Below are positions 1 through 64,000 of a DNA stretch of 64,000 nucleotides, one piece after another. Made by a program: the position numbers and the translations under genes. Source of the DNA: Microbacterium aoyamense (GTDB taxonomy: Bacteria; Actinomycetota; Actinomycetes; Actinomycetales; Microbacteriaceae); the NCBI RefSeq assembly GCF_023155855.1, contig NZ_JAKNUT010000001.1, positions 930,001-994,000 on the forward strand, read 5' to 3'. The notes under the pieces were generated by a model. It was not told the DNA's origin, did not search any database, and was given only the letters and a program-made list of their open reading frames with translations. Positions within the stretch are counted from its first letter, which is position 1; every line of letters starts with the position of its first letter.

Positions 1-131
1 CCGTGCGCGAGACGTTCGCCGAGCTCGGGACGGCGGTCGAGGTCGACGTCGTCGAGTACTCCGCGGAGCGCCTCGACGCCGTCAGTCCCGCTTCTGCTTC
101 GGTCGCAGGAAGATCCCGAAGATCCAGTTGA
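1..131 (+). CDS. C-terminal end of an unidentified gene (partial)
   Basis: The third forward frame is open from the window edge to a TGA at 129-131. Over its first 27 codons nearly every third position is G or C, the coding signature of this genome, and the peptide is acidic and well formed (it includes GTAVEVDVVEYSAERLDAV). The last 14 or so codons are Ser/Arg-rich and overlap the end of the convergent holin-like gene. I do not recognise the family from about 42 residues. The reverse strand also has high GC at third positions here, so strand assignment is not certain. Confidence 0.4.
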   Translation, partial: VRETFAELGTAVEVDVVEYSAERLDAVSPASASVAGRSRRSS

Positions 132-477
132 TGAGCGAAATGATGAGGGCCGCCACGACGCCCCACCAGAAGTCCTCGACGCGCAGGCCGAAGTTCCAGA
201 ACGTCGTGATCCACGCCGTCAACCACAGCAGGAACGCGTTGATGATCAGGCCGATGAGCCCGAGCGTGAGGATGTAGATAGGGAAGGCGAGCACCTTGAT
301 GACGGTGCCGATGATCGTGTTGACGATCGCGAAGATCGCTGCGACGAGCAGGAGTGTGAGCACCATCTGCAGGGTCTCGCCCGGCGGGAAGGCGATGACC
401 GAGACCTGCAGCGCCGGGATCAGGGTGACGACCCAGATGGCGAAGGCGTTGACGACGACACGGATGAGGAAGCCCAT
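82..477 (-). CDS. Phage holin family (holin_4_2-like) membrane protein
   Basis: A 131-residue, almost entirely hydrophobic protein beginning MGFLIRVVVNAFAIW, with four likely membrane segments (about residues 5-25, 33-55, 60-82 and 98-120) and a basic tail ending RPKQKRD. Length and layout match the PF04020 phage-holin-like family that is chromosomal and widespread in actinobacteria. Despite the name there is no lysis context; the role in this family is not established. The ATG at 475-477 was chosen because the region further upstream is Arg-rich, lacks hydrophobic character and overlaps the neighbouring toxin gene. Its stop overlaps the convergent partial gene at the window edge. Confidence 0.85.
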   Translation of the reverse strand: MGFLIRVVVNAFAIWVVTLIPALQVSVIAFPPGETLQMVLTLLLVAAIFAIVNTIIGTVIKVLAFPIYILTLGLIGLIINAFLLWLTAWITTFWNFGLRVEDFWWGVVAALIISLINWIFGIFLRPKQKRD

Positions 478-527
478 AGTCCGGCCAGTCTGCCACGGCG
501 CGCAGCGCTCGCGCAGAGGCATTTCGA

Positions 528-893
528 TCAGCCCGCGGCCCCGGTGCGGAATCGTGCCGCGATCTCGAGCACCTCCAGTCGACTCTGCGCGACGTCGAGC
601 ACGAGTTCGAACGCGTCGTCCGTCGACATGACGACCACGTGGCCGTTCAGTTCGAGGAACGTCAGGGTCGCCACCCACGAGAATCGCTTGTTGCCGTCGA
701 AGAAGGGATGGTTCTGCGCGAGCGACGACATCAGCGCAGCGGCCTTATCGAAGATGTCGACGTACGCCTCGATGCCGAACATCGAGCTCGACGGCCGAGC
801 GAGCGCCGAAGAGAGCAGGCCGAGATCACGGACGTGAAGGCCCATGTCCGCGGCGATGGCGGCCGCCTGAGGCAGTTCGAGATAGTCGGTCAT
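528..893 (-). CDS. Fic/Doc-family toxin (death-on-curing type)
   Basis: 121 residues with a near-canonical Fic motif at residues 62-70, HPFFDGNKR, preceded by helices typical of the compact Doc branch. Known Doc toxins act on the translation factor EF-Tu and other Fic proteins transfer nucleotides to targets; the catalytic His and the phosphate-binding GNKR are present, so the protein should be active. It starts inside the end of the upstream antitoxin gene (4-nt ATGA overlap at 890-893), the usual tight coupling of a toxin-antitoxin pair. Classic Doc is paired with Phd, whereas here the partner is a ribbon-helix-helix protein. The target is unknown. Confidence 0.85.
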   Translation of the reverse strand: MTDYLELPQAAAIAADMGLHVRDLGLLSSALARPSSSMFGIEAYVDIFDKAAALMSSLAQNHPFFDGNKRFSWVATLTFLELNGHVVVMSTDDAFELVLDVAQSRLEVLEIAARFRTGAAG

Positions 894-1096
894 GCGTCTT
901 CGAGGCGCGTGAGCAGTTCCCCGTATCGAGCACGGACACTCTGCGCGATCGATGTCGCGCGCTCGGTCTTCGAGTCACTGCTCAACAGCAACTCCGTCGC
1001 TTCGAGAATCAGTGCGTGCTTGGACGTGTGCCTGCGCTCGGCAAGCGCGTCGAGCGCAGCGTCGAGTTCCTCCGGGAGTCGCACCGTCATTGCCAT
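890..1096 (-). CDS. Ribbon-helix-helix (CopG/Arc) antitoxin
   Basis: 68 residues. The N-terminus TVRLPEELDAALDALAERR is a typical beta-strand plus helix of ribbon-helix-helix DNA-binding proteins, followed by SKHALILEATELLL (second helix). The C-terminal half (KTERATSIAQSVRARYGELL) is a charged helix that would bind the toxin. It is first in a two-gene operon with the Fic/Doc toxin. ATG at 1094-1096 is preceded by TACCAT at -12 to -7, so the transcript is probably leaderless; a second in-frame ATG lies two codons in. A 12-bp inverted repeat covers the promoter and start codon and is the likely self-operator. Confidence 0.88.
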   Translation of the reverse strand: MAMTVRLPEELDAALDALAERRHTSKHALILEATELLLSSDSKTERATSIAQSVRARYGELLTRLEDA

Positions 1097-1128
1097 ACCG
1101 AAATGGTATCAAGGTGCCATTTCGGTAT
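1095..1128. promoter_or_regulatory. Operator of the toxin-antitoxin operon
   Basis: Perfect 12-bp inverted repeat: left arm ATACCGAAATGG at 1095-1106 and right arm CCATTTCGGTAT at 1117-1128, with a 10-nt spacer. It covers the -10 element TACCAT (minus strand, 1108-1103) and the antitoxin start codon, as expected for ribbon-helix-helix autorepression. The A/T content is clearly higher than that of the surroundings. Confidence 0.8.
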
Positions 1129-1167
1129 CTACCGCCCACGGAATGGACGCCCTCCTAGACTCGGGGC

Positions 1168-2274
1168 GTGACCTCCGACATCCCGATCCGCGTTCGTCCC
1201 GAGATCGCCGCCCTGCCCGCGTACAAGCAGGGCAAGCAGGCGGGGGCCGAGGCGTTCAAGCTTTCGAGCAACGAGAATCCCTTCGATCCACTCGACGGCG
1301 TCGTCGAGGCTCTGCAGGCGGCGACGTCGGTCAACAGGTATCCGGATGCCTCGGCCGCTCGCCTGCGCGCGCGGCTCGGCGAGCGGTTCGGCGTCTCGGC
1401 CGACGCCGTGCACATCGGCGCCGGCAGCGTCGCGATCCTCGCGCAGCTCGTGCAGGCGACCTCGGGCCCTGGCGACGAGGTCATCTACGCCTGGCGGTCG
1501 TTCGAGGCGTATCCGTGGCTCGCCGTCGTCGCCGGTGCGACCGCCGTTCAGGTGCCGCTCACGGTCGACGCGCGGCACGACCTTCCCGCGATGGCGGCCG
1601 CGATCACCGACCGCACGCGCGCGATCATCGTGTGCAGCCCGAACAACCCGACCGGCCCGATCGTGACGCAGGCCGAGTTCGACGACTTCGTCGCTCAGGT
1701 GCCGCCCGACGTGCTCGTCATCCTCGACGAGGCGTACGCCGAGTTCGTCACCGACCCCGATGCTGTCGACGGCCTCTTCGTCCTGGGCAACGCGGGGCGA
1801 GACAACGTCGTCGTGCTTCGCACCTTCTCCAAGGCGTTCGGACTCGCAGGGCTGCGGGTCGGCTACGCCGTGGGGCATCCGCGCATCCTCGACGCGGCGC
1901 GCAGCACCAGCATCCCGCTCTCCGTCACGCTGCAGGGCGAGACGGCGGCCCTCGCGAGCCTCGACGCCGAAGCAGAGCTGCTCGAGCGCGTCACGACGAT
2001 CGCCGAGCGCCGCGACCGGCTCGCGGCCGCGCTGCGCGAGGGCGGGTGGGCCGTGCCGCAAGCGCAGGGCAACTTCGTGTGGCTGCCCGCGGGCGACGAG
2101 ACGATGTCGATCGCGGGAGAGTTCGAGGCGGCGGGACTCATCGTCAGGCCCTTCGCCGGCGACGGCATCCGCATCTCGATCGGCGAAGAAGAGTCTGTCG
2201 AGAAGGTCCTACGGATCGCGGCATCCGTTGTGAAAGACCTCCCGGAAGCCCATCCAGCGCGAGGGCTAGCGTAG
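1168..2274 (+). CDS. hisC: Histidinol-phosphate / aromatic aminotransferase (HisC family)
   Basis: 368 residues, the normal length for HisC-type fold I PLP enzymes. Visible motifs include [15 protein letters not shown] near the N-terminus, PNNPTGP, the ILDEAYAEF segment with the Asp that pairs with the PLP nitrogen, and [16 protein letters not shown] with the Schiff-base Lys. The family converts imidazole acetol phosphate to histidinol phosphate in histidine synthesis; close paralogues transaminate aromatic amino acids. The gene is isolated from other his genes, so a Pat-type aromatic role is a real alternative. GTG start is favoured because TAGACT at 1156-1161 lies exactly 6 nt before it (leaderless). 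Confidence 0.85.
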
Positions 2275-2278
2275 AACG

Positions 2279-3439
2279 GTGACGACGCCCGAGACCCTGT
2301 CTGCTGCGCCCAGCCCGGCCGAGGAGTCGGGCCTCGTGCGCATCCTCGACGCGGACGGCCGCTTTGCGCCGACCCCCGCCGCCGAGCCGTACCTCGCTCT
2401 CATCGATGGCCTCGCCGATGCCGAGCTCGAGGTCCTCTACCGCGACATGACCGTGATCCGCGCCTTCGATCGCCAGGCGACGAACCTGCAGCGGCAGGGG
2501 CAGCTCGCGCTGTGGCCGCCGAGCTTCGGCCAGGAGGCCGCGCAGGTCGGCTCCGCACGCGCGGCACGCGCGCAGGACCACATCTTCCCCTCCTACCGCG
2601 AGCATGTCGTGACGCGGATCCGCGGCGTCGACCCGATCGACATCATCCGCGTCATGCGCGGGCTGACGCACGGGGGCTGGGATCCGACCGACCCCAAGAA
2701 CGGCAACACGCACATCTACACGCTCGTGCTCGGCTCGCAGACGCTCCACGCGACAGGCCTCGGGATGGGCCTCGTGTTCGACCGGCGCTGCGGCACGGGC
2801 GACCCCGAGCGCGACGAGGCCGTCATCGTCTACTACGGCGACGGCGCCTCGAGCCAGGGCGATGTGCACGAGGCGATGGTCTTCGCCGCGAGCTACCGCA
2901 CACCCGAAGTGTTCTTCCTGCAGAACAACCAGTGGGCGATCTCGGTGCCGGTCTCGACGCAGTCGCCCGCGCCGCTCGTGCGCCGGGGCGACGGGTACGG
3001 CATGCCCAGCATCCAACTCGACGGCAATGACGTCCTCGCGAGCTACGCCGTCACGCGGACGGCCCTCGACGAGGCGCGCTCGGGAGCGGGCCCCCGCGCG
3101 ATCGAGGCGCTCACCTACCGCATGGGCGCGCACACGACGAGCGACGACCCGACGAAGTACCGCACGTCCGACGAAGAGGCGTCGTGGGCGCGCCGCGATC
3201 CCATCGAGCGCATGCGCGCGTACTTGACGGGGCGCGGCGCATCAGACGCGTTCTTCGACGACGTGGATGCCGAGGCCGCCGCCGTGGCGGACGACGTGCG
3301 CGTGCGCACCTCGGCGCTCGGCGGCCTCGACCGCGAGGCGATGTTCGCGCACGTCTACAGCGAGCCGCATCCGCTCATCGATGAGCAGCGCGCGTGGCTC
3401 GCGGACTATGAAGCCTCGTTCGAGGGCGGTGCCTCGTGA
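2279..3439 (+). CDS. 2-oxo-acid dehydrogenase E1 component, alpha subunit
   Basis: 386 residues. The thiamine-diphosphate motif is present as YYGDGASSQGD followed about 25 residues later by QNNQWAIS, together with RQGQLALWPPSFGQEA and the phosphorylation-loop-like YRMGAHTTSDDPTKYR. These mark the alpha chain of an alpha2-beta2 E1 enzyme (branched-chain 2-oxo-acid or pyruvate dehydrogenase). Most actinobacteria use a single-chain AceE for pyruvate, which favours a branched-chain role, but this is inference. It starts with a GTG just after hisC; TAGCGT at 2267-2272 gives a leaderless promoter. The beta gene overlaps its stop by 4 nt. Confidence 0.9.
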   Translation: MTTPETLSAAPSPAEESGLVRILDADGRFAPTPAAEPYLALIDGLADAELEVLYRDMTVIRAFDRQATNLQRQGQLALWPPSFGQEAAQVGSARAARAQDHIFPSYREHVVTRIRGVDPIDIIRVMRGLTHGGWDPTDPKNGNTHIYTLVLGSQTLHATGLGMGLVFDRRCGTGDPERDEAVIVYYGDGASSQGDVHEAMVFAASYRTPEVFFLQNNQWAISVPVSTQSPAPLVRRGDGYGMPSIQLDGNDVLASYAVTRTALDEARSGAGPRAIEALTYRMGAHTTSDDPTKYRTSDEEASWARRDPIERMRAYLTGRGASDAFFDDVDAEAAAVADDVRVRTSALGGLDREAMFAHVYSEPHPLIDEQRAWLADYEASFEGGAS

Positions 3440-4422
3440 GCGACACGACGACGGTGATGCCCATCAGCAAGGCACTCAATGCGGGAATGCGCACCGCGAT
3501 GGCGGCGAACGATCGCGTCCTGCTCATGGGCGAGGACATCGGCCGGCTCGGCGGTGTGTTCCGCGTGACCGAGGGCCTGCAGGCCGAGTTCGGCGACCGA
3601 CGCGTGCTCGACACGCCGCTCGCCGAGTCGGGCATCGTCGGCACGGCGATCGGCCTCGCGATGGCGGGGTTCCGTCCCGTGATCGAGATCCAGTTCGACG
3701 GGTTCGTGTTCCCGGCGTTCGACCAGATCACGACGCAGCTCGCGAAGCTCACGAACCGGCACGAAGGTTCGTTGGCGCTGCCGGTCGTGGTCCGCATCCC
3801 GTACGGCGGCCACATCGGCGCCGTCGAGCATCACCAGGAGAGCCCCGAGGCCTACTTCGCGCACACCCCGGGACTGCGGGTCGTGAGCCCGTCGACGGCG
3901 AACGACGCGTACTGGATGATCCAGGATGCGATCGCGTCCGACGATCCCGTGATCTTCCTCGAGCCGAAGGCGAAGTACTGGCAGAAGGGCGAAGTCGACA
4001 CGTCGGCACGCGCCGTGCCGCTGCACGCCTCGCGCGTCGTGCGCCGCGGAACCGATGTGACACTCGTCGGCCACGGCGCGATGGTGACGACCCTTCTGCA
4101 GGCGGCCGCGCTCGCCGAGGCCGAGGGAACGTCGTGCGAGGTCGTCGACGTGCGCTCCCTCTCGCCGATCGACTACGGGCCGATCCTCGACTCCGTACGA
4201 CGGACGGGCCGCATGGTCTACGCGCAGGAGGCGCCCGGCTCGGTCAGTGTGGGCTCCGAGGTCGCGGCGACCGTGATGGAGAAGGCGTTCTACGCGCTCG
4301 AGGCACCCGTGCTGCGCGTGTCGGGCTTCGACGTCCCGTTCCCCGCGGCCAAGCTCGAGGGCGTCTATCTGCCCGACGCCGACCGCGTCCTCGAGGCCGT
4401 CGACCGCGCACTGGCCTACTGA
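3436..4422 (+). CDS. 2-oxo-acid dehydrogenase E1 component, beta subunit
   Basis: 328 residues, typical for E1 beta (transketolase pyrimidine domain at about 10-180, transketolase C domain at about 195-315). Recognisable stretches are LMGEDIGRLGGVFRVT, FPAFDQITTQLAK, RIPYGGHIGAVEHHQESPEAYF and LEPKAKYWQKGE. It forms the E1 heterotetramer with the preceding alpha subunit, whose stop it overlaps (GTGA, 3436-3439), so the two are translated together. E1 decarboxylates the 2-oxo acid and loads the acyl group onto the E2 lipoyl arm encoded next. Confidence 0.92.
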   Translation: MSDTTTVMPISKALNAGMRTAMAANDRVLLMGEDIGRLGGVFRVTEGLQAEFGDRRVLDTPLAESGIVGTAIGLAMAGFRPVIEIQFDGFVFPAFDQITTQLAKLTNRHEGSLALPVVVRIPYGGHIGAVEHHQESPEAYFAHTPGLRVVSPSTANDAYWMIQDAIASDDPVIFLEPKAKYWQKGEVDTSARAVPLHASRVVRRGTDVTLVGHGAMVTTLLQAAALAEAEGTSCEVVDVRSLSPIDYGPILDSVRRTGRMVYAQEAPGSVSVGSEVAATVMEKAFYALEAPVLRVSGFDVPFPAAKLEGVYLPDADRVLEAVDRALAY

Positions 4423-4476
4423 CGTCTCGTCGCTTCGGCCCTCGCTCAACGACCGGATTCATGGAAGGAATACCCG

Positions 4477-5793
4477 ATGAGCACTCAGACGTTCGTCCTC
4501 CCCGATGTCGGCGAGGGCCTCACCGAGGCCGAGATCGTGCAGTGGCGTGTCGCGCCCGGCGACACGGTCGCCGTCAACGACGTCCTCGTCGAGATCGAGA
4601 CGGCGAAGTCGCTCGTCGAGCTGCCGTCACCCTTCGCGGGCACGGTCGGCGAGCTCATCGTCGCAGAGGGCGCGACGGTCAACGTCGGCGCGCCGATCAT
4701 CACCATCGCGGATGCGGCGGCCGCGGCATCCGTCGTCGGGCAGAGCGAGCACGGCGAGCCGGCGGAAGCCGAGTCCGAGGGCGAGGGTGCCGTGCTCGTC
4801 GGGTACGGCACGGGCGGTGCCGTGACGTCGCGGCGGCGCAAGCCCGCCGTCACGGCCGAGCAGCGGGTCGAGGCCTCCGTGGGCGTCGTCGCGAAGCCCC
4901 CGATCCGCAAGCTCGCACGCGACCTGGGAGTGGACCTCGGCGCGGTGAAGCCGAGCGGACCCGCCGGAGAGGTCACGCGCGACGACGTCGTGAAGCACGC
5001 CTCGCAGGCGTCCGTCTTCCGCAACCTCGAGACGCCCGAGTGGAGCCCCGTGCGCGAGGAGACGATCCAGGTCGCGCCCCCCGTGGACGAGTCGCGCGAA
5101 GAGACGATCGCCGTCAAGGGCGTCCGCAAGGCGACGGCATCGGGCATGGTGCGCAGCGCCTACACCGCGCCGCACGTGTCGGTGTGGACGGACGTCGACG
5201 CCTCGCGCACGATGGAGCTCGTCAAGCGGCTCAAGGCGTCGCCCGACTTCGCCGACACGAAGGTCTCGCCGCTGCTGATCATGGCGCGCGCGGTCATCTG
5301 GGCCGTCCGCCGCACCCCGATGGTCAACGCCGCGTGGATCGACGCCGAGGACGGCGCCGAGATCCGCGTGCGCCACTACGTCAACCTCGGCATCGCCGCG
5401 GCCACACCGCGCGGACTGCTCGTGCCGAACATCAAGGACGCGCAGAACCTCAACATGCAGGGTCTCGCTCGCGCGCTCGAGAAGCTCACCGTCACCGCGC
5501 GCGAGGGCAAGACCACACCCGCCGACCAGCAGCAGGGCACGATCACGATCACGAACATCGGCGTGTTCGGGATGGATGCCGGCACTCCGATCATCAATCC
5601 CGGGGAGGTGGGCATCATCGCGCTCGGCGCGATCCGCCAGAAGCCCTGGGTCGTCGACGGGGAGGTGCGCCCCCGCTGGGTGACGACGGTGTCGGGATCC
5701 TTCGATCACCGCGTCGTCGACGGCGACGGGGTCTCGCGATTCATCGCGGACGTCGCGTCGGTGCTCGAGGAGCCCGCGCTGCTCCTGGACTGA
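4477..5793 (+). CDS. Dihydrolipoamide acyltransferase, E2 component
   Basis: 438 residues with three domains. A single lipoyl domain spans about 1-78, with the lipoylation Lys at position 44 in [10 protein letters not shown] peripheral subunit-binding domain at about 139-173 contains [21 protein letters not shown]. The catalytic domain runs from about 210 to the end, with the active-site DHRVVDGDG (His 411, Asp 415). It transfers the acyl group from lipoyl to CoA in the E1-E2 complex encoded with the two upstream genes. An E3 gene is absent, so a dihydrolipoamide dehydrogenase encoded elsewhere must be shared. A GAAGGAA ribosome site precedes the ATG after a 54-nt gap. Confidence 0.93.
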
Positions 5794-5852
5794 CACCCGG
5801 TCTGTTCTGCGATCGGCGTGTCGTCTCCGGCGTCGATACCCCTCCGACCGCA

Positions 5853-6076
5853 ATGAACTTCCGGTTCACACCATTGACGCCTCTCACGGGGTCCGACCTG
5901 CACGTTCCACACGTGGGCTGCGGTGAACTTCCGGCTCACACCCTTGCCCCTTCGTATGTGACCCGGAAGTTCATTGGCGGACGGGTCGTGTGTGAACCGG
6001 AAGTTCATGGATGGGTGAGTCATGTGTGAACCGGAAGTTCATTGGCGGGCGGGTCGTGTGTGAACCGGAAGTTCAT
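5853..6076. repeat. Six copies of an 18-nt palindromic repeat, four at a 34-nt period
   Basis: The unit TGTGAACCGGAAGTTCAT occurs forward at 5957-5974 (one mismatch), 5991-6008, 6025-6042 and 6059-6076, exactly 34 nt apart, and inverted at 5853-5870 and 5923-5940 (the latter divergent at both ends). Its core TGAAC-CGGAA-GTTCA is a 5-bp palindrome. The 16-nt spacers are themselves related (for example TGGCGGACGGGTCGTG and TGGCGGGCGGGTCGTG), so the whole 34-nt unit is duplicated. The array fills most of the 346-nt gap between the E2 gene and the Zur-controlled znuA promoter. No gene is visible in the gap. Confidence 0.9.
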
Positions 6077-6104
6077 CGATGAAAAGAGTGAACGTCGCCA
6101 CGAT

Positions 6105-6133
6105 TTGAGAACGATTATCAATAACGTTAGGCT
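6105..6133 (+). promoter_or_regulatory. Zur box and leaderless promoter of znuACB
   Basis: TGAGAACGATTATCA at 6106-6120 is a 15-mer inverted repeat close to the Zur operator known in actinobacteria (TGAtAATnATTaTCA type). It sits directly on the promoter: TTGAGA (-35) at 6105-6110, a 17-nt spacer, TAGGCT (-10) at 6128-6133, then 6 nt to the GTG of znuA. Zinc-loaded Zur, encoded downstream at 8804, should block RNA polymerase here. Confidence 0.85.
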
Positions 6134-6139
6134 CGACGC

Positions 6140-7108
6140 GTGACCACTCGACGCATCGTGCTTCCGACCGCCCTGGCCGCGGCATCCGTCCTCGTCCTCG
6201 CCGGCTGCGCATCCACGCCGACGACTGACGACGGGCGCATCGCCGTCGTCGCATCGACGAACGTGTACGGCCAGATCGTCGAGGCGATCGGCGGCGATCT
6301 CGTCGACGTCACCTCGATCGTGTCGTCGGCCTCGCAGGATCCGCACTCCTTCGAGCCGAGCGCCCGCGACCAGCTCGCCGTCTCGCGCGCGGCGCTCGTC
6401 GTCGAGAACGGCGGTGGGTACGACGCGTTCGTCGACACTCTCATCGACGCGAGCGGGACGGATGCCGCAGTCATCACCGCCGTGGAGCTCTCGCACGACT
6501 GGCCCGAGAACGAGGGGCACGACGACGAGGCGACCGAAGAGGCCGACCACGACCACGACCACGAGGGCCACGACCACGTCGAGGGCTTCAACGAGCACGT
6601 CTGGTACGACCCGCACACGATCGAGCACGTCGCCGAGGCGATCGCCGAGGAGCTGAGCGAGATCTCCCCCGATGACGCCGCGACGTTCACGGCGAACCTC
6701 GACGAGTTCCTCGCCGGCATCGCCGACCTCGAAGCCGGCCTTGCGGATCTCGACGCAGCGCACGGCGGCGCCGAGATCTTCGTGACCGAGCCCGTCCCGC
6801 TCTACCTGACGAATGCAGCAGGGCTCGTCAACGTCGCGCCGGACGCCTTCACCGAAGCCGTCGAAGAGGGCCAGGACGTGCCTCCCGCGACGATGCTCGA
6901 AGCGCTCAAGCTGCTGCGCGGCGGCACGGTGGAGCTCGTCGTCGTCAACGCGCAGACCGGCGGCGCCGAGACGACCGCCGTCACCGACGAGGCCGATGGG
7001 GCGGCGATCCCCGTCGTCGACTTCACGGAAACGCTGCCGGAGGGCCAGACTTACCTCTCGTGGATGCAGTCGAACATCGAGGCGCTGGGCCAGGCGCTGG
7101 CACCGTGA
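6140..7108 (+). CDS. znuA: Zinc ABC transporter substrate-binding lipoprotein ZnuA
   Basis: 322 residues. The N-terminus is a lipoprotein signal with lipobox VLAGC near residue 24. The mature part starts RIAVVASTNVYGQIV, the hallmark of cluster A-I metal-binding proteins, and has conserved His ligands in SQDPHSFEP and NEHVWYDPHTI. A Asp/His-rich loop at about residues 128-152 (ADHDHDHEGHDHVEGF) is typical of zinc-specific members and probably collects zinc. Anchored on the outside of the membrane, it passes zinc to ZnuB. First gene of znuACB; the GTG start follows a leaderless promoter overlapped by a Zur box. Confidence 0.95.
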   Translation: MTTRRIVLPTALAAASVLVLAGCASTPTTDDGRIAVVASTNVYGQIVEAIGGDLVDVTSIVSSASQDPHSFEPSARDQLAVSRAALVVENGGGYDAFVDTLIDASGTDAAVITAVELSHDWPENEGHDDEATEEADHDHDHEGHDHVEGFNEHVWYDPHTIEHVAEAIAEELSEISPDDAATFTANLDEFLAGIADLEAGLADLDAAHGGAEIFVTEPVPLYLTNAAGLVNVAPDAFTEAVEEGQDVPPATMLEALKLLRGGTVELVVVNAQTGGAETTAVTDEADGAAIPVVDFTETLPEGQTYLSWMQSNIEALGQALAP

Positions 7109-7908
7109 CGCCGGCGCTCACGATTCGCGACGCGTCGCTGCGGCGCGGGGATCGCGAATTGTGGAGCGGCCTCGACCTCGATGTGCAGCCGGGCGAGCTC
7201 ATCGCGATCCTCGGGCCGAGCGGTTCGGGCAAGACGACGCTGCTGCGCGCGATCCTCGGTCTCGAGCAGCTGAGCGGCGGCACGATCACCGCTCTCGGTG
7301 AGCCGGTGCGCGGCCGAGGCAGCCGTCGGATCGGGTACATCCCGCAGCAGCGCCCGTTGCCGCGCGAGACGTCGTTGCGCGGTCGCGACCTCGTCGCGCT
7401 CGGCATCGACGGACACCGCTTCGGGTTCCCCGTCCCGAGAAGAGGAGACAGAGCGCGCGTCGACGCGCTGATCGAGGCGGTGGATGCCACGGCCTTCGCC
7501 GAGCGGCCCGTCGGGCTCCTCTCGGGCGGCGAGCAGCAGCGCCTGCGCGTCGGGCAGGCGCTCGCCGACGATCCACGGCTGCTGCTGTGCGACGAGCCGC
7601 TGACGAGTCTCGACCTCGCGAATCAGCAGGCCGTCCTCGGCCTCATCGACCGGCACCGCAAGGAGACCGGCGCCGCCGTCATGCTCGTGACGCACGACAT
7701 CAACCCGCTGCTGGGCAAGGTCGACCGCATCCTCTACATCGCGAACGGGCGGTTCATGCTCGGCAAGCCCACCGAGGTGCTCCGGTCGGACGTACTCACC
7801 GATCTCTACGGCGCGCACGTCTTCGTGCTGCGGGCCGGCGACCGGCTCGTCGTCGTCGGCGCTCCGGATGCGGAAGAGTCGCACCACCACCACGAGGAGC
7901 AGTCGTGA
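7105..7908 (+). CDS. znuC: Zinc ABC transporter ATP-binding protein ZnuC
   Basis: 267 residues with Walker [11 protein letters not shown]-loop YIPQQRPLP, signature LLSGGEQQRL, Walker B LLLCDEPLTSLD and the switch His in VTHDINPL. It drives zinc import with ZnuA and ZnuB. GTG at 7105 overlaps the znuA stop (GTGA); an in-frame start further upstream would lie inside znuA and is less likely. The C-terminus ends in a histidine cluster, EESHHHHEEQS, which is not part of the catalytic fold and may bind zinc on the cytoplasmic side. Confidence 0.93.
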   Translation: MTPALTIRDASLRRGDRELWSGLDLDVQPGELIAILGPSGSGKTTLLRAILGLEQLSGGTITALGEPVRGRGSRRIGYIPQQRPLPRETSLRGRDLVALGIDGHRFGFPVPRRGDRARVDALIEAVDATAFAERPVGLLSGGEQQRLRVGQALADDPRLLLCDEPLTSLDLANQQAVLGLIDRHRKETGAAVMLVTHDINPLLGKVDRILYIANGRFMLGKPTEVLRSDVLTDLYGAHVFVLRAGDRLVVVGAPDAEESHHHHEEQS

Positions 7909-8762
7909 ATTGGGCCGACATCGCCGACGCCATGTTCGGCGGACTCCCCGACTACGCCGAGATCCTCGCGCTCGTGTCGAACTCGGTCATCGCGGGAGCA
8001 GTTCTGGGGCTGGTCGGCGGCCTCGTGGGCGTCTTCGTCATGCAGCGCGACATGGCCTTCGCGGTGCACGGCATCAGCGAGCTCTCGTTCGCAGGCGCAG
8101 CGGCGGCGCTGCTCATCGGGGTCGACGTCGTGACCGGCTCGATCGTGGGATCCCTCATCGCCGCGGCGATCATCGGCTGGCTGGGCGCGCGGGCACGTGA
8201 CCGCAACTCGATCATCGGCGTGCTCATGCCGTTCGGTCTGGGCCTGGGCATCCTCTTCCTGTCGCTCTACGACGGACGCAGCGCGAACCGCTTCAGCCTT
8301 CTGACGGGGCAGATCGTGTCGGTGCAGACCGGCCAACTCGGCTGGCTGATCGGCATCAGCGCCTTCGTGCTCCTAGGGCTGCTGCTCATCTGGCGGCCGC
8401 TGCGCTTCGACTCGCTCGACCCGCAGGCCGCGGCCGCGCGGGGCGTGCCGACGACGGCTGTCTCGCTGGGGTTCATGCTTCTCCTCGGGCTCATGGTCGC
8501 CGTCAGCGTGCACATCATCGGCGCGCTGCTCGTCATGGCGCTGCTCGTGACCCCGGCCGCCGCCGCGATGCGGATCGCGACCGGGCCGCTCGCGGTGCCG
8601 CTGCTCGCGAGTCTGTTCGGCTTCGTCTCGGCCGTCGGCGGCATCCTGCTCGCGATCATGGGAACCCTGCCGGTGAGCCCCTACATCACGACGATCTCGT
8701 TCGTCATCTATCTCGTCTGCCGAGGGATCGGCGCCCGCCGGGATCGCGTCACGCGCGTCTGA
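7905..8762 (+). CDS. znuB: Zinc ABC transporter permease ZnuB
   Basis: 285 residues, strongly hydrophobic, about eight membrane segments, in the ABC-3 family of metal permeases (for example GLVGGLVGVFVMQRDMAFAVHGISELSFAG, a conserved region near the N-terminus, broken here only to name it). GTG at 7905 overlaps the znuC stop by 4 nt, completing a coupled znuACB operon. Zinc specificity is inferred from ZnuA and the Zur box, not from the permease itself. Confidence 0.92.
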   Translation: MNWADIADAMFGGLPDYAEILALVSNSVIAGAVLGLVGGLVGVFVMQRDMAFAVHGISELSFAGAAAALLIGVDVVTGSIVGSLIAAAIIGWLGARARDRNSIIGVLMPFGLGLGILFLSLYDGRSANRFSLLTGQIVSVQTGQLGWLIGISAFVLLGLLLIWRPLRFDSLDPQAAAARGVPTTAVSLGFMLLLGLMVAVSVHIIGALLVMALLVTPAAAAMRIATGPLAVPLLASLFGFVSAVGGILLAIMGTLPVSPYITTISFVIYLVCRGIGARRDRVTRV

Positions 8763-8803
8763 CTCCCAGGCCCGTCAGAAGCGCGAAAGGTAGACTCCGG
8801 CCC

Positions 8804-9217
8804 ATGGTCCAGCGCAACACGTGGCAGCGCGAGCGCGTGCGCGAAGCGCTCTCCGACGCCCCCGGCTTCGTGAGCGCGCAGTCGCTGCACGCCACGCTGC
8901 GCGATGAGAACACGGGCATCGGCCTCGCGACCGTCTATCGCGCGCTCGCGGGACTCGCGGCGCAGGGCGACGCGGATTCGCTGCAGAGCCCCGAGGGTGA
9001 GGCGCTCTACCGCGCGTGCTCGACCAGCGGTCACCACCACCACCTCATCTGCCGGTCGTGCGGCAAGACCGTCGAGATCGAGGCATCCGACGTCGAGCAC
9101 TGGGCCCGGCGCACCGCCGAGAGCCACGGCTTCAGCGAAGCCGAGCACATCGTCGACATCTTCGGGCTGTGCTCGGATTGCACCGCGGCCCGGGCGAGCG
9201 AGCGTGTCGCGGACTGA
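8804..9217 (+). CDS. zur: Fur-family zinc-uptake regulator Zur
   Basis: 137 residues: winged-helix DNA-binding domain (about 1-80) followed by a dimerisation and metal domain with GHHHHLICRSCG, EIEASDVEHW and a final CSDC. The two CxxC pairs form the structural zinc site and the His/Cys/Glu residues the sensing site. Position directly after znuACB and next to a Zur box identifies the Fur paralogue as Zur rather than an iron Fur. TAGACT at 8791-8796 lies 7 nt before the ATG, giving zur its own leaderless promoter. No clear Zur box overlaps that promoter. Confidence 0.9.
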   Translation: MVQRNTWQRERVREALSDAPGFVSAQSLHATLRDENTGIGLATVYRALAGLAAQGDADSLQSPEGEALYRACSTSGHHHHLICRSCGKTVEIEASDVEHWARRTAESHGFSEAEHIVDIFGLCSDCTAARASERVAD

Positions 9218-10244
9218 TCTGCCGACCGGCGAGGCCACGCGCACCCGGCGACCCCCGCAGAGCGCGGGGCGCATTCTCGTCCCGCTCGGCATCGGCGCGG
9301 TCGTCGTGGGCGCGCTCTTCGCGATCGACGCGTTCGCGCCGGGCTTCTTCGCCGACGCGCTGCCGACGCGTGCGCAGGACGGCCTGACCCTCGCGATCAG
9401 CGTACTGATCGAGTCGCTGCCGTTCGTCGCGCTCGGCGTCGTGCTGTCGATCGTCGTGCAGGTGTGGGTGCCGCCGGGTGTCATCGAGCGATGGATGCCG
9501 CGGCGGGCGTGGGCGCGGCGAGCCGTGCTCTCCCTCCTCGGCATGATCGTCCCGGTGTGCGAGTGCGGCAACGTGCCGTTCGCGCGCGGCCTGCTCATGC
9601 GCGGCTTCTCGGTGCCGGAAACGCTCACATTCCTGATCGCGGCGCCGATCGTGAACCCCATCGTGATCATCACGACGCACCAGGCGTTCGGATTCTCGGA
9701 CGGCATCCTGATCGCGCGCCTCATCGGCGGCTACGCGATCGCGAACCTCATCGGATGGCTCTACAGCCGGCATCCGTCCCCCGACGCGCTGCTCACCGAC
9801 CGGTTCCGCGACACGTGCGAGCTCGTGCTCGACGAGCCCGGTGGGAAGGGTCGGCGCAGCATCGCTCAGTTCGTGATCGAGCTGCGCGCCGTCATGCCCG
9901 CCCTCATCATCGGTTCGGCTCTCGCGGGGGCGGTGCAGGTGCTCATCCCCCGCGACGTCCTCCTCGCGATCGGATCGAACCCGGCGCTGTCGATCGTCGC
10001 GATGATCGCGCTCGCGATGGTCGTGTCGATCTGCTCGAACGTCGACTCGTTCTTCGCGCTGTCGTTCGCATCGACCTTCACGCCCGGTTCGATCGTCGCG
10101 TTCCTCCTCGTCGGTCCCCTGGTCGACGTCAAGATGCTCGCGCTGCTGCGCACCACCTTCACGACCCGCACCCTCGCCGGTCTCGTCGTGGTGGTCGTGC
10201 TGTCGGCCTTCGCGATCGGGGCGGTGGTCAACCTTGTGGCATAG
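9204..10244 (+). CDS. DUF318/UPF0718-type permease
   Basis: 346 residues with about eight hydrophobic segments. The segment IVPVCECGNVPFARGL carries the conserved Cys-containing CECGNVP of this permease family, and a second symmetrical half ends in ICSNVDSFFALSFA. GTG at 9204 overlaps the zur stop by 14 nt. Homologous pairs of this permease and a DUF1980 protein (such as YcgR-YcgQ in Bacillus subtilis) are zinc-regulated, and both partners are here beside zur, so a role in zinc homeostasis is likely. The substrate of the family is not firmly known. Confidence 0.85.
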   Translation: MSRTDLPTGEATRTRRPPQSAGRILVPLGIGAVVVGALFAIDAFAPGFFADALPTRAQDGLTLAISVLIESLPFVALGVVLSIVVQVWVPPGVIERWMPRRAWARRAVLSLLGMIVPVCECGNVPFARGLLMRGFSVPETLTFLIAAPIVNPIVIITTHQAFGFSDGILIARLIGGYAIANLIGWLYSRHPSPDALLTDRFRDTCELVLDEPGGKGRRSIAQFVIELRAVMPALIIGSALAGAVQVLIPRDVLLAIGSNPALSIVAMIALAMVVSICSNVDSFFALSFASTFTPGSIVAFLLVGPLVDVKMLALLRTTFTTRTLAGLVVVVVLSAFAIGAVVNLVA

Positions 10245-10968
10245 CCTCGCGACCCGCTGGCTCGGCGTCGGACTCGCGTCGATCATCGCCGCCGTGACGA
10301 TCGCGCTCGCCGCGACCGGCCGCCTGGGTCTCTACATCAACCCCGAATCGTCGTGGTTCGCCGTCGGGATGGCGGTCTTCGTCCTCTTGGGGGCGATCGC
10401 GAGCTTCGCGCTGCCGCTCGGCGACGAAGAGGACCACGGGCACGATCACGAGCACCACCACGGCCGAGACCGTGTCGGGCTCGCGGCCTCGATCTCGGGC
10501 GGGGTCGTCGCATCCATCGTCGCCCTCGCGACCCTCGTGCTCCCGCCCGCCTCGCTGTCGGCGGAGCTCGCCATGTCGCGCGACGTCGGCGCGCCGCCGC
10601 TCTTCGCCGGGGCGGATACCGTCGCTCTCGCAACGACAGGAGACACGGCCTCGTTCGGCATCGGCGAATGGTCGGCCGTCTTCGCGACGGCGACCAATCC
10701 TGAGGCGTTCGACGGTGACGACGTGACGCTCACCGGCTTCGTCACAGACGGCGAGAACGGCTTCGGGCTGACGCGCCTCGTGATCACGCACTGCGTCATC
10801 GACGCGCAGACCGCGACGATCCCCGTCTCGGCATCGGGTTCGGCGCCGGGCACGGGCCAGTGGGTCACGGTCGAAGGCACCGTGCGCTCGATGCCCGACG
10901 GACGTCTCGTGATCGACGCGTCGTCGGTCGAGGCGATCGACGAGCCGACGGACCCGTATGAGTACTGA
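10234..10968 (+). CDS. TIGR03943/DUF1980 partner protein of the zinc-linked permease
   Basis: 244 residues. Two membrane segments (about 8-28 and 34-53) are followed by a His-rich cytoplasmic or periplasmic loop (EEDHGHDHEHHHGRD), another hydrophobic helix, and a soluble domain with VTLTGFVTDGENGF and TRLVITHCVIDAQT characteristic of TIGR03943. It overlaps the upstream permease by 11 nt; TTG at 10234 is the only good in-frame start here. The pair is probably a two-subunit transporter or assembly unit responding to zinc shortage; the His-rich loop supports metal binding. Confidence 0.82.
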   Translation: MWHSLATRWLGVGLASIIAAVTIALAATGRLGLYINPESSWFAVGMAVFVLLGAIASFALPLGDEEDHGHDHEHHHGRDRVGLAASISGGVVASIVALATLVLPPASLSAELAMSRDVGAPPLFAGADTVALATTGDTASFGIGEWSAVFATATNPEAFDGDDVTLTGFVTDGENGFGLTRLVITHCVIDAQTATIPVSASGSAPGTGQWVTVEGTVRSMPDGRLVIDASSVEAIDEPTDPYEY

Positions 10969-12409
10969 GCCCACGACGCGCCGCGGCGCGGCCGGGTCGC
11001 GGCGCGAGCGGGATCGCGCCCGCCGCCGCCGCGCGTACCTCCGCGGGTTCGGCATCGTGCTCGGCGCACTGGCCGTCATCGGCGCGGGCGCGGCCGCCGT
11101 CGGCGTCGTGCAGGGTCCTCGCGTGACCGCGGTGCAGGTGGACCCCGCCGCCGCGACCGTGTCGTCGGGTGCGCGGCTCATCGTGACGACGTCGCAGGCG
11201 CTCGCCGACGTCGACCCTGCGCAGGTCACGGTCGATCCGGCCGTGCCGTTCACCGTCGACACGTCGGGCCGCAGCGTCGGGGTGCGTTTCACGCAGCCGC
11301 TGTGGGACGAGACGCAGTACACGGTCTCGATCGCCGACGTGACCGGGACGGGCGGCGGTGCGACGGCGACGATCGTGGAGTCGTTCACAACCCCTGCTGT
11401 CGACTTCCACCTGCTCCAGCGCGGCGGCGCCGACGGCGACGGCGACGGCGACACGGTCCTGCGCGCGGATCTCGCCGGCGAGACCCTGCCGATCTTCACG
11501 TCCTCGCACATCGAGGACTTCCGTGCGACGGCATCCCACCTCGTCATGTCCGTGCGGACCGACGAGGACGAAGCCTCGCTCATCGTGAGTGGTCCGAGCG
11601 GCGGGGGGATACGTCCGCTGCCGCTGCCGGGCAGCGGCTTCGTCTCGAACCTGCAGGCCGCTGATCGCGGCGAGGTCATCGGCTACACGTTCTCGGACGC
11701 CGACCTGGGGGCCGACGGCGGACTCGAGAGCGCACTTTTCACGGCGTCCCTCGCGGCGGGGGCGTCGGATGCCGACCCCACACCGATCGTCGTCGAGGGC
11801 GCTGATCCGCGGGTCGCGGAGTGGCGCTTCGTGCCCGACACCGACAGCATCCTGCTCCTCGGCTTCGACGGCACGCTCATGCTCACGGGCTCGACGGGCG
11901 GAGCCGGGACATCCCTCGGCACGGCCCTCGCGATCGAGGGTGTCGCGGGTACGGACGCGATCGTCGAGCGCCTCGAGGGCATGGTCGTCATCGACCTGAC
12001 GGACGGCAGCGAGCAGCCGCTCGTCGCGGCCGACGGCGAGGAATCGCTCGGCACACTGCGGTCGGTGCTGCCCGTCGCCGGCGGCGGGACCCTGCGCACG
12101 TACGGGCGGTTCGATGACACCGGCCTCGTGTCGGAGGGGACCTCGGTCGCCTTCGTGAGCGACGACGGCACCGTGAGCGACGTCTCGGACGTTCCGGTCG
12201 AGGATGCCCTCGTGCAGGTGTGCGCGTCGCCCAGCGGCCGGTACGCGGCGGTGCTCGTCGCGCCGAGCGCCGTAGACAATCCGTACGACACCTATCAGCT
12301 GCCTCTGCCCGAGACGCTCGAGACCCGGATCGTGCAGATCTCGGACGGCGCCCCGGTCGAGACGGTCTCGGGCTTCGACATCTCGTGGTGCCGGGTGCCA
12401 CCGCAGTGA
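10958..12409 (+). CDS. Membrane-anchored Ig-like plus beta-propeller-like protein, function unknown
   Basis: 483 residues. A very basic N-terminus (TTRRGAAGSRRERDRARRRRA) precedes one membrane helix at about 28-50, so most of the protein lies outside the cell. Residues 55-150 resemble a bacterial Ig-like domain (GARLIVTTSQALADVDPAQV, NYTVSIADVTG-like strands). The rest has repeated strand-rich units with ATASHLVMSVRTDED, RFVPDTDSILLLGFDGT and SPSGRYAAVLVAPS, suggesting a WD40-like propeller. It overlaps the zinc-linked gene upstream by 11 nt and the glycosylase gene downstream by 4 nt. A link with zinc is suggested only by position. Confidence 0.75.
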   Translation: MSTEPTTRRGAAGSRRERDRARRRRAYLRGFGIVLGALAVIGAGAAAVGVVQGPRVTAVQVDPAAATVSSGARLIVTTSQALADVDPAQVTVDPAVPFTVDTSGRSVGVRFTQPLWDETQYTVSIADVTGTGGGATATIVESFTTPAVDFHLLQRGGADGDGDGDTVLRADLAGETLPIFTSSHIEDFRATASHLVMSVRTDEDEASLIVSGPSGGGIRPLPLPGSGFVSNLQAADRGEVIGYTFSDADLGADGGLESALFTASLAAGASDADPTPIVVEGADPRVAEWRFVPDTDSILLLGFDGTLMLTGSTGGAGTSLGTALAIEGVAGTDAIVERLEGMVVIDLTDGSEQPLVAADGEESLGTLRSVLPVAGGGTLRTYGRFDDTGLVSEGTSVAFVSDDGTVSDVSDVPVEDALVQVCASPSGRYAAVLVAPSAVDNPYDTYQLPLPETLETRIVQISDGAPVETVSGFDISWCRVPPQ

Positions 12410-13071
12410 CCCTGCACGCAGCCACGCGCGAAGAGCTCGCCGACCTGCCGCTCGCGGTGGCACCGCGTCTGCTCGGCGGACTGCTGCGCACAGCCGTCGA
12501 CGGCGTCGAGGTCGCCGTGCGGCTCACCGAGGTCGAGGCTTACCACGGGCAGGGCACGGGCGAGGTCCCCGACCCCGGATCGCACGCGCGCATGGGCCGG
12601 ACGGCTCGCAATTCCACGATGTGGGGCGAGCCCGGCCACCTCTACGTGTACCTCAGCCACGGCATCCATTCCTGCGTCAACGTGGTGTGCGGTCCCGACG
12701 GGGTCGCGGGCGGGATCCTCCTGCGCGCGGGCGAGATCGTCGCGGGCAGGGATGCCGCGGCACGCCGCCGTCCGGCTGCGCGCAGTCCGCGCGACCTCGC
12801 GCGCGGACCCGGCCGGCTCGGCGATGCCGTGGGGCTGCGGCATCCCGCCCACGACGGCATCGACGCGATCACCGCCGCAGCCCGGCACGGCGCCACGGCG
12901 CGGCTGTGGCTGCGCGACGAGCCGCTCACGGCATTCGCATCGGGACCTCGCGTCGGGGTCGCCGGCGTCGCGGGGACGGATGCCTTCCCCTGGCGCTTCT
13001 GGATCCCGGGCGATCCCTCGGTGTCGGCGTTCCGCTGGGGCAGGGGCGCAGGACCCACCGTGCTAGACTGA
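12406..13071 (+). CDS. DNA-3-methyladenine glycosylase (AAG/MPG family)
   Basis: 221 residues. Conserved parts are RLTEVEAYHGQGTGEVPDPGSHARMGRT-type substrate pocket (about 35-63), NSTMWGEPGHLYVYLSHGIH with the aromatic residues that flip the base, RAGEIVAGRDAA, RGPGRLGDAVGL and the final SAFRWGRGAG. The enzyme removes alkylated purines and starts base-excision repair. GTG at 12406 overlaps the preceding stop (GTGA); a GTG seven codons upstream is an alternative. The rpmB promoter TAGACT at 13064-13069 lies within its last codons. Confidence 0.9.
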   Translation: MTLHAATREELADLPLAVAPRLLGGLLRTAVDGVEVAVRLTEVEAYHGQGTGEVPDPGSHARMGRTARNSTMWGEPGHLYVYLSHGIHSCVNVVCGPDGVAGGILLRAGEIVAGRDAAARRRPAARSPRDLARGPGRLGDAVGLRHPAHDGIDAITAAARHGATARLWLRDEPLTAFASGPRVGVAGVAGTDAFPWRFWIPGDPSVSAFRWGRGAGPTVLD

Positions 13072-13211
13072 CTCTTTGTCTGCGCGCACTCCAGCACGCA
13101 GTACGTATCCCACCTCTTCGAATGCGGCTTTCGCCGTGCCCGAGCAGGGGGATGCAGACAAGGGATCTTGGGTGGGGCCGTCCGGCTCCACGGTACTAAG
13201 GAGACATCACT
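13064..13211 (+). promoter_or_regulatory. Promoter and long 5' leader of the L28-L33-S14 operon
   Basis: TAGACT at 13064-13069 is a good -10 element, giving a leader of about 135 nt before the rpmB ATG, ended by the ribosome site AAGGAGA at 13198-13204. Most promoters in this window are leaderless, so a long leader is notable and may fold for feedback by a ribosomal protein. I see no Zur box in it. Confidence 0.5.
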
Positions 13212-13448
13212 ATGGCAGCAGTGTGCCAGGTGACTGGAGCAGTTCCCGGCTTCGGTCACAGCATCTCGCACTCGCACCGCCGGACGAAGCGCCGCTTCGA
13301 CCCGAACGTGCAGAAGAAGACGTACTACGTGCCGTCGCTTGGGCGCAACATCAAGCTCAACGTGTCGGCCAAGGGCATCAAGGTCATTGACGCACGCGGC
13401 ATCGAGTCCGTCGTCAAGGATCTCCTCGCGAAGGGGGTCAAGCTCTAA
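13212..13448 (+). CDS. rpmB: 50S ribosomal protein L28
   Basis: 78 residues beginning [34 protein letters not shown]-type L28, with the conserved [14 protein letters not shown] segment. Only one Cys is present, so this is the zinc-free form without the four-Cys site. A strong ribosome site (AAGGAGA) lies 7 nt before the ATG. It heads the L28-L33-S14 operon. Confidence 0.96.
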
Positions 13449-13618
13449 TGGCCAAGAAGGCTCAGGACGTCCGTCCGATCATCAAGCTGCGGTCGACCGC
13501 GGGCACGGGTTACACCTACGTCACGCGCAAGAACCGCCGCAACAACCCCGACCGCATCGTGCTCAAGAAGTACGACCCGGTCATCCGCAAGCACGTCGAA
13601 TTCCGAGAGGAGCGTTGA
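13448..13618 (+). CDS. rpmG: 50S ribosomal protein L33 (zinc-free form)
   Basis: 56 residues ([20 protein letters not shown] then [16 protein letters not shown] and [17 protein letters not shown]). It contains no cysteine, so it is the zinc-independent L33 type. The ATG overlaps the last base of the L28 stop region (TAATG), giving tight coupling. Confidence 0.96.
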
Positions 13619-13621
13619 TCC

Positions 13622-13927
13622 ATGGCTAAGAAGAGCAAGATCGCGCGCAACGAGCAGCGCAAGGTGGTCGTCGACCGCTACGCCGCCAAGCGCGCCGAAC
13701 TGAAGAAGGCGCTCGTCTCGCCCGAGTCGACGGACGAGCAGCGCGAGGCGGCCCGTGTCGGCCTCCAGAAGCTGCCCCGCAACGCGTCGCCCGTGCGCGT
13801 GCGTTCGCGCGACGTCATCGACGGTCGCCCCCGCGGTGTCCTCACGAAGTTCGGCATCTCGCGTGTCCGCTTCCGTGACATGGCGCACCGTGGCGAGCTG
13901 CCCGGCGTGACCAAGTCGAGCTGGTAA
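13622..13927 (+). CDS. rpsN: 30S ribosomal protein S14 (long, zinc-free form)
   Basis: 101 residues starting [17 protein letters not shown] and ending [12 protein letters not shown]. This is the long S14 form that lacks the CxxC zinc motifs of short S14. The start is 3 nt after the rpmG stop, with GAGAGGAG as ribosome site. It is the last gene of the operon, followed by a strong terminator. Confidence 0.96.
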
Positions 13928-13942
13928 GCACCACACAGCACT

Positions 13943-13976
13943 GAGGGCCCCGAGATCTCCGGATCTCGGGGCCCTC
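13943..13976. terminator. Rho-independent-type terminator after rpsN
   Basis: Perfect 15-bp stem, GAGGGCCCCGAGATC (13943-13957) with GATCTCGGGGCCCTC (13962-13976), loop TCCG. There is no long T tract, as usual in high-GC actinobacteria. It lies between convergent genes (rpsN and the alpha/beta hydrolase) and can serve both. Confidence 0.88.
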
Positions 13977-13988
13977 GTCGTTCCAAGG

Positions 13989-14795
13989 TCAGGCGGCGTG
14001 CGACGTCGCCCACTCGAGGGCGAAGTCGGCGACCTCCTCCCAGCCGTCCTGGCTGACGATGCGGTGCGTGCGGCCGGGGTAGTACTTGTAGTCCACGACG
14101 GCCGGGCTGCCGGTCGCCTTGTACTTCTTCACGATGGCCTCGCCGATCGCGGGCGGAACGATGTGGTCCTTCTCGCCCGTGATGATGAGGAGCGGGGCGC
14201 GGTCGGTGCGGCCGTAGTCGACGTGGGATGCCCCGCCCTTCTCGTTGAACGCCCCACCGACGCCCTCGAAGAAGACGCGGTTGTAGGAGTTGACGGCGTA
14301 CTCCTCCCACAGCGCATCCGACTCGTCCCGGGGCAGGTCGTTGCCGAACGTGAAGTGGAAGTGGCTCTTCGACAGCGGCTTCGCGCCGTTGCGGCCGAAG
14401 GGATTCGACAGGATCGGCGTGCCGGTCCACAGCGTCGACAGCGGCAGTGTCGTGATCCCCGCCGGCTGACCGGGGGTCACGCCGACGTACGCGGCGCCGA
14501 GCCCGCGGTCGGCGAGCATCTGCGTGAACAGTCCGCCGAACGAGTGGCCCATGATGATCGGCTTCTCGGGCAGGGCGCGGATGATGCGGTCGTAGTGGTC
14601 GACGATCTGCTTGATGCCGATCCCCTCGAGGGCTTCGGGGTTGCGGCGGATGTCGGCGACCTCGCGATCGTCGATGCCGGGCCAGCCCGGCACGATCACT
14701 TCGTGGCCCTGGGCGCGGAAGCGCTCGGCCCACGTGTCCCAGCTCTTCGGCGTCATCCACAGGCCGTGGATCAGGACGATCGTCTTCTTGCTCAT
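13989..14795 (-). CDS. Alpha/beta hydrolase
   Basis: 268 residues with the usual alpha/beta fold marks: IVLIHGLWM (oxyanion region), nucleophile elbow MGHSFGGLF, acid in ITGEKDHIVPP and catalytic His in GRTHRIV. All three catalytic residues are therefore present. No signal peptide, so it acts in the cytoplasm. GAAGGAGA lies just before the ATG. It is transcribed divergently from a TetR regulator across a 22-bp imperfect palindrome, which points to induction by its substrate or a related toxic ester or haloalkane-like molecule; the substrate itself is unknown. Confidence 0.88.
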   Translation of the reverse strand: MSKKTIVLIHGLWMTPKSWDTWAERFRAQGHEVIVPGWPGIDDREVADIRRNPEALEGIGIKQIVDHYDRIIRALPEKPIIMGHSFGGLFTQMLADRGLGAAYVGVTPGQPAGITTLPLSTLWTGTPILSNPFGRNGAKPLSKSHFHFTFGNDLPRDESDALWEEYAVNSYNRVFFEGVGGAFNEKGGASHVDYGRTDRAPLLIITGEKDHIVPPAIGEAIVKKYKATGSPAVVDYKYYPGRTHRIVSQDGWEEVADFALEWATSHAA

Positions 14796-14838
14796 GATGG
14801 TTCTCCTTCGGGGATGGGATCGGTGCTACGCTACGATG

Positions 14839-14860
14839 GTAGACCGAACGTTCTATCTAC
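14839..14860. promoter_or_regulatory. TetR operator between hydrolase and regulator genes
   Basis: A 22-bp imperfect palindrome with outer arms GTAGA/TCTAC and a perfect inner core GAACGTTC. It sits between the divergent hydrolase and tetR starts and contains TATCTA (14854-14859), a plausible -10 for tetR. This is the layout expected for a TetR repressor controlling itself and its neighbour. Confidence 0.75.
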
Positions 14861-14875
14861 GCAAGGGTATTCCCA

Positions 14876-15481
14876 ATGGAAGAGAATGAAGACATGAGCA
14901 CGACGATGGATGCCGCGCCCGCCCGCCCGGCGTCGGCCAGGCAGCGACTGATCGAGGCGGCGACCGAGCTCTTCTACGGCGAGGGCATCCACTCGGTGGG
15001 TGTGGACCGCATCATCGAGACCGCCGGCGTCACCCGCGCGACGATGTACAAGCAATTCGCGGGCAAGGAGGGCCTCGTCCTCGCCTACCTCGAGGGGGAG
15101 GACCGCGGCCTGCGCGATCTGTTCGCGGTCGCCGCATCCGCCTCCGACGACCCCGACGTCCTGCTCGAGCTCGTCGTAGAGGGCATCTCGGCCGACATCC
15201 GAGATCGGCACACACGCGGCTGCCCGTTCGTCAACGCTGCCGCCGAGTACCCCGACGGCGGACCCGTGCGCGCGTTGATCGCCGACCACCGCGAGTGGTT
15301 CCGCAGCACCCTCGAGCAGCTCGCCGCGGGTGCCGGACTTCGCGAACCGGCGGAGGTCGCGGCATCCCTCGTCCTGCTCCGCGACGCCGCTCTCGTGGGC
15401 GGCTACCTCGACGGACAGGACCGCGTCGCGCCGGCTTTCGCGCGCACGGCGCGGGGAGTCATCGCGGGCGCGCGGGCGTGA
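14876..15481 (+). CDS. TetR/AcrR-family regulator
   Basis: 201 residues. The helix-turn-helix at about 25-65 (RLIEAATELFYGEGIHSVGV then DRIIETAGVTRATMYKQFAGK) is typical of TetR, and the C-terminal ligand domain contains RGCPFVNAAAEY, a feature of a TetR subgroup near hydrolases and oxidoreductases. It should repress the divergent alpha/beta hydrolase. ATG 14876 has AAGGG 8 nt upstream; ATG 14894 (MSTTMDAA) is a possible alternative. Confidence 0.88.
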   Translation: MEENEDMSTTMDAAPARPASARQRLIEAATELFYGEGIHSVGVDRIIETAGVTRATMYKQFAGKEGLVLAYLEGEDRGLRDLFAVAASASDDPDVLLELVVEGISADIRDRHTRGCPFVNAAAEYPDGGPVRALIADHREWFRSTLEQLAAGAGLREPAEVAASLVLLRDAALVGGYLDGQDRVAPAFARTARGVIAGARA

Positions 15482-15582
15482 AACGCGCGTCACAACCGCC
15501 ACATTCGTCACATCTGAACCCCGACACGCCGCCGGATGTGTCCGCGCACGGCGGAAATCCGCGATTTTCCGCGGATTCTGGC

Positions 15583-15588
15583 TATAGT
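15583..15588 (+). promoter_or_regulatory. -10 element of the HU gene promoter
   Basis: TATAGT is the best sigma-70-type -10 hexamer in the 198-nt gap before the HU gene, within an unusually AT-rich patch (GATTTTCCGCGGATTCTGGC). The resulting leader is about 85 nt and ends in the ribosome site GGAGG at 15667-15671. No -35 match to consensus is seen at the usual distance. Confidence 0.55.
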
Positions 15589-15679
15589 CGAGGCGGTCGA
15601 TCCGACCAGCCGGGGGGCACTCGCCAACCGGTCCCAGCAATAGAGGCGGCGCATCTGTCGCCTTTTGGAGGACAACCCA

Positions 15680-15967
15680 ATGGCTGACAAGTCCATCACC
15701 AAGACCGAACTCGTCGCGAGCATCGCGAGCGCCACCGGTCAGAGCCAGGCCGCCGTCTCGGGCGTGCTCGACTCCCTCTTCTCCACGGTCTCGGAGGCCG
15801 TCGCCAAGGGCAGCAAGGTCTCGATCCCGGGCTGGATCTCGTTCGAGCAGGTCGCCACCTCGGCTCGCACGGGCCGCAACCCGCAGACCGGCGCCGAGAT
15901 CAAGATCCCCGCGGGCAAGCGCGTCAAGGTCACGGCCGGCTCGAAGCTGAAGGCTGCGGTCAAGTAA
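15680..15967 (+). CDS. hup: HU-family nucleoid protein
   Basis: 95 residues, standard HU size. MADKSITKTELVASIASATG starts the dimerisation helices, and the DNA-binding arm contains ARTGRNPQTGAEIKIPAGKR with the Pro that intercalates between base pairs. There is no Lys/Ala-rich C-terminal tail of the kind seen in mycobacterial HupB. ATG 15680 is preceded by GGAGG at 9 nt; a TTG five codons upstream would overlap that site and is rejected. A strong terminator follows. Confidence 0.95.
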   Translation: MADKSITKTELVASIASATGQSQAAVSGVLDSLFSTVSEAVAKGSKVSIPGWISFEQVATSARTGRNPQTGAEIKIPAGKRVKVTAGSKLKAAVK

Positions 15968-15980
15968 CGACTTCGCACAC

Positions 15981-16010
15981 GAAGGGGGGATGCCACGGCA
16001 TCCCCCCTTC
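15981..16010. terminator. Terminator after the HU gene
   Basis: Fourteen-base arms GAAGGGGGGATGCC and GGCATCCCCCCTTC separated by AC, directly after the HU stop. The loop opens to a usable size if the innermost pairs break. The arm contains the word GGATGCC that recurs in other hairpins of the window. Confidence 0.85.
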
Positions 16011-16095
16011 GTCGTTTCGTCTCGCTGCGCTCGTTCGACGACCCCTGCTCGCGAGCGCGACCGGAACGAAACGCCGACGCACGTAGGCTTGAGTG

Positions 16096-18072
16096 GTGAA
16101 CGCGCGTGTGCTGCGGGCCGCAGGCCCGGCGATCCTGATCGTGGCCGCACTCGTCGCGATCGTGTGGGGCCTCGCGTATGGCGGAGGAGCAGCAGAGCTC
16201 ACGACCGGGGACCCCGGCGCTTTCGTGCGCTGGAGCCTGCCGATCGCGAAGCTCTTCGTCAACCTCTCGGCCGCCGGGATGGTGGGCGTGCTGGTAACGG
16301 CGCTGTTCACGCTCGAGGCGGGGGAGCGCCCCTTCGATGCCGCATTGGATGCAGCATCCATCTCCGCCGCGATCTTCACGATCTCGTCCGCGGCGACCGG
16401 ATTCCTGAGCTTCATCGACGCGTTCAACCCATCGCTCAGCGCGGGTCCCGAATTCGGCGCGCAACTGGGCCGCTTCCTCGTCGAGACCGAGTTCGGTCGC
16501 ACGTGGCTCATCACGACCGTCGCCGGGGCCATGCTGACGGTGCTGACCTTCGCCGTGCGCTCTTGGACGGCGACGCTCTTCGTCGCGATCCTCTCCATCG
16601 CCGCGCTCGTGCCGATGGGCACACAGGGGCACTCGGGCGAGGAGGCGTTCCACCACGAGGCGATGACGGCGCTCATCCTGCACATCATCGCCGCCGCCGT
16701 GTGGCTCGGCGGGCTGCTCCTGATGGTGATCGTCCGGCCCCTGCAGACGCGCGACGAGACGGCGACGATGCTCGCGCGATACTCCAGCATCGCGCTCGCC
16801 GCCTTCATCGTCGTCGCGATCAGCGGCACCGTGCGCGCCGCGATCGGCCTGCGCGACGTCTCGGCGCTCTTCTCGCCCTACGGGCTCATCCTCATCGTGA
16901 AGGTCATAGCTCTCGTCTCGATCGGCGTCCTCGCCGCCTGGTACCGTCGGCGGCTCATCGGCCGTCTGCGCGAGGACGGAGCATCCCGACGCTTCTGGGG
17001 ACTCATCGCTCTGGAACTCGCGCTCATGGGAATCGCGAGCGGCGCGGCGGCGGCGCTCGCGCGCACGCCTCCGCCGGTGCCGGCCGTGATCCCCGAGCGG
17101 CCGACCCCCGCCGAGGTGCTCACGGGCGCGCCGCTGCCGCCCGAGCTCACGATCGACCGCTGGTTCACATCGTGGAACGTCGACCTGATCTGGGCCTTCG
17201 CCGCCGGATTCGGGCTCTTCCTGTACGTCGCGGGTGTGTGGCGCCTCTACAAGCGCGGCGATCAGTGGCCGGTGTTCCGGACGGTGATGTGGATGCTCGG
17301 GCTCCTGCTCCTCGTCTGGGTGACCGCGGGCCCGGTCAACGTCTATCAGGACTACCTGTTCAGCATGCACATGATCGGGCACATGCTCCTGAGCATGGCG
17401 ATCCCGGCGCTGCTGGTCGTCGGCGCACCCGTGACCCTCGCCGCGCGCGCGATCCACAAGCGCGACGACGGCACCCGCGGCGGGCGCGAATGGATCCTGT
17501 GGGCCGTGCACTCGCCCGTCGCCCGCGTGCTGACCAATCCGTTCGTCGCTGCCGGACTCTTCATCGGCTCGCTCTGGGTCTTCTACTACACCGACCTCTT
17601 CCGCTGGTCGCTCTACGACCACCTCGGGCACGAGTGGATGGTCGCGCACTTCCTCATCACGGGCTACCTGTTCGCCCTCACCCTCATCGGCATCGATCCC
17701 GTGCCCTGGCGACTGCCGTACGCGGGTCGGCTCCTCCTGCTGATCGGCGTCATGGCGATGCACGCGTTCTTCGGCATCGCGATCATGATGCAGTCCGGAC
17801 TCATGGTCGCCGAGTGGTTCGGCTCGATGGGCAGGACGTGGGGGGCGACGCCGCTCGAGGACCAGTACGTCGGCGGCGGCGTCGCGTGGTCTGTCGGCGA
17901 GATCCCGACGCTCATCCTCGCGATCACGGTCGCGATCCAGTGGAGCCGATCCGACGAGCGGATGCAGAAGCGTCGCGACCGCCACGCGGATCGCACGGGT
18001 GATGCCGAGCTCGAGGAGTACAATGCCCGCCTCGCCGCGCTCGCCGAGAAGGACGCCCGCGCCGGCCGCTGA
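16096..18072 (+). CDS. CopD-CtaG fusion: copper-linked cytochrome oxidase assembly membrane protein
   Basis: 658 residues, about 14-16 membrane segments. The first half (to about 330) is CopD-like (for example MGTQGHSGEEAFHHEAMTAL with clustered His). The second half (from about 360) is Caa3/CtaG-like (SMHMIGHMLLSMAIPALLV, YDHLGHEWMVAHFLITGYLF, GVMAMHAFFGIAIMM). Both domains handle copper: import or periplasmic delivery, and copper insertion into cytochrome oxidase. The fusion is common in actinobacteria. GTG 16096 is preferred over the GTG one codon before because TAGGCT (16084-16089) lies 6 nt upstream. Confidence 0.9.
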   Translation: MNARVLRAAGPAILIVAALVAIVWGLAYGGGAAELTTGDPGAFVRWSLPIAKLFVNLSAAGMVGVLVTALFTLEAGERPFDAALDAASISAAIFTISSAATGFLSFIDAFNPSLSAGPEFGAQLGRFLVETEFGRTWLITTVAGAMLTVLTFAVRSWTATLFVAILSIAALVPMGTQGHSGEEAFHHEAMTALILHIIAAAVWLGGLLLMVIVRPLQTRDETATMLARYSSIALAAFIVVAISGTVRAAIGLRDVSALFSPYGLILIVKVIALVSIGVLAAWYRRRLIGRLREDGASRRFWGLIALELALMGIASGAAAALARTPPPVPAVIPERPTPAEVLTGAPLPPELTIDRWFTSWNVDLIWAFAAGFGLFLYVAGVWRLYKRGDQWPVFRTVMWMLGLLLLVWVTAGPVNVYQDYLFSMHMIGHMLLSMAIPALLVVGAPVTLAARAIHKRDDGTRGGREWILWAVHSPVARVLTNPFVAAGLFIGSLWVFYYTDLFRWSLYDHLGHEWMVAHFLITGYLFALTLIGIDPVPWRLPYAGRLLLLIGVMAMHAFFGIAIMMQSGLMVAEWFGSMGRTWGATPLEDQYVGGGVAWSVGEIPTLILAITVAIQWSRSDERMQKRRDRHADRTGDAELEEYNARLAALAEKDARAGR

Positions 18073-18078
18073 GCGACC

Positions 18079-19152
18079 TCAGCGGGTGTCGGGGCCGCCG
18101 ACGGCGATCGTGGCCGTGCCGTCGGGGGCTATCGCGATCGTCGCGGTGACGATGAAGGGCACGTCGTCGCTCACCGCGTCCACCGAGCCGTCGAAGATCG
18201 AGCGGATGTCGACCTCGATGTGCGCGACGGCGTCGGTCGGCGGGATGACCCAGCCCGCTCCCTCCGGCTGGAGCGTCACCGCGGGCTGCTGCACGATCGA
18301 CCAGGTCGGCAGCGACGCGATGCGGTCCTGCACGTAGTAGCCGAAGGGGCAGGATGTCGGCTGCAGCACCTGCTGTGTCGCGCACGCCGTCAGGAACTCC
18401 TCGACGCGGTCCTGCACGACCGCGACGAACTCATCGGTCGCGTGCGCCTGCACCTCGACCGGGATCTCGGTGAACGGGCTGTCCGAGACGACCGCGACAC
18501 CCGGGGTGGCCGAGATCGCGGTGTCGACCGCGACGGAGTAGATGCCGGGGGAGAAGACGAGCATCGCGACGGGGGCGAGCGGATCGGCATCCACTCCGTC
18601 CGGTGACACCTGTCGCTTGTCGACCTCGAAGCCGTTCACCTCGAAGGTCATCGAGCCTTTGACGACGAGGTCCATGACTGCGAGCGGGCTCGTGCCGAAG
18701 CGCCACGTGGGCGCGAGGCCGATCTGGCCGGCGCGCACGACGTCGAACACGGTCGTTCCCTCGTACGTGCCGGCGCGGTAGGCCACGGTCACGCGTGTGG
18801 CGTCCGGCACCTCGACCTCGGACACGATCGACACGTCGCTCAGCGCCGCCATCGCAGCACGGCGCAGGAGTGCGTCCGACGCGTAGGGCGGAAGGCCCGC
18901 GGCATCCAGCTCCGTCGAATCGACGGCGACGCCCGGTATCGCGAGCGCCTCGCTCGCGCGTCCTTCGCTGATGAGCGAGAGGTAGCGCTCGACGAACGCC
19001 GAAGCGCTGTAGAACTGCTTGCCGATCACGGCCACACCGGCCCACACCGCACCCGCCAGCAGAACCCCGACGATGCCCAGCACGACGAGATCGCGCGCCA
19101 GGCGCGGACGCCGCCCGGCCGGGGTGGAGTCGCTCGGTTGCGGGGGGCTCAC
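18079..19152 (-). CDS. Membrane-anchored protein of unknown function
   Basis: 357 residues. A short basic N-terminus is followed by one membrane helix at about 24-44 (LVVLGIVGVLLAGAVWAGVAV), so the remaining 310 residues are extracellular. They are strand-rich, with SAFVERYLSLISEGRASEAL (resembling a DUF4878-like helical start), RVTVAYRAG and repeats of AVDTAISATPGVAVV. I do not recognise a domain. The GTG start has TAGACT at 19164-19159 six nt upstream, a leaderless promoter. It converges on the CopD-CtaG gene with 6 nt between the stops. Confidence 0.75.
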   Translation of the reverse strand: MSPPQPSDSTPAGRRPRLARDLVVLGIVGVLLAGAVWAGVAVIGKQFYSASAFVERYLSLISEGRASEALAIPGVAVDSTELDAAGLPPYASDALLRRAAMAALSDVSIVSEVEVPDATRVTVAYRAGTYEGTTVFDVVRAGQIGLAPTWRFGTSPLAVMDLVVKGSMTFEVNGFEVDKRQVSPDGVDADPLAPVAMLVFSPGIYSVAVDTAISATPGVAVVSDSPFTEIPVEVQAHATDEFVAVVQDRVEEFLTACATQQVLQPTSCPFGYYVQDRIASLPTWSIVQQPAVTLQPEGAGWVIPPTDAVAHIEVDIRSIFDGSVDAVSDDVPFIVTATIAIAPDGTATIAVGGPDTR

Positions 19153-19270
19153 GTCCCCAGTCTAGGAAGACGGGGAGCCGGCTCCTCCCGAACCGTCACA
19201 TCCGCGCGGTTTCGCACCGGTCGCGCGCGTGCACCGGCAGAGCGCGGCGTCCGCTCGTTAGCATTGATCG

Positions 19271-20653
19271 GTGAACACGCCCCCGCTGTCTGCCGAGCAG
19301 GAGGCGCTGTTCCGGCTCATCGAGGATACGAACGAGCACGTCTTCGTCACAGGGCGCGCAGGCACCGGCAAGTCCACGCTCCTGCAGTACCTCGCCTGGA
19401 ACACGTCCAAGCAGATCGCCGTGTGCGCACCCACCGGCGTCGCTGCCCTCAACGTCGAGGGTCAGACGATCCACTCGCTCTTCCGCCTGCCGATCGGCCT
19501 CATCGGCACGACCGACGAGAAGCAGTCCGACGCGACGCGCAAGATCCTCAACGCGATCGAGACCCTCGTGATCGATGAGATCTCGATGGTGAACGCCGAT
19601 CTGATGGATGCCATCGACCGCTCGCTCCGCATGGCCCGCGGTCGGCGCAACGAGCCGTTCGGCGGCGTGCAGATCGTGATGTTCGGCGACCCTTATCAGC
19701 TCGCACCGGTGCCGCCCAAGGGCGACGAGCTGCGCTACGTGCAGGACCACTACCGGTCGTTCTGGTTCTTCGACGCCCACGTGTGGGCGGGCGCCCCCGC
19801 AGCCGAGAGCGACGGACTGATAGACCTCGGTCGCCACGGCACGGATCTGCACATCCGCGAGCTCGTCGACATCCATCGGCAGTCCGACGCGGGATTCAAG
19901 GCGATGCTCAACGCCGTGCGCCACGGCGTCGTGACGGCCGATATCGCCGGAAAGCTCAACGAGGCCGGCGCACGGGTTCCGCCCATAGCATCCGACGACG
20001 AGCCGCCCATCATCACGCTCGCGACGCGCAACGACATCGTGAACGGCATCAATCGCCGTCACCTCGAGGCGCTCAAGGGCCGCGAGCAGACGGCGGTCGC
20101 CGAGGTGAACGGGGACTTCGGGCGGGGGGATGCCGGGTACCCCGCCGACCCGCAGCTCAAGCTCAAGGTCGGCGCGCAGGTCATGTTCCTGCGCAACGAC
20201 CGCGGCTCGTTCCCCGATCCGCCCCGGTGGGTCAACGGAACGATCGGGCGGGTGACCCGCATCGCGGGCGGCACGGTGCGCGTCGACGTCGACGGCGACG
20301 AGTTCGACGTCGAGCCCGCGGTGTGGGAGAAGTACCGCTACGCCTACGATCCAGGGTCCAAATCGCTCACACGCGACATCGTGGCGGAGTTCACGCAGTT
20401 CCCCCTGCGCCTCGCGTGGGCCGTGACGATCCACAAGTCTCAGGGCAAGACGTACGACCGGGCGATCGTCGACCTCGGCTCGGGCGCCTTCGCGCCGGGT
20501 CAGACGTACGTCGCGCTCTCGCGACTCACGTCGCTCGAGGGGCTCTACCTCACGCGGCCGCTGCGGCCGAGCGACATCCGCGTCGACCTCGACGTGCGCC
20601 GATTCATGGCGGATGTCAGACGCGAGGCATCCACGCCCCGGCTTTCGGGCTAG
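19271..20653 (+). CDS. Pif1-like superfamily 1 DNA helicase
   Basis: 460 residues. Walker A is GRAGTGKST at residues 28-36, motif Ia ICAPTGVAALNV-like, motif II VIDEISMVN, motif III GDPYQLAPV, and the C-terminal motifs TIHKSQGKTYDRA and YVALSRLTSLEG. The order and spacing are those of Pif1/RecD2-type 5'-to-3' helicases. Members unwind forked or G-rich structured DNA; the exact role in actinobacteria is poorly known. TAGCAT at 19259-19264 is 6 nt before the GTG start. Its 3' end overlaps the end of the convergent heme oxygenase gene by 4 nt. Confidence 0.88.
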   Translation: MNTPPLSAEQEALFRLIEDTNEHVFVTGRAGTGKSTLLQYLAWNTSKQIAVCAPTGVAALNVEGQTIHSLFRLPIGLIGTTDEKQSDATRKILNAIETLVIDEISMVNADLMDAIDRSLRMARGRRNEPFGGVQIVMFGDPYQLAPVPPKGDELRYVQDHYRSFWFFDAHVWAGAPAAESDGLIDLGRHGTDLHIRELVDIHRQSDAGFKAMLNAVRHGVVTADIAGKLNEAGARVPPIASDDEPPIITLATRNDIVNGINRRHLEALKGREQTAVAEVNGDFGRGDAGYPADPQLKLKVGAQVMFLRNDRGSFPDPPRWVNGTIGRVTRIAGGTVRVDVDGDEFDVEPAVWEKYRYAYDPGSKSLTRDIVAEFTQFPLRLAWAVTIHKSQGKTYDRAIVDLGSGAFAPGQTYVALSRLTSLEGLYLTRPLRPSDIRVDLDVRRFMADVRREASTPRLSG

Positions 20654-21303
20654 GCGACGTCGGCGGCCTTCGCGCGCGACAGGTCCTCGAAGAGCTCGGT
20701 GTTGAAGCGATACGCGAGCAGCACTTCGTCGATGACGCGCTCCCGTTCGGCGGCATCCCACGGCGCGGCATCGAGCTGTTCGCGATAGACGTCCTTGAAC
20801 GCGGCGGGGTCGGCGATGTCGTCGAACAGATAGAACCCGATGCCATTGGTCTCGAAGCCGAATCGGCGGGCCATCAGGCGCCCGATGAACTGACCGCCGG
20901 ACAGATCGCCGAGATAGCGCGTGTAGTGATGCGCGACGAACCCGCCCGCCCACGTCGCGCCGACCTGGTCGATGCGCTCGACGTAGCGCCTCGTCGTGGG
21001 CAGCGGCTCGATCACGTCACGCCAATCGGGACCGAGGAGGAACTCGAGGTCCGCTTCGAGAGCGGGCAGTCGGGTGAGCTTGTCGCTGATGAAGACGGAT
21101 GCCACGGGGTCGTTGCGCATCTGCCCGGCCGTGCGCTCGAGAGCTTCGTAGATGAACCAGTGCTGCGCGACGAGTGCGATGTAGTCGTCGCGAGTGCCTT
21201 CGCCGCGCACGAGGTCGGCCATGAAGCCCGCGTGCTCGCTGCCCGAGTGCGCACCCGACGAGCGCTCGCGCAGCGCGGTGGAGAAGGAGATGACGTCGCT
21301 CAT
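20650..21303 (-). CDS. hmuO: Biliverdin-producing heme oxygenase
   Basis: 217 residues, the length of bacterial heme oxygenases such as HmuO of Corynebacterium diphtheriae. The proximal heme ligand is His 19 (SSGAHSGSEH), and the distal helix glycines are in RYLGDLSGGQFIGR. It opens the heme ring to biliverdin, CO and Fe2+, releasing iron from host or environmental heme. ATG 21303 lies 6 nt after TATCAT (minus strand, 21315-21310), so the mRNA is leaderless, and a DtxR/IdeR-type box overlaps the promoter, indicating derepression when iron is scarce. The next gene upstream encodes a DUF2470 protein, often heme-associated. Confidence 0.93.
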   Translation of the reverse strand: MSDVISFSTALRERSSGAHSGSEHAGFMADLVRGEGTRDDYIALVAQHWFIYEALERTAGQMRNDPVASVFISDKLTRLPALEADLEFLLGPDWRDVIEPLPTTRRYVERIDQVGATWAGGFVAHHYTRYLGDLSGGQFIGRLMARRFGFETNGIGFYLFDDIADPAAFKDVYREQLDAAPWDAAERERVIDEVLLAYRFNTELFEDLSRAKAADVA

Positions 21304-21317
21304 GCGGCCATGATACG

Positions 21318-21336
21318 GGAAGTTAGGGCAACCTAA
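21318..21336. promoter_or_regulatory. DtxR/IdeR-type iron box of hmuO
   Basis: GTTAGG (21322-21327) and CCTAAC (21332-21337) form a perfect inverted repeat. Aligned to the classic 19-mer TTAGGTTAGGCTAACCTAA, 14 of 19 positions in 21318-21336 match. It is placed just upstream of the -10 element of hmuO (TATCAT, 21315-21310), so an iron-loaded DtxR/IdeR repressor would block transcription. Confidence 0.82.
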
Positions 21337-21350
21337 CCACCGCGAAATCG

Positions 21351-21662
21351 TCAGGCGTGCGGTCGCGGTGCGACGCCGAGCCGCCCGCACGCGAGGTCGT
21401 ACAGCGCGACGATCTCGCGGCGCACCTCGGGGCGCTCCGAGATGGGGCCCCCCGGCCACGGCACGCGCACATCGACCGTTCCCCCCGTCGGGCTGACGGC
21501 GAGCCAGTCGCCGCCGTCGCCGTCGAAGTCGACCATCGTCGACGACGTCGCGTCGGCGTCCGGGCCGAATGCGCGGGCGATGAGCAGATTGTCGTCACCG
21601 TGGTCGCCGTTCATGTGCCCGAGCACGGCGGACCGCACCGATTCGTCGAAGATGTGCGTCAT
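21351..21662 (-). CDS. DUF2470-domain protein, heme-utilisation type
   Basis: 103 residues, containing essentially only a DUF2470 domain: VLGHMNGDHGDDNLLIARAF near the N-terminus is its signature, also found at the C-terminus of the HugZ heme-degrading proteins. Located directly upstream of hmuO on the same strand and separated by the iron box, so a function in heme iron use is probable, though it has its own leaderless promoter (TAGGCT, 21675-21670). It has no clear export signal. Confidence 0.85.
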   Translation of the reverse strand: MTHIFDESVRSAVLGHMNGDHGDDNLLIARAFGPDADATSSTMVDFDGDGGDWLAVSPTGGTVDVRVPWPGGPISERPEVRREIVALYDLACGRLGVAPRPHA

Positions 21663-21736
21663 ACTTCACAGCCTACGGACGGCCGTTGCACGGTCGTTAC
21701 TCTGGTGTGTTTGAATTCAATGCACGACCGGGGGTG

Positions 21737-23014
21737 ATGCGAGTGAGAACCAGGGCGCGGATCGCTGCGGCCGCCAGTGCCGTCGTCGCGCTCGTCGTCG
21801 CGCTCGCGGCCTGTTCCGTCTCACCGCAGACCGAGGTCACCCTCCCTCCCCAGGTCGACCGCGCGTTCCCGGACGACGTGACCGCGCAGTTCGACGACGC
21901 CGTCGCCAACGCGATGGCCGCCACCGGAGCATCCGGGGCCATCGTCGGCGTGTGGGCGCCGTGGAGCGGAGCCTGGACGGCTGGGGTCGGCACGCAGTAC
22001 CCCGGTTCCTCCGACGCCGTCACGACCGACATGTCGTTCCGCGTCGGTCAGCTCACTCGTCCCATGACGTGCGACGTGCTGTACGCCGTCGCCGCAGAGG
22101 GCAGAGTGAACCTCGATGATCCCGTGCCCATGTACGTGTCCGGCGTCGCCGATCTGACGGACGTCACGCTCGGTGACCTCTGCGATGGAACGTCCGGCAT
22201 CGGTTCGTACTCCGGGCAGCTGCGACCCCTGTGGATCGCGAACCCGTCACGTGTCTGGAACCCGCGCGAGCTGGCGAGCTTCGGGCTCGGCGCCGATCGC
22301 ACGACCGAGCCCGGTGAGGGCTTCCGCGATTCCGACGCGGGCTACGTCCTGCTCGGCCTCGCCCTCGAGCGGGCGACGGGTAAGACCGCCTCCGCCCTCA
22401 TCCAGCAGTATGTGGCCGCGCCCCTGGGCCTCACCGGTACTCAGCTCCCGTCTGTCAAGCCGGCCGCACCCAGCGGCGACCCGCTGACCGGCCTCGTCTC
22501 GCTGCCCATCGAGGGTGGAGTGAACTGCGTCGAACCCCTCGACATCACCGAGGTCTCCTCGAGCATCGGCTACACCGACTCCGGTGTGGTCTCGACGCTC
22601 GACGACATGCGCCACTACGTGCAGGCCTTGGCGACCGGCGCCTCGGCTCCCTCCGAAGCCGCAGCGGATCGGTTCGAGGGGGGCAAGCCCACCTATGCCA
22701 AGGCTCCGTCGTGGCTGACGACGGCCGGTGGCGCGGTCCTCTCGGGTTCGCTCGTCGGGCAGAGCGGCTGGGTGCCGGGCTATTCGACGGCCGCGTACTC
22801 CGACCCCTCGACCGGCCTCACCGTCGTCGTCGTCCTCAACAACTCCGCGACCAACCAGGCGGGGGCGCTCGCGTGGGAACTCGCATCCCTCGCTTCGAAG
22901 GCCCCGGCGGCCGAGGGCCAGACGGCTCCCGAGGCGGGGCTGCCGTGGACGGCTGAGCAGTACCACCAGGCGATCGCCGCCCGCCCGGTGTGCGCGCCGC
23001 CCGCCGCGGGCTGA
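21737..23014 (+). CDS. Lipoprotein of the beta-lactamase/DD-peptidase fold with all catalytic motifs altered
   Basis: 425 residues. Lipoprotein signal with lipobox ALAAC (Cys 26). The body aligns with class C beta-lactamase-like serine hydrolases: the region normally FRxGSxTK reads FRVGQLTRP (residues 101-109), so nucleophile Ser and general-base Lys are Gln 105 and Arg 108. HTSGI reads GTSGI. The Tyr motif (YSN.GYxLLG) reads DSDAGYVLLG. The KTG-like HTG reads GQSGWVPGY. Fold-determining residues remain, so this is probably a binding pseudoenzyme on the cell surface rather than an active peptidase. GGGGG precedes the ATG; a GTG two codons later is an alternative. Confidence 0.82.
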   Translation: MRVRTRARIAAAASAVVALVVALAACSVSPQTEVTLPPQVDRAFPDDVTAQFDDAVANAMAATGASGAIVGVWAPWSGAWTAGVGTQYPGSSDAVTTDMSFRVGQLTRPMTCDVLYAVAAEGRVNLDDPVPMYVSGVADLTDVTLGDLCDGTSGIGSYSGQLRPLWIANPSRVWNPRELASFGLGADRTTEPGEGFRDSDAGYVLLGLALERATGKTASALIQQYVAAPLGLTGTQLPSVKPAAPSGDPLTGLVSLPIEGGVNCVEPLDITEVSSSIGYTDSGVVSTLDDMRHYVQALATGASAPSEAAADRFEGGKPTYAKAPSWLTTAGGAVLSGSLVGQSGWVPGYSTAAYSDPSTGLTVVVVLNNSATNQAGALAWELASLASKAPAAEGQTAPEAGLPWTAEQYHQAIAARPVCAPPAAG

Positions 23015-23022
23015 TCTTCCTC

Positions 23023-23898
23023 GTGCGCGCACGATCCGGGCAGACCTCTGCCCTCCTGCTGGTCATCGCAGGACTGGCGTGCCAAGAGGTCGGGGCGTCC
23101 CTCGCCGTCCTGCTGTTCCCCGCGGTCGGACCGCTCGGGATGGTCATGCTGCGCCTCGTCTTCTCGGCCGTCGTGCTTCTCGTCATCGCACGACCTTCGC
23201 TGCGCGGTCATTCGCGCGACGGGTGGCTTGCCGTGCTCGCGTTCGGACTCGTGCTCGCCGTCATGAACGCGCTCTTCTACCTGGCGCTCGAGCGCCTCCC
23301 GCTCGGCGTCACCGTCACGATCGAGGTGCTCGGCCCTCTCGTGCTGTCGATCGTCGCGGCCAAGCGCGCCTCGGCGTGGCTGTGGGCTCTTCTCGCGCTC
23401 GCCGGGGTCGTCGCCTTGGGCGGTGGGGGCTGGGATCGCCTCGATCCGCTGGGGGTCGTCTTCGCGCTGGGCGCTGCGGCGAGCTGGGCGTTCTACATTC
23501 TCGCCTCTGCCCGGGTGGGCCGTGAGTTCCCGCGCCTCGACGGTCTCGCCCTCGCAATGTCCGCAGGCGCGCTCCTGTCGCTCCCCTTCGGGATCCTGGA
23601 TGCCGGAGCAGCCTTGTTCCGGATCGAGCTTCTCGCGATCGGAGCCGCGGTCGCGGTGCTGTCCTCGGCGATCCCCTACGCGCTCGAACTCATGGCACTG
23701 CGCCGGCTTCCGGCATCCGTGTTCGCGATCCTCATGAGCCTCGCGCCCGCGACGGCGGCCATCGCCGGCTTCGTCCTGCTCGGGCAGCACATGTCCTGGC
23801 TCGAGATCGTCGGCATCGCCCTCGTCATCGCGGCGAGCGTCGGTGCCATCCGCTCCTCCGGGCGGGCAGCACGCCAGACGGCGGAGCCGCTCGGCTGA
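23023..23898 (+). CDS. EamA-family (RhtA-like) exporter
   Basis: About 291 residues with ten hydrophobic segments in two EamA repeats (about 10-130 and 150-285); GPLGMVMLRLVFSAVVLL and ALFYLALERLPLGVTVTIEV match the threonine/homoserine exporter RhtA group. It would export small amino acids or similar metabolites using the proton gradient. GTG 23023 begins 8 nt after the preceding stop; a GTG at 22990, overlapping the previous gene by 25 nt, is possible. Confidence 0.85.
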   Translation: MRARSGQTSALLLVIAGLACQEVGASLAVLLFPAVGPLGMVMLRLVFSAVVLLVIARPSLRGHSRDGWLAVLAFGLVLAVMNALFYLALERLPLGVTVTIEVLGPLVLSIVAAKRASAWLWALLALAGVVALGGGGWDRLDPLGVVFALGAAASWAFYILASARVGREFPRLDGLALAMSAGALLSLPFGILDAGAALFRIELLAIGAAVAVLSSAIPYALELMALRRLPASVFAILMSLAPATAAIAGFVLLGQHMSWLEIVGIALVIAASVGAIRSSGRAARQTAEPLG

Positions 23899-24014
23899 CC
23901 GGGCGCTTTGCGCTGGGATCAGCCATCGACCGCGCATAATGACAATCGGGGGTCGCGCCCGAGGGCGGATTGGCAATATCCTGCACGAATCCCCTTCCCC
24001 CGAGGACGCAGACC

Positions 24015-24344
24015 ATGGCCGATTCGACGATCGACGCGATCTCGCCCCCGACGTCCGCGTGGTTCGGAGGCATCTCGCGCACGATCCGCAGGGTGAAACC
24101 CACATGGCTCGCCGTGGTCGCGGTGCTCGGGTTCCTGGCGCTGTGCGTCGTCGCGGCGGACGCCGGCGCCGACGAGCTGCGCGCAGCCCGGTCTCAGCAG
24201 GTCGAGCGTGTCGTCGCGCTCGACAGCGCGCTGCGCACGCAGCAGTATCTCGACGCGCGCGCCGCCATCCAGATCGAAGACCTTCACGCGCAGGCAGCCG
24301 CGCAGCTCGACGCCCTGGCTTCGTCGGCGGGCTTCCTGAAGTGA
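24015..24344 (+). CDS. Small single-span membrane protein with coiled coil
   Basis: 109 residues: about 30 cytoplasmic residues, one membrane helix (about 31-52, WLAVVAVLGFLALCVVAADA), then an extracytoplasmic helix rich in Ala, Gln and Arg (ELRAARSQQVERVVALDSAL) that looks like a coiled coil. I do not recognise the family. It overlaps the next gene by 4 nt (GTGA), and that gene also has a membrane anchor plus coiled coil, so the two products may pair. ATG 24015 chosen because the stretch upstream lacks coding character. Confidence 0.7.
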   Translation: MADSTIDAISPPTSAWFGGISRTIRRVKPTWLAVVAVLGFLALCVVAADAGADELRAARSQQVERVVALDSALRTQQYLDARAAIQIEDLHAQAAAQLDALASSAGFLK

Positions 24345-25258
24345 GCCCTCGGGCGCGACGGGGGTGGGGCATCCTCGTCGCCTGCGCGTGTGTTCTGGCC
24401 GGAGGCATCCTCGCCGAGCGGTCGGAACTCCTCACCGAACTCGCGGCCGCGCAGCACGAGGTCGAGCGTCTCGACGGGCTGCTGGCGAGCGCCGAGCGCA
24501 CGGGAGCCGACCTCGGCGATGATCTCGCGCTGGTGCGCGGTGAGACGGCGGTCTACTCCGTGCTGCTCGATCGCCGCGAAGACTTCGTGAGTGCGGTCGC
24601 CGAGGCGAGCAGGGCGTTCGCCTCGGCGGAGGGAAAAGTGGATGTCTCGTCCGCACGCGCGAACGTGCTCGACGCGCAGGAGACCGTGCTCGACGAGCGA
24701 GAGGATGCCGCGACCGTCGCTGCAGCGAAGACCCAGGTCGACGAGATCACGGCCTCTGTCACGCAAGCCGTCGCCGCGTACGATGCCGAGCAGGCGCGCC
24801 TCGCCGCCGCGGCGGCAGCCGCACCCTCGGCCGGCGGGGGAGTCGTGCGTGCGAACGCACCGCTGCCGAGTGGTGCCTACGAGCGGGTGCGCGCGGCTCT
24901 CGACCGCGTGGGCGGAGGAGGAGTTCCGCTGCAGCAGTTCGACGGTGCGTGCGGCGGAGGAAGCGCCGCCGCATGCGCATCGTCGTCGGGGGTGATCTTC
25001 TTCACGGCAGGGCTCGCCGCCTGGTCGGACGCTCGGCTGCACTGGGCGATGGCGCATGAACTCGCGCACATCTTCCAGTTCCGCGTGTGGGGCCCGCTGC
25101 AGGCCTCGGGCTCCTACGCTGCGCTGTACGGCGGCAACATCGAGCTGCTTGCGAACTGCATGGCGGCTCACCGCGGGTACCCGAGCGGCTCCGTGTCGTG
25201 CTCGGGGGCGCAGATCGACTTCGGCGCTGCGATCTGGAGCGGGTACGTCCCGGGCTGA
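24341..25258 (+). CDS. Predicted membrane-anchored metallopeptidase (HELAH) with coiled coil
   Basis: 305 residues. N-terminal membrane helix at about 8-26, a long coiled coil at about 27-160 (TELAAAQHEVERLDGLLASA and following), a Gly/Ala-rich linker, and a C-terminal domain with MAHELAHIF. His 239, Glu 240 and His 243 form an HExxH zinc site, and Glu 268 in NIELLANC, 25 residues on, is placed as the third ligand in gluzincin-type peptidases. Four Cys in the last 110 residues may form disulfides. Peptidase activity is predicted only from the motif; I do not recognise the family. GTG 24341 overlaps the previous stop. Confidence 0.75.
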   Translation: MSPRARRGWGILVACACVLAGGILAERSELLTELAAAQHEVERLDGLLASAERTGADLGDDLALVRGETAVYSVLLDRREDFVSAVAEASRAFASAEGKVDVSSARANVLDAQETVLDEREDAATVAAAKTQVDEITASVTQAVAAYDAEQARLAAAAAAAPSAGGGVVRANAPLPSGAYERVRAALDRVGGGGVPLQQFDGACGGGSAAACASSSGVIFFTAGLAAWSDARLHWAMAHELAHIFQFRVWGPLQASGSYAALYGGNIELLANCMAAHRGYPSGSVSCSGAQIDFGAAIWSGYVPG

Positions 25259-25293
25259 CGCGCTTGTTATGCTTGCGGTGCGTCCGTTCGCAC

Positions 25294-25364
25294 GGGGATG
25301 TAGTTCAATGGCAGAACTTCAGCTTCCCAAGCTGATAGCGCGGGTTCGATTCCCGTCATCCCCT
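25294..25364 (+). tRNA. tRNA-Gly (anticodon CCC)
   Basis: Folds as a full cloverleaf: acceptor GGGGATG/CATCCCC, D arm GTTC..GAAC, anticodon stem TCAGC/GCTGA with loop TTCCCAA (anticodon CCC, reads GGG), and a T arm with TTCGATT. The discriminator is T; no CCA is encoded. A promoter -10 TATGCT lies at 25267-25272. Confidence 0.95.
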
Positions 25365-25454
25365 CCAGAGGTCCGAGGTGTCGCCGCAGGCGGCGCGTCG
25401 GGCCTTTCGTGCGCGTTGCCGTAGGAACGGATCGCGTGTGCGGCGATCCCGGAT

Positions 25455-25625
25455 CTAGGCGTCGTCGACGGCGTACGTCGGCCATCCGTAGGACATCGGC
25501 GAGATCCACGTGCGCCAGGCGCGGCCGCTGCGGGCATCGCCGGAGTCGTCGCGGTCGCGCGAGCGCGATGTCGGAGCGCGGTGCGCCGGGCGGGGGAAGT
25601 GTTGCGCGGTACCGGAGTCGTCCAT
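25455..25625 (-). CDS. Small basic protein, unknown function
   Basis: 56 residues: MDDSGTAQHFPRPAHRAPTS, then an Arg/Asp/Ser-rich middle and an aromatic end WRTWISPMSYGWPTY plus AVDDA. The ATG at 25625-25623 is preceded by AGGAGA at 6 nt, a proper ribosome site on this strand, which supports a real gene although it is short. It converges on the tRNA-Gly gene. The aromatic C-terminus is likely conserved and the middle disordered. I do not recognise it. The rest of the 540-nt gap between tRNA and the IclR gene shows no other gene. Confidence 0.6.
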   Translation of the reverse strand: MDDSGTAQHFPRPAHRAPTSRSRDRDDSGDARSGRAWRTWISPMSYGWPTYAVDDA

Positions 25626-25904
25626 GGTTCTCCTGGTCGGGACCGCCCTGAGCGGCCGGATCATACGACGCTTGTCGGGCGCGTGATCGAGGATGGGTGG
25701 TGCGCGGTAGGGAGCAAGCTACGGGGTGATCGTTTCGAACGCATGCCCGCGTGTTGCGCGTCTGTGACATCGCTCGCGGCTGCGCGGCTGTTCACCTGTA
25801 CTCTCGGGTGATTGATAAGCTGGACCATTGAGTGGACCGCCTCGGGCGCCACGATTCACGCAGGCGAGTCGAACGCGTGACCGGTCCGTCGGATGGGATG
25901 TGCT

Positions 25905-26702
25905 GTGAGCGAGCTGGGCCTGGTCAGCAAGACCGTCGCGGTACTGAGGGTCGTCGCGGCGCATCCGGAGGGGATCGGGCTCTCCGAGGTCGCTCGCACG
26001 TCCGGGCTCGCGAAGGCGACATGTCACCGCGTCTTGGCGGTGCTGCAGGGCGAGGGCTGGCTCGACCTCGACCCGGAGACCCGCCGCTTCCGCACCTCAC
26101 TGACCCTGTCCCTTCTCTTCCACCGCGATCTCAGCGGCGGCGCCATGGTCGACTTCGCCCGCTCGATCCTCCGCGATCTCGCCTCGACCGTCCGCGAGAC
26201 GGTCGGACTCGACCGGTTGGACGGCGCCACCGTCGTCGTGATGGCAGAGGTGGCCGGTCCGCATGTGATCGGCCACGCGGTACGACCCGTTCCCCGCCTT
26301 CAGGATCCGTGGCGGACCTCCACGGGCAAGGTGTTGCTCGCCTGGCGCGACGCAGACGTCGTGCGTCCAGCGTTCGAGTCCGCCGCGGTGCGGAACCAGG
26401 CGGGACGATACGCGACCTGGCGCGACTTCGTGGACGAGCTCGAAAGAGTCCGTGAGCAAGGCTATTCGACGGCGTACGACGATCTCGAGACGGGCCTGGC
26501 CGCTGTTGCGGCGCCGATTTGGGTCGACGGACGTGTCGAGTACGCCGTCTGGGTCGGCGGGCCGACCTACCGAATCACTCCGGAGGCCTTCGGTGGTCTG
26601 GCCGAGACGGTGATCGAAGTCGCGACCCACTTGGGCGATGTGCTCACTCGAGCCCGCCGAGCCGGCGGCTCTTTCGACCTCAGTGGCGTCGGACAGGCCT
26701 GA
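25905..26702 (+). CDS. IclR-family regulator of the catabolic cluster
   Basis: 265 residues from GTG 25905 (ATG 25893 is possible). Winged helix at about 8-70 (TVAVLRVVAAHPEGIGLSEV then ARTSGLAKATCHRVLAVL) and an IclR effector domain at about 85-255 with RETVGLDRLDGATVVVMAEV and YSTAYDDLETGLAAVAAP. IclR proteins bind small aromatic or aliphatic acids and repress or activate nearby catabolic operons. It lies just before the roughly 19-kb plus-strand cluster, whose promoter has a TGAACC-n3-GGTTCA palindrome, the best candidate for its operator. Confidence 0.9.
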   Translation: MSELGLVSKTVAVLRVVAAHPEGIGLSEVARTSGLAKATCHRVLAVLQGEGWLDLDPETRRFRTSLTLSLLFHRDLSGGAMVDFARSILRDLASTVRETVGLDRLDGATVVVMAEVAGPHVIGHAVRPVPRLQDPWRTSTGKVLLAWRDADVVRPAFESAAVRNQAGRYATWRDFVDELERVREQGYSTAYDDLETGLAAVAAPIWVDGRVEYAVWVGGPTYRITPEAFGGLAETVIEVATHLGDVLTRARRAGGSFDLSGVGQA

Positions 26703-26839
26703 CACCGCTCTTCCCCGACATCCACGATCTGAACGGTCCGGCTCGCATCGGCGCGCCGGACCGTCGTGTTCCCTTGTCGCTCGGGGGCGGACCCGACGGA
26801 TTCTCTACGTTTCGAACTCGTTAATCCTCGATCCGCAGG

Positions 26840-26896
26840 TTGACCTCCTGGACACCACATGGTCATACTGACTCTTGTCAGTGAACCAACGGTTCA
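26840..26896 (+). promoter_or_regulatory. Promoter and operator of the catabolic cluster
   Basis: TTGACC (26840-26845), an 18-nt spacer and CATACT (26864-26869) form a reasonable promoter. Just downstream, TGAACC-AAC-GGTTCA (26882-26896) is a perfect inverted repeat placed to block elongation or initiation. A GTGGGAG ribosome site at 26912-26918 follows. It lies 222 nt after the IclR gene and before the first catabolic gene. Confidence 0.65.
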
Positions 26897-26923
26897 GTCA
26901 CAGAACCACCAGTGGGAGTCGTC

Positions 26924-27478
26924 GTGCAGTTGTCCGTCCGAAAGCGCATCAGCCACCGTGAGGTCGTCTCGTCCGAGAACGGACGGCCGGTGGACGGTCT
27001 TGTGATCGCCTGGTTCGCGGTCGTCATCGAGAACCCCTTTCCCGCGGAGTACGTCGCCGACCTCGTCACCCTCGCCGATGCCGTCGGCGAAGAGCTGGGC
27101 GACCTCGTCGGCCCGCCGTGCGTTGAGCTGCTCGGGGCCGAGGTCGAAGCGTTCGGCAAGGCGGCCCTCGTCGGGATCGACGGTGAGGTCGAGCATGGCT
27201 CCGCTCTGATCCACAACCTCCGCTTCGGAAATCGCTTCCGTGCCGCGGCGGGCGGTGACACGCTGCTCCCGGCGGCTGAGAAGGTCGGACTCCCGGGACA
27301 GTCGATCGATGTGCCGATCAAGCACAAGCTCGACGCCACGACGCGATCGCATCACCAGACCGTCACACTCATGATCCCCGACGCTCCGCGCCCGCGTGAG
27401 ATCGTCGTCGCTGCCGTCGCCGCATCCGGTGGACGACCGCTGGCGCGGCTGGCCACCTTCGGAGCGGAGGTCGCGTGA
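26924..27478 (+). CDS. DUF1185/AA_synth-family protein
   Basis: 184 residues. Recognisable stretches are VIAWFAVVIENPFPAEYV, LLGAEVEAFGKAALVGIDGE, IDVPIKHKLDATTRSHHQT and IPDAPRPREIVVAAVAASGG, the conserved blocks of PF06684. Structures of this family have been described as a variant of the chorismate mutase fold, with a suggested role in amino-acid metabolism; no reaction is firmly known. First gene of the catabolic cluster. GTG 26924 is 5 nt after GGGAG. Its stop overlaps the start of the aminotransferase gene. Confidence 0.88.
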   Translation: MQLSVRKRISHREVVSSENGRPVDGLVIAWFAVVIENPFPAEYVADLVTLADAVGEELGDLVGPPCVELLGAEVEAFGKAALVGIDGEVEHGSALIHNLRFGNRFRAAAGGDTLLPAAEKVGLPGQSIDVPIKHKLDATTRSHHQTVTLMIPDAPRPREIVVAAVAASGGRPLARLATFGAEVA

Positions 27479-28830
27479 TGACGGCGGAGTGGACAACGGA
27501 GCGACTGCTCGAGTCGGATCGACGTCACGTCATCCGCTCCTGGTCGGTGCAGGGCATCCGCGCCAAGGTCGCGGTCGCGGGCGGTGAGGGCTCGTGGTTC
27601 TGGGACACCGAGGGGAATCGCTACCTCGACTTCCAGTCTCAGCTCGTCAATCTCAATCTCGGCCACCAGCACCCGCGCATGATCCAGGCGATCAGTCGCC
27701 AGGCAGAGCAGCTCTCGTACATCGGCCCGAGCTTCGCCGAGCGCTCGCGGACGGAACTCGCCGAGATGATCGCCGACGTCGCCCCGGGCGACCTCTCGAT
27801 GAGCTTCTTCACGACGGGCGGAGCCGAGGCGAACGAGTCCGCCATCCGTCTCGCGCGCCACATGACCGGGCGACAGAAGATCGTGGCCCGCTACCGCTCC
27901 TATCACGGCGCCACCGCGGGAGCCCTGAGCGCCACCGGCGACCCGCGGCACAACGCGGGGGAGCCGGGTGTGCCGGGCGTCGTGCGGATGTTCGATCCCT
28001 ACACGTACCGGACCCCGAGCGGACAGCCACCGGAGTCCTGTCCCGTCTGTCTGGGAGCTCCGCACTTCGAGGAGATCCTCGGCTACGAGGATCCATCAAC
28101 CGTCGCGGCGGTGATCCTCGAGCCCATCACCGGGACCAACGGCATCCTCGTCCCGCCGGACGGGTACCTGCGATCGATCCGCGAGACGTGCGACAAGTAC
28201 GGGATCATGCTCATCGCCGACGAGGTCATGTCGGGCTACGGCCGCACGGGCGAGTGGTTCGCCGTGGATCACTGGGACGTGGTGCCCGACATCCTCACCA
28301 GCGCGAAGGGCCTCAACTCGGGTTACGTGCCGCTTGGTGCCATGACCGTCGGCGATCGTGCTCGGGACTGGCTCAACCGCAACAAGCTCTGGGCGGGCCA
28401 GACTTACGCGGGGCACCCGCTCGCGTGCGCGTCTGCGGTCGAGTCGCTCAAGATCATCGAAGAGGAGCGCATCCTCGACAATGTGCGGGAGCAGGGCGCC
28501 CGCCTCGACGCGGGACTTCGCCTGCTCGCGGAGCGGTATCCGATGATCGGAGACGTCCGCGGCCGCGGCCTCTTCTACGGCGTCGAATTCGTGCGCGACC
28601 GCGAGACGCGGGAACCTCTCGTCCCGTTCAACGGACCGGCCGGCCCGATGAGCCGCATGGTCGAGGACGCGTGGCAGCGCGGGCTTTACCTGAGTTCGAA
28701 CAACAACATCCTCCGGCTCACCCCGCCGCTCGTGGTCCAGCCCGAAGAGATCGACATCGCCCTCGGCGTGCTCGACGAGGTCATCGGGCTCGCCCAGGCT
28801 CGCTTCGACGACGGGAAGGACCAGTCGTGA
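27475..28830 (+). CDS. Class III aminotransferase (beta-amino acid/taurine type)
   Basis: 451 residues. PLP-binding parts are FFTTGGAEANESAIRLAR, YRSYHGATAGAL, LIADEVMSGYGRTGEWFA and ILTSAKGLNSGYVPLGA with the Schiff-base Lys. The EPITGTNGILVPPDGYL and WDVVPDI segments resemble omega-amino acid:pyruvate and taurine:pyruvate aminotransferases. It would turn a terminal amine (such as beta-alanine, an aminosulfonate or similar) into an aldehyde for the dehydrogenase encoded next. The CPVCLG pair in the middle is unusual. Start GTG 27475 overlaps the preceding stop; ATG 27478 is equally possible. Confidence 0.9.
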   Translation: MMTAEWTTERLLESDRRHVIRSWSVQGIRAKVAVAGGEGSWFWDTEGNRYLDFQSQLVNLNLGHQHPRMIQAISRQAEQLSYIGPSFAERSRTELAEMIADVAPGDLSMSFFTTGGAEANESAIRLARHMTGRQKIVARYRSYHGATAGALSATGDPRHNAGEPGVPGVVRMFDPYTYRTPSGQPPESCPVCLGAPHFEEILGYEDPSTVAAVILEPITGTNGILVPPDGYLRSIRETCDKYGIMLIADEVMSGYGRTGEWFAVDHWDVVPDILTSAKGLNSGYVPLGAMTVGDRARDWLNRNKLWAGQTYAGHPLACASAVESLKIIEEERILDNVREQGARLDAGLRLLAERYPMIGDVRGRGLFYGVEFVRDRETREPLVPFNGPAGPMSRMVEDAWQRGLYLSSNNNILRLTPPLVVQPEEIDIALGVLDEVIGLAQARFDDGKDQS

Positions 28831-30296
28831 CAACCCCACGCTTCGGACACGTGATCGACGGCGTCCCGCAGATCGACGATGCCGCCGACTACTTCCCGTC
28901 GTACGACCCGCTCACCGGGACGCCCTGGGCAGAGGTGCGTCGTGGTACTCCGCAGGATGTGGATGCCGCGGTCTTCGCCGCGGAGGCGGCGTTCGCTACC
29001 TGGCGCCTGACCGGCCCATCCGAGCGCGCGGAACTGTTGTGGGCACTGAGCGAGAAGCTGCATGAGCACACCGAGGAGATCGCGCAGCTCGAAGCCCGCG
29101 ACATCGGCAAGGTCATCCGCGAGATGCGCGGACAGATCGTGGCGCTGCGCCGCTACTACAAGTACTACTCGAGCCTCGCGCAGCATCTCGACGGTCGACT
29201 GATCGTGCACGACGACCCTGCGATCGTGAACTACACACGTCGCGACCCCTATGGCGTCATCGCCATCATTCCCGCGTTCAACAGCCCCGTCGCGCTCACC
29301 AGCTGGGCGTTGGGGCCCGCCCTGGCGGCCGGCAACACGGTGGTGATCAAGCCTCCCGAGGTGGCATCGGCATCCCTGGTGCGCTTCGCGGAGCTCTTCC
29401 ACGAGGCGGGATTCCCGCGGGGAGTCGTCAACGTCGTCACAGGGTTGGGGGCCGAGGCGGGCGACGCGCTCGTCGCCCATCGCGGCGTACGCAAGGTCTT
29501 CTTCACCGGCGGAGTGGAATCGGGTCGCACCGTAGCCGCACGTGCCGGCAGCGAGCTCAAGCCCACGGTGCTCGAGCTCGGTGGCAAGTCGGCCAACATC
29601 GTGTTCGACTCGCCGGACCTCGATTCGGTTGTGAACGGGGTGGTCTCGGGAATCTTCGCGGCCACCGGTCAGACGTGCATCGCCGGCTCGCGCCTGCTCG
29701 TGCAGGAAGACATCGCCGACGAGCTGGTGGATCGCCTCGCCGAGCGGGCGGGTCGCATCGTGCTCGGCGACCCGCAGCTGGACGAGACGGAGATGGGACC
29801 ACTCAGTCAGACGAAGATCCTCGACGGCGTGGAGCAGCGCGTCGCGAAGGCGATCGACGACGGCGTGGAGGTCCGTGCCGGAGGCAAGCGCCCCGACCGC
29901 CCTGGCTGGTTCTATGAGCCGACCGTGCTCGACCGCGTCACCAACGACATGGAGGTCGCGCGCACCGAGCTGTTCGGCCCCGTTCTCTCGGTCATCCGCT
30001 TCGAGGAGGAGGCGGAGGCGGTCGCGATCGCGAACGACAGCGACTTCGGACTCGCGGCCGGCGTTTGGACCCGCGATCTGGGCAAGGCGCATCGTGTCGC
30101 CGCGGCGCTCGATGCCGGCACGGTGTGGGTAAACATGTACCGCGCGGTGTCGTATCGCAGTCCGTTCGGCGGGCGGCGCGACAGCGGATACGGCCGCGAG
30201 AACGGCCTCGAGGGCCTCGCCGAGGTGACCCAGGCCAAGAGCGTCTGGATCGAGACTTCCGGCCACGCCACCTCCGACCCCTTCGCGATGCGGTGA
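28827..30296 (+). CDS. NAD(P)-dependent aldehyde dehydrogenase
   Basis: 489 residues, full ALDH length. The catalytic Cys 284 is in ATGQTCIAGSR, the general base Glu 250 in LELGGKSANIVF, and IIPAFNSPVALTSWALGPAL is the coenzyme-domain helix. GTG 28827 overlaps the aminotransferase stop (GTGA). It likely oxidises the semialdehyde produced by the aminotransferase or by the downstream ThDP decarboxylase. The exact aldehyde (malonate semialdehyde, sulfoacetaldehyde or another) cannot be told from sequence. Confidence 0.92.
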   Translation: MTTPRFGHVIDGVPQIDDAADYFPSYDPLTGTPWAEVRRGTPQDVDAAVFAAEAAFATWRLTGPSERAELLWALSEKLHEHTEEIAQLEARDIGKVIREMRGQIVALRRYYKYYSSLAQHLDGRLIVHDDPAIVNYTRRDPYGVIAIIPAFNSPVALTSWALGPALAAGNTVVIKPPEVASASLVRFAELFHEAGFPRGVVNVVTGLGAEAGDALVAHRGVRKVFFTGGVESGRTVAARAGSELKPTVLELGGKSANIVFDSPDLDSVVNGVVSGIFAATGQTCIAGSRLLVQEDIADELVDRLAERAGRIVLGDPQLDETEMGPLSQTKILDGVEQRVAKAIDDGVEVRAGGKRPDRPGWFYEPTVLDRVTNDMEVARTELFGPVLSVIRFEEEAEAVAIANDSDFGLAAGVWTRDLGKAHRVAAALDAGTVWVNMYRAVSYRSPFGGRRDSGYGRENGLEGLAEVTQAKSVWIETSGHATSDPFAMR

Positions 30297-31555
30297 CGGC
30301 GATGACGACTCCTCCCATCGACACGACCGTGATCGAGCAGCGGTTCCTCGCCATCTGGAGCGAACTCGACGGCATCGGCCGCGAGCCCGACCCCGGCTCA
30401 GGCTTCGCGCGCTTCTCGTGGACCGAGGCCGATTTCGCGATGCGCGCGTGGTTCGTGCGCGAGGCGGAGGCGCTCGGGCTCGCGGTGCAGCGTGATCGCA
30501 ACGGCAACCTCTGGGCGTGGTGGGATCTGCCCTCGGCGGATCGCAGCGATGCCGTCGTCACGGGAAGCCACCTCGACAGCGTCCCCGGTGGAGGCGCCTT
30601 CGACGGTCCGCTCGGCGTCGTATCCGGACTCCTGGCCGTGGCGGAGCTGAAGCGTCGCGGTGTCACCCCGACGCGAGCGATCGCGGTCGTGGACTTCACC
30701 GACGAAGAGGGCGCGCGCTTCGGCATCCCGTGCATGGGAAGCCGTCTGCTCACGGGTGAGCTCGACCCCGAGCTGATCCGCTCGCGCACCGACGGTGCCG
30801 GCATCACGCTCGCCGAGGCCTTCGCGGCCGCGGGAGTCGAGCCCGACGAGATCGGTGCGGATGCCGAGCTGCTCGCCTCCGTCGGGGCGTACGTCGAGCT
30901 GCACGTCGAACAGGGACGCGCGCTCGGTCCGCTCGGCGAGCCTCTGGGCCTCGCGACGGGGATCTGGCCGCATGGCCGCTGGCGCATCGACCTCGTGGGA
31001 GAGCCGAATCACGCCGGGACGACGCTCTTCGAGGATCGCCGGGACCCCATGCTCGTCGCGGCCGACCTCATCCACGCGGCCCGACGCGTCGCGACGGAGG
31101 ACGGTGGCAGGGCGACCGTGGCGAAGATGATCGTCATCCCCAACGTCACGAACGGCGTGCCGAGTTCCGTCACGGCGTGGCTGGACGCCCGCGCGGCGAC
31201 CGACGAGCACGTGAGTGCGCTCGTCAGCCGCGTCCTCGAGGTCGTCGACGCGTCGGCAGCGGAGCACCGCATCGACGTCGCGGTCACCAACGAGAGCTTC
31301 ACCTCCGTCGTGAGCTTCGACGCCGATCTCACAGCGCGCCTGGACGCCCTGCTCGGCGGGGTGCCCATCATCCCCACCGCAGCCGGCCACGACGCCGGGT
31401 CGCTGTCGGCGCACGTGCCGACGGCCATGGTCTTCGTCCGCAACGAGACGGGCGCAAGTCACACCCCGCTGGAGACCGCCGAGACGTCGGACTGCGTGCG
31501 GGGAGTCGAGGCGCTCGCCCGAATCCTCGAGGATCTCGCGGGGTCCCGGGGATGA
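30293..31555 (+). CDS. M20-family N-carbamoyl-amino-acid hydrolase/allantoate amidohydrolase
   Basis: 420 residues. Zinc ligands and surroundings are visible in VTGSHLDSVPGGGAFDGPLG, VVDFTDEEGARFG, VELHVEQGRALG and GHDAGSLSAHVPTAM; the dimerisation domain contains GEPNHAGTT. This is the hydantoinase/carbamoylase branch of M20, which hydrolyses N-carbamoyl-beta-alanine, N-carbamoyl amino acids or allantoate, releasing CO2 and ammonia. In the cluster it would open a ureido compound to give the amine used by the aminotransferase. GTG 30293 overlaps the preceding stop. Confidence 0.9.
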   Translation: MTAMTTPPIDTTVIEQRFLAIWSELDGIGREPDPGSGFARFSWTEADFAMRAWFVREAEALGLAVQRDRNGNLWAWWDLPSADRSDAVVTGSHLDSVPGGGAFDGPLGVVSGLLAVAELKRRGVTPTRAIAVVDFTDEEGARFGIPCMGSRLLTGELDPELIRSRTDGAGITLAEAFAAAGVEPDEIGADAELLASVGAYVELHVEQGRALGPLGEPLGLATGIWPHGRWRIDLVGEPNHAGTTLFEDRRDPMLVAADLIHAARRVATEDGGRATVAKMIVIPNVTNGVPSSVTAWLDARAATDEHVSALVSRVLEVVDASAAEHRIDVAVTNESFTSVVSFDADLTARLDALLGGVPIIPTAAGHDAGSLSAHVPTAMVFVRNETGASHTPLETAETSDCVRGVEALARILEDLAGSRG

Positions 31556-31584
31556 GCGTCGGCCAAAGCGAGAGAGAGGCAGTG

Positions 31585-32103
31585 ATGACGGAAGAGACAT
31601 GGCAGGAGTCGATCGTGCGACTCATGAAGGAGCGGGGGGTCGCACAGGTGGCGTACGTGCCGGACGCGGGCCACTCGCACGCGATCCGCGCAGTAGAGGC
31701 CGACCCGGAGATCGAAGCCGTCGTGCTCACCACCGAGGAGGAGGGTGTCGCACTCGTGTGCGGTGCGCACCTCGGCGGCGATCGGGCGGTGCTTCTCATG
31801 CAGTCCAGCGGTGTCGGCAATTGCGTGAACATGTTCTCGCTGCTCACGGCTTGCCAGTTCCCATTCCTGACCCTCGTCACGATGCGCGGCGAGTACGCGG
31901 AGTTCCACCCCTGGCAGGTCCCGATGGGCCGCGCGGTGCCAGAAGCCTTCGAAATGATGGGCGTGAAGGTGATGCGCGCGGACAAGGCCGAGGACGTCGC
32001 CCCCACCATCGCGGCGGCGATGACGACGGCCTTCGATGCGAACGACCGCGTCGCCGTCCTCCTCGGTCAGAAACTCATCGGCGCGAAGAACTGGAACGAG
32101 TGA
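31585..32103 (+). CDS. Split ThDP-dependent decarboxylase, alpha (pyrimidine-binding) subunit
   Basis: 172 residues, corresponding to the N-terminal third of a ThDP decarboxylase. VAYVPDAGHSHAIRAVEADP and TTEEEGVALVCGAHLGGDR (with the Glu that activates the cofactor) and LLMQSSGVGNCVNMFS match the alpha chain of sulfopyruvate/phosphonopyruvate decarboxylases (ComD). ATG 31585 has GAGAGG 5 nt upstream; an ATG at 31552, overlapping the previous stop, would add 11 residues without family character. It functions only with the beta chain that follows 5 nt later. Confidence 0.88.
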   Translation: MTEETWQESIVRLMKERGVAQVAYVPDAGHSHAIRAVEADPEIEAVVLTTEEEGVALVCGAHLGGDRAVLLMQSSGVGNCVNMFSLLTACQFPFLTLVTMRGEYAEFHPWQVPMGRAVPEAFEMMGVKVMRADKAEDVAPTIAAAMTTAFDANDRVAVLLGQKLIGAKNWNE

Positions 32104-32108
32104 GCGAC

Positions 32109-32708
32109 ATGACGACGGATACTGCCGTAGAGGACCGCCTGGACCGCCGCGAGTTCGTCGCAGAACTGCTGCGCCGGACGCCGGATGCGCTTGTCGTGAC
32201 TGGACTCGGGTCGCCCGCATACGACGTGAACGCCGCGGGATACCGCGCGGAGAACTTCTTCCTCCTCGGCGCGATGGGCGGTGCGGTGCCCTGCGCGCTG
32301 GGACTCGCCATCGCCCAGCCGGAGCGGTCGGTCGTGGTGGTCACCGGCGATGGAGAGCACCTCATGAACGTCGGCGCGCTCGCCGTCGTCGGGGTCAAGA
32401 AGCCCAAGAACCTCACGATCGTCGTTCTCGACAACGGATTCTTCGCCGAGACGGGCATGCAGCCCAGCCACTCCGGCCTCGGCACGGACCTGGCCGCCAT
32501 CGCACGGGGGTTCGGGCTCGGCGACGCGACGGTCGTAGAAACGATGGATGCCGTCGACGAGGTGGCGCGCAAGATCGCCGCCCGCGACGGTGCCGCCTAC
32601 TTCCACGTGCTCATCTCCACCGCCCACCAGAAGCGATCGCTGCCCTCCCGGGACGGTGTGACGAACAAGGTGCGATTCCGGGCCGCGCTCGGATTGGAGA
32701 CCTACTGA
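32109..32708 (+). CDS. Split ThDP-dependent decarboxylase, beta (diphosphate-binding) subunit
   Basis: 199 residues. The ThDP-binding motif runs from VVTGDGEHLMNVG to VVLDNGFFAETG (GDG...N, about 30 residues). LGAMGGAVPCALGLAIAQPE is the ComE-like segment that precedes it. Together with the alpha chain it should decarboxylate a 2-oxo acid such as 3-sulfopyruvate, phosphonopyruvate or a relative to an aldehyde, with the upstream ALDH as a plausible next step. A GTG at 32100 overlapping the alpha stop is an alternative start. Confidence 0.88.
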   Translation: MTTDTAVEDRLDRREFVAELLRRTPDALVVTGLGSPAYDVNAAGYRAENFFLLGAMGGAVPCALGLAIAQPERSVVVVTGDGEHLMNVGALAVVGVKKPKNLTIVVLDNGFFAETGMQPSHSGLGTDLAAIARGFGLGDATVVETMDAVDEVARKIAARDGAAYFHVLISTAHQKRSLPSRDGVTNKVRFRAALGLETY

Positions 32709-32782
32709 CCGGCATCCCGCAGGACACCACAGGCTTGGCTGCTCCACCCGTGTCGCCGACAGCGCGACGGACAGCCGACATC

Positions 32783-32836
32783 GACTGGGCAGGAGCCCCT
32801 GCGCAGTCATCCACGAGATCAGCGCTATCACGCTGA
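32783..32836 (+). terminator. Hairpin and small palindrome between decarboxylase and importer genes
   Basis: GACTGGGCAGG (32783-32793) pairs with CCTGCGCAGTC (32798-32808) over 11 positions with one mismatch and an AGCC loop. A second small palindrome, TCAGCG-n6-CGCTGA (32819-32836), lies just before the ribosome site GAGAGGGAAG. The 150-nt gap is the largest break within the cluster, so this could be a partial terminator, an RNA end-point or an operator for a separate importer promoter. Confidence 0.5.
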
Positions 32837-32858
32837 AACCAAGAGAGGGAAGTTCCAC

Positions 32859-34160
32859 ATGAACAAGAGCCGTAAGCTGCTCGCTCTCGCAGCGAGCACC
32901 GTCACCGCGGGCGTCCTGCTCGCAGGGTGCAGCGCTGGAGGGGGCGACGACGCGAGTGGGGAAGTCACACTCGACGTCTTCCGCTGCACCGGGTGCATGC
33001 CGTTCGACTGGCAGATCGAGGAATTCGAAGCAGCGAACCCCACGATCACGATCCAGGTCCAGGAGGTCCCGTTCGGCGAGTTCTACGACCGCACGGCGGT
33101 TCTGGCCACGTCGGCCAACCCGCCGGACGTGTACGTCGCCGACCAGCCCACCATCCCCAATCTCGCGACGGACGGCGTGATCGCTCCGCTCACTGATGAC
33201 CTGGATGCGGAGTACGTCGATGACATGACCGACGGCGCCAAGGCGGGCCTCACGTGGGACGGCGAGCTCTACTCGCCCGGTCCCGCCGACGGCACGTTCG
33301 CGCTCTACTACAACAAGGCCAAGCTCGACGCCGCGGGGATCGCGTACCCCTCGACGTCGCTGGACGAGGCGTGGACGTGGGACGAGGCGCTCGCGGCGAT
33401 GGTCACCTGCCAGGAGTCGAATGCCGACACCTATGGTCTCGCTCCCACGCAGTTCGGTGACGGCGCCCCGGGTCCGGAGTACCTGACGGGCATGTTCCTG
33501 CGCTCTCCGGGCGACCCGACGGCCGCCGAAGGCAGCTCCGAGTACAACACCTACTACGCCGTGTCGGCAGACGGCACGTCGGTCGAGGGCTACCTCAACA
33601 CCGACGAGGCGATCGCCGGCGCTCAGCTCTACCAGGACATCTTCCAGGAGTACAAGGTGAGCCCGACCACGGGTGTGCCCAACTCGTTCCTCGACGGCGG
33701 GTCGTGCTTCGAGGTGTCCACGAGCACGAACATCGCGACGCTGACCAACGCGGAGGTGGACTTCGAGTGGGGCGTGACCCCGTTCCCGTACATCAACACG
33801 CCGATCACGCCGAACGGCAGCCTCGCTCTCGCGCTGGGTGCGAAGACCGACAGCCGCGAAGAGGCCGTCGCGTTCATCACGTTCATCGCCACGCCCGAGA
33901 TGCAGCAGAAGGCGCTCGAGGAGACCGGGTACCTCCCCGTGCTCAAGAGCCTCTACGCGAGTGAAGAGCTCCTGCAGACGCCTGAGGCGAAGGTGTTCAC
34001 GGATGAGCTCACCGAGTGGGCACAGCCGCGACCGCTGACCGCCGGCTACCTGTCGTACAACTCGATCGTCACCGCCGCGATGCGCGACATCGCGCTCGGC
34101 GCCGACCCGGCGGATCGTTTGAACGACGCCGTCGACGAGCTCGAGCCGCTGCTCCAGTAA
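32859..34160 (+). CDS. CUT1-type ABC substrate-binding lipoprotein
   Basis: 433 residues. Lipoprotein signal with lipobox LLAGC (Cys about 24), then a family 1 solute-binding fold: IEEFEAANPTITIQVQEVPF, ADQPTIPNLATDGVIAPLTD, GTFALYYNKAKLDAAGI and TPNGSLALALGAKTDSREEA. A CTGC pair sits near the mature N-terminus (FRCTGCMPF), and a second Cys pair is possible further on. Family members bind sugars, sugar-like or polyol ligands. It supplies the two permeases encoded next. No ATPase gene is in the cluster, so a shared MsiK-type ATPase elsewhere is expected. Confidence 0.92.
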   Translation: MNKSRKLLALAASTVTAGVLLAGCSAGGGDDASGEVTLDVFRCTGCMPFDWQIEEFEAANPTITIQVQEVPFGEFYDRTAVLATSANPPDVYVADQPTIPNLATDGVIAPLTDDLDAEYVDDMTDGAKAGLTWDGELYSPGPADGTFALYYNKAKLDAAGIAYPSTSLDEAWTWDEALAAMVTCQESNADTYGLAPTQFGDGAPGPEYLTGMFLRSPGDPTAAEGSSEYNTYYAVSADGTSVEGYLNTDEAIAGAQLYQDIFQEYKVSPTTGVPNSFLDGGSCFEVSTSTNIATLTNAEVDFEWGVTPFPYINTPITPNGSLALALGAKTDSREEAVAFITFIATPEMQQKALEETGYLPVLKSLYASEELLQTPEAKVFTDELTEWAQPRPLTAGYLSYNSIVTAAMRDIALGADPADRLNDAVDELEPLLQ

Positions 34161-34207
34161 GCGCCACCCGTCCGAAACCGACCGAGACCACGGATTGCCG
34201 AGCCATC

Positions 34208-35161
34208 ATGACCACGACTGCGACTGCTGAAACCGCTACACCGAGCATCAGCGAGCAGAAGGCGCGGCACCGACCGTCCATCCCTCGCTTCTTCCGAAGC
34301 GAGGGATGGACGGGGCTACTCTTCCTCACCCCGTTCGCGATCCTTCTGATCGTCTTCCAATACCTGGCTTTCGCGCTGATGGTGCGCAACAGCCTCTTCG
34401 ACTACAGCCTGCTCAACCCTGCGAACGAGGAGTTCATCGGGCTGGGGAACTTCGTCCGGCTGCTCGGGGACTCCCGAGCACACCAGTCGATCCTCGTCAC
34501 TCTGCTGTTCGCCGCGGGACTGGTCATCCTGCAGATCCCCTGCGGACTCGCCCTCGCGATGCTCCTCAATCGCAAGCGGCGCGGAGTGTCGCTCATCCGT
34601 GCGGTCGTGTTCCTTCCGGTCGTCGTGTCGATGGTCGTCGTCAGCACGATGTGGCTGTTCATCTATTCGCCCGAGAACGGGTTGGCCAACAGCTTCCTCG
34701 AGGCCATCGGCATCCCGGCGCAACCCTTCATCACGTCGGCCAGCCAAGCTCTCCCGTCGCTGATCTTCATGTCCCTCTGGCAGCAGGTGGGGTTCAGCAT
34801 GATCCTCTTCCTCGCCGGTCTGCAGTCCATCCCGACCGAACTCGAAGAGGCAGCGGTGATGGACGGCGCGAACGCGTGGCAGCGGTTCTGGCACATCATC
34901 CTGCCGCTGCTCAATCGCACGCTCGTCATGGTCGTCGTGGTCAGCACGACCTTCGCGCTCCAGGCCTTCGCGCAGGCGCAGGTGATGACGAGCGGGGGCC
35001 CCGAAGGGTCGACGAACTTCCTGCTCTACAACATCTACACCTTCGGGTTCACTCATCAGCAGCCCGGCTACGCATCGGCGATGTCGATCGTCCTGATCGT
35101 GATCGTGCTCATCGTCAGTGCCGTCCAGATGCGCGCACTGCGGAACCGGCTGGAGGACTGA
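34208..35161 (+). CDS. CUT1-type ABC permease, MalF-like
   Basis: 317 residues, six main membrane segments, with the EAA loop ELEEAAVMDGANAWQRFWHI (EAA motif, about residues 214-233) that contacts the ATPase. N-terminal 40 residues are cytoplasmic and polar. The coding sequence itself contains a 17-bp perfect inverted repeat (34275-34312) at codons 23-35. The ATG at 34208 is required, because no start exists between the hairpin and the first membrane segment. Forms the import channel with the next gene product. Confidence 0.92.
   Translation: MTTTATAETATPSISEQKARHRPSIPRFFRSEGWTGLLFLTPFAILLIVFQYLAFALMVRNSLFDYSLLNPANEEFIGLGNFVRLLGDSRAHQSILVTLLFAAGLVILQIPCGLALAMLLNRKRRGVSLIRAVVFLPVVVSMVVVSTMWLFIYSPENGLANSFLEAIGIPAQPFITSASQALPSLIFMSLWQQVGFSMILFLAGLQSIPTELEEAAVMDGANAWQRFWHIILPLLNRTLVMVVVVSTTFALQAFAQAQVMTSGGPEGSTNFLLYNIYTFGFTHQQPGYASAMSIVLIVIVLIVSAVQMRALRNRLED
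34275..34312 (+). repeat. 17-bp perfect hairpin inside the start of the permease gene
   Basis: CGTCCATCCCTCGCTTC (34275-34291) and GAAGCGAGGGATGGACG (34296-34312), loop TTCC. It lies 114 nt after the substrate-binding protein stop and within codons 23-35 of the permease gene, encoding the stretch PSIPRFFRSEGWT. A stem of this strength in mRNA would protect the upstream binding-protein message from 3' decay or partly stop transcription. Confidence 0.85.
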
Positions 35162-35162
35162 C

Positions 35163-36095
35163 ATGGGCAGTGGAATCGTCACCTACACGGGCACCACACG
35201 CCGCCGTCTGCCGTCGACGGTCAAGCCGTTCTACAAGGCCGTCGGATTCTGGATCACCGCGAGCCTTCTGCTGGTCCTGTTCCTCGCGCCCTTCCTGTGG
35301 ATCGTCGCGTCGAGCTTCAAGGGGCAGTTCAACATCTTCGCGGACTCCAGCCCGCTGTCCTGGCGCACGTTCTTCCCCGTGGACGGCACGTGGGAGAACT
35401 ACATCCTGGCGTTCTCCACGGAGTGCACGGGGGCCGTCACGACCTCGTCGTGCGGCAACAATGTGGGTGTCGCTCTCATGAACTCGGCGATCGTCGCGAT
35501 CTGCCAAGTCGTGTTGACCATCGTTCTGGCCGTGCCGGCCGCGTACGCGCTGACACGTCTGCGCTTCCGCGGGCAGAATCTGATCTTCGGACTCGTGCTG
35601 GTCACCTTCATGATCCCCGGTGAGGCGATCACGCTGCCGCTGTTCCAGATCGCGCAGTTCCTGGGCCTCCAGGACACCTACGCGGGCGTCTTTCTGCCGT
35701 GGGTGGCCAGCCCGTTCGCACTCTTTCTGCTGCGTCAGGCCTTCTACGAGATCCCCCGCGAGCTCGATGAAGCGGCGCGGATGGACGGCGCAGGGCACTT
35801 CCGGATCATGGTGCAGATGATCGTGCCGAACGTGAAGCCGGCACTCGCGAGCGTCGCCCTGATGACCTTCATGTTCGCGTGGAACTCCTACATGTGGCCG
35901 CTCGTGATCATCAGCTCACCCGACAAGGTCATGGTCCAGGTCGCGACGGCTCTCAACGCCATCCCGGGTGCCCTGCCCAGCTGGGGGCCGACCTTCGCCG
36001 GCGCCGTGGTCGCCAGCATCCCGGTCATCGTCCTCTTCCTCTTCCTGCAGCGCTACTTCGTCCGTGGCGTCGTCATGAGCGGCCTGAAGGGATGA
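35163..36095 (+). CDS. CUT1-type ABC permease, MalG-like
   Basis: 310 residues with six membrane segments; the EAA loop is IPRELDEAARMDGAGHFRIM and the C-terminal RYFVRGVVMSGLKG is a standard MalG-type ending. ATG 35163 follows the first permease stop by one base. It is the partner of the preceding permease; substrate is unknown but should be the compound that induces the cluster. Confidence 0.92.
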   Translation: MGSGIVTYTGTTRRRLPSTVKPFYKAVGFWITASLLLVLFLAPFLWIVASSFKGQFNIFADSSPLSWRTFFPVDGTWENYILAFSTECTGAVTTSSCGNNVGVALMNSAIVAICQVVLTIVLAVPAAYALTRLRFRGQNLIFGLVLVTFMIPGEAITLPLFQIAQFLGLQDTYAGVFLPWVASPFALFLLRQAFYEIPRELDEAARMDGAGHFRIMVQMIVPNVKPALASVALMTFMFAWNSYMWPLVIISSPDKVMVQVATALNAIPGALPSWGPTFAGAVVASIPVIVLFLFLQRYFVRGVVMSGLKG

Positions 36096-36592
36096 CCGGC
36101 ATGGAGTCGATCCGCCACGTGGGAATCCTGGTTCGCGATCTCGAGGATGCCGTCGAGCGGTGGTCACGTCTGACGGGGTGGCGGTTCAAAGAGATCTCCC
36201 GCTACGAACCGGACAGCTACGTCTGCGATGCGGCACCCACCCCGCACCCGCACAGCCAGCGCATCGCCATGAGCATCGACGGCACTCCGCAGATCGAACT
36301 GCTCGAACTCAACCCGGACGAGCCGACGCACGGCGAGGCCGAACTCGGGCTCCACCACATCGCGTTCCTGCACGTCGACGACGTCGACGAGACGATGCGT
36401 GGGTTCGACGAGCGCGGGATCGCGCACGATGGCGTCGCGTACGACGCGGACGGCGCTGCACTGCTCTTCTTCCTCGCAGGAGACGCCGTCGACGGCGTCC
36501 GCGTCGAGTACGCCCGCAAGGGCAGCCACCCCGTGTACGTCGAGCGCGACTCGCCGACGTACCGCCGAGAGAACGGACTGGACCAGCCATGA
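36092..36592 (+). CDS. VOC-family (glyoxalase fold) protein 1
   Basis: 166 residues. Paired beta-alpha-beta-beta-beta modules with metal-ligand candidates in IRHVGILVRDL (His), ELGLHHIAFLHV (His) and DGVRVEYARKG (Glu). VOC enzymes include glyoxalases, epimerases, dioxygenases and lyases, so the reaction is not predictable. The next gene encodes a second VOC protein similar at the same places; the two probably arose by tandem duplication and may form a heterodimer. ATG 36092 overlaps the permease stop (ATGA); ATG 36101 is possible. Confidence 0.85.
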   Translation: MTGMESIRHVGILVRDLEDAVERWSRLTGWRFKEISRYEPDSYVCDAAPTPHPHSQRIAMSIDGTPQIELLELNPDEPTHGEAELGLHHIAFLHVDDVDETMRGFDERGIAHDGVAYDADGAALLFFLAGDAVDGVRVEYARKGSHPVYVERDSPTYRRENGLDQP

Positions 36593-37101
36593 CCGGCGAA
36601 CTCATCGACCACATCGGCATCCTCGTCCCCGACTTGGAGGCCGCCATCGAGAAGTGGTCGCGCGTACTGGGATACGAGTTCAGCCCGATCGGCCGCTACC
36701 GCTCCGACACGTACGTCGACAACAGCGACCGTGAGCCGCACTTCCACGACACGCGGATCGCCTTCAGCAAGCAGGGTCCGCCCTACATCGAGCTGATGAG
36801 CGTGACCGGCGAAGGGACGCACTCCCTCGCCGAAGCGGGGGTGCACCACATCGCCTTCAAGGGGATCGACCACGTCCCGACGAGGCTCGCGGAGTGCGCC
36901 GCCTTCGGCGTGCGCGAGGACGGCCTGTCGCTCGTGCCCGACGGGAGCGTCCACCTCGCCTTCACCGACAAACGCGACATGGACGGCATCCGTCTCGAGT
37001 TCATCGCACCGTTCGCACGCGCGCTGATCGCCGACGACGGCGGCCCGCTGTGGGTCGACCCCGCCACGGGTCGCACGAGCCTCTGGTGTCCCCCGAAGTG
37101 A
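36589..37101 (+). CDS. VOC-family (glyoxalase fold) protein 2
   Basis: 170 residues. Candidate ligands in LIDHIGILVPDL (His), EAGVHHIAFKGI (His) and DGIRLEFIAPF (Glu) occur at the positions seen in the neighbouring VOC protein, with shared segments RYRSDTYVDNS and RYEPDSYVCDA. A 4-nt overlap couples its translation to the first VOC gene. The function should be catabolic, on a ring-opened or epimerisable intermediate; this is inference. Confidence 0.85.
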   Translation: MTGELIDHIGILVPDLEAAIEKWSRVLGYEFSPIGRYRSDTYVDNSDREPHFHDTRIAFSKQGPPYIELMSVTGEGTHSLAEAGVHHIAFKGIDHVPTRLAECAAFGVREDGLSLVPDGSVHLAFTDKRDMDGIRLEFIAPFARALIADDGGPLWVDPATGRTSLWCPPK

Positions 37102-37152
37102 TGTGCGGCGATGGACGAACAGCCCGACGACGAGACGAGATGTGAACGAACG

Positions 37153-38280
37153 ATGAGAGAACTAAAGGTGGCCTTGATCGGCGGCGGATTCATGGGCAAG
37201 GCGCACAGCCTCGCGATGACGGTCGCCCCGCAGCTGGAGAACATCGGCGCGACGATCACCAAGCAGGTGCTCGTCGAGGTCGACCCCGAACTCGCCCGCA
37301 CCCTCGCCGACGATCTGGGGTATCGCTTCAGCGAGACCGACTGGCGTGCCGCCATCGTGCGCGAGGACGTCGACATCGTCGACATCTGCACCCCTCCCCA
37401 GCTCCACGAGGAGATCGCCCTCGCGGCGATCGCGGCCGGCAAGCACGTGTTCTGCGAGAAGCCGATCACCAACCTCAGTTCGGAGGCGTTCGCGATGCGC
37501 GATGCCGCCGAAGCTGCCGGGGTCATCACGCAGGTCGGATACAACTACCGCCACACCCCGGCGGTCACGTTCGCGAAGCAGCTGCTCGACCGCGGGGACT
37601 TCGGCGTCCCCCTGCAGTTCCGGGCAAGCTTCCTCCAGGACGGACTCTTCACCCTCGTCGCCGATCCCCACCGCTGGCGGGCGAGCCGCAAGACGGGTGG
37701 CTCGGGAATGGTCGGTGACATCGGGTCGCACATCATCGACAGCGCCGAATACCTCTTCGGGGACATCGTCCGCGTGGCCGCACGCGTGCGCACGAAGGCG
37801 CCCGACGCGGGCTGGATTCCCGAGGAAGACCGGATCGCGAACGATTCGCTCGAGGATGCCGGCGTGTGGATCGCGGAGTTCGCGAACGGGGCGATCGGCA
37901 CCTTCGCCATCAACTCCTACGCCTCCGGGCGGAAGAACCGCTTCGCCTTCGAGTTCGACGCGTCCAAAGCGGCCGTCGAGTTCAACTGGAACGACCGCGA
38001 GGTATTCAAAGTGTCGTACGTCGGCGAGGAGAAGGACCACCTCGGCTTCCGCACGATCCACACCAATTCGGAGCATCCGGACTCCTTCTGGCGTCTCGCC
38101 GGTCTGGGTACGGGGTACACCGAGGTGTCGGCCATCCAGTTCCGCAAGTTCATCAAGGCGATCGTCGCGGGCCGACCCGCGGAGCCCGATTTCGGCGACG
38201 CCGCGCGCGTCCAGCAGATCGTGGAAGCCGTCGTCGAGGCCGCGGCGAGCGACTCATGGGTGGACGTGCCGCAGCGATGA
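37153..38280 (+). CDS. Gfo/Idh/MocA-family NAD(P) oxidoreductase
   Basis: 375 residues. Rossmann motif at the start (VALIGGGFMGKAH), catalytic Lys in HVFCEKPITN and dinucleotide contact QVGYNYRHTPA, then the alpha/beta C-domain with TGGSGMVGDIGSHIIDSAEY. The family oxidises or reduces sugars and inositols at a ring carbon. ATG 37153 was chosen because the Rossmann strand begins immediately; an ATG at 37111 would add 14 polar residues. The sugar-isomerase gene follows with a 4-nt overlap, a pairing common in inositol and rare-sugar catabolism. Confidence 0.9.
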   Translation: MRELKVALIGGGFMGKAHSLAMTVAPQLENIGATITKQVLVEVDPELARTLADDLGYRFSETDWRAAIVREDVDIVDICTPPQLHEEIALAAIAAGKHVFCEKPITNLSSEAFAMRDAAEAAGVITQVGYNYRHTPAVTFAKQLLDRGDFGVPLQFRASFLQDGLFTLVADPHRWRASRKTGGSGMVGDIGSHIIDSAEYLFGDIVRVAARVRTKAPDAGWIPEEDRIANDSLEDAGVWIAEFANGAIGTFAINSYASGRKNRFAFEFDASKAAVEFNWNDREVFKVSYVGEEKDHLGFRTIHTNSEHPDSFWRLAGLGTGYTEVSAIQFRKFIKAIVAGRPAEPDFGDAARVQQIVEAVVEAAASDSWVDVPQR

Positions 38281-39284
38281 CGAACCCGAGCATCCCGAAC
38301 ATCCGATTCGGCACCAACCTCATCGGCTTCTTCGACGCCGCCTTCCTCGGGCATGCGCCCGGCGCGCCTCGGTCGGTATGGGTCAGCGGGTTCGAGGCGA
38401 ACCCGCGCGACGCCTTCGACAAGATGCTCGACGGCGTGCGCGACGCCGGGTTGGAGGGTGTCGAACTCGCTCCGAACCCCGGTGGCTGGGAGCGAGCGCT
38501 GCAGGCGTACGGCAGTACCGCGGGCCTCAAGAAGGCGCTCGACGAGCGCGGGCTGGTATTGACCTCGAGCTATGCGCACGGCAAGCAGTTGATCGGTGCC
38601 GCCCTCGAGGACCCCGCCGCCGAGGCGATCGCCGACGACGCCTTCGAGCGCCACGCCCGCTTCCTCGCAGAGATGGGGGCCGACACCATCGTGTCGGGCA
38701 ACCTCGCTCGCAGCCGCTTCGGCGACGCGAGCCCGGATGACACTGCCACCCCCGAAGACTTCGCGGCACCGGTCTTGCGAGAGGTGCACCAGCGCTTCGC
38801 CGACCAGCTCAACCGGCTGGGGGCGATCGTCGGCGCGCACGGCGTGAAGATCGCCATCCACACCGACGCCTATTCGATCTGCTCCCGCGAGGCCGACATC
38901 GCGACCCTCATGGCGCTGACGGATCCCGCGACGGTGCAGCTCTGCCCGGATGCGGGGCACATCGCGCTCGACGGGGGCGATCCGGTCGCGGTGCTCCGCC
39001 AGAACATCGACCGCGTGCCGACGATGCACTGGAAGGACTGCGCCGCGCCGTTGTCCGGCCACGTGCTGCGCGGCGACGGGCTCCAGCGCCACGACGTCAT
39101 GCTGACGTACTTCCGCATCCTCGGATCCGGAACCGTGGACTGGCGGGGCTGGATGGAGGTGCTTCGCGAGCACGGCTGGCGCGGGTGGGCGAGCGAGGAG
39201 ATCGACAACTCGCCCGACCCCGTGGGCGAGCTGCGTCAAGGGCTCGAGTACTTCCGGACCGAGCTCGCACCGATCTACAGCTGA
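38277..39284 (+). CDS. Sugar phosphate isomerase/epimerase (xylose isomerase-like TIM barrel)
   Basis: 335 residues. TIM-barrel strands and metal ligands are seen in DAGLEGVELAPNPGG (Glu), KIAIHTDAYSI (His), QLCPDAGHIAL (Asp-His) and SEEIDNSP (Glu), the pattern of IolE/IolH-type isomerases and dehydratases. It overlaps the Gfo/Idh/MocA gene by 4 nt (ATGA). Probably interconverts the keto product of the oxidoreductase; the substrate is unknown. Confidence 0.88.
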   Translation: MTNPSIPNIRFGTNLIGFFDAAFLGHAPGAPRSVWVSGFEANPRDAFDKMLDGVRDAGLEGVELAPNPGGWERALQAYGSTAGLKKALDERGLVLTSSYAHGKQLIGAALEDPAAEAIADDAFERHARFLAEMGADTIVSGNLARSRFGDASPDDTATPEDFAAPVLREVHQRFADQLNRLGAIVGAHGVKIAIHTDAYSICSREADIATLMALTDPATVQLCPDAGHIALDGGDPVAVLRQNIDRVPTMHWKDCAAPLSGHVLRGDGLQRHDVMLTYFRILGSGTVDWRGWMEVLREHGWRGWASEEIDNSPDPVGELRQGLEYFRTELAPIYS

Positions 39285-39288
39285 CACC

Positions 39289-40434
39289 ATGAACCAGCCC
39301 GCTCCTGTGCAGATCATCGACGTGTCCGGCTTCGCGCGTGCGCCCTTCGAGCCGATCGTCGAGGCCTTCACCCGTGCCGTGGCCGCGCAGGGCGGCGGCG
39401 GGGCGGCGCTCGCCATCAGACACGACGGTGAACTCGTCGTCGACCTGGTGGCCGGCGATTATCGCGTCGACTCTCTGCAGTTGCTCTACTCGGTGTCCAA
39501 AGCCGTGACCGCGACCGCCGCGGCCATGCTCGCGGAAGCAGGAGAACTCGATCTCGACGCTCCTCTCGCGCAGTGGTGGCCGGAGATGGCCAAGTCCTCC
39601 ACATCTTCGATCACGCCGCGGATGGTCCTGTCGCATACGTCCGGTTTGGCGTCGCTCGACCGCGAGCTCACCTACGCGCAGCTCTTGGCGCATGAGGACG
39701 ACGAGGCGATCGGCGCGCAGGAGCCGTACTGGGAGCCGGGCACCGCGCTCGGGTACCACGCCTTCACGTTCGGCACGGTCATGAACGGACTCTTCCGACG
39801 TGCCCTCGGGACCTCGGTGGGCGAAGTCGTGGAACAGCGCATCGCGCGCCCGCACGGCCTCGATCTGTGGATCGGCACCCCGGATTCCGTCTTCGATCGG
39901 ATCGAGCGGATCTCTTCGGGGCCCCGAGCCGTCAGCGCGTCTCGGGCGGCGTTCGGTGCGGCGAGCGATATCCCTCCCAGCAGCACCGCGCGCCTGGACC
40001 CGGCGCTGGACATCTACAACAGGACTTCGACGTACGCCGCCGAGATGCCGTCGCTCACGGCGGTCGGCGACGCACGATCACTCGCGGCCTTCTTCGCCGC
40101 GACCCTCGACGGCACGCTGCTGTCCGAATCCGCGCGCGACGAGATGGTCCGCCCGCGGGCGATCGGACCTGACCTCGTGCTGGGTATGCCCATGCACTAC
40201 GGCAGCGGCATGCAGCTCCCGTTCCCCCAGCTTCCTCTCCTCGGGCCGCGGTCGTACGGACATGAGGGAGCGGGCGGATCCGTCGCGTTCGCGGATGCGG
40301 AGTTCGACCTGTCGGTGGCGTGGACCACGGACGTCTACCCGTCGATGGCCGGGGCGAGTCCTGCGTTCATCGCGCTGCTCCCGACGATCCGGCACTGCTT
40401 GACCACCGATACACGAGGGGAACCGAAAAGGTGA
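39289..40434 (+). CDS. Serine hydrolase of the beta-lactamase family (esterase/amidase-like)
   Basis: 381 residues with intact catalytic parts: SxxK in LLYSVSKAVTA, HTSG in LSHTSGLASL, a Tyr motif in GYHAFTFG and a terminal HEGAGG. No signal peptide, so it acts in the cytoplasm, unlike resistance beta-lactamases or DD-peptidases. Such cytoplasmic members are esterases or amidases (EstB-like). In this cluster it likely removes an ester or amide group. It provides a contrast with the degenerate relative at 21737-23014. It overlaps the next gene by 4 nt. Confidence 0.9.
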   Translation: MNQPAPVQIIDVSGFARAPFEPIVEAFTRAVAAQGGGGAALAIRHDGELVVDLVAGDYRVDSLQLLYSVSKAVTATAAAMLAEAGELDLDAPLAQWWPEMAKSSTSSITPRMVLSHTSGLASLDRELTYAQLLAHEDDEAIGAQEPYWEPGTALGYHAFTFGTVMNGLFRRALGTSVGEVVEQRIARPHGLDLWIGTPDSVFDRIERISSGPRAVSASRAAFGAASDIPPSSTARLDPALDIYNRTSTYAAEMPSLTAVGDARSLAAFFAATLDGTLLSESARDEMVRPRAIGPDLVLGMPMHYGSGMQLPFPQLPLLGPRSYGHEGAGGSVAFADAEFDLSVAWTTDVYPSMAGASPAFIALLPTIRHCLTTDTRGEPKR

Positions 40435-42431
40435 CAGATCTGGAGTACGAGCTCGTCGAAGGCTGGGAGAAGGCGCCCGCGGGCATGCGACACGCAGATG
40501 TGAGCGGCGTCGTCGTGGGCGCGGACGACCGCGTCTACCTCCTGGCGCGACGCGATCCGGGGGTGCTCGTCTACGAGCGCGACGGGACGTTCGTGACGTC
40601 CTGGGGAGGCGACGTGCTCTCCGACAAGCCGCACGGGCTCACGATCGCGCCCGACGGGACCTTCTGGATCGTGGATGTCGCGACCCACGTCGTTCATCAC
40701 TTCAGCGCCGACGGCGAGCTCCTCCTGACGATCGGCTCGAAGGGCGTGCCCTCCGAGACGGGCTACGACGGGACTTTGGACAGCATCGCCGGCGGCGGGC
40801 CGTTCCACCTTCCGACGAACATCGCGGTCGGGTCCAACGGAGATCTGTACGTGAGCGACGGATACGGGAATTCCCGCGTGCACCGCTTCAGCCCGGCGGG
40901 CGAGCTCATCCAGTCATGGGGGGAATCCGGATCCGGTCCCGGTCAGTTCCGTCTCGTCCACGGGGTGTGCGCGACCCCCGACGGCCGCATCATCGTCGCC
41001 GACGAGGAGAACGATCGGCTGCAATTCTTCACCCTCGACGGCGAGTACCTCACCGAGTGGCACGATGTGCAGCGCCCGACCAACATCGCGCTGGACTCGT
41101 CCGGTCGCGTCTTCGTGTCCGAGCTGTGGCGACGTCCCGGAGAGCGGTCGTGGCGGCTCGGCACGTCCGATGCCGACTTCCCCGGTCGCGTGTCGGTGTT
41201 CGCGCCCGACGGCACCCTGCTCGCCCGATGGGGAGGGAATCCCGATCGTACGGCCCCGGGCAACTTCATCGCGCCGCACGACATCGCGATCGACTCCCAC
41301 GGCGACGTCTACGTCGCGGAAGTCACGTGGACGACCGCCGGCGCCCGCGGCGACGTCCCCGAGGACGCCCACACGATCCAGAAGTTCACACCACGTGCCT
41401 CTTCCATCGAGGCGCTCACCGCCAGCAACAAGAAGGAGAAACAAGTGACCACTCGACTCGTCCTCGACGTCGACACAGGAACCGACGACGCGGTGGCGAT
41501 CATGCTCGCCGCGCTTCACCCCGAGCTCGACCTCATCGCCGTCACCTCGGTGAGCGGCAATGTCGACATCGATCACACGACGGAGAACTCCCTGCGCGTG
41601 CTCGATCACGTCGGCCGCAGTGATGTGCCCGTCTACCGGGGCGCCGAGCGTCCCATCGCCCGCCCCGATCAGCCGGTCGCCCGTGACATCCGCAAGGCGC
41701 GCTTCGAGGGCGGCATCAGCCCCGTGCACGGAGAGTACCTGCCGCTGCCCGAGGCGACCTCGAAGGCGCAGTCCAAGCGCGCCCCCGAAGCACTCCTCGA
41801 CATCTTCTCCGACCCGGCGAACGAGGACGTCGTGCTCGTCGCCGTCGGGCCTCTGACGAACGTCGCGATGGCCCTGCAGCTGGATGCGAGCTTCGCCCAG
41901 AAGGTGAAGAAGCTCGTCATCATGGGCGGCGCGCACGACTGGCCGAACGTGACGCCGTCGGCGGAGTACAACTTCTGGGCCGATCCCGAGGCCGCGCAGC
42001 TGGTCCTCGCGAGCGGCATCGAGGAGATCGTCGTGGTCCCGCTCGACGCGACCCACCGCGCACTGGTCACTCTGGGCAGCTGCGCGACCATGCGGGCGTC
42101 GGGGACGCCGGCCGGCGTCGCGGCGGCGGAGATCATCGAGAAGCGCATCGTCGGCTACCGCACGGCGCAGCCCATCGACGACGACGCAGCGCCCGTCCAC
42201 GACGCGCTGTGCATCGCCTACCTCGTCGACCCCTCGGTCATCTCGGGTGGCGAGTACTACGTCGACGTCGAGACGGTGGGCACGCTCACCGTCGGGCGGT
42301 CGGTCGTGGACATCCACAACCGCATCCACGAAGGGCGCCCGACCGGTCCCAAGCCCAACGCGTTCTTCGCGTTCGGCGCCGATGCGGTGAAGTTCAGCGA
42401 GATCCTCGTTTCGACGCTGTCGAAGTCCTGA
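40431..42431 (+). CDS. NHL-type beta-propeller fused in frame to nucleoside hydrolase
   Basis: 666 codons open without a stop. Residues 1-330 are a six-bladed NHL propeller, with repeats such as DKPHGLTIAPDGTFWIVDVA, LPTNIAVGSNGDLYVSDGYG, LVHGVCATPDGRIIVADEEN and PHDIAIDSHGDVYVAEVT. Residues 339-666 are a complete nucleoside hydrolase. The joint (RASSIEALTASNKKEKQ) contains a perfect ribosome site AAGGAG at 41433-41438 followed by GTG at 41445, as between two separate genes, but no stop ends the propeller. Either a fused protein, or a fused and a free form, is made. A sequencing error or recent stop loss must be excluded. Confidence 0.8.
   Translation: MTDLEYELVEGWEKAPAGMRHADVSGVVVGADDRVYLLARRDPGVLVYERDGTFVTSWGGDVLSDKPHGLTIAPDGTFWIVDVATHVVHHFSADGELLLTIGSKGVPSETGYDGTLDSIAGGGPFHLPTNIAVGSNGDLYVSDGYGNSRVHRFSPAGELIQSWGESGSGPGQFRLVHGVCATPDGRIIVADEENDRLQFFTLDGEYLTEWHDVQRPTNIALDSSGRVFVSELWRRPGERSWRLGTSDADFPGRVSVFAPDGTLLARWGGNPDRTAPGNFIAPHDIAIDSHGDVYVAEVTWTTAGARGDVPEDAHTIQKFTPRASSIEALTASNKKEKQVTTRLVLDVDTGTDDAVAIMLAALHPELDLIAVTSVSGNVDIDHTTENSLRVLDHVGRSDVPVYRGAERPIARPDQPVARDIRKARFEGGISPVHGEYLPLPEATSKAQSKRAPEALLDIFSDPANEDVVLVAVGPLTNVAMALQLDASFAQKVKKLVIMGGAHDWPNVTPSAEYNFWADPEAAQLVLASGIEEIVVVPLDATHRALVTLGSCATMRASGTPAGVAAAEIIEKRIVGYRTAQPIDDDAAPVHDALCIAYLVDPSVISGGEYYVDVETVGTLTVGRSVVDIHNRIHEGRPTGPKPNAFFAFGADAVKFSEILVSTLSKS
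41445..42431 (+). CDS. Nucleoside hydrolase (internal start of the fused frame)
   Basis: 328 residues from GTG 41445, preceded by AAGGAG at 6 nt. The first strand carries the calcium-binding DVDTGTDDA (Asp 8, 10, 14, 15), with later segments VAVGPLTNVAMALQ, KKLVIMGGAHDW and NFWADPEAAQLVL that bind Ca2+ and ribose, and VHDALCIAYLVDPS with the conserved His-Asp. It splits N-glycosidic bonds of nucleosides to free base and ribose. It is the key hint that the cluster handles a nucleoside or similar N-glycoside; the ribokinase encoded at 45068 would phosphorylate the sugar. Family length is matched exactly from this start. Confidence 0.9.
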   Translation: MTTRLVLDVDTGTDDAVAIMLAALHPELDLIAVTSVSGNVDIDHTTENSLRVLDHVGRSDVPVYRGAERPIARPDQPVARDIRKARFEGGISPVHGEYLPLPEATSKAQSKRAPEALLDIFSDPANEDVVLVAVGPLTNVAMALQLDASFAQKVKKLVIMGGAHDWPNVTPSAEYNFWADPEAAQLVLASGIEEIVVVPLDATHRALVTLGSCATMRASGTPAGVAAAEIIEKRIVGYRTAQPIDDDAAPVHDALCIAYLVDPSVISGGEYYVDVETVGTLTVGRSVVDIHNRIHEGRPTGPKPNAFFAFGADAVKFSEILVSTLSKS

Positions 42432-42438
42432 TCCCGTC

Positions 42439-42475
42439 GCATGCCCGCCGGGGCATGCTCCCGCTCCCGGCGGGC
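42439..42475 (+). promoter_or_regulatory. Two mutually exclusive hairpins between nucleoside hydrolase and amidase genes
   Basis: Hairpin 1: GCATGCCC (42439-42446) with GGGCATGC (42451-42458). Hairpin 2: GCCCGCCGGG (42443-42452) with CCCGGCGGGC (42466-42475). They share bases and cannot both form. No T tract follows, and the amidase ribosome site TGGAGA begins 40 nt later. May be a weak terminator or intercistronic switch. Confidence 0.55.
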
Positions 42476-42523
42476 GCCTCGAATCGGGCGTCCGCCGGGC
42501 ACCATCCTCGAGACTGGAGACAG

Positions 42524-44185
42524 ATGATGGCGGACCTCCCGCTCACCCTCGCCGACGCGGCCGCCGGGCTTCGTTCCAGAGCGTTCAGCAGCGTCGAGCT
42601 CACGACGGCGCTGCGGGCGCGCGCCGATGAGTTCGACAGTGTGCTCGGCAGTTATGTCGCCCGCTTCGACGAGTCGGCGCTGCGAGCTGCCGCTCAGGCG
42701 GACGCGGACTTCGCGAGCGGCATCGATCGCGGGCCGCTGCAGGGCATACCGATCGGTGTGAAGGATCTCCTGGCTGCCTCCGAGGGGCCGACGACCGCCA
42801 ACAGCATCGTCCTCGATCCCGCATGGGGTGCGGGCACGGACGCGCCCGTCGTCCGCCGGCTCCGACACGCGGGGGCGGTCCTCACGGGCAAGACCTCGAC
42901 GTACGAGTTCGCGATGTCGCCGCCGCATCCCTCCAGTCCCTTCCCGACCGCCCGCAACCCCTGGGATCTGAGCCGCTCACCCGGCGGCTCGAGCTCCGGG
43001 AGCGCGAGTGGTGTCGCGGCGGGGTTCTTCCTCGCGGCGCTGGGCACCGACACGGGTGGAAGCATCCGCGGGCCGGCAGCATGGACGGGCATCACCGGGC
43101 TCAAGCCGACCTTCGGTCTCGTGCCGAAGTCGGGGTGCGTGCCGCTGGCGCAGAGCCTCGACCACGTCGGTCCGATGGCGCCCAGTGCGCAGGATTGCGC
43201 GCTCGTGCTCCAGGTGATCGCCGGGCATCACGCGAGCGACGAGTCGAGCGCGAGGCGGCCGGTGGATCGCTTCGCGGTCGATCCGCACCGCGACCTGACG
43301 GGAATGCGCATCGGCGTTGTCCGGGAGCATCACTTCCCCGAGAATTCCGATCCGGCGGCCGAGCCGGCGTATCGGGACGCTCTCGCCAGACTCGAGGAGC
43401 GGGGGGCTGTTCTGGTCGACGTCGCGCTCCCGCGCTACCGGGAGGCGGTCGCTTCGGTGTGGATCATGGTCTCGGGGGACGCCCTCGCGTACCACCTCGA
43501 CGACCTTCGTAGCCGGTGGGACGACTTCCTCCCGACGACGCGCCTGAACGTCGCGACAGGAGCGCTGATCTCGGGCGCGGACATGGTCCAGGCGGCCCGC
43601 GCGCGTCGGATCGCCCAACTCGAGCTGGCAGACCTGTTCCGGCACGTCGACATCATCGCCACGCCGACGGCGACGATCCCGGCGGCGCCGCTCGCCGACC
43701 TCATGGTGCCCGGCATCGAGCGCGGCCTGGGCGGCGGTGTCTTCACCCCCTACTGGAACGCCGTCGGCGTTCCGACCATCGCGGTGCCGATGGGAGCGAA
43801 CGCGGAAGGACTGCCGCTCTCGATCCAGCTCGCGGCACCGGCCTTCGCGGACCGACTCCTCCTCGACGTCGCCGCCGCCTACCAGCGCGACACCGACTGG
43901 CACCTGCGACGACCCGAGTTCGGCGACTCCGGCGTCGGCGCCTCCGGGCCGGCCCCGACGCGTGACCTCGCAGACCTCCAGCAGGTGCGGACGCTGCTCG
44001 CCGCGTCGGGGATCCATCCGCCGGAGGACGACATCGAGACTCTCGCGGACGCCTACGCCCCGCGGCGTGAGATGGTCGAGTGGCTCTATGCCCTTGCGGA
44101 GGCACGGTACGGCACCACTAGCCTGATCAACGAGGTCGCTCCCGAGCGTGTGTCGTGGTCCGATCCTGAAGGAGACGAGAGATGA
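42524..44185 (+). CDS. Amidase-signature family hydrolase
   Basis: 553 residues, on the long side for the family because of a C-terminal extension (about 485-553). The catalytic triad is visible: Lys in GIPIGVKDLL, cis-Ser in RSPGGSSSGSASG and nucleophile Ser in GTDTGGSIRGPAAW. The family cleaves amides, carbamoyl or allophanate bonds. In this cluster it would act on the nitrogenous part of the substrate together with the M20 carbamoylase. Start ATG 42524 (ATG 42527 next) is 4 nt after TGGAGA. It overlaps the kinase gene downstream by 4 nt. Confidence 0.9.
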   Translation: MMADLPLTLADAAAGLRSRAFSSVELTTALRARADEFDSVLGSYVARFDESALRAAAQADADFASGIDRGPLQGIPIGVKDLLAASEGPTTANSIVLDPAWGAGTDAPVVRRLRHAGAVLTGKTSTYEFAMSPPHPSSPFPTARNPWDLSRSPGGSSSGSASGVAAGFFLAALGTDTGGSIRGPAAWTGITGLKPTFGLVPKSGCVPLAQSLDHVGPMAPSAQDCALVLQVIAGHHASDESSARRPVDRFAVDPHRDLTGMRIGVVREHHFPENSDPAAEPAYRDALARLEERGAVLVDVALPRYREAVASVWIMVSGDALAYHLDDLRSRWDDFLPTTRLNVATGALISGADMVQAARARRIAQLELADLFRHVDIIATPTATIPAAPLADLMVPGIERGLGGGVFTPYWNAVGVPTIAVPMGANAEGLPLSIQLAAPAFADRLLLDVAAAYQRDTDWHLRRPEFGDSGVGASGPAPTRDLADLQQVRTLLAASGIHPPEDDIETLADAYAPRREMVEWLYALAEARYGTTSLINEVAPERVSWSDPEGDER

Positions 44186-45066
44186 GCCCGGCGCCCCGAG
44201 CGAGTCGCGAGCCCTCGCTCCAGGTGCTCGGTGAGATCAACGTCGACCTCGTGGCGCGTGTGGAGCGACCCCCACAGCCGGGGGAGATGGTCGTCGACGG
44301 GCAACTCACGCGCGTGCCGGGTGGAAAGGGCGCCAACCAGGCTGCCGTCGCCGCCCGTCTCGGCGCGAGGGTGCTGATGATCGGAGCGGTCGGCCGCGAC
44401 GCGACCGGGATGGAGATGCGCCGTGCCCTCGAGCGCGACGGCGTCTCGACCGCGGCCGTGCAGGACACGTCCGAGGCGACGGGCACCGCGTTCATCATCG
44501 TCGACTCTGCCGGCGACTCGACGCTCGTCGTCAGTCGTGGCGCGAACGAGGCCATCGAAGCGGGGCGACTCTCGGTCGATCCGCACGCCGCGCTTCTCGC
44601 GCATCTCGACGTCGGTGCGTTCGTCGTGGAGCGCGCCGCCGCGCGCACCGACGGCCTCGTCGTGCTCGACTGCTCCACTCCGGCCGACATCTCCTCGGCG
44701 CTGCTGGACCGCGCGGATGTGATCGTCACCCGCACCTCGTGTCTCGAGCACCTGCCCATGGGCGACCGCGGCACCCTCGTCGCCGGCATCGTCGACGGTG
44801 GCGGCGCCGTGCTCCGCCGCGGCGAGAACGAGATCGCCCGCGTGGATGCCCGGGTGTTCGATGGGCCGAACCCCGTAGGAGCAAGGGATGCTTTCTCCGC
44901 CGCTCTCACGATCGGCTTCCTCCGTGGATGGAGCGAAGACGAGGTGCTGCACGCAGCATGCGCGGTGGCCGCGGCCGCGGTCGCCGACCGCGGCTCGCGT
45001 CCTCAACTGGATGGGCTCGACGCTTATCGGAGCGGGGTGGCGGCCATCGCCGACGGAGGCCGGTGA
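44182..45066 (+). CDS. PfkB-family sugar kinase with an altered catalytic loop
   Basis: 294 residues. N-terminal signature LQVLGEINVDLVARV, substrate loop VPGGKGANQAAVAARLGA and two-strand lid are normal. The C-terminal signature, normally DTTGAGD, reads NPVGARDAF: the catalytic Asp is kept but the second Gly of GAGD is Arg, and the preceding Asp-Thr-Thr is lost. Nearby codons (GTA GGA GCA AGG GAT GCT) are rare for this genome. Probably impaired or with a changed acceptor, possibly a regulatory partner of the kinase encoded next. ATG 44182 overlaps the amidase stop. Confidence 0.85.
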   Translation: MSPAPRASREPSLQVLGEINVDLVARVERPPQPGEMVVDGQLTRVPGGKGANQAAVAARLGARVLMIGAVGRDATGMEMRRALERDGVSTAAVQDTSEATGTAFIIVDSAGDSTLVVSRGANEAIEAGRLSVDPHAALLAHLDVGAFVVERAAARTDGLVVLDCSTPADISSALLDRADVIVTRTSCLEHLPMGDRGTLVAGIVDGGGAVLRRGENEIARVDARVFDGPNPVGARDAFSAALTIGFLRGWSEDEVLHAACAVAAAAVADRGSRPQLDGLDAYRSGVAAIADGGR

Positions 45067-45067
45067 C

Positions 45068-45958
45068 ATGAGCTCGATCCTCGTCCTCGGCAGCGCCAAC
45101 CTCGATCTCGTCGTGCGACAGCCGCGGATCGCCCGTCCGGGCGAGACCATGTTCGGCACCGCGTTCTCGACCGTGCCCGGAGGCAAGGGCCTCAATCAGG
45201 CAGTGGCCGCCGCCCGCGCCGGAGCCGACGTCGGCTTTCTCGGCGCCGTAGGCGATGACGAGTTCGGTCGCAGACTGCGGACCCAGCTCGAGACCGACGG
45301 CATCGACACGACCGGCCTCGCCACGGTCGACCAGCCCACGGGGACGGCGCACATCGCCGTCACCGACGACGGGGAGAACTCCATCGTCGTCGTGTCCGGG
45401 GCCAACCACGTGCAGGTCGCACTCGACGACACCATGCGCTCGGCGATCGAGGGGGCGCGAACGCTCGTCCTGCAGCTCGAGCGTCCCGTGTCGCTCGTCG
45501 CGGAGGCGCTCGCCTACGCGCAAGCGCACGGCGTGAGGACCGTGCTCACCCCCGCCCCGGTGGCACCTCTCCCGTCCGACCTCCTGGCTCTCGTCACCGT
45601 TCTCGTGCCCAACGCGCGGGAGGCATGCGAACTCGCCGGCGTGGACGACGAATTCGCGGCGGCGCGCATCCTCGGCGAGCAGGGCTCCACCGTGATCATC
45701 ACGCGCGGATCCCGAGGTGTCCTCGTGCTCGAACCCGGCGGGGAACCGCGGGTTCTCCCCGCCGTCGTCGTCGAGCCGGTCGACACGACGGGTGCCGGCG
45801 ACACCTTCACCGGCGCACTGTGCGCGTGGCTCGCGGAGGACGCCTCGCTCGACGATGCGATCCGTGCCGGTCAGGTCGCCGCGGCGATCTCTGTCACACG
45901 GCCGGGCGCGACCAGCGCGATGCCGGGCCGCAGCGAGATCCTCGCCGCCCTCGGCTGA
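45068..45958 (+). CDS. Ribokinase-like PfkB sugar kinase
   Basis: 296 residues. Complete PfkB signatures: VLGSANLDLVVRQPRIARPG, VPGGKGLNQAVAAARAGADV and EPVDTTGAGDTFTGAL with the catalytic Asp. The pattern is that of ribokinase. With the nucleoside hydrolase it gives ribose release and ribose-5-phosphate for central metabolism. Last gene of the plus-strand cluster; it starts two bases after the previous stop. A strong terminator follows. Confidence 0.92.
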   Translation: MSSILVLGSANLDLVVRQPRIARPGETMFGTAFSTVPGGKGLNQAVAAARAGADVGFLGAVGDDEFGRRLRTQLETDGIDTTGLATVDQPTGTAHIAVTDDGENSIVVVSGANHVQVALDDTMRSAIEGARTLVLQLERPVSLVAEALAYAQAHGVRTVLTPAPVAPLPSDLLALVTVLVPNAREACELAGVDDEFAAARILGEQGSTVIITRGSRGVLVLEPGGEPRVLPAVVVEPVDTTGAGDTFTGALCAWLAEDASLDDAIRAGQVAAAISVTRPGATSAMPGRSEILAALG

Positions 45959-45984
45959 GCGGCGTGGTCCGCTCGCGTCGCTGC

Positions 45985-46017
45985 CGTCGGCGCTCCCCGG
46001 GGGGTGGAGCGCCGACG
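45985..46017. terminator. Terminator at the end of the catabolic cluster
   Basis: CGTCGGCGCTCC (45985-45996) and GGAGCGCCGACG (46006-46017) form a perfect 12-bp stem with a 9-nt loop, between the convergent ribokinase and GH3 genes. It can serve both directions. Confidence 0.85.
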
Positions 46018-46026
46018 ACAGGCGGT

Positions 46027-48255
46027 TCAGGAGACGGTGAACGGGGCGGCGAGCAGAGCGCTTTCGCGTGAGGACGGGCCGACGAGCAGGGCGAACGCGC
46101 CGGGCTCGACGACGCGGTCGCCCGCGGCATCCACGATCGTGCACTCGGCGACCGGCAGCTCGAGCCGTACCCGCTCGGACGTGCCCGGGGCGAGGTCGAT
46201 CTGGCGGAACGCCTTGAGCTCCCTGTCGGTCCAGCTCACCGACGTGATCTCGTCGCGCACGTAGACCTGCACCGTTTCGCGCACGGGGCGGTCCCCGGTG
46301 TTGGCGACGGTGACGCGGGCGACGAGGGTGCCGGATGCCGCGACCACAGGCTCCTCGAGGGTCAGGTCGCTGTACGACACGGTCGTGTACGACAGCCCCT
46401 CGCCGAACGCCCACGCAGGCGACTGCGTCAGGTCGGCGTAGCGGTCGCCGTGCTGCCCACGGATCTGGTTGTAGTACGTCGGCTGCTGCCCGACGTGGCG
46501 CGCGAACGAGATCGGCAGGCGCCCCGAGGGCTCGATCTCGCCCGCGATGAGCTCGGCGATCGCGAGACCGCCCTGCATGCCCGGGTTGGCGGCCCAGATG
46601 ACGGCGGCGGCGTCCCTCACGGACGCCGGCAGCACGAGCGGTTTCGAGGCCATGAGCACGACGACGACGGGCGTGCCCGTCGCGATGACGGCATCCAGCA
46701 GCGCGTTCTGCGCGCCGAAGAGCTCGAGCGTCGCAGTCGAGCGGCCCTCGCCGAAGAGCCCCACGACGTCGCCCACGACGACGACCGCGACATCCGCCTC
46801 GGAAGCCGCGGACACCGCTTCGGAGATCAGCGACTCATCCGGCGCGACGGGCAGCACGACGGGCGGCCGGGGCTGGCCGTCGGGGAACGTGGCCCCGCGG
46901 GGGTCCTGCTCCATCGTGAGGATGTCGGCGCCGCGTGCGTAGGTGACGTGCCACGGCGCGACGGCGCGCAGACCGTCGAGCACGGTCGTGATCATCGCGC
47001 GGGGCTGACCGTCGATCCAGCCGGCCTGGCCCGAGCTGCCCGCCCAGTCGCCGAGCTGCTCCTGCGCGTCGTCGGCCAGCGGGCCGATCACCGCGACACG
47101 GCGCGACGGCGCGAGGGGCAGCGTGCCGTCATTCTCGAGCAGCACGAGCGAGCGGCGCGCGACCTCGAGGTTGAGCTCGGCGTGCGCCTCCTGGCCCACG
47201 ATCGCCTCGAGCCCGTCGACGGGCAGGCGCGGGTTCTCGAACAGCCCGAGCTCGAACTTGAGTGTCAGGATGCGCGCGACCGCGCGGTCGAACGCGTTCT
47301 CGTCGAGCATCCCCTGACCCACAGCATCCAGAGCCCCTTCGAAAAACCCGGGCGTCGTCATGACCATGTCGTTGCCCGCCTGCACTGCGGCAGCCGCAGC
47401 GTGTGCGATGTCAGGCTGGATGCGCTGCTCCCAGACCATCCGGCCGACGTTGTCCCAGTCGGTGATGAGCGTGCCCGTGTAGCCCCACTCGCCGCGCAGC
47501 ACGTCGGTCAGCAGCCAGTCGTTCAGGGTGATGGGCACACCGTCGGTCGTCTGGTATCCGAGCATGAACGTGCGGCAGCCCTCGCGCGCGACGCGCTCGA
47601 ACGGCGGCAGGAACCACGACCGCAGCTTGCGGCGCGAGATGTCGGCCTCCGAGGCATCCCGCCCGCCCTGCGTCTCGGAATAGCCGGCGAAGTGCTTCGC
47701 GGTCGCGAGGATCGCGGTCGGGTCGTCGAGCCCTTCGCCCTGATAGCCGCGCACCATCGCCGAGGCGAGTTCGCCGATGAGGAACGGATCCTCGCCGAAG
47801 GTCTCGTTCACGCGGCCCCAGCGCAGGTCGCGGGCGATGCACAGGACGGGAGAGAAGGTCCAGTGGATGCCGGTGGCCGCGACCTCGACGGCGGTCGCGC
47901 GCGCGACCTGCTCGGTGAGCTCGGCGTTCCACATCGCCGCCATGCCGAGCTGCGTCGGGTAGATCGTCGCGCCGGGCCAGAAGGAGTGGCCGTGGATGCA
48001 GTCCTCTCCGACGAGGAGGGGGATCTGCAGGCGCGTCTGCGCCGTGAGCTCGTTCGCGCGGATGATCCGCTCGGGCGACGTGTGCAGGATCGAGCCGACG
48101 TGACGGCGCAGAACGTGGTCGTCGAGGTCGTCGCGCGCGTCGAGCTGCAGCATCTGCCCGATCTTCTCGTCGAGCGTCATGCGGCCGAGGAGGTCGGCGA
48201 CACGCTCGGCGATCGTCAGGTCGGTGTTCAGATAGGGGAGGGTCTCGGTCTTCAT
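46027..48255 (-). CDS. Glycoside hydrolase family 3 (beta-glucosidase/xylosidase-like)
   Basis: 742 residues, typical GH3: N-domain (about 20-330), C-domain (about 370-600) and fibronectin-like end (about 640-735). The nucleophile Asp is in TGTLITDWDNVG, and substrate contacts in KHFAGYSETQGGRD and TFGEDPFLIGEL are canonical. No signal peptide, so it hydrolyses imported oligosaccharides inside the cell. The ATG at 48255 shares its last base with the stop of the upstream ABC permease gene, making it the last gene of an importer operon. Beta-glucoside versus xyloside preference cannot be told. Confidence 0.93.
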   Translation of the reverse strand: MKTETLPYLNTDLTIAERVADLLGRMTLDEKIGQMLQLDARDDLDDHVLRRHVGSILHTSPERIIRANELTAQTRLQIPLLVGEDCIHGHSFWPGATIYPTQLGMAAMWNAELTEQVARATAVEVAATGIHWTFSPVLCIARDLRWGRVNETFGEDPFLIGELASAMVRGYQGEGLDDPTAILATAKHFAGYSETQGGRDASEADISRRKLRSWFLPPFERVAREGCRTFMLGYQTTDGVPITLNDWLLTDVLRGEWGYTGTLITDWDNVGRMVWEQRIQPDIAHAAAAAVQAGNDMVMTTPGFFEGALDAVGQGMLDENAFDRAVARILTLKFELGLFENPRLPVDGLEAIVGQEAHAELNLEVARRSLVLLENDGTLPLAPSRRVAVIGPLADDAQEQLGDWAGSSGQAGWIDGQPRAMITTVLDGLRAVAPWHVTYARGADILTMEQDPRGATFPDGQPRPPVVLPVAPDESLISEAVSAASEADVAVVVVGDVVGLFGEGRSTATLELFGAQNALLDAVIATGTPVVVVLMASKPLVLPASVRDAAAVIWAANPGMQGGLAIAELIAGEIEPSGRLPISFARHVGQQPTYYNQIRGQHGDRYADLTQSPAWAFGEGLSYTTVSYSDLTLEEPVVAASGTLVARVTVANTGDRPVRETVQVYVRDEITSVSWTDRELKAFRQIDLAPGTSERVRLELPVAECTIVDAAGDRVVEPGAFALLVGPSSRESALLAAPFTVS

Positions 48256-49292
48256 CACTTTTCGTTCTGCGTGGTCGTGCGGACCACGGTCACGGTGTCG
48301 TTGACGTTGAGGCCCTTCTTCTTCATGGCGCGGGCTCGCTCGCCGGCGGACCGCAGGCGCGGGTTGACGTACTCGTCGATGCCGAAGTTGATGAGCGAGA
48401 GCGCGACGCCGATCGCGGCGATGCACAGGCCCGGAGGCAGGAACCACCACCACTGGCCCAGGCGGAACGCGCCCTGCGCGCTCGCCCAGTTGAGGATCGT
48501 GCCCCAGTTGTAGGTCGTGACGGGGATGACGCCGATGTACGACAGCGTCGTGAGCCCGATGATCGCCGCGGTCACGGTGCCGACGAAGCTCGCGGCGATG
48601 AGCGCCATGAGGTTCGGGAGCATCTCGACCGTGATGATGCGCCGGAGCGGCTCGCCGTTCGCCTTCGCGGCCTGCACGAAGTCGCGACTGCGCAGCGACA
48701 TCGTCTGCGCGCGCAGGACGCGCGCACCCCATGCCCAGCCGATCAGGCCGAGCACGAGCGCGATCACCCACAGCGGCGGGTCCTCGAACATCGTCGCGAC
48801 GATGATGATGAGCGGGATGCCGGGGATGACGAGGAACACGTTGGTGAGCGCCGATAGGCCCTCGCTGCGCCACCCGCGCAGGTAGCCCGACATCACGCCG
48901 ATCACGATGGCGATGAGGGTCGCGATGATCGCGGCGAGGAAGCCGACGACGATGACGCCCCGCGTGCCGTGGATGACCTGGCTCAGAACGTCCTCGCCGA
49001 TGTGGGTCGTGCCGAGCCAGTGCTCCGCCGAGGGCGGCTGGAATCGCGCGGTGTTGTCGACCTTGGTCGGCGAGTAGGGCGCGAGGACATCGGCGAAGAT
49101 GGCCACGAGCACGAAGAAGCCGAGGATCGAGAGGCCTGCGATCGACTTGCCGTTCTTGAACATCGCGAACGAGGAGCTCAGCTTCGACCAGAAGGTCGGC
49201 TTCTTCGGCGGAGCGGACGGCGTGCGCACGGTCGCGGTCGCGGGGGTGTTGGCCGACCGCTTCGTGACACTGGTGTCGGTGATGGTGTCCAT
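48255..49292 (-). CDS. ABC permease, DppC-like
   Basis: 345 residues. A polar Ser/Thr/Pro/Ala-rich N-terminus (about 1-40) precedes six membrane segments; the loop LRAQTMSLRSRDFVQAAKANG and EMLPNLMALIAA is the DppC/OppC EAA-type region that meets the ATPases. Forms the channel with the permease encoded upstream. The C-terminus ends in a short basic tail. Start at ATG 49292. Confidence 0.9.
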   Translation of the reverse strand: MDTITDTSVTKRSANTPATATVRTPSAPPKKPTFWSKLSSSFAMFKNGKSIAGLSILGFFVLVAIFADVLAPYSPTKVDNTARFQPPSAEHWLGTTHIGEDVLSQVIHGTRGVIVVGFLAAIIATLIAIVIGVMSGYLRGWRSEGLSALTNVFLVIPGIPLIIIVATMFEDPPLWVIALVLGLIGWAWGARVLRAQTMSLRSRDFVQAAKANGEPLRRIITVEMLPNLMALIAASFVGTVTAAIIGLTTLSYIGVIPVTTYNWGTILNWASAQGAFRLGQWWWFLPPGLCIAAIGVALSLINFGIDEYVNPRLRSAGERARAMKKKGLNVNDTVTVVRTTTQNEK

Positions 49293-49294
49293 GC

Positions 49295-50374
49295 TCAGGC
49301 CTCCGTCTGGCGCGTGCGCGGGTCGAGGAATGCGTAGGCGACGTCGGCCAGCAGGTTGGCGACCAGCACCGAGATCGTGATGACGAGGAAGACGCCCTGC
49401 ATGAGCGCGTAGTCCTTCGCATTGGTGGCGTCCAGCAGGAGCTTGCCGACCCCGGGGTAGCTGAAGACGACCTCCATCACGATCGTGCCGCCGACGATGA
49501 AGCCGAGCGCGAGCGCGAAGCTCTGGATCTGCGGAAGCACGGCGTTGCGGGCCGCGTACCGCCACAGCACCCGTCTGTTCGGCATGCCCTTGGCCTGCGC
49601 GACCATCACGTAGTCCTCATCGAGGACCGTGAGCATCATGTTGCGCATGCCCAGCATCCATCCGCCGAGCGACGCGATGACGATGGTCGCCGCCGGCAGG
49701 AAGCCGTGGTGCAGGACGTCGCCGATGAACTCGGCGGAGAACTCGGGTTTCACCCCGACGCCGTACGCCTTGCCGATCGGGAACCAGCCGAGTCCGACCG
49801 AGAAGATCGCGATGGCCATCAGGCCGAGCCAGAAGTACGGGATCGTCGAGAGGAACGTCGTGATCGGGATGAGGGCGTCCAGGCGGCTGCCGCGGCGCCA
49901 GCCGACGATCGCGCCGCCGATCGTGCCGATCGCGAACGCGACGAGGGTCGCGAAGCCGACGAGCAGCACGGTCCAGATGAGGGACTGGCCGATGACCTCG
50001 CTGACGGGCCGCATGCCGTTCAGCAGTGAGATGCCGAGGTCGCCGCGCAGCAGGTGGCCCCAGTACTCGATGTACTGCTGCCACAGGGACTTGTCGGTGT
50101 CGAGTCCGAGCAGGGCCCGCAAGGCCTCGGCCGCCTCGGGCGAGACGTTCCGGTTGCGCGCGAGGTAGGCATCCACCGCGTCGCCCTTCATGAGGCGCGG
50201 CAGGAAGAAGTTGATCGTGATCGCCGCCCACAGAGTGAACAGGTAGAACAGCGCCCGCCCGCCGAGGAACCGCCACGGGATGCGGGAGTGACCCTTCACG
50301 GCGCTCGTTGCCGTGGTTCCGGCCGCGATCGCGTCGAAGTCGGGGGTCGGGATCTGAGGGGCGACGGCGCTCAC
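49295..50374 (-). CDS. ABC permease, DppB-like
   Basis: 359 residues. Six membrane segments, the first preceded by about 38 polar residues. GDLGISLLNGMRPVSEVIGQ, AIGTIGGAIVGWRRGSRLD and the EAA loop DEDYVMVAQAKGMPNRRVLW are characteristic of DppB/OppB. Gene order (binding protein, two ATPases, two permeases) is that of a complete Dpp/Opp-type importer. Start ATG 50374 overlaps the ATPase stop by 4 nt. Confidence 0.92.
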   Translation of the reverse strand: MSAVAPQIPTPDFDAIAAGTTATSAVKGHSRIPWRFLGGRALFYLFTLWAAITINFFLPRLMKGDAVDAYLARNRNVSPEAAEALRALLGLDTDKSLWQQYIEYWGHLLRGDLGISLLNGMRPVSEVIGQSLIWTVLLVGFATLVAFAIGTIGGAIVGWRRGSRLDALIPITTFLSTIPYFWLGLMAIAIFSVGLGWFPIGKAYGVGVKPEFSAEFIGDVLHHGFLPAATIVIASLGGWMLGMRNMMLTVLDEDYVMVAQAKGMPNRRVLWRYAARNAVLPQIQSFALALGFIVGGTIVMEVVFSYPGVGKLLLDATNAKDYALMQGVFLVITISVLVANLLADVAYAFLDPRTRQTEA

Positions 50375-51180
50375 TTCTCACCTCCGAGAATGCCTGCTGC
50401 GTGCGCGAAGAAGGAGTCCGGATCGGGGGATGCCGCGCGCAGCTCCTGTGTGTACGGGTTCTGCGGACGCAGGATGACGTCGTCCGCCGGTCCGCGCTCG
50501 ACGACTCGACCCTGGTTCAGGACGAGGATCTCGTCGCTGAAGTGCCGCGCGGTCGCGAGGTCGTGCGTGATGTAGAGCACGCCCAGGCCCTCTTCGCGCT
50601 GCAGGTCGGCGAGCAGGTTGAGCACGCCGAGCCGGATCGACACGTCGAGCATCGAGACCGGCTCGTCGGCGACGAGGATCTGCGGACGGGATGCCAGGGC
50701 CCGCGCGATCGCGACGCGCTGACGCTGACCACCCGAGAGCTCGTGCGGGCGGCGGTCGATGACCTTGTCGGCGTCGAGGCGCACGCGGTCGAGCAGGCGG
50801 CGCACTTCGTCGTCGAGCTGGTCCTTGGGCACGACCTTGTCGAGCTCGAGCGGGCGCTGCACGGCGTAGCGGATGGTGTGGTAGGGATTCAGCGACGCGA
50901 AGGGGTCCTGGAAGACCATCCGCAGTTGCTGACGGTACCGGCGCAGACCCTTGCCGCTCGTGGGGATCGGCGCGCCGTCGAGCCGCACCTCGCCGCTCGA
51001 CGGCGTCTCGAGCTGCGTGAGGATTTTGGCGATGGTCGACTTGCCGCTGCCGGACTGGCCGACGAGGCCGATGGTCTGGCCCGACTGGAGCGTGAAGCTC
51101 ACGTCGTCGAGGGCCTTGATCTGTCCGGCGCCGCGGACGGAGTAGATCTTGGTGACGGCGTCGAATTCGAGGACGGTCAT
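50371..51180 (-). CDS. ABC ATP-binding protein, DppF-like
   Basis: 269 residues. Walker A GQSGSGKST, Q-loop MVFQDPFASLNP, signature [10 protein letters not shown], Walker B ILVADEPVSMLD and switch His YITHDLATA are all intact. C-terminal oligopeptide-ABC extension NPYTQELRAASPD is present. Translationally coupled: ATG 51180 overlaps the end of the other ATPase gene by 4 nt. Confidence 0.93.
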   Translation of the reverse strand: MTVLEFDAVTKIYSVRGAGQIKALDDVSFTLQSGQTIGLVGQSGSGKSTIAKILTQLETPSSGEVRLDGAPIPTSGKGLRRYRQQLRMVFQDPFASLNPYHTIRYAVQRPLELDKVVPKDQLDDEVRRLLDRVRLDADKVIDRRPHELSGGQRQRVAIARALASRPQILVADEPVSMLDVSIRLGVLNLLADLQREEGLGVLYITHDLATARHFSDEILVLNQGRVVERGPADDVILRPQNPYTQELRAASPDPDSFFAHAAGILGGEK

Positions 51181-52001
51181 CGGTGGACCACCCCCCTCTC
51201 TCCGGTGAGGCGTGGGAACGACGAGAGCAGGGTGCGCGTGTACTCGTCCTGCGGGTCGGTCCAGATCCGCTCCGCCGTGTCGAGCTCGACGATCTCGCCT
51301 TCGCGCATGATGGCGATGCGGTCGCTGATCTCGAGCAGGAGCGGCAGGTCGTGCGTGATGAAGATCACGGAGAAGCCGAACTCGTGGCGCAGGTGCGAGA
51401 TCTGACGCAGGATCTCGCGCTGCACGAGGACGTCGAGGGCCGTCGTGGGCTCGTCCATCACCATGAGCTGCGGTCGCAGCGCGAGCGCCATCGCGATCAT
51501 GACGCGCTGGCGCATGCCGCCGGACAGCTCGTGCGGGTACGAGCGATAGCGCTGCGCACCGACTTTGACGATCTCGAGCAGCTCGACGACCGCGGCGCGG
51601 CGCTCCTTGCGAGAGAGCTGAGGGCGGTGGACCTCGAAGACGTCCTCGAGCTGCGAGCCGATGGTGGCGACGGGATTGAGGGAGTTCATCGCACCCTGGA
51701 AGACCATCGAGATCTTGTCCCAGCGGAAGCGCTGCATCTCCTCGACGTCGAGGTTGTTGACGTCGATGTCGTCGCCGCTCGCGTCGTGGAAGAGGACCGA
51801 GCCGCTCGTGATGACGGCCGGGGGTTTGAGCAGACGCTGGACGCCGTAGGCGAGGGTGGTCTTGCCGCACCCGCTCTCGCCGGCGAGACCGAGGATCTCG
51901 CCGCGCTGGAGCTCGAGGGTGAGGTTCTTGACCGCCTGCACGGGGGGATCGACGTCGTAGACAACGGAGAAGTCGTGGACGGAGAGCAGGGGATCGCTCA
52001 T
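51177..52001 (-). CDS. ABC ATP-binding protein, DppD-like
   Basis: 274 residues. Walker [11 protein letters not shown]-loop [13 protein letters not shown], signature [10 protein letters not shown], Walker [13 protein letters not shown] and [10 protein letters not shown] with the switch His. The C-terminal [12 protein letters not shown] is the oligopeptide-type tail. It pairs with the DppF-like subunit. It is separated from the binding-protein gene by a 77-nt gap with a 15-bp hairpin. Confidence 0.93.
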
Positions 52002-52036
52002 CGCTTCGGGTTCGCTTTCGTGAGTGCTGACGTGGC

Positions 52037-52070
52037 AGGCGGGGCGGATGCTGTGGCATCCGCCCCGCCT
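52037..52070 (-). terminator. Hairpin between binding-protein and ATPase genes
   Basis: AGGCGGGGCGGATGC (52037-52051) and GCATCCGCCCCGCCT (52056-52070) form a perfect 15-bp stem, loop TGTG, immediately after the binding-protein stop. As part of a continuous operon it probably acts as attenuator or stabiliser, leaving more message for the binding protein than for the transporter. Confidence 0.8.
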
Positions 52071-52078
52071 GTGTCACA

Positions 52079-53734
52079 TCATTCGGCGGGCTGCAGCTTG
52101 GTCAGAACCTGCACGATCGCCGGCTGCGTCGGGTCGGCCGAAGCGTACTGGTCGTCCTCCGACGGCCATCCGACGTAGTTGCGGGTGTTGAACTCGCCCA
52201 GGAGCGGGTGCGCGCCGAGCGGGATGACGGGCACGTTCTCGACGTACGCCTTCTCGATGACGGCGAGCGCGGCCTCACGGTCGGCGTCGGACGACGCGTT
52301 CGCGTACGTGTTCAGCGCCTCGGTGACCGCGGGGTCGTCGAAGCGGCCGAAGTTGAACGCGGCCTTTCCGTCGACGATCCACTTCGGGTCCATCGACGAC
52401 GTGTACAGGCCGTACGCGTTGCCGGTGTCCTCGAGCCAGTGGATGATCGCCTGGAAGGTGCCCTCCTGACGTGCGGCGTCCCAGCCGCCCCAGTCGGGCT
52501 GGTCGACCTTGACGTCGATGCCGAGGCCCTCCTTGAGCTCCTCCGCGATGAGCGCCTGCTCGGTGTTCCAGTCGCTCCATCCGGCGGGGACGGAGATCGA
52601 GAACGTGACGGCCTCGCCGTCCGGGTCGACGAGCGCGTCGCCGTTCCACGTGTAGCCGGCGTCCGTGAGGATCTGGCGCGCCTTCTCGATGTCGACCGAG
52701 TACTCCTCGCCCTGGTACTCGGGGATGATCTCGCCCTCGAGCAGGTTGCCGAGACCCGTGACGCTCCAGATCGCCTCGCTCGCACCCTCGCGGGCGATGT
52801 CGACGTAGGCCTGGCGGTCGATCGTCCACGCGAGCGCCTCGCGCAGCGCGACGTTGTTGAACGGCTTGGTCTGCAGGTTCATGAACAGCGTGCCCGCGCC
52901 CGCGGTCGGCGAGGCGAGGAACTTGTTGTGCTCGGGGTCCGCCGAGAGGTAGCTGTCCTCGATCTGCGGGATGAACGCCTGCGCCCAGTCCGCCTCGCCC
53001 GTCGCGAGTGCGGTCGTGAGTGCCGCGTTGTCGCCGTACGAGACGTAGTGAAGCTCGGGAACCGCGAGCTCGCCGCCCCAGTAGTCGGGGTTCGCCGTCA
53101 GGGTGACCGACTCGGTCGTCCACGAGTCCATGACGTACGGACCGGTGCCCACGACCTGGCCCTCGCCCGTGATCGGGTCGGTGTTCGGGTCCGCGATGTC
53201 CTTCCAGATGTGCTCGGGCACGATCTGGAAGTGCAGCACGCGCGCCTGCTGCGTGTACTTCGAGTTGTTGAAGTCGAGCGTGACGGTGTCGCCGTCGACG
53301 CTCACGCTCTTCAGGTCGAAGGCGTTCGTGTCGTTCAGCTTGCCGTCGAGCACCTGCTGGAACGAGAAGGCGATGTCTTCTGCGGTGAAGTCCTCGCCGT
53401 CGCTCCAGGTGACGCCGCTGCGCGCCTTCGCGGTGAGCTGGGTGTAGTCGTCGTTCCAGGTGACCTCTTCGGCCAGCCAGGGTGTCGTGCCGAGGTCGCC
53501 GGTCGGGTTGAGGAGCGCCATCGACTCGAAGATGACCTTGCCGTAGCCGTACTTGGAGGCGGACGAGTCGCCGAGGTACGGGTTGTTCGACTCGGTCGAG
53601 ATCGCGCCGTCGGGCTTGGCGATCGTCAGCGCCGCACCGTCGCTGGACGAGCTGTCGGTGCCGCCGCCGGCGCAGCCGGTGAGCACCAGCGCCGTGGCGA
53701 TGCCTGCCGCGGCAAGGGAGGTTCTGAGCCTCAT
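52079..53734 (-). CDS. Family 5 ABC substrate-binding lipoprotein (oligosaccharide or peptide)
   Basis: 551 residues. Lipoprotein signal with LVLTGC (Cys about 21) and a family 5 fold: SGVTWSDGEDFTAEDIAFSF, GTGPYVMDSWTTESVTLTAN, FNNVALREALAWTIDRQAYV. Family 5 proteins bind peptides, nickel or, in many actinobacteria, cello- and xylo-oligosaccharides. The GH3 enzyme in the operon and TetR regulator favour a sugar ligand. ATG 53734 has GAAGGAGA just upstream. Confidence 0.92.
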   Translation of the reverse strand: MRLRTSLAAAGIATALVLTGCAGGGTDSSSSDGAALTIAKPDGAISTESNNPYLGDSSASKYGYGKVIFESMALLNPTGDLGTTPWLAEEVTWNDDYTQLTAKARSGVTWSDGEDFTAEDIAFSFQQVLDGKLNDTNAFDLKSVSVDGDTVTLDFNNSKYTQQARVLHFQIVPEHIWKDIADPNTDPITGEGQVVGTGPYVMDSWTTESVTLTANPDYWGGELAVPELHYVSYGDNAALTTALATGEADWAQAFIPQIEDSYLSADPEHNKFLASPTAGAGTLFMNLQTKPFNNVALREALAWTIDRQAYVDIAREGASEAIWSVTGLGNLLEGEIIPEYQGEEYSVDIEKARQILTDAGYTWNGDALVDPDGEAVTFSISVPAGWSDWNTEQALIAEELKEGLGIDVKVDQPDWGGWDAARQEGTFQAIIHWLEDTGNAYGLYTSSMDPKWIVDGKAAFNFGRFDDPAVTEALNTYANASSDADREAALAVIEKAYVENVPVIPLGAHPLLGEFNTRNYVGWPSEDDQYASADPTQPAIVQVLTKLQPAE

Positions 53735-53820
53735 TGCTTCTCCTTCGTTGGGGGGTGTCAGCGCCGGCGAGCGCCCCGAAGGAGGTCCACGTCGACACTG
53801 AGGTGTGATTGCAACAGCTA

Positions 53821-53838
53821 ACTTACGAGACAGTAAGT
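53821..53838. promoter_or_regulatory. TetR operator between importer operon and regulator
   Basis: ACTTAC (53821-53826) and GTAAGT (53833-53838) form an inverted repeat with a 6-nt centre (GAGACA). It lies in the 159-nt gap between the divergent importer and TetR genes, in the most AT-rich part of the gap. Confidence 0.75.
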
Positions 53839-53893
53839 AGAATGGCAAGTGCGCTTGTGCGGAGCATCCATTCGCCGGGCAAAGAGGAGAACG

Positions 53894-54562
53894 ATGACGT
53901 CCGACAAGCGACAAAGGCCGCGTTCCCGGCCGGGAACAGCGGTGCGCCGCCGAGAGATCTTGACCTCCGCGGTCGAGATCTTCGGCAGCAAGGGCTCGAC
54001 CAACGGCACACTCTCAGAAGTCGCCGATCAGGTCGGGCTCACGCGCGCCGGTGTGCTGCACCATTTCGGCTCGAAGGAGAACCTGCTGCTCGAGGTCCTG
54101 GCCTTCCGTGATCGGTCGGACGTCGCCGATCTCGCCGAGCAGCACATCCCCGGGGGTCCCGAGCTGTTCCTGCACCTCGTGCGCACGGCGTTCGCGAACG
54201 CCCGTCGCCCGGGGATCGTGCAGGCGTTCACCGTCCTGTCGGCGGAGGCCGTCACCGAGGGCCACCCCGCACGGACCTTCTTCGACGATCGCTATTCGAC
54301 GCTGCGTCGCGAGATCGGCGAAGCATTCCGGTCGCTGTGCGCGCAAGAGGGCGTCACCGAGTCCGAGACGGTGGATGCCGCATCCGCCGCGATCCTCGCG
54401 GTGATGGACGGCCTGCAGCTGCAGTGGCTGCTCGATTCCGACACGGTCGAGTTGGGTGAGGCATCCGAGTTCGCCATCCGGGCGATCGTCAACGCGGTTC
54501 TGGCGCCCGGACCCGAGCTGTCGACCTACGTCCGTGCACGGCCCGCCGGACCCCGAACGTAG
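53894..54562 (+). CDS. TetR/AcrR-family regulator of the GH3-importer operon
   Basis: 222 residues. Helix-turn-helix at about 20-65 (EILTSAVEIFGSKGSTNGTL then SEVADQVGLTRAGVLHHFGSK); the C-terminal part, LQLQWLLDSDTVELGE, matches TetR C-terminal dimer regions found beside sugar operons. It is divergent from the importer with a palindrome between. AGGAGA is 7 nt before the ATG. Its last codon overlaps the promoter of the next gene. Confidence 0.9.
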   Translation: MTSDKRQRPRSRPGTAVRRREILTSAVEIFGSKGSTNGTLSEVADQVGLTRAGVLHHFGSKENLLLEVLAFRDRSDVADLAEQHIPGGPELFLHLVRTAFANARRPGIVQAFTVLSAEAVTEGHPARTFFDDRYSTLRREIGEAFRSLCAQEGVTESETVDAASAAILAVMDGLQLQWLLDSDTVELGEASEFAIRAIVNAVLAPGPELSTYVRARPAGPRT

Positions 54563-54571
54563 ACTCTTCGG

Positions 54572-54886
54572 GTGACTCCGGACGTACTCGTCGTTCCCCG
54601 TCGCGGTACGAGGATGTTCCGCGCATGGCTTCTGCGGGCGCTGGCGATCGGCATCCTTCCGCTGCTGTCGATCTCGATCGGCGTGCTGTCCGTCCTCGCG
54701 TTCTCGCAGAACCTGGGCGACGTGAGCGGGTGGCTGCTCGCAGGGCTCGTCGCCGTCGGCATCGCCGGGATCGTCGCGATGCTGGATGCGCGCACCCGCG
54801 TCGCCGGGATCTTCGCCGTCCTCACCACGATCCTGGTCAATCCGCTGACGGCCACACTCCTGCTTCTCCTGCTGGATCTCGCGTGA
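54572..54886 (+). CDS. Small three-span membrane protein, function unknown
   Basis: 104 residues: a short basic start, then three hydrophobic segments (about 17-43, 51-70 and 77-103). TAGACT at 54560-54565, exactly 6 nt before the GTG, is a leaderless promoter located in the stop region of tetR. It overlaps the next gene (GTGA). I do not recognise a family. Confidence 0.72.
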   Translation: MTPDVLVVPRRGTRMFRAWLLRALAIGILPLLSISIGVLSVLAFSQNLGDVSGWLLAGLVAVGIAGIVAMLDARTRVAGIFAVLTTILVNPLTATLLLLLLDLA

Positions 54887-55761
54887 CCGCGCCCGAGCCT
54901 GCAGAGGGTCGACCCGTACGGATTCCGCTCCGTCCGGCGACGATCCTCCTCGTCGCCCTGGTCGTCGTGGCGGTCTCCTTCTTCGTCGTCCTCACTCGCC
55001 TCCCGTGGATCGTCGGTCTGGTCCTCATGCTCGTCGCGGTCGTCGTGACGATCTGGGCGACGCTGAGCGCCGTCGTGCGTCGGAGCCTCTTCGTCGCGCC
55101 TCTCGCGGTCTGCCTCGTCGCCGTCGGCAATCCCGCGGTCCTCGCGGGAGCGGGGGCGTTCGTCGAGCGCAACGTCGGCGTCGTGACGGTCTCGTTCGAC
55201 CGCGGTGTGGTCCCGTGGGCCCTCTACCCCGGCATCGCGGGGTGGGAGGCGCCGCAGGCCCCCGAGGTCGTCGACACACCGGCGCTCGCGCAGACCGTTC
55301 AGCGCGCACTGCGCTCGGCGGTCGGCGCGCTAAGCGCCGACTACGCCTACACGTGGCAGGTCGGTGACGGGCGGGTGGGTATCGCGCCCATCGCGAACGG
55401 CTTCGGCGGCGACTCGATGTTCCAGCGCATCGATGCCCCGCGGTGGACGACGTCGGACTTCGACGAGTCCGCCGAGCAGCGCGCAGCGATCGTGGCGGCC
55501 GCCGCCGCGTCGGCCGCAGAGCTCGGGTTGATGCAGGCCACGGAGGCCGCGGGCGACGTCGACACCGGCGACGGCACCCGGGAGTGGACCGACGAGGGCC
55601 AGACGTTCACGCTCACGCTCGAAGGTCAGCGCGTCGCGCTGAGCTACACAGGCGGGCCGTTCCTCGCGCCGCAGTCGCTGCCCGGCGAGTTCCAGCGTTC
55701 GATGCGCGCGTACGAGGCGCTCACGCTGCCCCCGCCGATCGTGACGCCGAATCTCCCCTGA
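54883..55761 (+). CDS. Membrane protein with extracellular domain, function unknown
   Basis: 292 residues. Two or three membrane segments (about 22-42, 44-68 and 73-93) are followed by about 195 extracellular residues including FERNVGVVTVSFDRGV-like strands, ADYAYTWQVGDGRVGIAPIA and EWTDEGQTFTLTLEGQRVAL. GTG 54883 overlaps the preceding membrane-protein gene. Together they form a two-gene unit just before dcd. No recognised family; likely envelope-related. Confidence 0.72.
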   Translation: MTAPEPAEGRPVRIPLRPATILLVALVVVAVSFFVVLTRLPWIVGLVLMLVAVVVTIWATLSAVVRRSLFVAPLAVCLVAVGNPAVLAGAGAFVERNVGVVTVSFDRGVVPWALYPGIAGWEAPQAPEVVDTPALAQTVQRALRSAVGALSADYAYTWQVGDGRVGIAPIANGFGGDSMFQRIDAPRWTTSDFDESAEQRAAIVAAAAASAAELGLMQATEAAGDVDTGDGTREWTDEGQTFTLTLEGQRVALSYTGGPFLAPQSLPGEFQRSMRAYEALTLPPPIVTPNLP

Positions 55762-55782
55762 GCCGTCGCTAGGCTGGGCGGC

Positions 55783-56388
55783 ATGCTGCTCTCGGACCGC
55801 GACATCCGTCATGAGATCGGGGCGGGCCGTGTCGGCCTCGATCCGTGGGACCCGACGATGGTCCAGCCGTCGAGTGTGGACGTACGCCTCGATCGGTACT
55901 TCCGGCTCTTCGACAACCACAAGTACCCGTTCATCGACCCGGCCGAGGACCAGCCCGAGCTGACGCACCTCATCGAGACGGCGCCCGATGAGCCCTTCAT
56001 CCTGCACCCGGGAGAGTTCGTGCTCGGCTCGACGTTCGAGCAGGTCACGCTCCCCGACGACATCGCGGCGCGGCTCGAGGGCAAGTCGTCGCTCGGACGC
56101 CTCGGACTCCTGACGCACTCGACGGCCGGCTTCATCGACCCGGGCTTCTCGGGCCACGTGACTCTCGAACTGTCGAACGTCGCGACGCTCCCGATCAAGC
56201 TGTGGCCGGGCATGAAGATCGGTCAGCTCTGCTTCTTCCGCCTGTCGTCGCCGGCCGAGAATCCCTACGGCTCCGGCCCGTACGGCAACCGGTATCAGGG
56301 TCAGCGCGGTCCGACGGCATCCCGCTCGTTCCAGAACTTCCTGCGCACCGACGTCGGCGAGACCGACGCGGGCTCGCGGGGCGCGTAG
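55783..56388 (+). CDS. dcd: dCTP deaminase
   Basis: 201 residues of the dUTPase-like fold. Conserved blocks: [43 protein letters not shown] and [18 protein letters not shown], with the catalytic Glu in VTLELSN. It deaminates dCTP to dUTP; actinobacterial homologues are often bifunctional and continue to dUMP. TAGGCT (55770-55775) 7 nt before the ATG gives a leaderless transcript. Confidence 0.95.
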
Positions 56389-56389
56389 T

Positions 56390-57139
56390 TCAGACGCCGA
56401 CGACGAGCGCGAGCGACGTGTCGCCGCACGCGAGCACGCCGGCGCCGCCGTCGAGGGGCGCGGCGCCGCCGTGCCCGAGTGAGACGAGTGCGTCGGCGAG
56501 GCCCGGGATGCGCAGGATCGAGCCGGGTTCGCGGCGCGGATCGGTCGACGCCACGACCCTGCCCGACGCGTTGACGACGGTCGCGGAGGCGTGCCCCGAG
56601 CGCAGCACCGGCAGCAGCGCACGCTCGAGTCGGTCGACGAGCGCATCGGCACCGACCACGCCCAGCATGCGACCGCCCACGATGACGGGCGTCGTGATCG
56701 TGACGGTGTAGTCGTCCGTGCAGACGTAGTCGACGTACGGCCCGGTGAGATGACGCGCACCCGTGGATGCCGGAACCCGCCACCACTCGAGCGACGTGTA
56801 GTCACGGAACTGATCGTGCGCGGGGTCGTCGATCGTCGCGAGGCGTCGCGCGTCCGCGCTCGGCCCGCCGAGCCACCATGCGAGGTGCCATTCGGCGTCG
56901 ACCAGCGCTCCGGGGGTCGCGACGAAGCCGGCCCCCGTGAGCAGGGTCTCCCCGCCGACTGCGGGCACCGCGAAGGTCTCGACCAGGGGGTCCACGATGA
57001 CCGCGGTGGGGGAGTCATCCATCGCGAGACGCTCCTCGAGCAGCGCGCGCCAGCCGTCGATCGTCGCGAAGATGTCGTCGATCGTGGCTGCGACGTGGGT
57101 CGCGACCTCAGCGACCGATCTCGTCACCGTCGTCGTCAT
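56390..57139 (-). CDS. Soluble Cache-domain protein
   Basis: 249 residues. The C-terminal half, TGPYVDYVCTDDYTVTITTP then VIVGGRMLGVVGADALVDRL, is a Cache-like sensory fold. No signal peptide, membrane helix, HAMP or output domain is present, so this is a free-standing ligand-binding module, unusual for Cache domains, which normally face outward in receptors. It overlaps the FadR-type regulator gene by 32 nt in the same operon, opposite to the polyamine-type importer, so it may present a ligand to the regulator or act as an inducer sponge; this is inference. Confidence 0.78.
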   Translation of the reverse strand: MTTTVTRSVAEVATHVAATIDDIFATIDGWRALLEERLAMDDSPTAVIVDPLVETFAVPAVGGETLLTGAGFVATPGALVDAEWHLAWWLGGPSADARRLATIDDPAHDQFRDYTSLEWWRVPASTGARHLTGPYVDYVCTDDYTVTITTPVIVGGRMLGVVGADALVDRLERALLPVLRSGHASATVVNASGRVVASTDPRREPGSILRIPGLADALVSLGHGGAAPLDGGAGVLACGDTSLALVVGV

Positions 57140-57929
57140 GAGCTGGCCTCCTCGATCTCGGCCTCGGTGTGAATCTCCGTCGCGTCGCGTCGCGTCTGGC
57201 ACGTTCGTCGACGAGCCACGCGAAGGCCCCGTCGATGTGCGCCGTCGTCGCCGCGCGCGCCGCCTGGGCGTCGGCCCGGCCGATCGCGTCGATGACCCGC
57301 GTGCGTGCGACGGCGCTGCGGTCACGGTACTCCTGATCGGCCAGGCACATCCACAGCAGCGGCCCCGCTTCGCTCTGCAGGCGGATCTCCTCGCGCACGA
57401 GCCGGGGCGACTGGCTGATCGCGGCGACCTCGAGCTGGAAGCGGCTGACGGCTCGGCGCGCGCCCCCGCCGGTCGACAGATCGGATGCCGCGGCCAGCCG
57501 CACGAGGTTCTCGACGTCGTCCGCGCTCGCGCGCTCCGCCGCCACCTCGGCGGCCATGCCGGCGATCGCTTCGACGTGCAGAGCGAGGTCGCGCAGCTCG
57601 ATGCGGCTGAGATCGCCGAGACGTCGGTCGATGAGACGGGATGCGGCATCCCGATCGAACGTCACGAAGCTGCCGCCCACGCGGCCTCGGCGCGTCTCGA
57701 CCAGGCCCTTGTCGCGCATGCTCTCGAGCGCTTCGCGCGCTGTGACGAGCGCGACTCCGAAGCTGCGCGACAGGTCGCTCTCGGTCGGGAGCTTCTCGCC
57801 GTCGTGCAGCACTCCGCTCACGATCGCGTCGGTCAGGCGCTGCTCGACGAGCTCCGCACGGCCGGAGCCGTCCAGCGGCGCGAAGACCACGGCGCGTGCG
57901 GCATCGACGCGCCCCGTCGCGTGCGGCAT
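57108..57929 (-). CDS. FadR/GntR-family regulator
   Basis: 273 residues. N-terminal winged helix at about 20-90 (VSGVLHDGEKLPTESDLSRS then FGVALVTAREALESMRDKGL) is GntR; the all-helical effector domain of the FadR group follows to about 240 (IELRDLALHVEAIAGMAAEV, RFQLEVAAISQSPRLVREEI). The C-terminal 30 residues are Arg-rich. Divergent from the importer; the palindrome at 57985-58000 is the likely operator. ATG 57929 chosen; a GTG two codons upstream is possible. Confidence 0.9.
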   Translation of the reverse strand: MPHATGRVDAARAVVFAPLDGSGRAELVEQRLTDAIVSGVLHDGEKLPTESDLSRSFGVALVTAREALESMRDKGLVETRRGRVGGSFVTFDRDAASRLIDRRLGDLSRIELRDLALHVEAIAGMAAEVAAERASADDVENLVRLAAASDLSTGGGARRAVSRFQLEVAAISQSPRLVREEIRLQSEAGPLLWMCLADQEYRDRSAVARTRVIDAIGRADAQAARAATTAHIDGAFAWLVDERARRDATRRRFTPRPRSRRPAHDDDGDEIGR

Positions 57930-57980
57930 GGACACCCTCCCGATCAACCGTGACACGACCGTAACACCCGCGCCTCTCTT

Positions 57981-58009
57981 TTGACATATGGATCCATATG
58001 ATTTAGTTG
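57981..58009 (+). promoter_or_regulatory. Importer promoter with FadR/GntR operator
   Basis: TTGACA (57981-57986), 17 nt, TAGTTG (58004-58009) form the promoter. The perfect 16-bp palindrome CATATGGATCCATATG at 57985-58000 fills the spacer. Any regulator bound there blocks initiation of the importer operon; position between the divergent regulator and importer genes supports the FadR-type protein. Confidence 0.82.
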
Positions 58010-58047
58010 CACCGACATCGCAGGGGCACGCATTTGAAGGGCACAGT

Positions 58048-59082
58048 ATGACCGAACTGCCGCCGGCCATCCGGCTCACGGGACTCACGAAGGAGTTCGG
58101 CGCCGTCACGGCGGTCGACCACGTCGACCTCGAGATCGGCGCGGGCGAGTTCTTCTCGATGCTCGGCCCATCGGGATCGGGCAAGACGACGGTGCTGCGC
58201 CTCATCGCGGGATTCGAGCAGCCGACCGACGGCACGATCGAGCTCTTCGGGCAGGACGTGACGAAGAAGGCCCCGTTCGATCGCGACGTCAACACCGTCT
58301 TCCAGGACTACGCCTTGTTCCCGCACATGAGCGTGCTCGACAACGTCGCCTACGGACTGCGGGTGCGCGGCATGAAGCGCGCCGAACGCCGCGAACGGGC
58401 GCTCGCCGCGCTCGCCGGGGTGCGCCTCGAGCAGATGGCGGCTCGCAAGCCCTCTCAGCTCTCGGGCGGACAGCGCCAGCGCGTCGCGCTCGCCCGGGCG
58501 ACGGTCGTGCAGCCGAAGGTGCTCCTGCTCGACGAGCCGCTCGGCGCGCTCGATCTCAAGCTGCGCGAGCAGATGCAGGTCGAGCTCAAGCAGATCCAGC
58601 GCGACCTCGGCATCACGTTCATCTTCGTCACGCACGACCAGGAGGAGGCGCTGACGCTGTCCGACCGCATCGCGGTGTTCCACGACGGACGCATCGAGCA
58701 GCTCGGCACCCCTCGCGATCTGTACGAGAACCCGGCATCCACCTTCGTCGCCGACTTCGTGGGCACGTCCAACCTCTTCGGCGCGGAGCACTCGGCGGCG
58801 ATCATCGGTCGTGACGGACACCACTCGATCCGGCCCGAGAAGCTGACGCTCGCGAGCGCCGCGGCGACCGCCGCGGGAGAGCGCTCGGCCCCCGGCACGA
58901 TCGTCGAGTCGATCTACATCGGCAGCGGCATCCGTCGCGTCATCGACCTCGACGCCGGTCCCCGTGTCACCGTGCTCGAGCCGAACACGCGCTCGCGCGC
59001 CGTCGACGACGACCGCGGCGACCGCGTCCACGTCACGTGGCACGACGAGGACGTCGTCTCTCTGATCCCACCCGGCACCTGA
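58048..59082 (+). CDS. potA: Spermidine/putrescine-type ABC ATP-binding protein (PotA-like)
   Basis: 344 residues. Walker [11 protein letters not shown]-loop [12 protein letters not shown], signature [10 protein letters not shown], Walker [12 protein letters not shown] and switch His VTHDQEEAL in the first 230 residues, then a TOBE-like regulatory domain (about 265-340; [10 protein letters not shown]). Gene order ATPase, binding protein, two permeases fits the PotABCD/PotFGHI class. ATG 58048 follows GAAGGG at 7 nt. Polyamine ligand is a family inference. Confidence 0.9.
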
Positions 59083-59153
59083 CCGGGCCCCAGACCGCGG
59101 GCGCTCGCCCCGGACCACAGCAGGCAAGCAATGCACACCGAGAGGACACACTC

Positions 59154-60335
59154 ATGATGCACAAGACACGCGGAGGGCGCTCGATCGCGCTGACCGCGCT
59201 GACGATCGGCTCGATCGCCGTGCTGGCGGGCTGCGGCACCGCCGGCGGCGGCGATGCGGGCGGCGGCGACGAGGCCGAGGAGCTCGGCGACTTCGAGAGC
59301 AGCGTCTCGATCCTCGCGTGGCCCGGCTACGTCGAGGACGGCAGCAACGACCCCGCCATCGACTGGGTCTCGGGCTTCGAGGAGCTCACCGGGTGCACCG
59401 TCGAGGCCAAGACCTACGGCACGTCCGACGAAGCGGTCAACCTCATGAAGACCGGCGAGTACGACGTCGTCGCAGCGTCCGGGGATGCCACGCTCCGCCT
59501 CATCGCGGCCGGCGACGTGGCGCCCGTCAACACCGACCTCATCCCGAGTTACGCGGGGGTCTTCGACTTCCTCAAGGACAAGGAGTGGAACTCGGTCGAC
59601 GGACAGTCGTACGGCGTGCCGCACGGTTACGGCGCGAACCTGCTCCTGTACAACACGGAGGTCTTCACCGAGGCGCCCACGTCGTGGGACGTCGTGTTCG
59701 ACGGGGCGTCCGCCTACACCGGCAAGGTGACCGCGTACGACTCTCCGATCTACATCGCGGATGCCGCGGTGTACCTCATGACGCACCAGCCCGATCTCGG
59801 CATCCAGAACCCGTACGCCCTCGACGAGACGCAGTTCCAGGCGGCCGTCGATCTGCTCAAGGAGCAGCGCGCGCACATCGGCGAGTACTGGTCGGACTAC
59901 CTGAAAGAGGTCCAGGCCTTCGAAACGGGTGACTCGGTCGTCGGCACGACGTGGCAGGTCATCCAGAACGTGCTCGCCGGCGAGGAGGCCCCGACCGAGG
60001 TCGTGCTGCCTGAAGAGGGCGCGACCGGGTGGTCGGACACGTGGATGATCGCGTCGGATGCCGCAAGCCCCAACTGCGCGTATGCGTGGCTGGACTGGAT
60101 CGCGAGCCCCGAGACGAACGCCGCCGCAACCGCGTACTTCGGTGAGGCGCCCTCCAGCCAGGAGGCGTGCGACTACCGCGACGACTGCGAGGCGTACCAC
60201 GCCGGAGACGCCGACTATGCGGAGCAGATCTGGTACTGGACGACGCCCATCGCGGACTGCGTCGACGGACGCACCGACGTCGAGTGCGTCGACTACGCGA
60301 AGTGGACCGAAGCCTGGTCCGAGATCAAGGGCTGA
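59154..60335 (+). CDS. potD: PotD/PotF-like substrate-binding lipoprotein
   Basis: 393 residues. Lipoprotein signal with IAVLAGC (Cys about 25). The mature chain starts SVSILAWPGYVEDGS, and contains YDVVAASGDATLRLIAAGDV, YGVPHGYGANLLLYNTEVF and SDTWMIASDAASPNCAYAWL, as in polyamine-binding proteins. Several Cys near the end (QEACDYRDDCEAYHAGD and DCVDGRTDVECVDY) suggest disulfides. ATG 59154 or 59157; GAGAGGA precedes. A 12-bp hairpin follows the stop. Confidence 0.92.
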   Translation: MMHKTRGGRSIALTALTIGSIAVLAGCGTAGGGDAGGGDEAEELGDFESSVSILAWPGYVEDGSNDPAIDWVSGFEELTGCTVEAKTYGTSDEAVNLMKTGEYDVVAASGDATLRLIAAGDVAPVNTDLIPSYAGVFDFLKDKEWNSVDGQSYGVPHGYGANLLLYNTEVFTEAPTSWDVVFDGASAYTGKVTAYDSPIYIADAAVYLMTHQPDLGIQNPYALDETQFQAAVDLLKEQRAHIGEYWSDYLKEVQAFETGDSVVGTTWQVIQNVLAGEEAPTEVVLPEEGATGWSDTWMIASDAASPNCAYAWLDWIASPETNAAATAYFGEAPSSQEACDYRDDCEAYHAGDADYAEQIWYWTTPIADCVDGRTDVECVDYAKWTEAWSEIKG

Positions 60336-60346
60336 CGCCCTGAACC

Positions 60347-60373
60347 GGGTGGGGGCGGATGCCGCCCCCACCC
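60347..60373 (+). terminator. Hairpin between binding-protein and permease genes
   Basis: GGGTGGGGGCGG (60347-60358) pairs perfectly with CCGCCCCCACCC (60362-60373), loop ATG. Located 12 nt after the binding-protein stop within the operon. Attenuation or mRNA stabilisation is likely rather than complete termination, as the ribosome site CGGAGGA of the next gene follows at once. Confidence 0.8.
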
Positions 60374-60392
60374 CCTTCCTCGGAGGAACAGC

Positions 60393-61310
60393 ATGACCCT
60401 CACCGCCCCGCCATCGGAGCGAGCCGTCCCGGCACCGAAGGCCACGGCATCCCGTCGCCTCTCGTCGTTTCTGACGACGCACCCGCGCGCACGACTCTCG
60501 CTGCTGCTGACGGCGCCGCTGTTCTGGCTCGTCGTGGTGTACATCGTGGCGCTCGTGCTGCTGCTGGTCACGGCGTTCTGGAGCGTCGACAGCTTCACGG
60601 GTGAGATCCGCACGGACTGGACGCTCGACAACATCATCACGGTCGTCACCGGGGCGCTGTACCAGACGGTCACGCTGCGCACGTTGGGCGTCGCACTGCT
60701 CGTGACGATCATCGACGTCGCGCTGGCCCTGCCGATCGCGTTCTACATGGCGAAGGTCGCATCGCCGCGGATGCAGCGGATCCTCGTGATCGCGGTGCTC
60801 ATGCCGCTGTGGGCGAGCTATCTCGTCAAGGCGTACGCATGGCGCTCGGTGCTGTCGCAGGAGGGGATCCTCGAGTGGGTCCTGGCACCCTTCGGCATGC
60901 ACACGCCCGGCTACGGCCTGCCTGCGACGGTCATCACGCTGTCGTACCTGTGGCTGCCGTACGTGATCCTTCCGATCTACGCGGGACTCGAGCGGGTACC
61001 GGACTCGCTGCTCGAGGCATCCGCCGACCTCGGTGGAAAGACGTGGCGCACGATCGGGAGCGTCGTGCTGCCGCTCACTTTCCCGGCCATCATCGCGGGT
61101 ACGATCTTCAGCTTCTCGCTGTCGCTGGGCGACTACATCACGGTCAACATCGTCGGCGGCGCGAATCAGATGCTGGGCAACCTCGTCTACACGAACGTGG
61201 GTGCGGCGAACAATCTGCCGCTCGCAGCGGCGATCGCCCTCATCCCGATCGTCATCATCTTCGGCTACCTCGCCCTCGTGCGCCGCACGGGTGCCCTGAA
61301 CAACCTTTAA
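60393..61310 (+). CDS. potB: PotB-like ABC permease
   Basis: 305 residues. Six membrane segments after a cytoplasmic N-terminus of about 42 residues. The EAA loop is DSLLEASADLGGKTWRTIGS, and YAWRSVLSQEGILEW and SFSLSLGDYITVNIV are typical of PotB/PotH. CGGAGGA precedes the ATG. Pairs with PotC. Confidence 0.93.
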   Translation: MTLTAPPSERAVPAPKATASRRLSSFLTTHPRARLSLLLTAPLFWLVVVYIVALVLLLVTAFWSVDSFTGEIRTDWTLDNIITVVTGALYQTVTLRTLGVALLVTIIDVALALPIAFYMAKVASPRMQRILVIAVLMPLWASYLVKAYAWRSVLSQEGILEWVLAPFGMHTPGYGLPATVITLSYLWLPYVILPIYAGLERVPDSLLEASADLGGKTWRTIGSVVLPLTFPAIIAGTIFSFSLSLGDYITVNIVGGANQMLGNLVYTNVGAANNLPLAAAIALIPIVIIFGYLALVRRTGALNNL

Positions 61311-61319
61311 GGCGCCGCC

Positions 61320-62120
61320 ATGCGATTGGGAACCTCCGCACGGGTCGTGCTCGGGATCGTCACGGGCGTCATCCTGCTCGTCGTCTACGTGCCATTGTTC
61401 GTCGTGCTCGTGAACTCGTTCTCGACCTCGACGTCTCTCGCGTGGCCGCCACCGGGCTTCACGCTCGAATGGTGGGGCAAGGCGTTCCAGAGCGCGGGCG
61501 CGCTCGAGGCGGTGCTCACGAGCCTTCAGGTCGCGCTCATCTCGACGGTCATCGCTCTCGTGCTCGGCACGCTCATCTCGCTCGCGCTGCAGCGGTTCGA
61601 GTTCTTCGGTCGTGATGCGATCTCGCTGCTGATCATCCTGCCGATCGCTTTGCCCGGCATCATCACGGGCATCGCGCTCAACAACTTCTTCCGCACGATC
61701 ATGGGGGTTCCCCTCTCGATCTGGACGGTCGTGATCGCCCACGCGACGTTCTGCATCGTGACGGTGTTCAACAACGTGATCGCACGGCTCCGTCGGACGG
61801 GCACGAACCTCGAAGAGGCGTCGGCCGACCTCGGCGCCGGGGTCTGGACGACGTTCCGGCTCGTGACCTTCCCGCAGCTGCGGTCGGCGCTGCTCGCGGG
61901 CGGTCTGCTGGCTTTCGCCTTGAGCTTCGACGAGATCATCGTGACGACGTTCACAGCGGGATCGGGGGTGACGACGCTGCCGATCTTCATCCTCAACAAC
62001 ATGTTCCGCCCCAACCAGGCGCCGGTCGTGTCGGTCATCGCGGTCGTGCTCGTGATCGTCTCGATCGTGCCGATCTATCTCGCCCAGCGCCTGTCGGGCT
62101 CGGAGCAGACCCGCCGCTGA
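61320..62120 (+). CDS. potC: PotC-like ABC permease
   Basis: 266 residues with six membrane segments and the EAA loop TNLEEASADLGAGVWTTFRL. VVYVPLFVVLVNSFSTSTSL at the start and SFDEIIVTTFTAGSGVTTLP near the C-terminus are classic PotC/PotI features. It completes the importer. ATG 61320 lies 9 nt after the potB stop. A short hairpin follows. Confidence 0.93.
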   Translation: MRLGTSARVVLGIVTGVILLVVYVPLFVVLVNSFSTSTSLAWPPPGFTLEWWGKAFQSAGALEAVLTSLQVALISTVIALVLGTLISLALQRFEFFGRDAISLLIILPIALPGIITGIALNNFFRTIMGVPLSIWTVVIAHATFCIVTVFNNVIARLRRTGTNLEEASADLGAGVWTTFRLVTFPQLRSALLAGGLLAFALSFDEIIVTTFTAGSGVTTLPIFILNNMFRPNQAPVVSVIAVVLVIVSIVPIYLAQRLSGSEQTRR

Positions 62121-62121
62121 C

Positions 62122-62142
62122 CGAGCCGGCGACACCGGCTCG
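62122..62142 (+). terminator. Hairpin after potC
   Basis: CGAGCCGG (62122-62129) and CCGGCTCG (62135-62142), loop CGACA, one base after the potC stop. It is the first of two hairpins in the 233-nt gap before the convergent regulator gene. I see no gene in the gap. Confidence 0.6.
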
Positions 62143-62309
62143 CCGGTCCCGGTATGCGGGTGCCGCGGGTCTGGCGGTGCCCGCTAGTCGGGTTGTACCG
62201 ATGTCTGCGGCGGTTCGGTCGGACAATGTCACCAATGTCGGAGGATTCGGCGGCGGATGCTCCGACGGCAGTGGAGATCTCCGACGATGGATGCCCAGCC
62301 CACGCACGA

Positions 62310-62339
62310 AGGAGGGCACCGATCTCTCAGTGCCCTCCT
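62310..62339. terminator. Terminator between importer and regulator genes
   Basis: AGGAGGGCAC (62310-62319) with GTGCCCTCCT (62330-62339) forms a perfect 10-bp stem with a 10-nt loop, 15 nt beyond the stop of the convergent regulator gene. Likely serves that gene, and may be bidirectional. Confidence 0.75.
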
Positions 62340-62353
62340 CGTTGTGATGCGCG

Positions 62354-63109
62354 TTACGCGCCGGAGCCGTCGCGTCCGCGCGCGAAGCCGGCGTCGAAGC
62401 CGCGTTCGTAGGCGCGCTCCGTGCGGCGCTCGCCGCGACCGTCGTGGTCGTGGTGGCCGTGCGGCCGCCCGCGGCGGTGGCCCTTGTGGCCGTGCGGCGC
62501 GTGGTCGTGCAGGTGGGTCGGCGCATCGCCGTGGCATCCGCGGCCGCGTGCATCCGGGCCGAAGCCCGGCACGGCGTGACCGACACCGGGTCCGAACCCG
62601 TGGCCGGGGCCGAAGGCAAAGCCCCGTCCCCGTCCGCGACCGAAGCCGAACCGGGGACCGAACCCGCGGCGCGGGTCGGCGTCGAAGTCGACGTCGTCGC
62701 CACCGAGCTCCCGGGCGATGGCCTCGAGCGAGGCAGTCATCGTGGCGTAGTCCTCGGGCGACACGGCACCCGCGACCCGCTCGCGCAGGTCGTCGACGAG
62801 TGAGCCGAGGCGCTCCTTGGCGGCGCGGCCCTCATCGGTCAGCGCCCACGTTCCGTCTGCGGTCTCCTCGACCCAACCTCGGTCCGCGAGCCCGCGGAGG
62901 CGCTTGCCCTTGCGGGCGATGCGCTCGGCCAGACCCGGGATCTCGACGTCGCCGGAGAGGACGCTCAGCAGCATCCAGTCGCGACGCGTGACGCCCTCGC
63001 CCTCGAACGCGGTGAAGAACTCTCGCGTGATGAGGCCGTCGACGGCGCGGAGCCAATAGCCCAGCGGACGGTCGGATGCTGAACTCTGTTCATCATGTGT
63101 GGTGTTCAT
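62354..63109 (-). CDS. Winged-helix regulator with Gly/His-rich tail
   Basis: 251 residues. The first 140 contain a MarR/PadR-like winged helix (YWLRAVDGLITREFFTAFEG, GLAERIARKGKRLRGLADRG, WALTDEGRAAKERL). From about 150 the sequence is Gly/Phe/Arg-rich (FGFGRGRGRGFAFGPGHGFG) and then His-rich (THLHDHAPHGHKGHRRGRPH). Such a tail could bind metal ions, RNA or membranes; the role is unknown. Divergent from a MarR-family gene over a shared operator. GAAAGGA precedes the ATG at 63109. Confidence 0.82.
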   Translation of the reverse strand: MNTTHDEQSSASDRPLGYWLRAVDGLITREFFTAFEGEGVTRRDWMLLSVLSGDVEIPGLAERIARKGKRLRGLADRGWVEETADGTWALTDEGRAAKERLGSLVDDLRERVAGAVSPEDYATMTASLEAIARELGGDDVDFDADPRRGFGPRFGFGRGRGRGFAFGPGHGFGPGVGHAVPGFGPDARGRGCHGDAPTHLHDHAPHGHKGHRRGRPHGHHDHDGRGERRTERAYERGFDAGFARGRDGSGA

Positions 63110-63181
63110 TGTGAATCCTTTCGGGAGCGGCGCGGTGAGGCCGCTCGGGTGAAGCATGTAATAGTGCATGCATATGTAGTG

Positions 63182-63206
63182 TGACATGCACTCGCATTGC
63201 ATGTCA
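63182..63206. promoter_or_regulatory. Operator shared by two divergent winged-helix genes
   Basis: TGACATGCA (63182-63190) and TGCATGTCA (63198-63206) form a perfect 9-bp inverted repeat with a 7-nt spacer. Further CATG cores at 63155, 63167 and 63212 suggest additional sites. TAAATT at 63216-63221, 6 nt before the marR ATG, is its leaderless -10 element, so a bound regulator would block it. Confidence 0.82.
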
Positions 63207-63227
63207 AGTCACATGTAAATTGGTGGG

Positions 63228-63758
63228 ATGCCTGAGTCCAGCGATCCGACCGATGCGATCGCCGCAGCCCTCGCGCTGCTGCGCGGACGACGCGGCCCGC
63301 GGCCACCCTGGGGTCCGCCGGGCGAGCACCCGTTCGCGCGGGGGCGCCACCACGGCGGCGACGTGCACGGCATGCGCGGCCATCACGGCGGTCCCCCCTG
63401 GGCCGCGGGCGGCCGCGGGGGCGGACCCGCGCGCCTGCGCCTGCTCGAGGCGCTGGCCGCGGCATCCACTCCCCTCTCCGTCGGCGAGATCGCGGACGCG
63501 GTCGGCGTCGATCAGCCCCGTGCGTCCCGGCTCGTGCAGCAGAGCGTCGAGGTCGGGCTCGTGCAGCGCGAAGCCGACCCCGACGACGCCCGACGAACGC
63601 GCGTCGCGCTCACCGAGCAGGGCGCCATGATCGCGCGGCGCTTCCGGGGGGAGCGAAGGGATGCCGTCGCGACGGCGCTCGAAGGGTTCACCGACGCCGA
63701 GCGCGGCGAGCTCGCACGGCTGCTCACGAAGCTCGCGGAGGCCTGGCCTCAGGACTGA
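63228..63758 (+). CDS. MarR-family regulator with Gly/His/Pro-rich N-terminus
   Basis: 176 residues. Residues 20-68 are low-complexity (RGRRGPRPPWGPPGEHPFAR, HHGGDVHGMRGHHGGPPW), followed by a MarR winged helix (ARLRLLEALAAASTPLSVGE then IADAVGVDQPRASRLVQQSV and READPDDARRTRVALTEQG with the wing Asp-Arg). It is divergent from another regulator with a similar Gly/His-rich extension. Leaderless start at ATG 63228. The stop overlaps the end of the convergent MFS gene by 10 nt. Confidence 0.88.
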   Translation: MPESSDPTDAIAAALALLRGRRGPRPPWGPPGEHPFARGRHHGGDVHGMRGHHGGPPWAAGGRGGGPARLRLLEALAAASTPLSVGEIADAVGVDQPRASRLVQQSVEVGLVQREADPDDARRTRVALTEQGAMIARRFRGERRDAVATALEGFTDAERGELARLLTKLAEAWPQD

Positions 63759-64000
63759 ATCGAGTTGCGCGGCGGAGCCTTCACGAAGAGGAGCATGACG
63801 AATCCCACCGCGAGCACGGCCGCGATACCGAGGATCCCGTACAGCGTCTGATTGGCCGCCAGGCCGATGAACAGGCCCCACAGAAGTGCGGCCATCCAGC
63901 TCGCCGCGCGCCCCGTCGTCGCATAGAGACCGAACACCTCGCCCTCCTGCCCCAGCGGAGTCACCCGTGCGAGGAACGAGCGGGACGCTGCCTGAGCGGG
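63749..64000 (-). CDS. MFS transporter, UMF1-like (C-terminal part, runs off the window)
   Basis: The frame is open to the window edge; 83 residues are seen. The segment ASRSFLARVTPLGQEGEVFG followed by LYATTGRAASW is a signature of UMF1/Atg22-like major facilitator transporters, followed by two membrane segments (AALLWGLFIGLAANQ and GILGIAAVLAVGFVMLLFV) and the end KAPPRNSIQS. The N-terminal part lies beyond the window. Its substrate is unknown; some relatives move amino acids. Confidence 0.82.
   Translation of the reverse strand, partial: PAQAASRSFLARVTPLGQEGEVFGLYATTGRAASWMAALLWGLFIGLAANQTLYGILGIAAVLAVGFVMLLFVKAPPRNSIQS

Follow-up and report, generated by a model that had tools for sequence, protein, structure and literature searches.

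A single open reading frame in the window, the 64,000-nucleotide stretch of Microbacterium aoyamense DNA that was analysed, runs from a GTG at 40431 to a TGA at 42429–42431 (666 codons) and encodes a protein that begins with a six-bladed NHL propeller and ends with a whole group I nucleoside hydrolase, about 16 linker residues lying between the two. The start codon at 40431 shares the sequence GTGA with the TGA of the preceding gene (39289–40434). The initial annotation had described a stop-free propeller joined in frame to a hydrolase, which the open frame 40431–42431 confirms. It had further read the gene as a pair of genes whose intervening stop had disappeared, and this is the best-supported reading, since both halves occur free elsewhere with fitting borders and the joint still resembles a ribosome site. 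The explanation we favour, with somewhat better than even confidence, is a recent stop-loss fusion of two genes added to a catabolic operon, in which a surviving internal start yields free hydrolase too. The parts of the fused gene are as follows.

40431..42431, + strand: fused gene, 666 aa, computed mass about 71.3 kDa
40431..41393, + strand: NHL propeller part, residues 1–321, from Pfam and the structure model
41397..41444, + strand: joint, residues 323–338 (ASSIEALTASNKKEKQ), of low model confidence, with ribosome-site sequence in its last codons
41433..41438, + strand: AAGGAG, Shine-Dalgarno-like, 6 nt before GTG 41445 and unpaired in the predicted RNA fold
41445..42431, + strand: nucleoside hydrolase (PF01156), residues 339–666, with its own GTG; predicted free product of 328 aa, computed mass about 34.9 kDa

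Pfam analysis of the fused protein detected NHL repeats followed by IU_nuc_hydro (PF01156, residues 343–656). The AAGGAG reported 6 nt upstream of a GTG in the joint was read directly, as AAGGAG (41433–41438), AAACAA and GTG (41445–41447). The propeller frame has homology behind it to about nucleotide 41387, and the hydrolase frame has it from 41445 onwards; any missing stop or frameshift would therefore fall in the intervening 57 nt.

The hydrolase half had been claimed to be full-length and to carry the motif DVDTGTDD. Both points held, the motif lying at residues 346–353 and the Pfam match spanning the domain. The four aspartates of the DxDxxxDD Ca2+ fingerprint on the first strand (D346, D348, D352 and D353) are invariant in 20 aligned sequences, and PVHDAL at 588–593 provides the pair H590–D591, D591 being likewise invariant in the 20. 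In group I nucleoside hydrolases a His precedes the last Ca2+-binding Asp, a rule given in section 2.3.1 of PMC8910321, and a His, not Trp or Cys, directly precedes this Asp in the fused protein. Having kept the fingerprint and the His–Asp pair, the hydrolase half is probably a working enzyme of group I. The fold matches the crystal structures of Escherichia coli YeiK/RihB (Z 43.3, 303 residues aligned, 1.6 Å), the alignment beginning at fused residue 338–340; the model of the whole fusion was that of a monomer. Free hydrolases of Mesorhizobium, Agrobacterium and genome G080 (51–53% identity) begin at the residue encoded by GTG 41445. The fused protein scored below the cut-off of all four NCBIfam hydrolase models listed (for example, 208.3 bits of 382 for RihC), and the Pfam and NCBIfam searches of the protein named no substrate. 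In G080, seven hydrolase matches follow one another on one strand over about 11 kb (L122 4668–15344, contig 2), an unusual run that includes one of the 51–53% relatives.

The propeller was modelled separately, from single sequence, because matches to the hydrolase domain took up all places in the fold search with the whole model. With this model, the first Foldseek hit was PAL (3FVZ, 3.8e-19). By phmmer, PAL (7.5e-24) ranked behind nine TRIM/Thin-type NHL sequences, and in a second structural alignment it was placed ninth (Z 31.4, 283 residues aligned, 3.4 Å), with TRIM/Thin-type NHL domains scoring higher. A PAL-type chemistry is a candidate for the propeller. Identity between the propeller and 3FVZ is only 24–29%; residues H68, H177, H283, R40 and Y145 are invariant in six aligned propeller sequences. 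PMC12508155 describes a protein that is not homologous to PAL and carries out a PAL-like reaction.

Free relatives of the propeller were found on rhizobial plasmids (39–41% identity for the two best) and in actinobacteria, including one genome of the same genus (33–37%). Seven uncut free propellers were aligned. In four, the last K-F/W/L is retained and the protein runs on for another 4, 5, 8 and 11 residues; the window propeller has 19 residues from the last K-F/W/L to the GTG. For the other three (L126, L119 and L169) the aligned sequence finishes sooner and is uninformative on the tail. The nearest propeller relative among the matches listed (L167 1–948, G1235 contig 69) is 54% identical, and its contig runs out at the position matching residue 312, a little short of the joint.

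The propeller–hydrolase architecture was not found elsewhere in the genomes and plasmids searched; stop-loss fusion and internal initiation are already known kinds of event. Searches with the whole protein matched 63 of 98, 156 of 296, 3 of 4 and 11 of 30 genomes (overlapping samples, those of 98 and 296 including the window's own genome). Own genome aside, the matches listed contained no fused relative, each covering one domain or the other. Three matches that extend into the propeller part were followed up, those of G083 (residues 233–636), G090 (302–655) and G464 (286–631), and the best propeller match in their open frames had an E-value of 0.2 or worse. Further matches, such as those of G022, G563, G1231, G1260, G1276 and G1181, begin at residues 294–314. 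Propeller-only searches matched 28 of 396, 85 of 394, 20 of 366 and 5 of 17 genomes, largely through weak NHL-repeat matches, the first three counts including the own genome; the 20 of 366 are within the genus, where the best other match was 37% identical. At the loci extracted from these searches, no hydrolase was seen adjoining a propeller. Among 427 plasmid records, no single place covered 80% of the whole-protein query, and a scan of genome contigs with the whole protein gave 27 loci with no match before residue 318, a scan by which free propellers were hardly sought. Both domains occurred together in no locus examined besides the window's own (flanks of 1.5 kb on each side, longer loci reaching about 10 kb). 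Among the papers listed in searches of the open PMC literature, none was on such a fusion by its title, which is not a claim of its absence from print.

The ribosome site was compared with 217 other in-frame ATG, GTG or TTG codons that lie within 12 genes with Pfam support in the window. Not one of the 217 was preceded by any of the four exact Shine-Dalgarno hexamers tested. The duplex energy at GTG 41445 (−9.7 kcal/mol) was equalled at 3 of them, so strength alone is no proof of use; an earlier version of the test, including frames without Pfam support, gave 4 of 215 at this energy with 41445 itself counted. The starts of the same 12 genes ranged from +0.7 to −11.3 kcal/mol, with a hexamer in two, and only one, at 27475 (−11.3), was stronger than 41445, which is on par with the nearby starts at 44182 (−9.5) and 45068 (−9.7). 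The 15 bases 5′ of GTG 41445 are 62% unpaired versus a mean of 35% for the internal starts, 5 of the 217 being equally open. The 21-mer before this GTG contains 13 A and is the sole such window, and hence the most A-rich, among 13,905 in the 12 genes. Lysine accounts for 1.6% of codons in these genes, yet for three of the last five linker residues, spelled AAGAAGGAGAAACAA.

The joint also contains codons that are rare in the window (ACA, CCA, TCT, AAA and CAA), and its third-position G+C (0.70–0.75) lies at the low end of the 0.75–0.95 of the surroundings. These atypical codons would suit an old gene tail plus ribosome site, and they do not vouch for the frame. The absence of a stop over 19 codons means little, as 7,259 of 8,990 off-frame windows of this length (81%) are also stop-free. 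What stands out is a ribosome-site-like sequence exactly at the domain border. Genes that give two products carry a ribosome site and a start in the same frame where two domains meet; the sequence shows this trait, and the start signal at 41445 looks real on this reading of it.

The neighbouring genes, which we infer to form one operon with the fused gene, are the following.

39289..40434, + strand: serine-hydrolase/class C beta-lactamase-like esterase gene (Pfam), directly upstream, with a 4-nt TGA/GTG overlap with the fused gene
42524..44185, + strand: amidase gene (PF01425), downstream, start picked by eye
44182..45066, + strand: ribokinase-like PfkB gene, first of two (Pfam, NCBIfam)
45068..45958, + strand: ribokinase-like PfkB gene, second of two (TIGR02152, 296.2 bits, cut-off 299.65)

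A scan for sigma-70-like promoters found none between 40000 and 43000, although such scans miss other types. The amidase, with matches in all 98 of 98 relatives, is too general to define an island. The two ribokinase-like genes (44182–45958) are different genes in tandem; the first, at 127.2 of 299.65 bits, is far under the ribokinase cut-off and may act on another sugar. Elsewhere in the window, the only Pfam match in the frame at 31599–32705 is to the C-terminal domain of thiamine-diphosphate enzymes (PF02775), and the frame is possibly half of a split enzyme.

The history of the locus was approached through contig 96 of genome G512 (9,361 bases, beginning inside an isomerase gene), which carries counterparts of the two genes that precede the fused gene in the window, the isomerase (78%) and then the esterase (60%), followed by a frame on the opposite strand. 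Neither propeller nor hydrolase was found on this contig; G512 has a hydrolase at 38% on a different one. With isomerase and esterase present but not the pair, the propeller and hydrolase look like an addition to the operon. It looks as if the pair was added first and fused later, an order drawn from one other genome. The isomerase–esterase pair is conserved at this locus (L202 1–1810) in another family of the same class, and such conservation suggests a shared catabolic pathway.

Under the favoured stop-loss reading, the catabolic operon would have gained two genes head to tail in this lineage, one for a PAL-like propeller and one for a group I nucleoside hydrolase, and the stop between them would later have been lost by one small mutation. 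Changing one base would turn several of the joint codons into stops, and the +1 frame holds a TGA that overlaps GTG 41445, as the TGA of the upstream gene overlaps GTG 40431; a substitution or a one-base change would therefore suffice. Ribosomes starting at GTG 40431 would make the 71 kDa fusion, while initiation at GTG 41445, from the retained ribosome site, would add a certain amount of free 35 kDa hydrolase. Production of both proteins is plausible from the sequence, and ribosomes arriving through the propeller could hinder initiation within the frame. The hydrolase domain would cleave its presumed substrate, a riboside, and the two downstream ribokinase-like enzymes would take up the ribose.

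The continuous frame would also fit a settled fusion, existing in the 71 kDa form only, in which the A-rich joint merely connects the domains as a flexible stretch rich in lysine and takes no part in initiation; in the model, a helix of low confidence links the two folded domains. The end of the linker, with its lysines and the rare codons AAA and CAA, is more in keeping with a ribosome site, however, and no fused relative was found to show selection on the joint as a linker; we regard this alternative as unlikely. An assembly or sequencing error, by which two ordinary overlapping or adjacent genes were joined through one wrong base, is about as unlikely. It draws on the fusion being seen in one genome only and on the joint itself, which minus one base would end in a TGA overlapping GTG 41445, the common 4-nt overlap seen at the gene's own start (an arrangement informed by passages of PMC3711429 and PMC10666635), and whose rare codons and low third-position G+C give the frame no warrant. 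Against it, the genome scored 100% complete with 0.02 contamination, and 41389–41444 holds no homopolymer longer than 3, which makes the commonest kind of indel error unlikely.

It is also conceivable, but improbable, that the cell needs the fusion as well as the free hydrolase, the two kinds of subunit combining in a mixed oligomer. In the endolysin LysIME-EF1, according to passages of PMC7098653, an internal AAGGAGA allows the C-terminal domain to be made separately, and these free copies form one assembly with the full-length protein. In crystals, group I hydrolases are D2 tetramers, and an added domain blocks oligomerisation of Sde_0182 (both from sections of PMC8910321), a reason why free subunits might help. 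No relative with an internal site was found, though, and the mixed oligomer is predicted from sequence and analogy. A stronger proposal, which we hold to be less probable still, is that self-supplied untagged hydrolase in mixed tetramers makes the stop-loss fusion tolerable or even useful, and that a modified riboside is processed by the propeller, as a PAL-like lyase, ahead of the hydrolase.

If real, the stop-loss fusion is a snapshot of two operon genes becoming one protein, with the old start signal readable as linker codons, and it would make it possible to test directly whether a new fusion of oligomeric enzymes is buffered by an internal start left over from the separate genes. PAL-like propellers are found among catabolic genes in the plasmid loci examined, and the domain pair hints that their substrates may be those of riboside hydrolases.

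Each half of the protein resembles known systems. The hydrolase shares with the group I enzymes RihA, RihB and RihC of E. coli the whole catalytic domain, the DxDxxxDD motif, the His before the last Asp and the fold; the solved nucleoside hydrolases among the matches listed align to this half only. PAL-family propellers (3FVZ and the free rhizobial proteins annotated as PAL family) have the six-bladed NHL fold in common with the window propeller, which, unlike them, is fused to a hydrolase and for which lyase activity is putative. In Sde_0182, a multidomain protein of Saccharophagus degradans described in sections of PMC8910321, a nucleoside-hydrolase-like domain likewise follows other domains in one chain, but its partner domains are different and the hydrolase domain is inactive, whereas the window hydrolase keeps the catalytic motifs. 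A parallel for the joint is LysIME-EF1, one gene with two products, in which AAGGAGA also precedes a start that is in frame and lies where one domain gives way to the next; there, as reported in PMC7098653, the site was proven by mutation and occurs in 36 related sequences, whereas the site in the window is a prediction from one genome.
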